Shown here: piece by piece, positions 1 through 22,594 of the stretch
How the letters are laid out: every line of letters starts with the position of its first letter
Numbering within the stretch: the stretch's first letter is position 1
Virus record (IMG/VR): IMGVR_UViG_3300034093_000123
Span: 1 to 22,594 of that record
Source: a virus
Direction: 5' to 3' (one strand)
DNA length: 22,594 nucleotides
Notes under the pieces: model-generated
Databases searched by the model: none
What the model was told of the DNA's origin: nothing
The model's input: only the letters and a program-made list of their open reading frames with translations
Translations under genes and position numbers: made by a program

Positions 1-1010
1 AGACCAGCAGCACCGGTAGGTGCAGTGGTTGGCAAAGCAGCAAGACCAGCTTGTTCATTAGTAAGGCTTTGCTTCTCGGCTTCAGATGCAGCAAGGGTAC
101 CCATGCGGCTACCTTCGATCTGTGCGCGGCGTTCTGCTGCCGCAGCATTTGCTTCCGGTTTACCGCGTTGTGCTTCTTCAAGGCGACGTTGCACAAGCAT
201 ACCCGTCTGGGCGTAAGCCTGCTCAGGATTGTTCTTGCGGTTCATAAGTGCCTCAGCTTGAGATACACGTTGCTCGAATAGAGCTTTGTTCTCACCAGCA
301 AGGCGGGCAGTGTCATCAACTGCAGCCTTCTCAGCAGGAGTCAATTCCTGAGGTGCTTTGTTGAACATGGTCATGCCCAGCTGTGCAAGTGACCCCGGAT
401 TGCTCAGGAGTTTATCACCAAGCGAACTGAGGAAGGAGCCAGAAGAACTGGAACCTGAAGCAGCTGCACTTGTAGTAGCCCCACCAAACTCAGTTGGGCG
501 AACAGGAATACCCGCTGATGCAGCTGTTGCTGCACTTGGTGATGAAGCTGAAGACCCAATGCCAGTACCGGGAGCAGCGGCGGCAGCAAAATTAGCTTCA
601 TTAAATGCTTGAAAACCTGAGTCACCAATACCGGGAGTCGGCCCAAAAGCCTCAGACGCAGGAAGGTAAGTACTTACCCCAGCAGGAGTATAACTCGCGG
701 AACCCGCGGCACCAGCTGCTCCCTCTCCTCCGATACCAACGGCGTTAGTTATATTGCCAAAGGCATCTTTGACCATTCCGAAACCTCCGCCTGCCATGAA
801 GCCACCGAACGCGCCGCCCGCTGCACCGAGCAAGGGATTATTACCTGTAGCGGCAGCAGCACCGGCACCAAGGGCACCACCAACAACTGTAGCTGCAAGC
901 GTGCCTCCAATAGCCGCACTAAGTCCGATTGCTGCCGCGATTGGTACCGCAAGAAACGGAATAGCGACTGCTGCTACAACAGCGAGAACCTTCTTTACGC
1001 CCTTGCTCAT
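1..1010 (-). CDS. Probable internal virion (ejection) protein, T7 gp14-like, 3' end outside the window
   Basis: An ATG at 1010 opens a frame that stays open for 336 codons and leaves the window at base 1. The start follows AGGAG at a 7-base spacing, just after the TAG of the upstream gene. Residues 8-55 are strongly hydrophobic and rich in Ala, Gly and Val. Residues 62-78 carry glycine-zipper-like G-rich runs, and residues 95-190 form a low-complexity Ala/Gly/Ser/Pro linker. From about residue 220 the chain is helical and charged (TPAEKAAVDDTARLAGENK and onward), suggesting a coiled-coil body. In T7-like phages, gp14 sits after gp13 and is ejected to form an outer-membrane pore. Position directly after a gp13-like gene and the composition support that role. 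The identity is inferred; no diagnostic motif is seen. It could instead be another membrane-active virion protein. Confidence 0.72.
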   Translation of the reverse strand, partial: MSKGVKKVLAVVAAVAIPFLAVPIAAAIGLSAAIGGTLAATVVGGALGAGAAAATGNNPLLGAAGGAFGGFMAGGGFGMVKDAFGNITNAVGIGGEGAAGAAGSASYTPAGVSTYLPASEAFGPTPGIGDSGFQAFNEANFAAAAAPGTGIGSSASSPSAATAASAGIPVRPTEFGGATTSAAASGSSSSGSFLSSLGDKLLSNPGSLAQLGMTMFNKAPQELTPAEKAAVDDTARLAGENKALFEQRVSQAEALMNRKNNPEQAYAQTGMLVQRRLEEAQRGKPEANAAAAERRAQIEGSRMGTLAASEAEKQSLTNEQAGLAALPTTAPTGAAG

Positions 1011-1020
1011 AACTAGTCTC

Positions 1021-1449
1021 CTATAGAACCATACGCACATACGTGCATGATAAACCAAAACCAAACTTCTTCATGTACACCTTGGCTAGTTCCGGTGTAC
1101 CGTATGCGCTTACGAACTCCACGTCGTTTGCTCTGAACCAATCTAGTATAGGATTCCAGAACAATGACTTAAACTTAAGGATGTTACGACCAGCCATTGC
1201 AATAATGTCTACACCTTTTCTCCCATTTGTGGAAGTGAATTGAATAGCCAGTACTGTAGTAACTTTCCTTTTATCAAACATAGCAAAGACAGCTGCTTGA
1301 TCTAGTTGCGTTAAATGGTAGATATCTTGTGGTGTAATGTCCGTTGCACCTACTGGATTACTTGCACAAGATTCAGCAAACAACGATTCCATCTCAGGCC
1401 ATAACTCTGCCACACGTTCCGGTGTTAGCAATTCGATTGTAAGTGCCAT
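1021..1449 (-). CDS. GNAT-fold phage protein, T7 gp13-like internal virion protein
   Basis: This 142-residue protein resembles the short acetyltransferase-fold proteins found in the internal core region of podoviruses. The N-terminus (IELLTPERVAELWPEM, residues 5-20) and the C-terminal block (LAKVYMKKFGFGLSCTYVRM, 121-140) match the first helix and final strands of GNAT proteins. I do not see the Q/RxxGxG/A loop that binds acetyl-CoA pyrophosphate; the corresponding stretch reads MAGRNILKFKSLFW (85-98). A structural rather than catalytic role is therefore likely, as inferred for T7 gp13. The start ATG overlaps the TAA of the 366-residue gene (TAATG at 1449), with a GGGTGG upstream, so translation is probably coupled. 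Its position just before the gp14-like gene supports the assignment. A functional acetyltransferase is possible but less likely. Confidence 0.68.
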   Translation of the reverse strand: MALTIELLTPERVAELWPEMESLFAESCASNPVGATDITPQDIYHLTQLDQAAVFAMFDKRKVTTVLAIQFTSTNGRKGVDIIAMAGRNILKFKSLFWNPILDWFRANDVEFVSAYGTPELAKVYMKKFGFGLSCTYVRMVL

Positions 1450-2549
1450 TAGCCACCCTGCTTATAATTCTCCAAGAGTTTATCGAAGAACTCAGTACCC
1501 TTAGCCTGTACGACATGTTTAGGAATTACGTACTCACCTTCGTGAGCCTTGATCACAACAGGCTGGTTCTCTGGAACCTTAGGAACTGGGCCACCACCCT
1601 TCATGGATGGTATCGGACCTTGCGGTTGCCCGCCGCCTTGCATAGTTTTACCTACTACAACCAGCACAAACAGAAGTCCTTGGTCATATTGTTCGCTCAA
1701 ATCTTGTTCAGTTGCAAGCCCCTGTTGGATAGCCATCTTACGAAGTTGTGGATACATATCAGGATTTTGCAGTGCAACAGTAGCCATTTGCACCATCATG
1801 GTGAGTTCTTGCGGTGTCATTTCACCTGATTGCATAGCCTGTTGTATAACTTGTTGAATCTGCTGCACTTTGTCTGGATGTGCCTGCACAAACTTCTGGG
1901 CTTCGCCGTCAAGCTGTTCTGAGCTTATAGGACGTTGCGCCGCACCGGGAGCAGCAAGACCGGGACCAGCAGAGGGCTGACTCATAGGCATCTGACCTTG
2001 AGGCATACCACCCATACCGATCTGACCGCCCATTGCATAGCTGGGGATAGCAGTTTGGTTAGTGTTAACGCTACTACCAATTCCGCCAAAACCGGGAGGC
2101 TGCATACCTGCTGTCTGAGGTGCCTGTGTAGCACCGGACATACCCAAGAGGCTTGCCAACGCAGGAGGAATGTCAAGGGATGTAGTCCCTTGACTCTGTG
2201 GCATCTGTGCCATTGGAGGTAGGTACGGAATCCCTACTTCAGGTGTAGTAGGACGTGAAGATTCAAACTGCATTGGCATTGGTTGCGCCTGCTGGGCTTG
2301 ATTAGAAGTAGAACCCTGAGGCTGGGCTTGATTAGAAGTAGAACCCTGAGGCTGGGCAAAACGCCCCGGCACAAAAAGTCGGTCAAATGTACTCACACCT
2401 GTTGGGGCGGGTTCCTGTGGTTGGGCAAAACGCTGGAACCCCATAAGTCGGTCAAATGTACTCACACCTGTCGGGGTTGGGGCGGGTGCCTGAGCCGGAG
2501 GGTTCATCCCAAAGAGGTTATTAAGTGTCTTCACACCATAATTAGCCAT
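1449..2549 (-). CDS. Pro/Gln/Gly-rich virion-associated protein with N-terminal 23-residue repeats
   Basis: This 366-residue protein has four visible regions. Residues 5-73 are three tandem 23-residue repeats starting GVKTLNNLFG, GVSTFDRLMG and GVSTFDRLFV. Residues 69-88 hold two copies of GSTSNQAQPQ or its start. Residues 90-207 are disordered, rich in Met, Pro, Gln and Gly. Residues 208-304 look helical, with LQNPDMYPQLRKMA and a hydrophobic GLLFVLVVVG (291-300). The C-terminus (331-363) contains IKAHEGEYVIPKHVVQAKG and EFFDKLLENY, a block I recognise from phage virion or tape-measure-like proteins of unknown function. The start follows GAGGAG with a 7-base gap. Location between the nozzle and gp13-like genes suggests a tail or ejection-apparatus component. 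Function is inferred from context only. Confidence 0.72.
   Translation of the reverse strand: MANYGVKTLNNLFGMNPPAQAPAPTPTGVSTFDRLMGFQRFAQPQEPAPTGVSTFDRLFVPGRFAQPQGSTSNQAQPQGSTSNQAQQAQPMPMQFESSRPTTPEVGIPYLPPMAQMPQSQGTTSLDIPPALASLLGMSGATQAPQTAGMQPPGFGGIGSSVNTNQTAIPSYAMGGQIGMGGMPQGQMPMSQPSAGPGLAAPGAAQRPISSEQLDGEAQKFVQAHPDKVQQIQQVIQQAMQSGEMTPQELTMMVQMATVALQNPDMYPQLRKMAIQQGLATEQDLSEQYDQGLLFVLVVVGKTMQGGGQPQGPIPSMKGGGPVPKVPENQPVVIKAHEGEYVIPKHVVQAKGTEFFDKLLENYKQGG
2291..2357 (-). repeat. Perfect 30-bp tandem repeat inside a coding region
   Basis: Bases 2291-2320 and 2321-2350 are identical, and the first seven bases recur at 2351-2357. The repeat encodes GSTSNQAQPQ in frame and directly follows the 69-bp repeats. 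Perfect identity suggests recent slippage or duplication. Confidence 0.93.
2331..2537 (-). repeat. Three tandem 69-bp (23-codon) coding repeats
   Basis: Codons 5-27, 28-50 and 51-73 of the 366-residue gene are in-register repeats of 69 bases. The second and third copies are closest: a 27-base run is identical between 2376-2402 and 2445-2471, and an 11-base run between 2354-2364 and 2423-2433, both offset by exactly 69. The first copy is diverged (GVKTLNNLFG) but holds the same spacing. The consensus starts G-V-x-T-[LF]-[ND]-x-L-[FM]. Confidence 0.85.
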
Positions 2550-2552
2550 AAT

Positions 2553-2900
2553 TTATCTCCTCAACTGCGAGACTAGTGTGGACAGGACAGCATGTAGGTT
2601 TGCTACATCAGTGCTAAGGCGTTGTACATCCGAGATCAAAGAAGTGTAGTCGGTAAACGATGGAACCTGAGCATTAGCAATAGTGAAGCCAGCACCACGT
2701 GCAGTCATTGAACCATACGTTAAAGTAGGTGGGGATGATACTGTTAATGATGACTTAACAATAGCACGACTCTCATCGTTTGGTTCGCCGCGAGTACCTG
2801 TAAGAAGTTCGACATTCTGTTTCAATGCCTCAAGCACACGCATCTGCCATTCATCGACGGATGACTGCGGTAGTTCTGGAATACCTGTAAACCTAGCCAT
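2553..2900 (-). CDS. Small tail-associated protein with C-terminal coiled coil
   Basis: This 115-residue protein begins with a short P-rich stretch (MARFTGIPELPQSSVDEW), then a helix containing ALKQNVELLTGTRGE (25-39). It has a Ser/Thr-rich beta-like middle (50-77). The C-terminal helix from about residue 83 (TDYTSLISDVQRLSTDVANL) shows heptad-like leucine, isoleucine and valine spacing consistent with a coiled coil. I recognise the general type from other phages, where it follows the nozzle gene, but no function is known to me. The start ATG overlaps the nozzle TAA (TAATG at 2900), with GAGGA seven bases upstream. A minor tail or ejection accessory protein is the best contextual guess. Confidence 0.7.
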   Translation of the reverse strand: MARFTGIPELPQSSVDEWQMRVLEALKQNVELLTGTRGEPNDESRAIVKSSLTVSSPPTLTYGSMTARGAGFTIANAQVPSFTDYTSLISDVQRLSTDVANLHAVLSTLVSQLRR

Positions 2901-5533
2901 TATGAAGTCCTCAATGATGTTGGTGTTTCACCAAGGTGGATGGACCGTACACGCACTACGCTTTCAATCTCTACCTCGAAAGTATCAGAGCGATACCCAG
3001 TCGGTAGCCGGAAGGCGTTGCCATTAGATACAGTAGTTGTAAATATAAGCGACTTGTCTACGTACAGACGGAACGTAATGTTATCCAGCTGATCCCATAG
3101 TTGGTCATCAACTTCCCAGTTAGCCTCTGTCTGGTTCCAGATAGTAGACTGATCCTCACCAGTGTAGTCAGCAACGACACGCGCTGCGCCAAGGTTGGTA
3201 AAGTCCTTAGATACCAGAACCTTAGACTTCCAGTACATGGTACTAAGTGGTTGAGTAGGATCATCCCACCTAAAGATGTCACCCTGATCCCCCGAAATTA
3301 CGTAAAGATCATTGGTGATGTCATCGTACCATGATGCCGTAAAGATAAAGTCATTGTCTACAAACGTAGGGCCAATCTTCTGGTCAGTACTAGTTTCAAA
3401 CGTGATAGCCCCTGCAGAGTGCGAGGCAAAGTACAAGTCCTTATAGGTCGTACCTACTAGTGTAGTTGGATCAAGGGTTGCGTTCCACGTGTCACTACTA
3501 TGGATAGCCTTAGTCATAAGCTGCGCTGCCTGCGCGGGAGCATAAACTACAAGACCATCATGTGTGGTGTACACAACACCAAAACTTGTTTCGACAATGC
3601 TCTGCCTATTGAGGCAGGGGTAGCGTGACGACAGTCTGGCTTGCGACATAATTGCAGGATCAGTACCGGAAATCACATACGGATACGACTCGGTAAGCAC
3701 CAACAAGTTACCGCCAATGGTGGCAAGCCCAACGATAGGACTTTCAAACGACCGTTTATATTTATCAGGCCACGCGTGAAACAGTTTAGGCTCACAGAAA
3801 TACAAGTCGTTACCCGTAAATCCAACCATCATGCCATTTTGTAATACCGTTAACCCAATCAAGTCTTCCGGTGGGGGATCATACTCGTTTGAAGTTAGTA
3901 CTTCAAGCAAACTACGGTAGCTAAAGTTATCTACAAACGTATAGTCACCGCCAAGACCCCAGTAGCGGGCAGGGTCTTTGTCTGGGTTTTCAGAAGAATC
4001 ATAGTACAACGTACCGGATGCCACTGCGATATAGTAATCAACTGCAGTTTGCGCATACTCAAACGTGTACTCATTAATAATGTCTGTAACAACACCATCA
4101 GTGATATCGAAAGACGGAAGTGTACAACCACTAATCTTAAACCTATCATCTTTGATAAGGCTATGCGGATACAACATAGTTACGCGAGACACACCATTGG
4201 TACGCATAACACCTGATATTGTATTAGGGTAATACAGTGTAGCCAGTCGGAAATAATTAGCATCCGTCGTACCTGATAGTGTGCGATACAAGCGAATGGC
4301 GCGTACAAAGTTCTTACCGGATGGCGGTGCAGACGGCAGATTACTCACCGTAACGATCTGCCCTTCCTTAATAAACAAAGCCTCAGATGGCTTAGACCCA
4401 ATAGATTCTTCTTCCCATGGGGTATACCAAGTGTACAGGTGTGTACGTGCTTGAATCTGTCCGCCAAGGTCCAGCTTACCTACTGCAGTTTTGGACCAAT
4501 TTACAGCACCTGATGTGGTTGCTGTTGGCGCAGTGACCGTAAACGTATCAGTAGCCACACTTGTGACAATATATGTACCGTCTGTTGCTGTACCTGATGT
4601 GAAGTCAAGCAAGACTTCCTCGCCGTTAGCAAGTCCATGTGCAGCACTAGTAACAGTAACTGTTGTGGTTGTCTGCGAATAGGTAGCGGTTGTAGTCACC
4701 AGCGTCTTGGCAATCTTTGGGCCGGTAGAGAAGTATGTGATTGTCTTAGGGTCAACTACCGTAATTTCCTGAGTATTGTTCAGGTCACGGATGCTCCACC
4801 GGATGTTTCCGCTTGTTGTACCGGTAGCACTATCAATGCAGGTAAATGTATTAACACCGGTCTTAGTGACTGTGTACTTATTAGATGTACCGGTACCGGA
4901 GGTCATTTCAAGAAGCAGTTCAGCACCAGTGTCGATGTTGTGTCCGCTGATTGTAACGGTTATCAAAGTTCCTGCACGAGCATATGTCCCAGTGCGGTAG
5001 GTAAACCCAGAGATCGTAACCAGTGCGCCAGACTTGAGGTTATGGTTCGCAGCGGTAGTGATCGTTACGTTATTGCTTCCGTCACGCGCATAGGACTCAG
5101 CACTGATAGGAGTAAACGCAGTAGCAACCGTTGTCGGCTTTAAATCTGGGAGCGGCAAGCCAAGCTCGTAGTAGTCAGCTGGATACCCACTACCGGATGT
5201 TGCTAGGTCATATGTACTTACTTTGGGCTTGCCGTCGCCTGTATAATAGAACCGCTGATCACCGATCTCATCAGACGCGGGAGTCGCAATATCCACCACG
5301 TCGGGCCAAGTGAGCCAGACAAGTGCATCGGTATCAGGATTACGCAATGCGTAGAGTGTACGCAATGTACCAGTCTTGCCAGCGTTAGCGACAAGACCCG
5401 GTTTAGGGAATGGGATAAGATCACCAGAGTACAACTTGCAATTACGTGCAATCTGCGCCCCTGTATCGGGGAGCAGTTCTGGAGAAATCTTTGGTGTGAT
5501 CCCAAGAAATCTGGTGATCTTAAGAGATGACAT
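2900..5533 (-). CDS. Tail nozzle / tail tubular protein with tandem inserted beta domains
   Basis: At 877 residues this is close in size and position to T7 gp12-type nozzle proteins, which cap the short tail and carry a beta-propeller-like body. N-terminal residues 1-130 (ITRFLGITPKISPELLPDTG, then ARNCKLYSGDLIPFPKPGL) are typical of this protein type. Residues about 183-247 and 284-347 are two copies of a ~64-residue beta domain ending in TSGNIRWS and TSGAVNWS. A shortened copy lies at 147-180. The rest (about 355-877) resumes the propeller, including a stretch around YPYVISGTDPAIMSQARLSS and FGVVYTTHDGLVVYAPAQAA. The start ATG lies three bases after the 54-residue gene's stop and has only weak SD pairing, so coupling is likely. 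P22 gp10-like stabilising protein is the alternative label. Confidence 0.78.
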   Translation of the reverse strand: MSSLKITRFLGITPKISPELLPDTGAQIARNCKLYSGDLIPFPKPGLVANAGKTGTLRTLYALRNPDTDALVWLTWPDVVDIATPASDEIGDQRFYYTGDGKPKVSTYDLATSGSGYPADYYELGLPLPDLKPTTVATAFTPISAESYARDGSNNVTITTAANHNLKSGALVTISGFTYRTGTYARAGTLITVTISGHNIDTGAELLLEMTSGTGTSNKYTVTKTGVNTFTCIDSATGTTSGNIRWSIRDLNNTQEITVVDPKTITYFSTGPKIAKTLVTTTATYSQTTTTVTVTSAAHGLANGEEVLLDFTSGTATDGTYIVTSVATDTFTVTAPTATTSGAVNWSKTAVGKLDLGGQIQARTHLYTWYTPWEEESIGSKPSEALFIKEGQIVTVSNLPSAPPSGKNFVRAIRLYRTLSGTTDANYFRLATLYYPNTISGVMRTNGVSRVTMLYPHSLIKDDRFKISGCTLPSFDITDGVVTDIINEYTFEYAQTAVDYYIAVASGTLYYDSSENPDKDPARYWGLGGDYTFVDNFSYRSLLEVLTSNEYDPPPEDLIGLTVLQNGMMVGFTGNDLYFCEPKLFHAWPDKYKRSFESPIVGLATIGGNLLVLTESYPYVISGTDPAIMSQARLSSRYPCLNRQSIVETSFGVVYTTHDGLVVYAPAQAAQLMTKAIHSSDTWNATLDPTTLVGTTYKDLYFASHSAGAITFETSTDQKIGPTFVDNDFIFTASWYDDITNDLYVISGDQGDIFRWDDPTQPLSTMYWKSKVLVSKDFTNLGAARVVADYTGEDQSTIWNQTEANWEVDDQLWDQLDNITFRLYVDKSLIFTTTVSNGNAFRLPTGYRSDTFEVEIESVVRVRSIHLGETPTSLRTS

Positions 5534-5536
5534 TGG

Positions 5537-5701
5537 TTAGCAACCTTTGCGACCTTTAACCATTCCGCCTTTTTTGTAGCTGCCCATCTTCTCGGACATC
5601 TCTTTCTTCTTACCTTCAGCACCTTCGTGCTTCTTCATAGCACCCTTAGATGCGTACTTTTCCTTACCGCCGTACTCTTTAATCATAGCTGGCTTCTTCA
5701 T
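5537..5701 (-). CDS. 54-residue lysine-rich small phage protein
   Basis: A complete short gene fills the space between endolysin and nozzle. It starts with ATG at 5701, preceded by AGGAG (ATAGGAGAGAACT before the ATG), and ends at a TAA at 5537-5539. The product begins MKKPAMIKEYGGKEKYASKG and ends YKKGGMVKGRKGC. It is highly basic, with many Lys and Gly, four internal Met, and a C-terminal Cys. Similar tiny basic proteins occur near tail genes in other phages, but their role is unknown to me. The strong ribosome binding site and exact fit in the gap support a real gene. It may bind nucleic acid or act as a virion accessory; neither is shown. It is too short for many gene callers. Confidence 0.8.
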   Translation of the reverse strand: MKKPAMIKEYGGKEKYASKGAMKKHEGAEGKKKEMSEKMGSYKKGGMVKGRKGC

Positions 5702-5713
5702 AGTTCTCTCCTA

Positions 5714-6316
5714 TTATGCAGAAGCATACTTCATGTACGCTAATTCCAACTTAACATCATACGAGTTCTTTGCATAGCCCGGACCATTGTAACCACGAGC
5801 GAATCCGGCCCAGTCTTTTTCCTGCAAATTATCCAGCAATCCAGCAGACTTGATGAAGTTTGCCATGTGCCGAAGCTGATTTATTTCAGAGGCCATTGCT
5901 TCTTCCACCAGATCAAGAGGCGACTTACACCCGGCAAGAGCGTAGTTTGAACCCATGATCTGGCCCAAGCCCCACGAAGTTGATCTAAGAGCGGCATCAG
6001 GAGCGATCTCATACGCGGCTTCAATCTCTGCGTATACAGCGTCTGAGCCTTTAGGATAAGGACGTTCACCCCATCTAGGATAAGCAAGAGTAGCATCGAC
6101 AGCGACCTGTAAAACATCTGGTTGATTCCTAAGGTTTTTATAAAAGTGGTGGCGTTCAAACAAAGCCTTAGGACGACCGGCTTTATCAAAGCCAGAACCG
6201 GCAGACTCAACAGCTAATACAGCACGTAGTGCTGCAGATTCAATACCTAGTTCATGCGCGACAATAGGGATATCTGCTGCCTGCATAAGGATAGCGTCAC
6301 CGTGAAACCCGTTCAT
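5714..6316 (-). CDS. Endolysin, N-acetylmuramidase family
   Basis: This 200-residue protein is a single-domain peptidoglycan hydrolase predicted to cut the glycan backbone of the cell wall at the end of infection. It matches the N-acetylmuramidase family (formerly DUF3380). The likely catalytic Glu37 lies in RAVLAVESAGSGF (31-43), followed by ALFERHHFYK (51-60), STSWGLGQIMGSNY (112-125), and ARGYNGPGYAKNSYD (173-187). There is no cell-wall-binding domain and no signal peptide, so it depends on holins for release. The ATG overlaps the upstream holin stop as ATGA, with AAAGGA nine bases upstream. It is the last gene of a four-gene lysis cassette. Confidence 0.93.
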   Translation of the reverse strand: MNGFHGDAILMQAADIPIVAHELGIESAALRAVLAVESAGSGFDKAGRPKALFERHHFYKNLRNQPDVLQVAVDATLAYPRWGERPYPKGSDAVYAEIEAAYEIAPDAALRSTSWGLGQIMGSNYALAGCKSPLDLVEEAMASEINQLRHMANFIKSAGLLDNLQEKDWAGFARGYNGPGYAKNSYDVKLELAYMKYASA

Positions 6317-6837
6317 TTACCCAAGTCCTTTGTAGTGAGTGCGTCTGTCTTGGCCTTAGAACCAGCAGACGACCCAAAGTAAAACTGGACCATCCCAGTC
6401 CATGCAGTGCCCAAAGCACCGAGCATATAGATCAGGGTCTCGCTACCAGTTGGCGGAACCCCATGAGTCAGAAGCCAGAACAGGATACCGAAGAACCCAC
6501 CCGTAACAAGAATTGTCAAGATGCGTGGTACCCAGTCATTGGTCGTCATCTGCATCCTACGTGCAGAGTCAGTGTCCGCAGCTGAGATACGGACTAGATC
6601 AATATCTAGTTCCTTCATTTTTAATTTGAACGTGGCGTCTGTCTCTTTGAGCTTCTGCAATTGCTCTGGCGTTGCGCTCATTAGAGCGGCTGCTACTTCT
6701 GATTCGTTTGCATCCTGATGTCCCAACAATGCTTCTGAAAGAGTTTTCACTGCTAGTCCTGCGAGGGGGCCACCAAGTGCTGTCGCTACTGTTGGTGCTA
6801 CTTGGGCCAAAAGGCCACCGATCTTTGAAAGGTCCAT
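6313..6837 (-). CDS. Holin, three-transmembrane GTA-type family
   Basis: The 174-residue protein matches the family named holin of 3 TMs for gene-transfer release. An N-terminal Ala/Gly hydrophobic segment (about 5-38, APTVATALGGPLAGLAV) is followed by a charged helical region (42-95) with ADTDSARRMQM. Two further membrane spans are clear: 103-124 (VPRILTILVTGGFFGILFWL) and 133-155 (ETLIYMLGALGTAWTGMVQF). The tail is Lys-rich. It should permeabilise the inner membrane so the muramidase can reach the wall. The gene follows the 152-residue gene by five bases, with GGAG upstream, and overlaps the endolysin start. Presence of this family does not make the window a gene transfer agent. Confidence 0.88.
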   Translation of the reverse strand: MDLSKIGGLLAQVAPTVATALGGPLAGLAVKTLSEALLGHQDANESEVAAALMSATPEQLQKLKETDATFKLKMKELDIDLVRISAADTDSARRMQMTTNDWVPRILTILVTGGFFGILFWLLTHGVPPTGSETLIYMLGALGTAWTGMVQFYFGSSAGSKAKTDALTTKDLGK

Positions 6838-6842
6838 TCACG

Positions 6843-7301
6843 TTAACTCCTATGTGCTGTTATCGCTACATATCCTATAAGACCGAAGAATAGTACAGCA
6901 AATACAACAATTAAGAACACAAGTACACAGTCTAGGATAAATACGTTACGATTCCGAATACGAATAGCTTCTTCCTGCTGTGCCTTTTTGATCTTAGCAA
7001 CTTCTCTTACAATGCCTTCCCAAGCTGCCATACCATATGCGGATACAATCTGACTTTGGACTTGGCGTTGTATATCTTCGGCTTCTTTGCGTGCTGTAAA
7101 CGCTACGATAGCTTGTTCTTCAGCAGACCCCTTGGTCTTCCACCCTTTAGGTGTAGCTGCAATTTGTGTTAGTTTAGCGACATCACCCATCAAAGACGAT
7201 ATGTCCTTGGCGGTTGCGGTTACATCCTTACCTAGTTTGACTGCCAGCTTGATGGCTTCATGAGTTGCCTTCAGGCCCGCTAGTATGGTTAACGGGTCCA
7301 T
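6843..7301 (-). CDS. Unknown lysis-cassette protein with a C-terminal membrane anchor
   Basis: This 152-residue protein has a long, mostly helical N-terminal part (1-118), with basic and Ala-rich segments such as KATHEAIKLAVKLGKDVTA. A single strongly hydrophobic span follows at about 120-146 (FILDCVLVFLIVVFAVLFFG) and a short basic tail (ITAHRS). The charge pattern RIRNRN just before the span suggests the large N-terminal part stays in the cytoplasm. I recall similar hypothetical proteins in other phages but know no function. It lies between two holin genes, so a role in lysis timing or as a spanin-like partner is plausible but unproven. The start directly follows the upstream TGA (TGAATG), with GGAG just before. 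Confidence 0.72.
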   Translation of the reverse strand: MDPLTILAGLKATHEAIKLAVKLGKDVTATAKDISSLMGDVAKLTQIAATPKGWKTKGSAEEQAIVAFTARKEAEDIQRQVQSQIVSAYGMAAWEGIVREVAKIKKAQQEEAIRIRNRNVFILDCVLVFLIVVFAVLFFGLIGYVAITAHRS

Positions 7302-7484
7302 TCATTCTCCACCTTTGATATTTCTAACTAACTTAAACAGCCTGTAGATAATCAGGATAGACCCGGCAAGAGCCATGAACAAATGGAGCCAGCCATTAAG
7401 ATTGACTGCCCACAACGGCATCGTCATCACGCTACCAGCAATGACTGTATCTACTGCAAGATTTGTTTCACCGTTGGTATTCAT
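7302..7484 (-). CDS. Small class II-type holin, T7 gp17.5-like
   Basis: I choose the ATG at 7484 because it has AAGGA seven bases upstream and starts 10 bases after the previous stop. This gives 60 residues. Two hydrophobic spans are visible: about 13-29 (TVIAGSVMTMPLWAVNL) and 32-50 (WLHLFMALAGSILIIYRLF). They are joined by a short N-G turn, with a positively charged tail (KLVRNIKGGE). Size, topology and the LNxW turn resemble T7 gp17.5, a holin that makes lesions in the inner membrane. An alternative upstream ATG at 7511 would add nine residues and overlap the 110-residue gene. The protein could instead act as antiholin to the larger 3TM holin downstream. Confidence 0.75.
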   Translation of the reverse strand: MNTNGETNLAVDTVIAGSVMTMPLWAVNLNGWLHLFMALAGSILIIYRLFKLVRNIKGGE

Positions 7485-7494
7485 GGCCTGTTCC

Positions 7495-7827
7495 TTAGAC
7501 AATGCTTCCATAATCTTCGTTAGCACCAATGACATCAAGGATATTTTGCACTGTAACGCGCATAGCGAAACGTGCCCCCTGTGCAAAGCCATTAGTAGCC
7601 GTATCTTCCTGACCGCGCACGATAGTCATTCCATCACCGGAGCGGGCAGTAACTTTGACGATCTCATAAGAACCATCGGTATTCTCTAAGGTCGCATAGA
7701 AATAATCCCCGGCTGTCATTGTGGGGAATGTAGCACCTTGACCGGCAGCAAGCGTAATCCCCGTATCTGATGCGGAGATTGAAGCAGCTAGAACACCGGC
7801 GGCATTATTTTTTAGTTTGAGTGCCAT
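7495..7827 (-). CDS. Small beta-rich structural protein, paralogue of the upstream gene (copy 2)
   Basis: This 110-residue protein aligns along nearly its whole length with the gene at 7836-8162. Shared positions include M-A-x-x-L-x-NNA, SDT, AGxGAxFP, EIxKxTxRxGD, VRxQExTA and TVxNI. The pattern is known from N-terminal segments of phage tail fibers and small virion proteins, with short beta strands and Gly turns. No catalytic motif is visible. The start is ATG with GAGG upstream. Position after the two adaptor-like genes and before lysis genes suggests a tail accessory or fiber-attachment role. Function is inferred. Confidence 0.72.
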   Translation of the reverse strand: MALKLKNNAAGVLAASISASDTGITLAAGQGATFPTMTAGDYFYATLENTDGSYEIVKVTARSGDGMTIVRGQEDTATNGFAQGARFAMRVTVQNILDVIGANEDYGSIV

Positions 7828-7835
7828 AACCTACC

Positions 7836-8162
7836 TCACAAAGCCAAAACTTCAGTGTCGCCGATAAGGCCAACAATGTTAGCAACAGTAATACGAAGGT
7901 CTACCTTACTACCAATGGGGAATGGCAAGGCAGCTGTACCCTCCTGCGCACGAACAACGGTTAGAGTATCACCGGTACGGGTAGTGCACTTCATAATCTC
8001 AAACGTGTTCTCAGTTGTGATGACTGTTACGTTAAAGAAGTTACCGGATGACAGCGCAGGGAACAACGCACCGTCACCTGCCTTAACTACAAGTGTAGTA
8101 TCAGATGTGCCAACTGCTATCGCTATCGTAGACTGTGCGTTATTAGTAAGCTGGGTTGCCAT
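7836..8162 (-). CDS. Small beta-rich structural protein, paralogue of the downstream gene (copy 1)
   Basis: The 108-residue product contains NNAQSTIAIAVGTSDTTL (7-24), AGDGALFPALSSGNFF (28-43), EIMKCTTRTGDTLTVVRAQE (55-74) and RITVANIVGLIGD (89-101). It is clearly homologous to the next gene, which starts eight bases after its stop. The start ATG follows AAGGTG. Head-to-tail duplicates like this often form hetero-oligomeric rings or attach different fibers. That is a general expectation, not something shown here. Confidence 0.72.
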   Translation of the reverse strand: MATQLTNNAQSTIAIAVGTSDTTLVVKAGDGALFPALSSGNFFNVTVITTENTFEIMKCTTRTGDTLTVVRAQEGTAALPFPIGSKVDLRITVANIVGLIGDTEVLAL

Positions 8163-8170
8163 GATGCACC

Positions 8171-8941
8171 TTATGCAAACGAGTTACCACGCACTGTAAA
8201 CTGACCCCTAAAATTAGAGAGGTTAGCCCGTGCGCGGCGTTCTGTTGAGTGAAAGAGGTATTGCTTTGCGTGATACGAAGCCAACTGGAAATCAGTCCAA
8301 GCTACGTTAGGCATAACAAGAAGTTGCTGCAGTGCACCATGGATGATCAGGTCTTCTAACTCATCCATCATGTTAGCGTCCATGCTGGTAGCATCACGCT
8401 TGGGTTTAAGCGCATAGAACATGCGCATTGTATATACAGCTTTATCATCCGGCAGTGGCAAGATGATATACTTGTCAGGTGTCAGTTGACATATAGCACG
8501 TGGCTGCTCACCGTCAGCAAGGGCTTCTTCAGTTACGGTAAAGGTAGGGCCAGCGTTAAATGCGCCACCATCAAATTGCCCGATATTGAGGACAGCGGAA
8601 GAACGTGCATCCCACATTGTCTCTGGGTCAACACCGCTATAAAGGTCTGCCCACTTTGGATAGAAGGCGATAGCTTGCTCAAGGGTTAGACGCTCCAGCG
8701 GAACATCATTCATAAGAGCTTCAAACACCACATGGACATCAGCATTGTCCGGCTTACGGTATTGATACTCGGAGATACCCGGTGACAGATTGAACTTAGG
8801 CTGGACATACCGCCACAACAAAGACCGTTCACACGAGCGGATTGCTGCACTGCGAATGTATTGGATGATGAGTGGCTGCGGACAGCCAATCACACTTTGG
8901 TTAACTCTTGGTAGGAGGGAGGCGAAGGTTTTATCGACCAT
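8171..8941 (-). CDS. Second adaptor-like tail protein
   Basis: The 256-residue protein follows the first adaptor by a TAATG overlap, with GGAGG seven bases upstream. Residues 1-50 look helical (SLLPRVNQSVIG, YIRSAAIRSCERSLLWRYVQ). Residues 55-200 look mainly beta, and 200-240 are again helical (LEDLIIHGALQQLL, then AKQYLFHSTERRARANL). The segment VHVVFEALMNDVPLERLTLE followed by YPKWAD parallels a segment of the upstream adaptor that ends YPGWAS, so the two may share a fold. Together they probably form the ring between portal and nozzle, like T7 gp11. I do not know which one contacts the portal. A tail-completion protein is the alternative. Confidence 0.68.
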   Translation of the reverse strand: MVDKTFASLLPRVNQSVIGCPQPLIIQYIRSAAIRSCERSLLWRYVQPKFNLSPGISEYQYRKPDNADVHVVFEALMNDVPLERLTLEQAIAFYPKWADLYSGVDPETMWDARSSAVLNIGQFDGGAFNAGPTFTVTEEALADGEQPRAICQLTPDKYIILPLPDDKAVYTMRMFYALKPKRDATSMDANMMDELEDLIIHGALQQLLVMPNVAWTDFQLASYHAKQYLFHSTERRARANLSNFRGQFTVRGNSFA

Positions 8942-9621
8942 TAGATAACCTCCCCAAGAGGACCACTACCAGAGCCGCCGACTGCTCTAGGTGGTTTAAG
9001 ACCCGCAGCCTTTGTATCTGTAACAGTGCGAGACTGCAACGAAGCACCGAGTGATTGTGTAAACGAATCCAAGAACAACTTAGCGCGACCCGAAGTCACG
9101 TGCTCTGCATCAAGGGATTCGGCAAGGAACACCACGCCATCAACAAGGACCGGCATGTAGCCTGATGGTGGGTTAGTGATGGTTTCGTTGATTGTATAAT
9201 CTGGCGGAGAGTTTGCATACTCACCAACAAGAACAACTCCGGCCGTCGGCTTCGGATACAGGAAGTACTGCTCCCCGTTCTTAACATGCCGCATGTAGTT
9301 CATTGGAATACCAGCAGCCTCACTGGCCCAGCCGGGATAACTACGGCTAAGGGATTCCCGATCCACTTCGGAGATTGCATCCCCATCCTTCACGTAGAAG
9401 ATATCAAGCAGGCGAATCGCACCGGTAGGTAGTGTCTGGATAACTGAGTTAGCAGTAGTAGCGATGTCAGAAAACTGAGCAAACAAGTCAGGGCGCAGTA
9501 TGGATGTGCGCTTCAATGTCAGATTAACAAAGCCGAGTAACTCCGCATCGCTAAGGCGATACGGAGCAAGAGTATCCTGAGTGATACGGCGAACCTCGAC
9601 TATGATATCTGCAGGTGTCAC
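8941..9621 (-). CDS. Head-tail adaptor (tail tubular A-like) protein
   Basis: This 226-residue protein starts at GTG 9621, preceded by AAGGA at an 8-base spacing. The first 45 residues (PADIIVEVRRITQD, YRLSDAELLGFVNLTLKR, LRPDLF) form the helical start that I recognise from phage adaptor proteins. A beta-rich core follows (60-145), then a helical return (155-190, ESLDAEHVTSGRAKLFLDSF) and a Gly/Pro-rich tail. Such proteins form a ring bridging portal and tail nozzle. Placement between head and nozzle genes agrees, although fibers and small genes separate it from the capsid genes. Length is near that of T7 gp11 (about 196). Confidence 0.75.
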   Translation of the reverse strand: MTPADIIVEVRRITQDTLAPYRLSDAELLGFVNLTLKRTSILRPDLFAQFSDIATTANSVIQTLPTGAIRLLDIFYVKDGDAISEVDRESLSRSYPGWASEAAGIPMNYMRHVKNGEQYFLYPKPTAGVVLVGEYANSPPDYTINETITNPPSGYMPVLVDGVVFLAESLDAEHVTSGRAKLFLDSFTQSLGASLQSRTVTDTKAAGLKPPRAVGGSGSGPLGEVI

Positions 9622-9623
9622 TG

Positions 9624-9887
9624 TTACAGTCCTTGCGAAGCGTCAGCGTTCAATTCGTCATTAGTATACGCAGGTTCTTCGGGGATGTCATCTGTGAATA
9701 GATTGACAACATCTTTCCGTTTACGTCCACGTTTCTGCTCTACCTTCTCGATCACCTCAGTAGGGATGAAACGCTCAGGGTAGGCTTCTTCTTCGGTCAC
9801 TTCGTACAGCTTATCGTTCTTAGCGAGAATCTCATCCCACTCAAAAATCCAACCATCAATACGGCTCTTAAGATAACGAATAGTCAT
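9624..9887 (-). CDS. 87-residue conserved-type phage protein, unknown function
   Basis: I start this gene at ATG 9887, which has AAGGA eight bases upstream. A longer frame starting at 9956 would run into the preceding gene and has no comparable site. The N-terminal part (YLKSRIDGWIFEWDEILAKN, 5-24) is rich in Trp and acidic residues. EEEAYPERFIPTEVIEKVEQ follows, then a basic patch KRGRKRK (52-58) and an acidic C-terminus. I recall similar short proteins beside adaptor genes in other phages but know no function. A two-base gap to the adaptor start implies co-translation. A virion-assembly accessory is plausible. Confidence 0.72.
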   Translation of the reverse strand: MTIRYLKSRIDGWIFEWDEILAKNDKLYEVTEEEAYPERFIPTEVIEKVEQKRGRKRKDVVNLFTDDIPEEPAYTNDELNADASQGL

Positions 9888-9906
9888 GTGTCTGTTCCTT
9901 TGTTGT

Positions 9907-10161
9907 TTAGCAATTCCACGCCCTAAGAGATTTGTTAATGCGTGAATCTGGATCATTGGCAGTCTTAGCAGAGGTTAGTTTCTTTTTCATCCCCTTCATA
10001 CGGGCACAGAAACTATCTCTACGTGGACCACCCTCTGGTTGTGGTGCCTTAAGTCCCGGCTTACCGGGGTTAGCTTTGTTGTATGCAGCGCGACCCTTGG
10101 CGTTCAACCCACCTTCAGGGTCTTTGCCTTCTTTGCGCTGCCACGCTGGTGACTTTGCCAT
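9907..10161 (-). CDS. 84-residue basic phage protein with two cysteines, unknown function
   Basis: The product starts MAKSPAWQRKEGKDPEGGLN and contains PQPEGGPRRDSFCARMKGMK (41-60) and NDPDSRINKSLRAWNC (69-84). It is basic, rich in Gly, Pro and Lys, with Cys at 52 and at the final position, 84. I recognise the overall pattern as a small conserved protein family of tailed phages, but no function is established as far as I know. The start lies three bases after the fiber stop (TAACCAATG), the same junction used before the nozzle gene. No strong SD is visible, so coupling to the fiber gene is likely. Confidence 0.75.
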   Translation of the reverse strand: MAKSPAWQRKEGKDPEGGLNAKGRAAYNKANPGKPGLKAPQPEGGPRRDSFCARMKGMKKKLTSAKTANDPDSRINKSLRAWNC

Positions 10162-10164
10162 TGG

Positions 10165-11223
10165 TTACCCCACACGTTCAATACACAAGATAGCTGATGG
10201 GACAGCAGGACATACAAACGGAGATGCCTGTGCTGCTGTGTAGTCTAATGTTACAGCTGCGTTTGATACTGCAAAGTTAACTTCGGTATAATCACCCGCT
10301 GCAAGATCAAGCATAACTGTGACTTCCGGTAGCACAACTCCACCGTCAGCAGCTTTAATAACTGCAACTTTGGAAGCTGAATTGGTGATATCTGCACCGT
10401 TTTTAGTAAACCAAAATATAGCAGTGTGATCAGCTGCACTGGAGTTAGCAAACTGTAGGCTAACTGTAACGCTATACACACCTGCATTTGCCACAGTTAC
10501 ATGTGAACTTGATGCAATGCTAACATTAGTATTAAAGGTTTCAGCATTATTAAACGTAATAGTTGTAGCTGTATTTGCAGTTGCAGTTTGATCCTGTGTA
10601 GAGTAAAACTGACCGTATGCTTTATCAGTGATAACACCCATTAGTATGGAGCCAGTTGTAATATTAACCTTATTAATATTTACTGAACCGCTACCTTGAC
10701 CGGCAAGATTAAGATCAACATTAACATTTGCACCTGCGGCAGTGATGTTATTATCTGTTATAACAAGTGCAGTGTTTACATTTGAAGTATTGAAATAGCT
10801 GGACTCAATCAGGCTGATACCGGTGAACGATCCTGTAAAGACAACACCAGAAACTGTGCCGCCTGTTATAGCAACAGCGTTTGCGGCTTGAGTAGACATG
10901 CTACCAAGGCCAAGGTTCATGCGTGCATCAGGTGCAGTAGAAGCCCCCGTACCACCATCAGCAATAGCAAGGTCACTAATACCCGTAAGCGTGCCGCTCG
11001 TGACGTTGATATTAGAGATATTAACTGTGCCACTAAGTGCAGAGATGCTATTGCCGGAGAGGCGAATGTTACCAACCGAGACCGAACTAGTGCCAATCTT
11101 CAATGCTGTAGCAGTACCAAGGCCACTATACAGGATGCGTTCCAACGAGGCGGGACCACCGTCGATGTGCATAATCTGGTTGTAAGTATCTTTGATCTTA
11201 TAGCCAGTAAGGTTGGTGGTCAC
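10165..11223 (-). CDS. Tail fiber protein with C1q-like C-terminal domain
   Basis: The 352-residue protein starts at GTG 11223, five bases after a strong AGGAGG. The N-terminal part (GYKIKDTYNQIMHIDGGP, 7-24) resembles attachment segments of phage structural proteins. Residues 50-135 form a repetitive Ser/Gly/Thr shaft, with ADGGTGAS (88-95) and LGSMSTQAANAVAITGGT (106-123), motifs shared by many fibers. Residues about 203-351 look like a C1q or TNF-type jelly roll: YGQFYSTQDQTA, SSHVTVANAGVYSVTVSLQF, and AGDYTEVNFAVSN. That domain probably trimerises and contacts the receptor. It is the last of three large adhesion genes in a row. Head fiber rather than tail fiber cannot be excluded. Confidence 0.78.
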   Translation of the reverse strand: MTTNLTGYKIKDTYNQIMHIDGGPASLERILYSGLGTATALKIGTSSVSVGNIRLSGNSISALSGTVNISNINVTSGTLTGISDLAIADGGTGASTAPDARMNLGLGSMSTQAANAVAITGGTVSGVVFTGSFTGISLIESSYFNTSNVNTALVITDNNITAAGANVNVDLNLAGQGSGSVNINKVNITTGSILMGVITDKAYGQFYSTQDQTATANTATTITFNNAETFNTNVSIASSSHVTVANAGVYSVTVSLQFANSSAADHTAIFWFTKNGADITNSASKVAVIKAADGGVVLPEVTVMLDLAAGDYTEVNFAVSNAAVTLDYTAAQASPFVCPAVPSAILCIERVG

Positions 11224-11258
11224 TGTAGCCTCCTACAAAGTGCTGTAGCTTTAGCATG

Positions 11259-14200
11259 TTACGTAAAGAAATGGAAGTTCGCAGTTGGACGGGTCAAGAA
11301 CCAATTCACATTACCCCCGCTATCATTACAACTTGCACCAGCAAACCAGATAGCACCGCCGCTAGCATACGAGTTCTTCAAGGCTATGAAGTCAATCCAA
11401 GTCTTAACCCCTGATGGATCAGACAAGAAGTGATACCCACCAGTTGTAACAGAACTATCAATCGTGCAGTCACGCTGGGCATAAATTGCTGTTCCTGCGG
11501 GCAAGCCCCCCGTCAGGATACCCGGTGTAATGGTATAGCTACCCGTACCACGGTTAGTACCTGTCCCCGTCTGCCCAACGATACGAGTACCGGGGGCAAT
11601 GTTAGGATGTCCATAGATAACAGCACCGGGCCAAACTTCGCCAGATGTTACTGTTATGCCAAGGTTTGTACCGGTAGCGGCAAGTGTTGTAGTGACTGTA
11701 CCGGTAAACGACGTACCCGATCCGATGTTACCGTACTGCAGATCAAACATACCTGTGACAGTGCCAGCAGTAAACAACATTGCTGTTGGGTACGAAACAG
11801 AAGAACGGATGCTTTTAAATGTGCTATTGCCGGTAAACGTAAGAACGCTATGTGATTGAAGCAGCATCTCAGGATACAAGGTTGCGTTCCGCATACTGAT
11901 GGCTGTACTCAATGGGGTTGGCTGGGATATGCTTAGCCGTATTTGGTTTCCAATAGCCCCGGCACAAGCGGAAAGACCTGTACCAGTTACCGCCCCGGAA
12001 ATAATTTCAGTTACATAGCCGAGGAACTTACCTGTATCATACGGCCCACCGGTTATCCCCGGAGTTGTTACTGGTGAAGCGGGGCACGCATATACGTACT
12101 GCCCAACTGACAAAAAGCTAGTCGTAGGGGTAGTGACAGTAGTAAGAGTTAAAATGTCATTACTAATTGTGCCACTAAATGAGCCGCCCCCGCCTTCAAA
12201 TGTTCTATTACCCGCACCTATAGCTGTGTTCTCTGCGTTAAGGCAGATTGTTCCATTGGGGGGTGTGTCAAACCCGGAAAGTTTGCAAGAGAAATTCTTA
12301 CCGCTTACGGAGAAGGCAACGGCTGAAGCGTTAGATGTCCCACCGCTAGTGGCTGTTAGTATACCGCCATCAAGAAGAAGCGCACGTGTGCTATTGCCTG
12401 TTGATGTAAATGTCCGACACGTTATATTTTTTGCATCAGCATCTATAGTACCTTGGGTAAGGATAAGCGCACCGTTAGTACCGTCCATGTTCAAGTCTTT
12501 TAGCAACTGCCACGTCTTACCCGCGCTAAAAGTAAACGGCCTGTTGATAGCTTTTCCTACATCAACGTAGCCAGTTCCTGAACCATAAAGCGTGATAATA
12601 CCTGTACCATCGAAGGTACCAACAGTACTTGGTATAATTAAATCGCCGTATACAAATGGTGCGGATGTTGCAAGAAGTGACCCTGTGAACCCAGTGAAAT
12701 CAAGCGTCTTTACTCTGGCGACCCCACTTATTGTCAGTGGATATGACCCAGATAGGATATAGAAATTAAGTGCGGTGGCTTCAAGTGCCGACCCCGGTCC
12801 GATTGTAGTTGCAGTAGCAGTTGGATTATTAATTTCAATGCGCGATGTACCAGTCACAGCATCAAGTACTGACATAGATACAACGGTACCGGAGCCAGTA
12901 AGGACAATCTTGCCGCCCGTTCCGAATGTCAGCTTGCGTACAAGGATTGAAACGGATGTTAGTGATTGTGCAGTAAAAGCATGTGTGCTTACATTAAAGA
13001 TACCGGATGTAAGGTCAAATGCCCTTAAACATGTTACTGGGCTAGTAAGAGTCAGTGTTGAAGTACCTGCTGTACTTATTGTTATAGGACGATCTATGGT
13101 TACAGCACTAGAAAATGTACGAGATACAGTAGTCTGTGAACCAAAAAGCATAACACCGGTAGCTGCAGAGATTACAGTGCCTGCAGCAAATACAACATCC
13201 CCGAAAAACGTAAAGGTATTTGTACCACCAGCTATGGTTACGTTTGCCCCTGTTGTATTAAAGTCTCTAAACGCCGACCCTGTTGCAATAGACAACGTAT
13301 AGGTACCCCCAGTAAAATAGAAATTATACACGGAGCCTTCTGCTAAACTTGTAGAATCTATTGATTTGGTACCAGTGTCGGTCGTATTAACAGTTACGTT
13401 TGACGTGCCAGTATACGAAGATACAGATGACCCAGCACTAGTAAAGATAGCTTGACCTGCATTGGGTGCAGTAATATAAAATTTACCAGAAGTACCAAAC
13501 GCAACATGTTTGCCCGCCGCGCCAGTAATTGCTAAACTTTGTGCGGTAAGTGTATAGTTTGTAATATCTAATGTACCGGAGTTAATAGTAAATAGTGCAT
13601 TTATATTTGGTGCTGCTACTGCTGTTGAGAATATAGCCGTAGCTGTAGTACTACCGCCATTGATTCTAACTGGGCGATTAAATGTAACACCACTTAGTTC
13701 ATGAGTACGTGTGGTAGATGGCAGTGTATTAAATGTTATCTGGCCCGTACCTGTACCGATAGTCATACCGGAAGTTAAAGTAAGCGTGCCGCCTATGCTA
13801 AGTAAAGATGCGTCACCAACAATGCTTCCCGTAAACCCACCAGTAAATGTAATGTCGCCATAGGACGAATTTGTATTACCTAACGTAAGTGCATACGATC
13901 CACCGGTAACTTTGATATTAACATTGTTTGTAAGTGTTGCAGTATTCACAGCAATACTACGCGCAGTTGCTCCCGCACCAGTTAGATTGAAGAAGTTATT
14001 GGTACCTGATGTTGTAAATGCTGAACCAGTTGTCTGAAATACTGCACCAGCTGTACCGGTGATATTAAACGCACTTGTACCGGATGCTCCAAACGCAATG
14101 GTCCCATTAGATATAAAATGTGATACTGTAATTGTGTATCCATTAAGGGTTATCGTACCGGCGGCGTTAGTCCATGAACCTGAAGCGGTAATATTATTAG

Positions 14201-14912
14201 TTATGTTAGCAGTACTTGATGTTACGTTGGCAGTAATACTTGCATTACCAAACCCATGTGAACCGGAGTTTAGTGCCAGTGTAGTAGCATTAATTGTTAT
14301 ATTACTAGACGTACCGCTAACACTAGAGCTACCTATCGTAATTGTCGTGCCAGCTGTAAGATTAACAACAGCTGCAGTAGACGCATAGGTGAATGTTGTT
14401 AGCGTACTCATAGTGGTTGCAGAATTAAGCGTCAGTGTACCACTACTACCGGCAGGTATTGTATACGAATTACCGGCAGTACCAGTTATGGAACCAGTGG
14501 GAGCGCACGTTACGTTAGCTCCAGTGGACTGGAAAGAAATCCCTCCCGCAGCTCCGAATACAATGCTTGCACCATTAATTGTAAACGTACCGCTAGATGC
14601 GCTAGTAGTTGCTGTAACTAACCCGGTAAAATTAACAGTACCGGTAGGAGCTAGTGTAAAATTTCCACCGTTATAAGTTGTAGTACCGCCAATGTTAAAT
14701 CCAGCACCGCCGCTAAGAGTAACATTTGATGGATTACTAATAGTAAGTGCGAGTATGTTGATGGTTGCAGCACTTAAAGTAATGGTAGCGGTAGTACCGG
14801 GACTAAATACAACACTATCGGTATTGACACCGGGTGCGCCAGACGGGGACCAGTTAGTACTAGTTGTCCACAACCCATCACCTGCTGCGCCAGTCCATGT
14901 CTTAACAGCCAT
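11259..14912 (-). CDS. Giant Thr/Ser/Gly-rich beta-solenoid virion protein or adhesin
   Basis: Starting at ATG 14912 (AGGAAG seven bases upstream, two bases after the previous stop) the product has 1217 residues. It is rich in Thr, Ser, Gly, Ala and Ile and poor in charged residues. The N-terminus (WTGAAGDGLWTTSTNW, then GVNTDSVVFSPGT) resembles the G-W-NW-D-V-F start of autotransporter-type beta-helical adhesins. Three modules of about 190 residues are visible, each with G[GS][ST]YxL[TS] (338, 536, 722) and later [IF][ND]RP (411, 606, 789). Residues 1068-1136 match a Gly/Thr-rich domain found in virion proteins (GVWPG-type turn, IAPGTRIVGQTGTGTNRGTG). The end (SGGAIWFAGASCNDSGGN, 1183-1200) is a known fiber-like terminus. 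A receptor-binding or decoration role is inferred. Confidence 0.75.
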   Translation of the reverse strand: MAVKTWTGAAGDGLWTTSTNWSPSGAPGVNTDSVVFSPGTTATITLSAATINILALTISNPSNVTLSGGAGFNIGGTTTYNGGNFTLAPTGTVNFTGLVTATTSASSGTFTINGASIVFGAAGGISFQSTGANVTCAPTGSITGTAGNSYTIPAGSSGTLTLNSATTMSTLTTFTYASTAAVVNLTAGTTITIGSSSVSGTSSNITINATTLALNSGSHGFGNASITANVTSSTANITNNITASGSWTNAAGTITLNGYTITVSHFISNGTIAFGASGTSAFNITGTAGAVFQTTGSAFTTSGTNNFFNLTGAGATARSIAVNTATLTNNVNIKVTGGSYALTLGNTNSSYGDITFTGGFTGSIVGDASLLSIGGTLTLTSGMTIGTGTGQITFNTLPSTTRTHELSGVTFNRPVRINGGSTTATAIFSTAVAAPNINALFTINSGTLDITNYTLTAQSLAITGAAGKHVAFGTSGKFYITAPNAGQAIFTSAGSSVSSYTGTSNVTVNTTDTGTKSIDSTSLAEGSVYNFYFTGGTYTLSIATGSAFRDFNTTGANVTIAGGTNTFTFFGDVVFAAGTVISAATGVMLFGSQTTVSRTFSSAVTIDRPITISTAGTSTLTLTSPVTCLRAFDLTSGIFNVSTHAFTAQSLTSVSILVRKLTFGTGGKIVLTGSGTVVSMSVLDAVTGTSRIEINNPTATATTIGPGSALEATALNFYILSGSYPLTISGVARVKTLDFTGFTGSLLATSAPFVYGDLIIPSTVGTFDGTGIITLYGSGTGYVDVGKAINRPFTFSAGKTWQLLKDLNMDGTNGALILTQGTIDADAKNITCRTFTSTGNSTRALLLDGGILTATSGGTSNASAVAFSVSGKNFSCKLSGFDTPPNGTICLNAENTAIGAGNRTFEGGGGSFSGTISNDILTLTTVTTPTTSFLSVGQYVYACPASPVTTPGITGGPYDTGKFLGYVTEIISGAVTGTGLSACAGAIGNQIRLSISQPTPLSTAISMRNATLYPEMLLQSHSVLTFTGNSTFKSIRSSVSYPTAMLFTAGTVTGMFDLQYGNIGSGTSFTGTVTTTLAATGTNLGITVTSGEVWPGAVIYGHPNIAPGTRIVGQTGTGTNRGTGSYTITPGILTGGLPAGTAIYAQRDCTIDSSVTTGGYHFLSDPSGVKTWIDFIALKNSYASGGAIWFAGASCNDSGGNVNWFLTRPTANFHFFT

Positions 14913-14914
14913 GA

Positions 14915-17023
14915 TTATGCTTCCTGAGCAATAGCAACAAAGTCCCAACGACCAGTATTAGATGCAGCGGCGGCATTATAAAATGCACCTAAGTATAGGG
15001 TCTTGCCTGCTGTAGTAAGAGTCTGTGGTGACATACCTACCCAGCGGTAGCTTTTAGCTAATCCTGAAGCAAATGAAAAGGTTCTGCTAGTACCGTTATC
15101 GAGGATACGAAACAAAATCTTCTGCCCGTCTACTGGCGTACCGGCATCAATAGAAATCGTGCATGGTGCGCCGCTTGTGGTAGCTAATCCAGTAATAATA
15201 TACACGTCATAGTCGTCAGAGTTTACTGAAACTGACGCGGGCGCAGTGAGAGTAGCAACACGTGGTACAATCTTTTTATTGGTCAGGGTCTGCGTAGCGG
15301 TCGTACCAACAAGTGCCCCAGCTGGAGCAGTAAGTGAAGTAGCCCATGCTGTACCAGACGACACAGCAATACCGGCACCGGGGTAGCTAAATGGACTTGC
15401 GCCCCATACAGGTACCCCACTCGTAACTTTAAGGAACGTGCCATCAGCACCAACGCCAAGTTTAGAAAGTGTATTCGTTGCAGAAGCATACAGGATATCG
15501 CCTGTTGTATATGACCCAAACCCCGTACCACCGCGAACATTGTCAAGAATACCGGATGTAATCTGTGACGTGCCGATGCTAATAGTTGTATTTGTTACAG
15601 CAGTAACTTGCCCTTTAGTATTAAGCGTAACTACCGGCACCGCCGATGCACTTCCATATGCCCCGGCAGAAAGTCCAGTTACATCCTTAATACTAAAAAC
15701 ACTACTAGATAGAGCAAGTGTCGATCCATCAGCTGCGTAAGTGATAGGCGCAGCAAACTTTGTAAATGTTATGCCAGTTGTACCGAATACAATGCTACCA
15801 ACTTGCTGAATCCAAGAGGTACTTGTGAGGGTCGAACCCCCTTCAACAAAGAAATAACTACCGGCACCAAGTTGAGTAGAGAGATTTCCTGCTGTATTAG
15901 CATCAGTAGCACGCGTAAGTTTCCATGCTGTACCGCCATCACCGGCAATAGTTACTGTATATACACCGTTTTCTTTCGGTAGAGCTTGGTCTTTAATAAG
16001 TACCCGTTGCCCTACAGCTACGGCTTGTGAATCTATAGTCAAAGCACCGTTACTTGATGCCAAGAGAAACGCACCTACCCCCAGTGTACCAGCTGCTCCA
16101 TCAGTATACGTGGATGCGGGGAGCGGTCCTGTAGATGCGTACTGCACTGCAGTATGAAAACTAAGCCCAGAGGCCAGCCCGTCAACATAAGATTTATTGA
16201 CAATATGATTAGCGGTAGTTGGGGCCGTAGTGATTGAACCGCTTGTCAAAGCAACAGACGTGAGCGTAGCTGTACCACCTACGATGGCAACTGCACCTGC
16301 GTCTTGGGTAGACATAGTGCCAAGGCCAGTGACATCCGTGTTAGGGACACTAGCTACTGTGGTCATGGCAGACGTGCCATTACCTTTTACGTAACCGGTC
16401 AGTGTGGTTGCACCGGTACCGCCACGTGCTACGTTAAGAGTCTGCAGTTCACCAAGAACGCCATTGTTATTAAAGAGTAAATAAGTGTTTGTACCACCGG
16501 CAATCGGGGTAGTACCTGTAGTCATAGACCCAATAGGGAACCAAGTGGTCCCGTTGTGGCCTTCAAAATTATTAGCAGTTAAGCTAAAACGGAATAGGCC
16601 AGCCGCCCCTGTAGGACGATCACCATCATAACCGGACGGCATACGGATAGCGTCAGTAGTGCGCAAATCAACAGACACAGCGGGAGTATCAGTGCCAACG
16701 CCAACCTTGCCGTCAGCCTTCACAACAAATGGTGTGGTGTCTGGGTTAACAGAGTCTTCGACAGTAATAGCATTACCGGAGCCAGTCTGTGTAACACGAA
16801 GGGCGGCATTAGAGGAGCTTAAAACAACATTAAGTGAGCCTGTAAGAGTACCGCCAGTGAGGAGCAAAAAGTACGAGCCAAGCGAACTACTCATCGCAAG
16901 CGATAATTCAGAACGTGAAATACGTTTGCTAATATCTGTGCTGGTATCAAAGATGAGGAACTGGTCGTCGTTAGCCGTTGACGCTCCAGTAATTGCATCA
17001 AGTTGCGGGATACGCTTAGCCAT
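14915..17023 (-). CDS. Long tail fiber protein
   Basis: I choose ATG 17023, which has AGGAG seven bases upstream; an in-frame GTG just before it is less likely. The 702-residue chain begins with a probable virion-anchor region (KRIPQLDAITGASTANDDQF, 3-22). It continues with a beta shaft holding ARGGTGATTLTG (199-210) and VRGGTGFGSYTTGD (496-509), classic fiber motifs. Residues about 279-425 form a known phage domain (YVDGLASGLSFHTAVQYAST, later RVLIKDQALPKENGVYTV). The C-terminus (580-702: LTNKKIVPR, DGQKILFRILDNG, GKTLYLGAFYN) is a common fiber knob. It should recognise the host surface. LGTMSTQDAGAVAI (234-247) also appears in the 352-residue fiber. Confidence 0.85.
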   Translation of the reverse strand: MAKRIPQLDAITGASTANDDQFLIFDTSTDISKRISRSELSLAMSSSLGSYFLLLTGGTLTGSLNVVLSSSNAALRVTQTGSGNAITVEDSVNPDTTPFVVKADGKVGVGTDTPAVSVDLRTTDAIRMPSGYDGDRPTGAAGLFRFSLTANNFEGHNGTTWFPIGSMTTGTTPIAGGTNTYLLFNNNGVLGELQTLNVARGGTGATTLTGYVKGNGTSAMTTVASVPNTDVTGLGTMSTQDAGAVAIVGGTATLTSVALTSGSITTAPTTANHIVNKSYVDGLASGLSFHTAVQYASTGPLPASTYTDGAAGTLGVGAFLLASSNGALTIDSQAVAVGQRVLIKDQALPKENGVYTVTIAGDGGTAWKLTRATDANTAGNLSTQLGAGSYFFVEGGSTLTSTSWIQQVGSIVFGTTGITFTKFAAPITYAADGSTLALSSSVFSIKDVTGLSAGAYGSASAVPVVTLNTKGQVTAVTNTTISIGTSQITSGILDNVRGGTGFGSYTTGDILYASATNTLSKLGVGADGTFLKVTSGVPVWGASPFSYPGAGIAVSSGTAWATSLTAPAGALVGTTATQTLTNKKIVPRVATLTAPASVSVNSDDYDVYIITGLATTSGAPCTISIDAGTPVDGQKILFRILDNGTSRTFSFASGLAKSYRWVGMSPQTLTTAGKTLYLGAFYNAAAASNTGRWDFVAIAQEA

Positions 17024-17044
17024 CACAGACTCCTATATGAGAAG

Positions 17045-17068
17045 AAGCAGGGGTGTTACCCCCTGCTT
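17045..17068 (-). terminator. 9-bp stem-loop after the 74-residue gene, terminator-like
   Basis: On the minus strand the RNA would fold as AAGCAGGGG, a 6-base loop, then CCCCTGCTT. The stem pairs 17045-17053 with 17060-17068. It lies four bases after the stop of the 74-residue gene and before the fiber ribosome binding site. The trailing sequence is CTTCTTCTC-like, pyrimidine-rich but without a true U-run, so it may be an attenuator, a processing site or an mRNA-stabilising element rather than a full terminator. Confidence 0.6.
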
Positions 17069-17072
17069 TAGA

Positions 17073-17297
17073 TTAGGTAGCTGAAACAGCCGTACCGCTA
17101 ACAAGATTAATCCAGTCGGTACCATTACTAACAGCGACAGTAGCAGAACCTGCGTTACCATTTGAGACGTAAACAATCTCTCTAGTATGCGCAGAAGCTG
17201 GATAAGCAGAAAGTTGCGCAACGGTAAAACCAACAAGGCCAAGATGAGCATTATTGATTACAGGGGCATCAAGTGCAACGCCAGTATAGAGTCCCAT
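17073..17297 (-). CDS. 74-residue small probable structural protein
   Basis: The gene starts at ATG 17297 with an AGGAGAG site very close upstream and ends at TAG/TAA just before a hairpin. The product (MGLYTGVALDAPVINNAHLG at the start, EIVYVSNGNAGSATVAVSNG at 40-59, DWINLVSG near the end) is neutral and beta-rich. The second half resembles short repeats found in fiber-like virion proteins where a Trp-containing strand ends the unit. It has no signal peptide or catalytic motif. It is enclosed by two stem-loops and follows the capsid genes, so a head decoration or head-fiber role is plausible. Its separate regulation is the notable point. Confidence 0.68.
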   Translation of the reverse strand: MGLYTGVALDAPVINNAHLGLVGFTVAQLSAYPASAHTREIVYVSNGNAGSATVAVSNGTDWINLVSGTAVSAT

Positions 17298-17303
17298 TTC
17301 TCT

Positions 17304-17317
17304 CTCCTATAAAGGAG
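17304..17317 (-). promoter_or_regulatory. Small hairpin that could hide the ribosome binding site of the 74-residue gene
   Basis: On the minus strand CTCCT, a 4-base TTAT loop and AGGAG form a perfect 5-bp inverted repeat. The AGGAG arm is the Shine-Dalgarno site of the gene starting at 17297. The hairpin abuts a more stable one at 17317-17336 and shares its border base. Pairing would lower translation unless opened by a ribosome or another factor. Confidence 0.5.
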
Positions 17318-17336
17318 GTGGGGCCGAAGCCCCACC
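17317..17336 (-). terminator. Perfect 8-bp UUCG-tetraloop stem-loop after the decoration gene
   Basis: The minus-strand RNA folds as GGTGGGGC, TTCG, GCCCCACC, with the extra-stable C(UUCG)G loop. It starts two bases after the TAA of the 157-residue gene. It is followed by TCCTTTATAGG, which has only a short U-containing stretch. It could be a partial terminator or a 3' stabiliser for the abundant capsid messages. T7 has a terminator in the comparable place after its capsid gene. Confidence 0.75.
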
Positions 17337-17338
17337 AA

Positions 17339-17812
17339 TTAGGTTACGTTAGGGATCGAACCGAGGTTGGCACCCATGTCGATATAGGCAATCGACACCT
17401 TAACTTTAGCCACATCAATGCTGTTGGTGTTGATCAACATTACAACATTGGTATCAGCAGTCAGGTAAGTTGCCGTTGGCGTAGCTGCAGCAGTAACACC
17501 AGCTGTACCGTTCAGGTCGAAGTCGTTAGCGAACAGTGCAGCAGTACCGGTAATACCAAGGTCAATAGTACCGGCAGCACCTTCAGCCTTCACAAGGGTA
17601 GCACTACCGCCGAGGATCAAAGAACCCTTTGGCAAGGTAGCGATAACCAGAGTGTCGGTAGCAGCCAGTGCAGCAGCACCAGCAGCCGAACGAGCAGCAG
17701 CAATCTTAGCGAAATCCAGAGTGGTTTCGTAAGTTGCAAGGCGGGTTGTGTAACCAGCGACAAATGCTGCAGAGCCTTTGTTAAAGCCCAAGGAGTCAGT
17801 ATAAGCAGTCAT
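17339..17812 (-). CDS. Probable head decoration or minor capsid protein
   Basis: I start at ATG 17812, preceded by AAGGAG with a 7-8 base gap and located 11 bases after the capsid stop. The frame is open further upstream but only with weak starts inside the capsid gene. The 157-residue product is Ala/Thr-rich and low in charge. It has an N-terminal part (MTAYTDSLGFNKGSAAFVAG), an Ala-rich stretch (AAARSAAGAAALAATDTLVI), and a beta-like C-terminal half with NTNSIDVAKVKVSIAYIDMG. Genes of this size directly after the major capsid gene commonly encode decoration or stabilising proteins. No family motif decides this, so the role rests on position and composition. Confidence 0.72.
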   Translation of the reverse strand: MTAYTDSLGFNKGSAAFVAGYTTRLATYETTLDFAKIAAARSAAGAAALAATDTLVIATLPKGSLILGGSATLVKAEGAAGTIDLGITGTAALFANDFDLNGTAGVTAAATPTATYLTADTNVVMLINTNSIDVAKVKVSIAYIDMGANLGSIPNVT

Positions 17813-17823
17813 AATAGTTCTCC

Positions 17824-18753
17824 TTAAGCGAAGGTGCAAACAGCTTGTGCGAGGGCTTCAGGCTTCACAACCTTATAACCATACACTTGCAGACCACGGA
17901 CGATATCACCGAAGGTGGAGGTGGAGCGGATAGTTTCCATCTCAGTCATCTGAGAAGCAAACGTAAAGCCCATCTTGGTACCTGCGACGAGGTTGAACTT
18001 GCCACCGCTATCGACCTTCAGGTTGTGGCTGGTATACAGCGTAAACCGATCAATCATGCCGAGGCGACCGTTGCGGATTGGGGAAGCCGAATCACCAGTG
18101 ATCGAGGCATCCTTCAGTTCCGACTTCTTGATCAAGCCAGCCATGCGGGCTGGGATGACGAGGAAGCGACCCTGCTCTGGGCAGTTAGCTTCGTCAAGAA
18201 CAGTACCCATATCGACGATCAAGTCGATGACAGGGGTGGTCGAGCCAACGCCGTCCTTGGTAACAGTCAAGGGCGAACCAGTGGTACCGAGGTTGTAGTT
18301 GCCAGAGATACGACCAGCGGCGGTACCTTTGTTCAGTGCAGAAATTTCTGGCAGCATGTCGGTGAGGACGCGCTGGTCGATCTTAATCTTCATCTGCTCA
18401 GAGGCATCCTTGGACCAAGCATCCATCAGCTTGATGTCCGACTGGACTTTATCAATGTCGTCTTCAACGCAAGCGAAGTACTCGCCCTTGTCGATCAACA
18501 ACTGCAGCTTCGGCTTATCGGGGTTTTCCACGACGAGGTTCTGACCCTTGACATAATCACGGATGGTGATGTTTGGCTGGGTACGGATGTTGACAGTATC
18601 ACCTTGGCTACGAATTTCACCTTCGTAGTCAGTGTTGGAGATAGCAGCCAGCACGGTTGCATCGTAGAAGTTCTCAATCAGTTTGCCGGACCAAATCTCA
18701 GGAATGAAGTTCCCGGAGTAATTTGGGCGACCAGCGGCGGTAGGGTATGCCAT
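17824..18753 (-). CDS. Major capsid protein (HK97-fold type)
   Basis: The 309-residue protein forms the icosahedral shell. The N-terminus (SGNFIPEIWSGKLIENFYDA, 13-32) leads to GDTVNIRTQPNITIRDYVKG (51-70), which resembles the E-loop and P-domain start of podovirus coat proteins. DIDKVQSDIKLMDAW (99-113) opens a long helix. VLDEANCPEQGRFLVIPARM (185-204) is the typical coat protein block before the A-domain. The start ATG has GGAG seven bases upstream and lies 12 bases after the scaffold stop. The order portal - scaffold - capsid confirms the call. Base use looks more G+C-rich and regular than in neighbouring fibers, as expected for a highly expressed gene. Confidence 0.92.
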   Translation of the reverse strand: MAYPTAAGRPNYSGNFIPEIWSGKLIENFYDATVLAAISNTDYEGEIRSQGDTVNIRTQPNITIRDYVKGQNLVVENPDKPKLQLLIDKGEYFACVEDDIDKVQSDIKLMDAWSKDASEQMKIKIDQRVLTDMLPEISALNKGTAAGRISGNYNLGTTGSPLTVTKDGVGSTTPVIDLIVDMGTVLDEANCPEQGRFLVIPARMAGLIKKSELKDASITGDSASPIRNGRLGMIDRFTLYTSHNLKVDSGGKFNLVAGTKMGFTFASQMTEMETIRSTSTFGDIVRGLQVYGYKVVKPEALAQAVCTFA

Positions 18754-18765
18754 TTGTAGTCTCCA

Positions 18766-19767
18766 TTAACCATTTGCGACGATGCGATTTTCCCGCTGAG
18801 CGGAGAAGATATCGCGTTCAATACGGTCGCGTTCAGCTTCCTTACCTGAGTAAACACCTTTACGTACATCAGCAAAGAACTTAGCAATGTCCTGTGGCGA
18901 ATACGTTTTAGATTCTCCTGTTGGTGCGCCGCCTCCGCGACTACGACCGGGAGCTACCTGTTTATCAAGTTCGGACGCTGGTGCGTGCCGAGGTGGTTGA
19001 GCAACAGCTTGACCGGATAGATGCTGCCAAGTCGCAAAAAACGTAGCTACGCGCCTAGAGTCCAGATTACGCTGAGCATCTTCGAGGTAGGTCTGACGAG
19101 TAGAACCAGTCAATGGGTCCACACTCATGAGCCACCCTTGGAAGTTTTGATCCGCATTGATATCGCGCCAATCAGGAACGAGTGCGGTCAAGTCCGACCA
19201 GAAGACTTGCTCAGCAGATACTGCCTGTCTATGTGCGACCTGCTCGACACGAGGAACAATACTAGTCTGCATCTGGCGAACCATTTGCTCCAGTTCAGCG
19301 ACACGGCGCATAGCTGCCGAGTTTTCTTCCTTCGTTACGCGACGCATAACGTCAATAGAGTCGCCGTATTCTTCAACGTCTTTATCAGTCACAAGTTTAT
19401 CAAACGTCTGCGGGACTTGTGAGTTTGCCGCTTGGTTCGACATGTTAGACAGCAACTGCTCTAGTTGCGTTAGTCTATTGTTCAACTGCTGATTCTCCAT
19501 CCGAAGACGGCCTGTATCAGCGTTGTACATGCCTTGCAGAGTACGATATCTCTGGTCAGCCGTTTCGTTTGACCCGGTGCCAGATTGCTTTTGCTCGTTA
19601 AGCACTGGCTCAGTTGCAAGTATGTCTACACTGTCGGCTTGCGTTTCCTGTTCAGACTTATCACCCGCTTCGTCTACCGTATTAGTAGAGTTATCGTCGG
19701 TGTTAAGTTCTTCATACAGCTTAGCTACGGCCTCAGACTGTCTACGAACTTGCTCTGGTACGGTCAT
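18766..19767 (-). CDS. Capsid assembly scaffolding protein
   Basis: The 333-residue protein guides coat assembly and should be lost or cleaved before DNA packaging. The N-terminus (residues 1-70) is acidic, rich in Asp, Glu, Thr and Ser. RYRTLQGMYNADTGRLRMEN (73-92) starts a coiled coil that runs to about 112; this motif recurs in phage scaffolds. A second helical region includes RRVAELEQMVRQMQ. VPDWRDINADQNFQGWL and DSRRVATFFATWQHL follow, also typical. The C-terminal part (SPQDIAKFFADVRKGVYSGK, then basic helices) probably binds the coat. The start ATG follows AAGGAG by eight bases. Its place between the portal and capsid genes is diagnostic. Confidence 0.88.
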   Translation of the reverse strand: MTVPEQVRRQSEAVAKLYEELNTDDNSTNTVDEAGDKSEQETQADSVDILATEPVLNEQKQSGTGSNETADQRYRTLQGMYNADTGRLRMENQQLNNRLTQLEQLLSNMSNQAANSQVPQTFDKLVTDKDVEEYGDSIDVMRRVTKEENSAAMRRVAELEQMVRQMQTSIVPRVEQVAHRQAVSAEQVFWSDLTALVPDWRDINADQNFQGWLMSVDPLTGSTRQTYLEDAQRNLDSRRVATFFATWQHLSGQAVAQPPRHAPASELDKQVAPGRSRGGGAPTGESKTYSPQDIAKFFADVRKGVYSGKEAERDRIERDIFSAQRENRIVANG

Positions 19768-19796
19768 ATTGAACGCTCCTTCTCGGTATGCGTTGG

Positions 19797-20033
19797 TTAG
19801 GATTGGCTACCCCGGTGGGGTTGTGCCTTTGAATCAATACTATCTTGTAATAGTTTATGTAGTTCTGTCAAGACCTGACAGCGACCTTGTGCAAGTTGAA
19901 CAGCAGAACTTGAAACATTTGGTAGCTGTCGAAGCTCGTGATTGCTCCAGTTAGATAGCCACTGGAGAAACTCTGGATTGTGTTTTGCTACATTAGTGAT
20001 TGCAGCAAACTCTCTTTCATCTGGGCGAATCAT
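19797..20033 (-). CDS. 78-residue small protein between portal and scaffold, unknown
   Basis: The ATG overlaps the portal stop as ATGA (20033-20030), with no strong SD, so translation is probably coupled to the portal. The product is mostly helical: FAAITNVAKHNPEFLQWLSN (9-28), then SSAVQLAQGRCQVLTELHKL (42-61). The tail is short and basic. It lacks membrane segments and known motifs. Small helical proteins at this site may help assemble the portal or scaffold, but I cannot assign a function. A 29-base gap with a good ribosome site for the scaffold follows. Confidence 0.7.
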   Translation of the reverse strand: MIRPDEREFAAITNVAKHNPEFLQWLSNWSNHELRQLPNVSSSAVQLAQGRCQVLTELHKLLQDSIDSKAQPHRGSQS

Positions 20034-22096
20034 GCCGCGCCTGTCTGTTTATTGCTTACAAGGTTCTGCCCGCCAGCAGGATTACCAGCCTGATCTGTCA
20101 TTGCTGCAGCAGGCTGCTGTTGCGGTTGTTGTGGCTGTTGCTGCGCCTGTTGCTGTTGCGCAAGTTGTTTAACCTGTGTTGTGTACGCCAGCTTGTCACG
20201 GCTAGGCACGATCTCATCAACAGGCATCTGCAGACCCTTAGCAACTTCACGGAGGATAGCCGCACGACCGTCGGTACCGATGATGCTCATGTCGATCTCG
20301 TTACCCGTAGCATTGAGGAACTCGACACGGCGCACGTTAACAGTCTCACGAACAGCAAGGTTAGTTGCGCCACGTGGCAAGACCTGCAGATCACCTTTGA
20401 TTTCTTCGTCAGCATCATAGCGCATGTTGTACACAAACTGGCGGTACACAATAGGTTTCGTGATATCATTGTCGATGTGCATGACTACCTGACGGATACC
20501 CTTACCTGCCGCACCCATAAGCATGGACAAACCAGAGGACGTACGGCCCGCGCCCTGTACATTCGTGTCGCCATAGATATAAGCAGGGATACCTGAGTGA
20601 TCGTCAGCCATGCGGCTGAACTTCTCATACACACCCATCAATGTAGTTGAGTTATCATTGGGCTGGTTGAACCGCACAGCAGGAGCAGACGATCCGAGAG
20701 GGTCATTAAGAACCTGCCAAATCTTCCATGGGTGCATCTGCGTGATATCCTCGTTAGGAGGAATACGCTCAAGGTTAACTTCGACCTGCGGACCTGATGC
20801 AATACCCATGTTATTAACCAGCGCACGGGCTGCAGCGTTACAAATACTCTGCAAATCCTCAATGATTTCAGGGATAGAACGACCCCAAAACGCACCGGGA
20901 GACTTAATAAACGAGGTTTTTGCGTAGGGTTTTTCACCCAGAGGATCGTAATTCAGGATGGCTTTGATGATATAATTACCCACCAACCACACGTTTACGT
21001 CATACTCACGGGCATCATCAGGGATTTCTTCCTCGGTCAAACCCCACTCAATCAGCATTTTACCGCTGACTTTACCCCAGAACTCAAGCGCATCGAACAT
21101 TTCCGTAGGCCGCATCTCGGTACGGTACTTACGTTCTTCCTGCTCACGCTCCATGAAGGTGGTATCAGTAACCCAAGACTGGCTAGGGCCAATGCTCAAT
21201 ACCTTACGGATAGCCTGATCGTCATAACCCGGCGCACCAATAAGATCAGCCAATGCCATACGTGTCAGCTTGTGATGCTCAAAGAGATAGCCGTCCTGAA
21301 CACGAGTGATGCCCGGCTCAGGGTAAATGTTAAACGGGTTAACGCGCTCAAACTCAGGTGCAAGCCGTTCGGCTGGCTCAACCATTGTCTTACCGTCAGG
21401 ACCACGTGTGTACACGAGGTGACGTTGACGGCGCACTACTGGACCTTTAACGAAAGCGCAAGGGAACGTAACGAGATCAGTGATGAACTCATTGAACGCA
21501 TCAGCCCAACCACCTTGAGCGAACTGATCCTCGATCTTCAGCTTCATCTTGTCAGCACGATTAGACGCAGCTTGCAGCAGACGGAAGCGATACTCCTGCC
21601 CCACCATTTCACGCAATTCCAGCATCTGCGACTTGGACGGTGCCTCACCTGTAGCCTGAATTATCTTCATGGCTTCTTCAGCAAACGCATCCTGCAAATC
21701 AGCAGCCTGTTCCGGCGAAAGATCAGGGATTGGGGTAGCCTGCAAATCCCAAGGGGGAGTACCTGTGTCAAGCAGAATATCACGCAGCCAGCTCTCAGCT
21801 GCGCGACACTTGATCTCAGTCAGCATCATAAAAACTTCAGAGCCGCCCTGCTGGCGAATAGCTTTGAGCTTGTCTGCTTCATACTCACCATTGCGCTGCC
21901 GCATGGCCCGAAGCATAATGTATTCAATAGGTTGTTTAGAAATACGTGCAGCATCCCAGCACTCTTTAAGGTGGGAAGCAAGCCCAAGCATTACAGAGTC
22001 TTGCTGACGCGCCTCAAGCTCCGCATCCATGCGGTTCTTTTCATCACGGTCAAGTTGCTCGTTGCTTACTACCCGCAAGATGCTAAGCCCAGCCAT
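20030..22096 (-). CDS. Portal protein (head-tail connector)
   Basis: I start at ATG 22096, overlapping the spike stop as TAATG and preceded by GAGGG; an in-frame TTG 30 bases upstream is less likely. The 688-residue protein forms the ring through which DNA is packaged and ejected. Portal-type blocks include DQFAQGGWADAFNEFITDLV (190-209), SPGAFWGRSIPEIIEDLQ (399-416), and IPAYIYGDTNVQGAGRTSSG (503-522), followed by SMLMGAAGKGIRQVV. The last segment resembles the stem region of large podovirus portals. Residues 644-663 are nearly all Gln/Pro (plus-strand bases about 20108-20168), followed by a disordered tail. Length is nearer P22 gp1 (725) than T7 gp8 (536). Confidence 0.92.
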   Translation of the reverse strand: MAGLSILRVVSNEQLDRDEKNRMDAELEARQQDSVMLGLASHLKECWDAARISKQPIEYIMLRAMRQRNGEYEADKLKAIRQQGGSEVFMMLTEIKCRAAESWLRDILLDTGTPPWDLQATPIPDLSPEQAADLQDAFAEEAMKIIQATGEAPSKSQMLELREMVGQEYRFRLLQAASNRADKMKLKIEDQFAQGGWADAFNEFITDLVTFPCAFVKGPVVRRQRHLVYTRGPDGKTMVEPAERLAPEFERVNPFNIYPEPGITRVQDGYLFEHHKLTRMALADLIGAPGYDDQAIRKVLSIGPSQSWVTDTTFMEREQEERKYRTEMRPTEMFDALEFWGKVSGKMLIEWGLTEEEIPDDAREYDVNVWLVGNYIIKAILNYDPLGEKPYAKTSFIKSPGAFWGRSIPEIIEDLQSICNAAARALVNNMGIASGPQVEVNLERIPPNEDITQMHPWKIWQVLNDPLGSSAPAVRFNQPNDNSTTLMGVYEKFSRMADDHSGIPAYIYGDTNVQGAGRTSSGLSMLMGAAGKGIRQVVMHIDNDITKPIVYRQFVYNMRYDADEEIKGDLQVLPRGATNLAVRETVNVRRVEFLNATGNEIDMSIIGTDGRAAILREVAKGLQMPVDEIVPSRDKLAYTTQVKQLAQQQQAQQQPQQPQQQPAAAMTDQAGNPAGGQNLVSNKQTGAA

Positions 22097-22594
22097 TAGT
22101 GCACGTCCCTCATAATCTTCTGCCAACTAAAGCCATCGGACTTAAGCAAAGCCCACCACCCTGCTGCGTTAGGGCAAATCTGTGCTGTATTAGCTGATAC
22201 TGAAGTGTACTCAGCTACGTTTGAAGCAGATGAATTTATATAATTAGCTGTATATGTCTTAATAAGAAGTTCGCGCCCTGCCCATTTGGTAGCATCAGGA
22301 AGGGTAAGTGTAACTGTACCAGCATAGTTTGCGTAGATATAATAATCACTTTCGCCAACGGTATAAGACGCTGCAGCTAGGGCAACCGCAAGTTTTTCAT
22401 AACGATCAAGCCGCGGGGCTGTATTATTAACAGTTACACTGTATGGTCTTGTTACAAACCCGACGATAGAGTTGCTATCAACTATGATTCTATCTGTGTA
22501 ATCAAGGGCAACACCAAATGTACCGCCACGGATAATGTTATTGCTAATCACACCGTCAGAGATACGACCGCTTGAGTTACCAAGCAAGTAAACA
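22096..22594 (-). CDS. Tail spike or beta-helix fiber, C-terminal part; 5' end outside the window
   Basis: The frame is open to the right edge, so only the last ~165 residues are seen. The first visible part (SSGRISDGVISNNIIRGGTF) has the repeated N-x-I and G-V patterns of right-handed beta-helices such as those in pectate-lyase-like phage spikes. The last ~100 residues form a separate domain: YEKLAVALAAASYTVGESDY, then GTVTLTLPDATKWAGRELLI, ending in WQKIMRDVH. Such domains end many spikes and fibers. The protein probably binds or cleaves surface polysaccharide, but no catalytic residues are in view. Its stop overlaps the portal start, which places an adhesion gene directly before the head module. 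Confidence 0.75.
   Translation of the reverse strand, partial: VYLLGNSSGRISDGVISNNIIRGGTFGVALDYTDRIIVDSNSIVGFVTRPYSVTVNNTAPRLDRYEKLAVALAAASYTVGESDYYIYANYAGTVTLTLPDATKWAGRELLIKTYTANYINSSASNVAEYTSVSANTAQICPNAAGWWALLKSDGFSWQKIMRDVH

What the first reader, a model, noticed from the sequence alone, without database searches (positions are those of the whole stretch)
11259..14912. 1217-residue virion protein made of three ~190-residue beta modules
I see three modules marked by G[GS][ST]YxL[TS] at 338, 536 and 722 and [IF][ND]RP at 411, 606 and 789, each followed by segments such as LDITNYTLTAQSL or FNVSTHAFTAQSL. The N-terminus resembles bacterial autotransporter adhesins. A protein this long and nearly uncharged is unusual in a short-tailed phage and could be a long appendage or head fiber, or have been acquired from a bacterial adhesin.
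Basis: partly seen in the sequence, partly recalled or inferred. Interest (0 to 1): 0.55.

Follow-up and report, generated by a model that had tools for sequence, protein, structure and literature searches.

The report
Adhesin-like fibre in short-tailed phage
A short-tailed phage carries, in a slot where its relatives usually have nothing or a different fibre gene, a 1217-residue protein that starts with a beta-helix end piece also found in bacterial surface adhesins, so it is probably a swappable cell-binding rod on the virus particle.

Summary
The protein is real: minus strand, 14912-11259, 1217 aa, 6.5% D/E/K/R. It holds three related modules of about 190 aa (326-520, 523-708, 709-890), each found by a profile of the other two. 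Its first 60 residues belong to a widespread module without a family model of its own (TW-x-G...NW...P...D), found at the start of 89 ORFs on viral contigs and in 119 stretches of bacterial genomes (both scans capped), among them autotransporters and the adhesin RemA, with a weak link to animal amnionless. A model of residues 1-250 (pLDDT 72.5) is all-beta and superposes on the VacA passenger (Z 16.0, 218 residues); the modules could not be modelled. The gene follows a fibre-like gene in an operon with SU10-type portal and adaptor. In 61 related loci this slot is short in 52, holds another fibre-like gene in 8, other ORFs in 1, and this protein in none. Best reading: a swappable beta-helical adhesin or fibre of the virion. 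Virion presence, oligomeric state and receptor are untested. New variant of a known kind.

The parts
11259..14912 (-). whole gene, 1217 aa (called P1217 here)
   Evidence: two bases lie between the stop of the upstream gene and the ATG
14730..14912 (-). residues 1-61: N-terminal NW cap (MAVKTWTG...NWS...P...D)
   Evidence: model pLDDT 86-92 in blocks of ten
13938..14729 (-). residues 62-325: T/S/G/N-rich start of the beta-helix; residues 101-300 hold no D, E, K or R
   Evidence: the model covers only up to residue 250 and falls to pLDDT 49-69 beyond residue 120
13353..13937 (-). module A, residues 326-520
12789..13346 (-). module B, residues 523-708
12243..12788 (-). module C, residues 709-890
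   Evidence: weakest copy, 18.4 bits when left out
11898..12215 (-). residues 900-1005: resembles a stretch of another accessory ORF in relative L007
   Evidence: z 4.4, 0 of 1000 shuffles
11493..11750 (-). residues 1055-1140: second stretch resembling the same part of L007
   Evidence: z 5.0, 1 of 1000 shuffles; the two P1217 stretches do not match each other (z 0.7)
11262..11492 (-). residues 1141-1217: C-terminal segment GGAIWFAG...DSGGNVNW, by eye like parts of L191 and L153
   Evidence: by eye; no statistic
14915..17026 (-). g703, upstream fibre-like gene sharing the slot
   Evidence: (phrog_30390, phrog_3030, both of unknown function); 'fibre-like' is my reading of its repeats and position
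10165..11223 (-). g352, conserved gene that closes the slot
   Evidence: (weak tail fibre match, E 9.8e-5)

Best explanation
P1217 is an accessory adhesin or fibre of the virion. Its N-terminal 60 residues cap a right-handed parallel beta-helix of the kind used by secreted bacterial adhesins; the helix goes on through a nearly uncharged stretch and probably three related blocks of about 190 residues, and ends in small modules near the C-terminus that may do the binding. It is probably made from the same message as the fibre-like g703 and the conserved g352 and attached at the tail or neck of an SU10-type short-tailed particle, where it holds the particle to the cell surface before or beside the main receptor step. 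Phages of this clade gain, lose and swap what sits in this slot, which would change what they stick to. Shown: ORF, three modules, membership of the NW N-terminal family, predicted beta-helix for residues 1-250, slot variability. Inferred: the beta-helix continues through the modules, virion location, adhesion, point of attachment, one-chain helix. At 20-25 residues per turn and 4.8 angstrom per turn (general knowledge) about 890 residues would make a rod of roughly 17-21 nm.
For: Modules. NW cap: phage-family profile built without P1217 gives it 43.1 bits against at most 8.4 in 1000 shuffles; bacterial-only profile 28.9 against at most 10.1; P27 and D32 are conserved at 90% or more in 77 N-termini although neither was part of the search pattern. 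Profile matches to solved adhesins: RemA 8gl6_D E 1.7e-10, Mfa5 6to1_A E 0.056. Fold: model of 1-250 with 24 relatives, pLDDT 72.5, pTM 0.75; VacA 6ody_A Z 16.0, rmsd 3.0 over 218 residues; tapirin 6n2c_A Z 13.8 over 212. Carriers in bacteria include secreted surface proteins: PF03797 in L267, PATR in L258 and L301, TPS in L297. Context: SU10_portal E 1.5e-12, SU10_adaptor E 5.3e-18, major head protein E 5.9e-57; start codon right behind the g703 stop. Slot: 61 loci, 52 short, 8 with g703-like genes, 1 with other ORFs, and no P1217 match in any of the 84 loci then held; relative L007 (head protein 90% identical) has other ORFs straight after its g703. The longest start adds only 12 codons before the motif-bearing ATG, so there is no room for a signal peptide. 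Neighbours of NW genes on other viral contigs match portal, adaptor, baseplate wedge, sheath stabiliser and tail fibre families.
Against: No direct virion evidence exists. The model of residues 1-971 without an alignment is poor (pLDDT 44), so the fold of the three modules is untested, and the 1-250 model is confident only to about residue 100. Foldseek found nothing at E 0.001 or better; the Z values come from a second look at only 14 chains, and repeat folds score high against each other. With the residues used for selection left out, the phage NW profile's support for P1217 is thin (6.2 bits against at most 5.6 in 2000 shuffles; best domain -0.2). P1217 itself matches no Pfam, PHROG or NCBIfam model at a meaningful level. 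An N-terminus that caps a helix is an odd place for a virion anchor, and no known anchor was recognised. IMG/VR contigs may include some non-viral DNA.
Confidence: 0.6

Rival explanations
1. A classical trimeric tail fibre or tailspike, perhaps an enzyme that cuts surface sugars, whose N-terminus docks on the tail and whose beta-helix carries an active groove.
For: Place in the structural operon next to g703 and g352, and predicted beta-helix. Slot proteins of L066 carry tail-fibre-type N-termini.
Against: No glycosidase, lyase or esterase model hit. Residues 101-300 have no D or E. The NW cap is at home in secreted proteins; autotransporter passengers are recalled as one-chain helices. Oligomeric state was not tested.
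Confidence: 0.18
2. A head fibre or head decoration protein fixed to the capsid.
For: The slot lies just behind the major head protein and g166; a gene elsewhere in the window weakly matches a head fibre family (2553-2900, phrog_4366, E 1.9e-5).
Against: 52 of 61 relatives have no large protein there; no head-fibre match for P1217; shared slot with fibre-like g703.
Confidence: 0.12
3. A cell-surface adhesin of the infected or lysogenic host, not part of the particle.
For: Several bacterial carriers of the NW module are surface or secreted proteins.
Against: No signal peptide space before the motif, no autotransporter barrel, PEP-CTERM or other sorting domain hit at E 1; gene embedded in the virion operon.
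Confidence: 0.05

Closest known systems
Autotransporter passengers (VacA; passengers with PATR repeats)
   Same: Predicted fold of residues 1-250 superposes on VacA; the NW module occurs in proteins with PF03797 or PATR.
   Different: No signal peptide, no beta-barrel, sits in a phage operon.
RemA and Mfa5, Bacteroidota surface proteins (roles recalled; Mfa5 as fimbrial tip protein also in a search listing)
   Same: Same NW module by profile, strong for RemA, weak for Mfa5.
   Different: The module is internal there (892-1003; 647-735); P1217 as a whole has no PDB sequence match.
Amnionless (animal vitamin B12 receptor subunit)
   Same: The NW segment aligns with the start of its beta-helix 1; 28 of 77 N-termini hit the Pfam model at E 0.1 or better, best 2.1e-5; passages of PMC6283879 seen: two right-handed beta-helices, Asn35 buried in the apex of the first, likeness to phage tailspikes noted by its authors.
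   Different: The matches whose bit scores I saw lie below the curated cut-off and P1217 is not among the hits; superposition is weak (Z 4.1, 73 residues).
SU10-type podovirus long tail fibre (gp12/gp13)
   Same: SU10-type portal and adaptor in the window.
   Different: SU10 long fibres are trimers whose gp12 N-termini dock on the adaptor, with a coiled-coil part (passages of PMC9509320); P1217 was not recognised as having such an N-terminus, and its gene lies before the adaptor gene.

Membership tests
Autotransporter (type V secretion) | C-terminal beta-barrel (PF03797) | tested here: not met
   No such match at E 1 or better in P1217
Autotransporter (type V secretion) | N-terminal signal peptide | tested here: not met
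   Motif begins at residue 5; the longest start adds 12 codons, overlapping g703
Autotransporter (type V secretion) | Right-handed beta-helix passenger | tested here: inconclusive
   Model of residues 1-250 superposes on VacA, Z 16.0 over 218; rest of the chain without a usable model
NW-cap N-terminal module (unnamed; defined here) | TW-x-G ... NW ... P ... D at the start of a beta-rich chain | tested here: met
   thin if only the part after NW is scored
Amnionless (PF14828) | Match to the Pfam model | tested here: not met
   P1217 and its first 150 residues do not hit, though 28 of the 77 N-termini do
Phage tail fibre or tailspike | Encoded in the structural operon | tested here: met
Phage tail fibre or tailspike | Present in the virion | not testable with these tools
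   needs mass spectrometry or cryo-EM
Phage tail fibre or tailspike | Trimer | not testable with these tools
   no prediction of complexes at hand
Phage tail fibre or tailspike | Match to a known fibre or spike family | tested here: not met
   no PHROG at E 0.1, no relevant Pfam at E 1, no NCBIfam or PDB sequence match at E 1

The most novel reading that the evidence does not exclude
Residues 1-60 mark a widespread beta-helix cap without a family model of its own, shared by phage particles, secreted bacterial adhesins of several secretion routes and animal amnionless. Phages repeatedly take up such adhesin passengers, drop the secretion parts, and mount them on virions as swappable binding rods, possibly held by the far end because the N-terminus is a closed cap.
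Probability: 0.4. Interest if true: 0.7.

Novelty: new variant of a known kind. Interest (0 to 1): 0.5.

Why it matters
If right, phages and bacteria use the same adhesin building block, and a family of probable virion proteins common on viral contigs is nearly invisible to current annotation: 1 of 77 N-termini matches a PHROG at E 0.01, and none of seven protein queries from P1217 and its relatives found an NW start in 50,697 phage records (no match; six records, matched only at query residues 548-668), within the limits of tblastn with its low-complexity filter. It gives a handle for naming adhesion genes in uncultivated phages and makes a point testable: which end of the rod is fixed to the particle.

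Tried and rejected
Whole-protein searches against Pfam, PHROGs, NCBIfam, PDB sequences and phage records gave nothing useful for P1217; the DUF3290 hit at E 0.2 is taken as noise. Close relatives by peptide patterns in IMG/VR: 14 stretches matched, one confirmed (L001), sharing only the N-terminus. Relatives of the three modules: 92 stretches matched, none confirmed. In 121 bacterial and 94 viral-contig NW ORFs, modules A and B and the segments after C found nothing at E 0.01; module C found a piece of L297 (E 3.5e-6), and the module profile touched L114 only weakly (E 0.11). g352 as query: 12 stretches matched, none confirmed, although g352 is found in 61 of the 84 loci by tblastn. AlphaFold of residues 1-971 alone: not interpretable. 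Compositional sign of recent import: GC3 is 0.333, close to g703 (0.355) and g352 (0.334) though below head genes such as the major head protein (0.635), so it does not single out P1217. A pattern for the C-terminal small module hit nothing, not even P1217 itself, so it was badly made; one search replaced it. Linkage of the g703 C-terminal domain to NW genes (L191, L114) is suggestive only, as this domain is common in phages by recollection. Papers: amnionless with autotransporter gave 0; amnionless with bacteriophage gave 5, of which only PMC6283879 seems to bear on it, by a remark on tailspikes; two wider searches and one on G8, beta-helix, phage and adhesin listed nothing on point by title. 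These cover open-licence PMC papers only.

Rows dropped and limits: of 94 ORFs from the viral pattern scan, five (on L097, L110, L190, L112, L102) were left out as unrelated by eye; among the 89 left, L001 and L140 are the same contig and a few others repeat each other. Identical or short N-termini were removed before alignment (79; 76 plus P1217; 24 plus P1217, chosen for likeness). Slot counts need hits to both g166 and the start of g352; L074 and L080, which hold g703-like genes of 632 and 777 aa, fall outside the 61. The Pfam scan of bacterial carriers used 9 proteins of 119 loci. The PHROG scan of neighbours used 60 of 120 ORFs and its output gives families (25 of 49 shown), not the number of ORFs matched.
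Full report
What is there. The window is a whole virus record of 22,594 bases, probably a fragment of a genome, since related contigs reach 58.8 kb. The genes identified run on the minus strand. In order of transcription: the end of a protein with a weak beta-helix match, portal (SU10_portal, E 1.5e-12), a scaffold by position, major head protein (phrog_267, E 5.9e-57), g166, g74, g703, the protein in question, g352, two small genes, adaptor (SU10_adaptor, E 5.3e-18), and further virion genes including an 877-aa protein (phrog_511, E 3.2e-105) and a muramidase. I take this for an SU10-type short-tailed phage.

The protein. The ORF runs from 14912 to 11259 on the minus strand, 1217 aa. Two bases separate the stop of g703 from its ATG, with AGGAAG seven bases before the ATG, so it is probably translated with g703. 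T, G, S, A and N make up 59% and D, E, K and R 6.5%. The other window proteins computed range from 5.4% (the 74-aa g74) to 38%.

The repeats. Modules A, B and C at 326-520, 523-708 and 709-890 are related beyond composition (z 12.9, 7.5, 4.9; 0 of 300 shuffles each), and each is found by a profile of the other two (44.8, 43.6 and 18.4 bits). Residues 166-325 also gave z 4.1 against A (0 of 300), but the module profiles score everything before 325 and after 890 below zero, so I count three. Identity to B is 28% for A and 22% for C. DNA repeats within the gene are short and poor, so this is not a recent tandem duplication.

The N-terminus. One viral contig found with P1217 as query, L001, shares MAVKTWTG...NW. 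A DNA pattern for MA..TW.G...NW in IMG/VR hit its limit at 119 stretches; 94 in-frame ORFs were read, 89 after five unrelated ones were dropped (L001 and L140 are the same contig). In 77 aligned N-termini, P1217 included, P27 and D32 are conserved at 90% or more though not asked for, so the pattern had found a family. A profile of 79 N-termini, without P1217, gives P1217 43.1 bits; the best of 1000 shuffles gives 8.4. If only the part after NW is used, support is thin (6.2 against at most 5.6 in 2000 shuffles; best domain -0.2). A test independent of the phage selection is a profile made from 114 bacterial segments: 28.9 bits for P1217, best of 1000 shuffles 10.1; it hits 78 of the 94 viral-contig ORFs and no other window protein of the 24 given.

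Where else the module occurs. In the PDB the profile finds RemA (E 1.7e-10), Mfa5 (0.056) and amnionless (0.059), then clearly unrelated chains. A pattern scan of bacterial and archaeal genomes reached its limit at 119 stretches with 121 matches, in ORFs of median length 1149 aa; the titles shown include Bacteroidota, Planctomycetota, Verrucomicrobiota and Alphaproteobacteria. Nine of these proteins were scanned: one has the autotransporter beta-domain, two have PATR passenger repeats, one TPS, one a Hint domain, one a C25 peptidase, one a sub-threshold PEP-CTERM, one only sub-threshold matches (L242) and one nothing (L222). Five have a sub-threshold amnionless match, four of them at the pattern's place and one (L242) at another place, which also resembles the P1217 N-terminus. 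In amnionless this segment lies at the apex of a right-handed beta-helix, where Asn35 is buried (passages of PMC6283879); that Asn35 is the N of NWS follows from the alignment if the chain starts at residue 20. Of the 77 N-termini 28 hit the amnionless model at E 0.1 or better and one hits a PHROG; P1217 itself hits neither.

Fold. Alone, residues 1-971 gave a useless model (pLDDT 44). Residues 1-250 with 24 relatives gave pLDDT 72.5 and pTM 0.75, with 81-92 in the first ten blocks of ten residues and 49-77 after that, and strands throughout. Foldseek found no significant match in PDB or BFVD; amnionless stood fourth in the PDB list at E 6. VIA-align of 14 chains put VacA first (Z 16.0, rmsd 3.0, 218 residues), then tapirin (13.8, 212 residues); LpxD chains, left-handed helices by recollection, fit badly (rmsd 12 or more); amnionless fits over 73 residues at 2.6 (Z 4.1). 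I read this as a right-handed parallel beta-helix. Its extension into the modules is inference.

The slot. None of the 84 loci then held matches P1217 at 1e-5. In the 61 loci with both g166 and the start of g352, the gap is under 1000 bases in 52; nine are larger: eight hold g703-like genes (six of 465-737 aa, L061 188 aa, L064 118 aa) and L066 holds ORFs of 599, 406, 169 and 974 aa, two of which start like the window's tail-fibre-type proteins. The window's gap is 6116 bases. L007, whose head protein is 90% identical, has a 976-aa g703 followed by a 118-aa gene and a different ORF of at least 348 aa where P1217 would be. Part of that ORF resembles P1217 900-1005 (z 4.4, 0 of 1000) and 1055-1140 (z 5.0, 1 of 1000). 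So the place behind g703 looks like a swap site for fibre-like accessory proteins.

Function. A chain with no signal peptide in a virion operon, in a slot for fibre-like genes, starting with an adhesin cap, is most simply a particle-borne adhesin. The lack of acidic residues in 101-300 speaks against a sugar-cutting enzyme there. Some NW genes on other viral contigs have neighbours that match portal, adaptor, maturation protease, baseplate wedge, sheath stabiliser and tail fibre families, so the module is not a peculiarity of this phage. What remains open is the mode of attachment: fibres usually dock by their N-terminus (general knowledge), but here the N-terminus looks like a closed helix end.

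Verdict. The finding is a new variant of a known kind, phage appendages built on a beta-helix, with an unusual adhesin-type cap for which I found no family model of its own in Pfam, PHROGs or (for P1217) NCBIfam.

Noticed in passing
window 22096-22587, minus: C-terminal fragment cut by the contig end; weak Beta_helix match (PF13229, E 0.0086), and it matches small genes behind g166 in several relatives.
   Followed up: no
window 7495-7827 and 7836-8162, minus: Two neighbouring related genes, both matching the phrog_8469 tail fibre N-terminus; both also match the 599- and 974-aa slot proteins of L066.
   Followed up: partly
window 2291-2357: Perfect 30-base tandem repeat, 2.2 copies, inside a 366-aa gene.
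   Followed up: no
L086 and L093: By eye, two NW-type genes next to each other on the same contig.
   Followed up: no
L005: Another contig, 100% identical to window 16298-22594, so the same phage or a close strain was sampled again; the match ends inside g703.
   Followed up: no
L302, L311: NW module in bacterial proteins with a Hint domain and with a C25 peptidase.
   Followed up: no
L191 405-797 and L114 1104-2852: Genes directly before an NW gene carry a stretch like the C-terminal part of g703, as in the window.
   Followed up: partly
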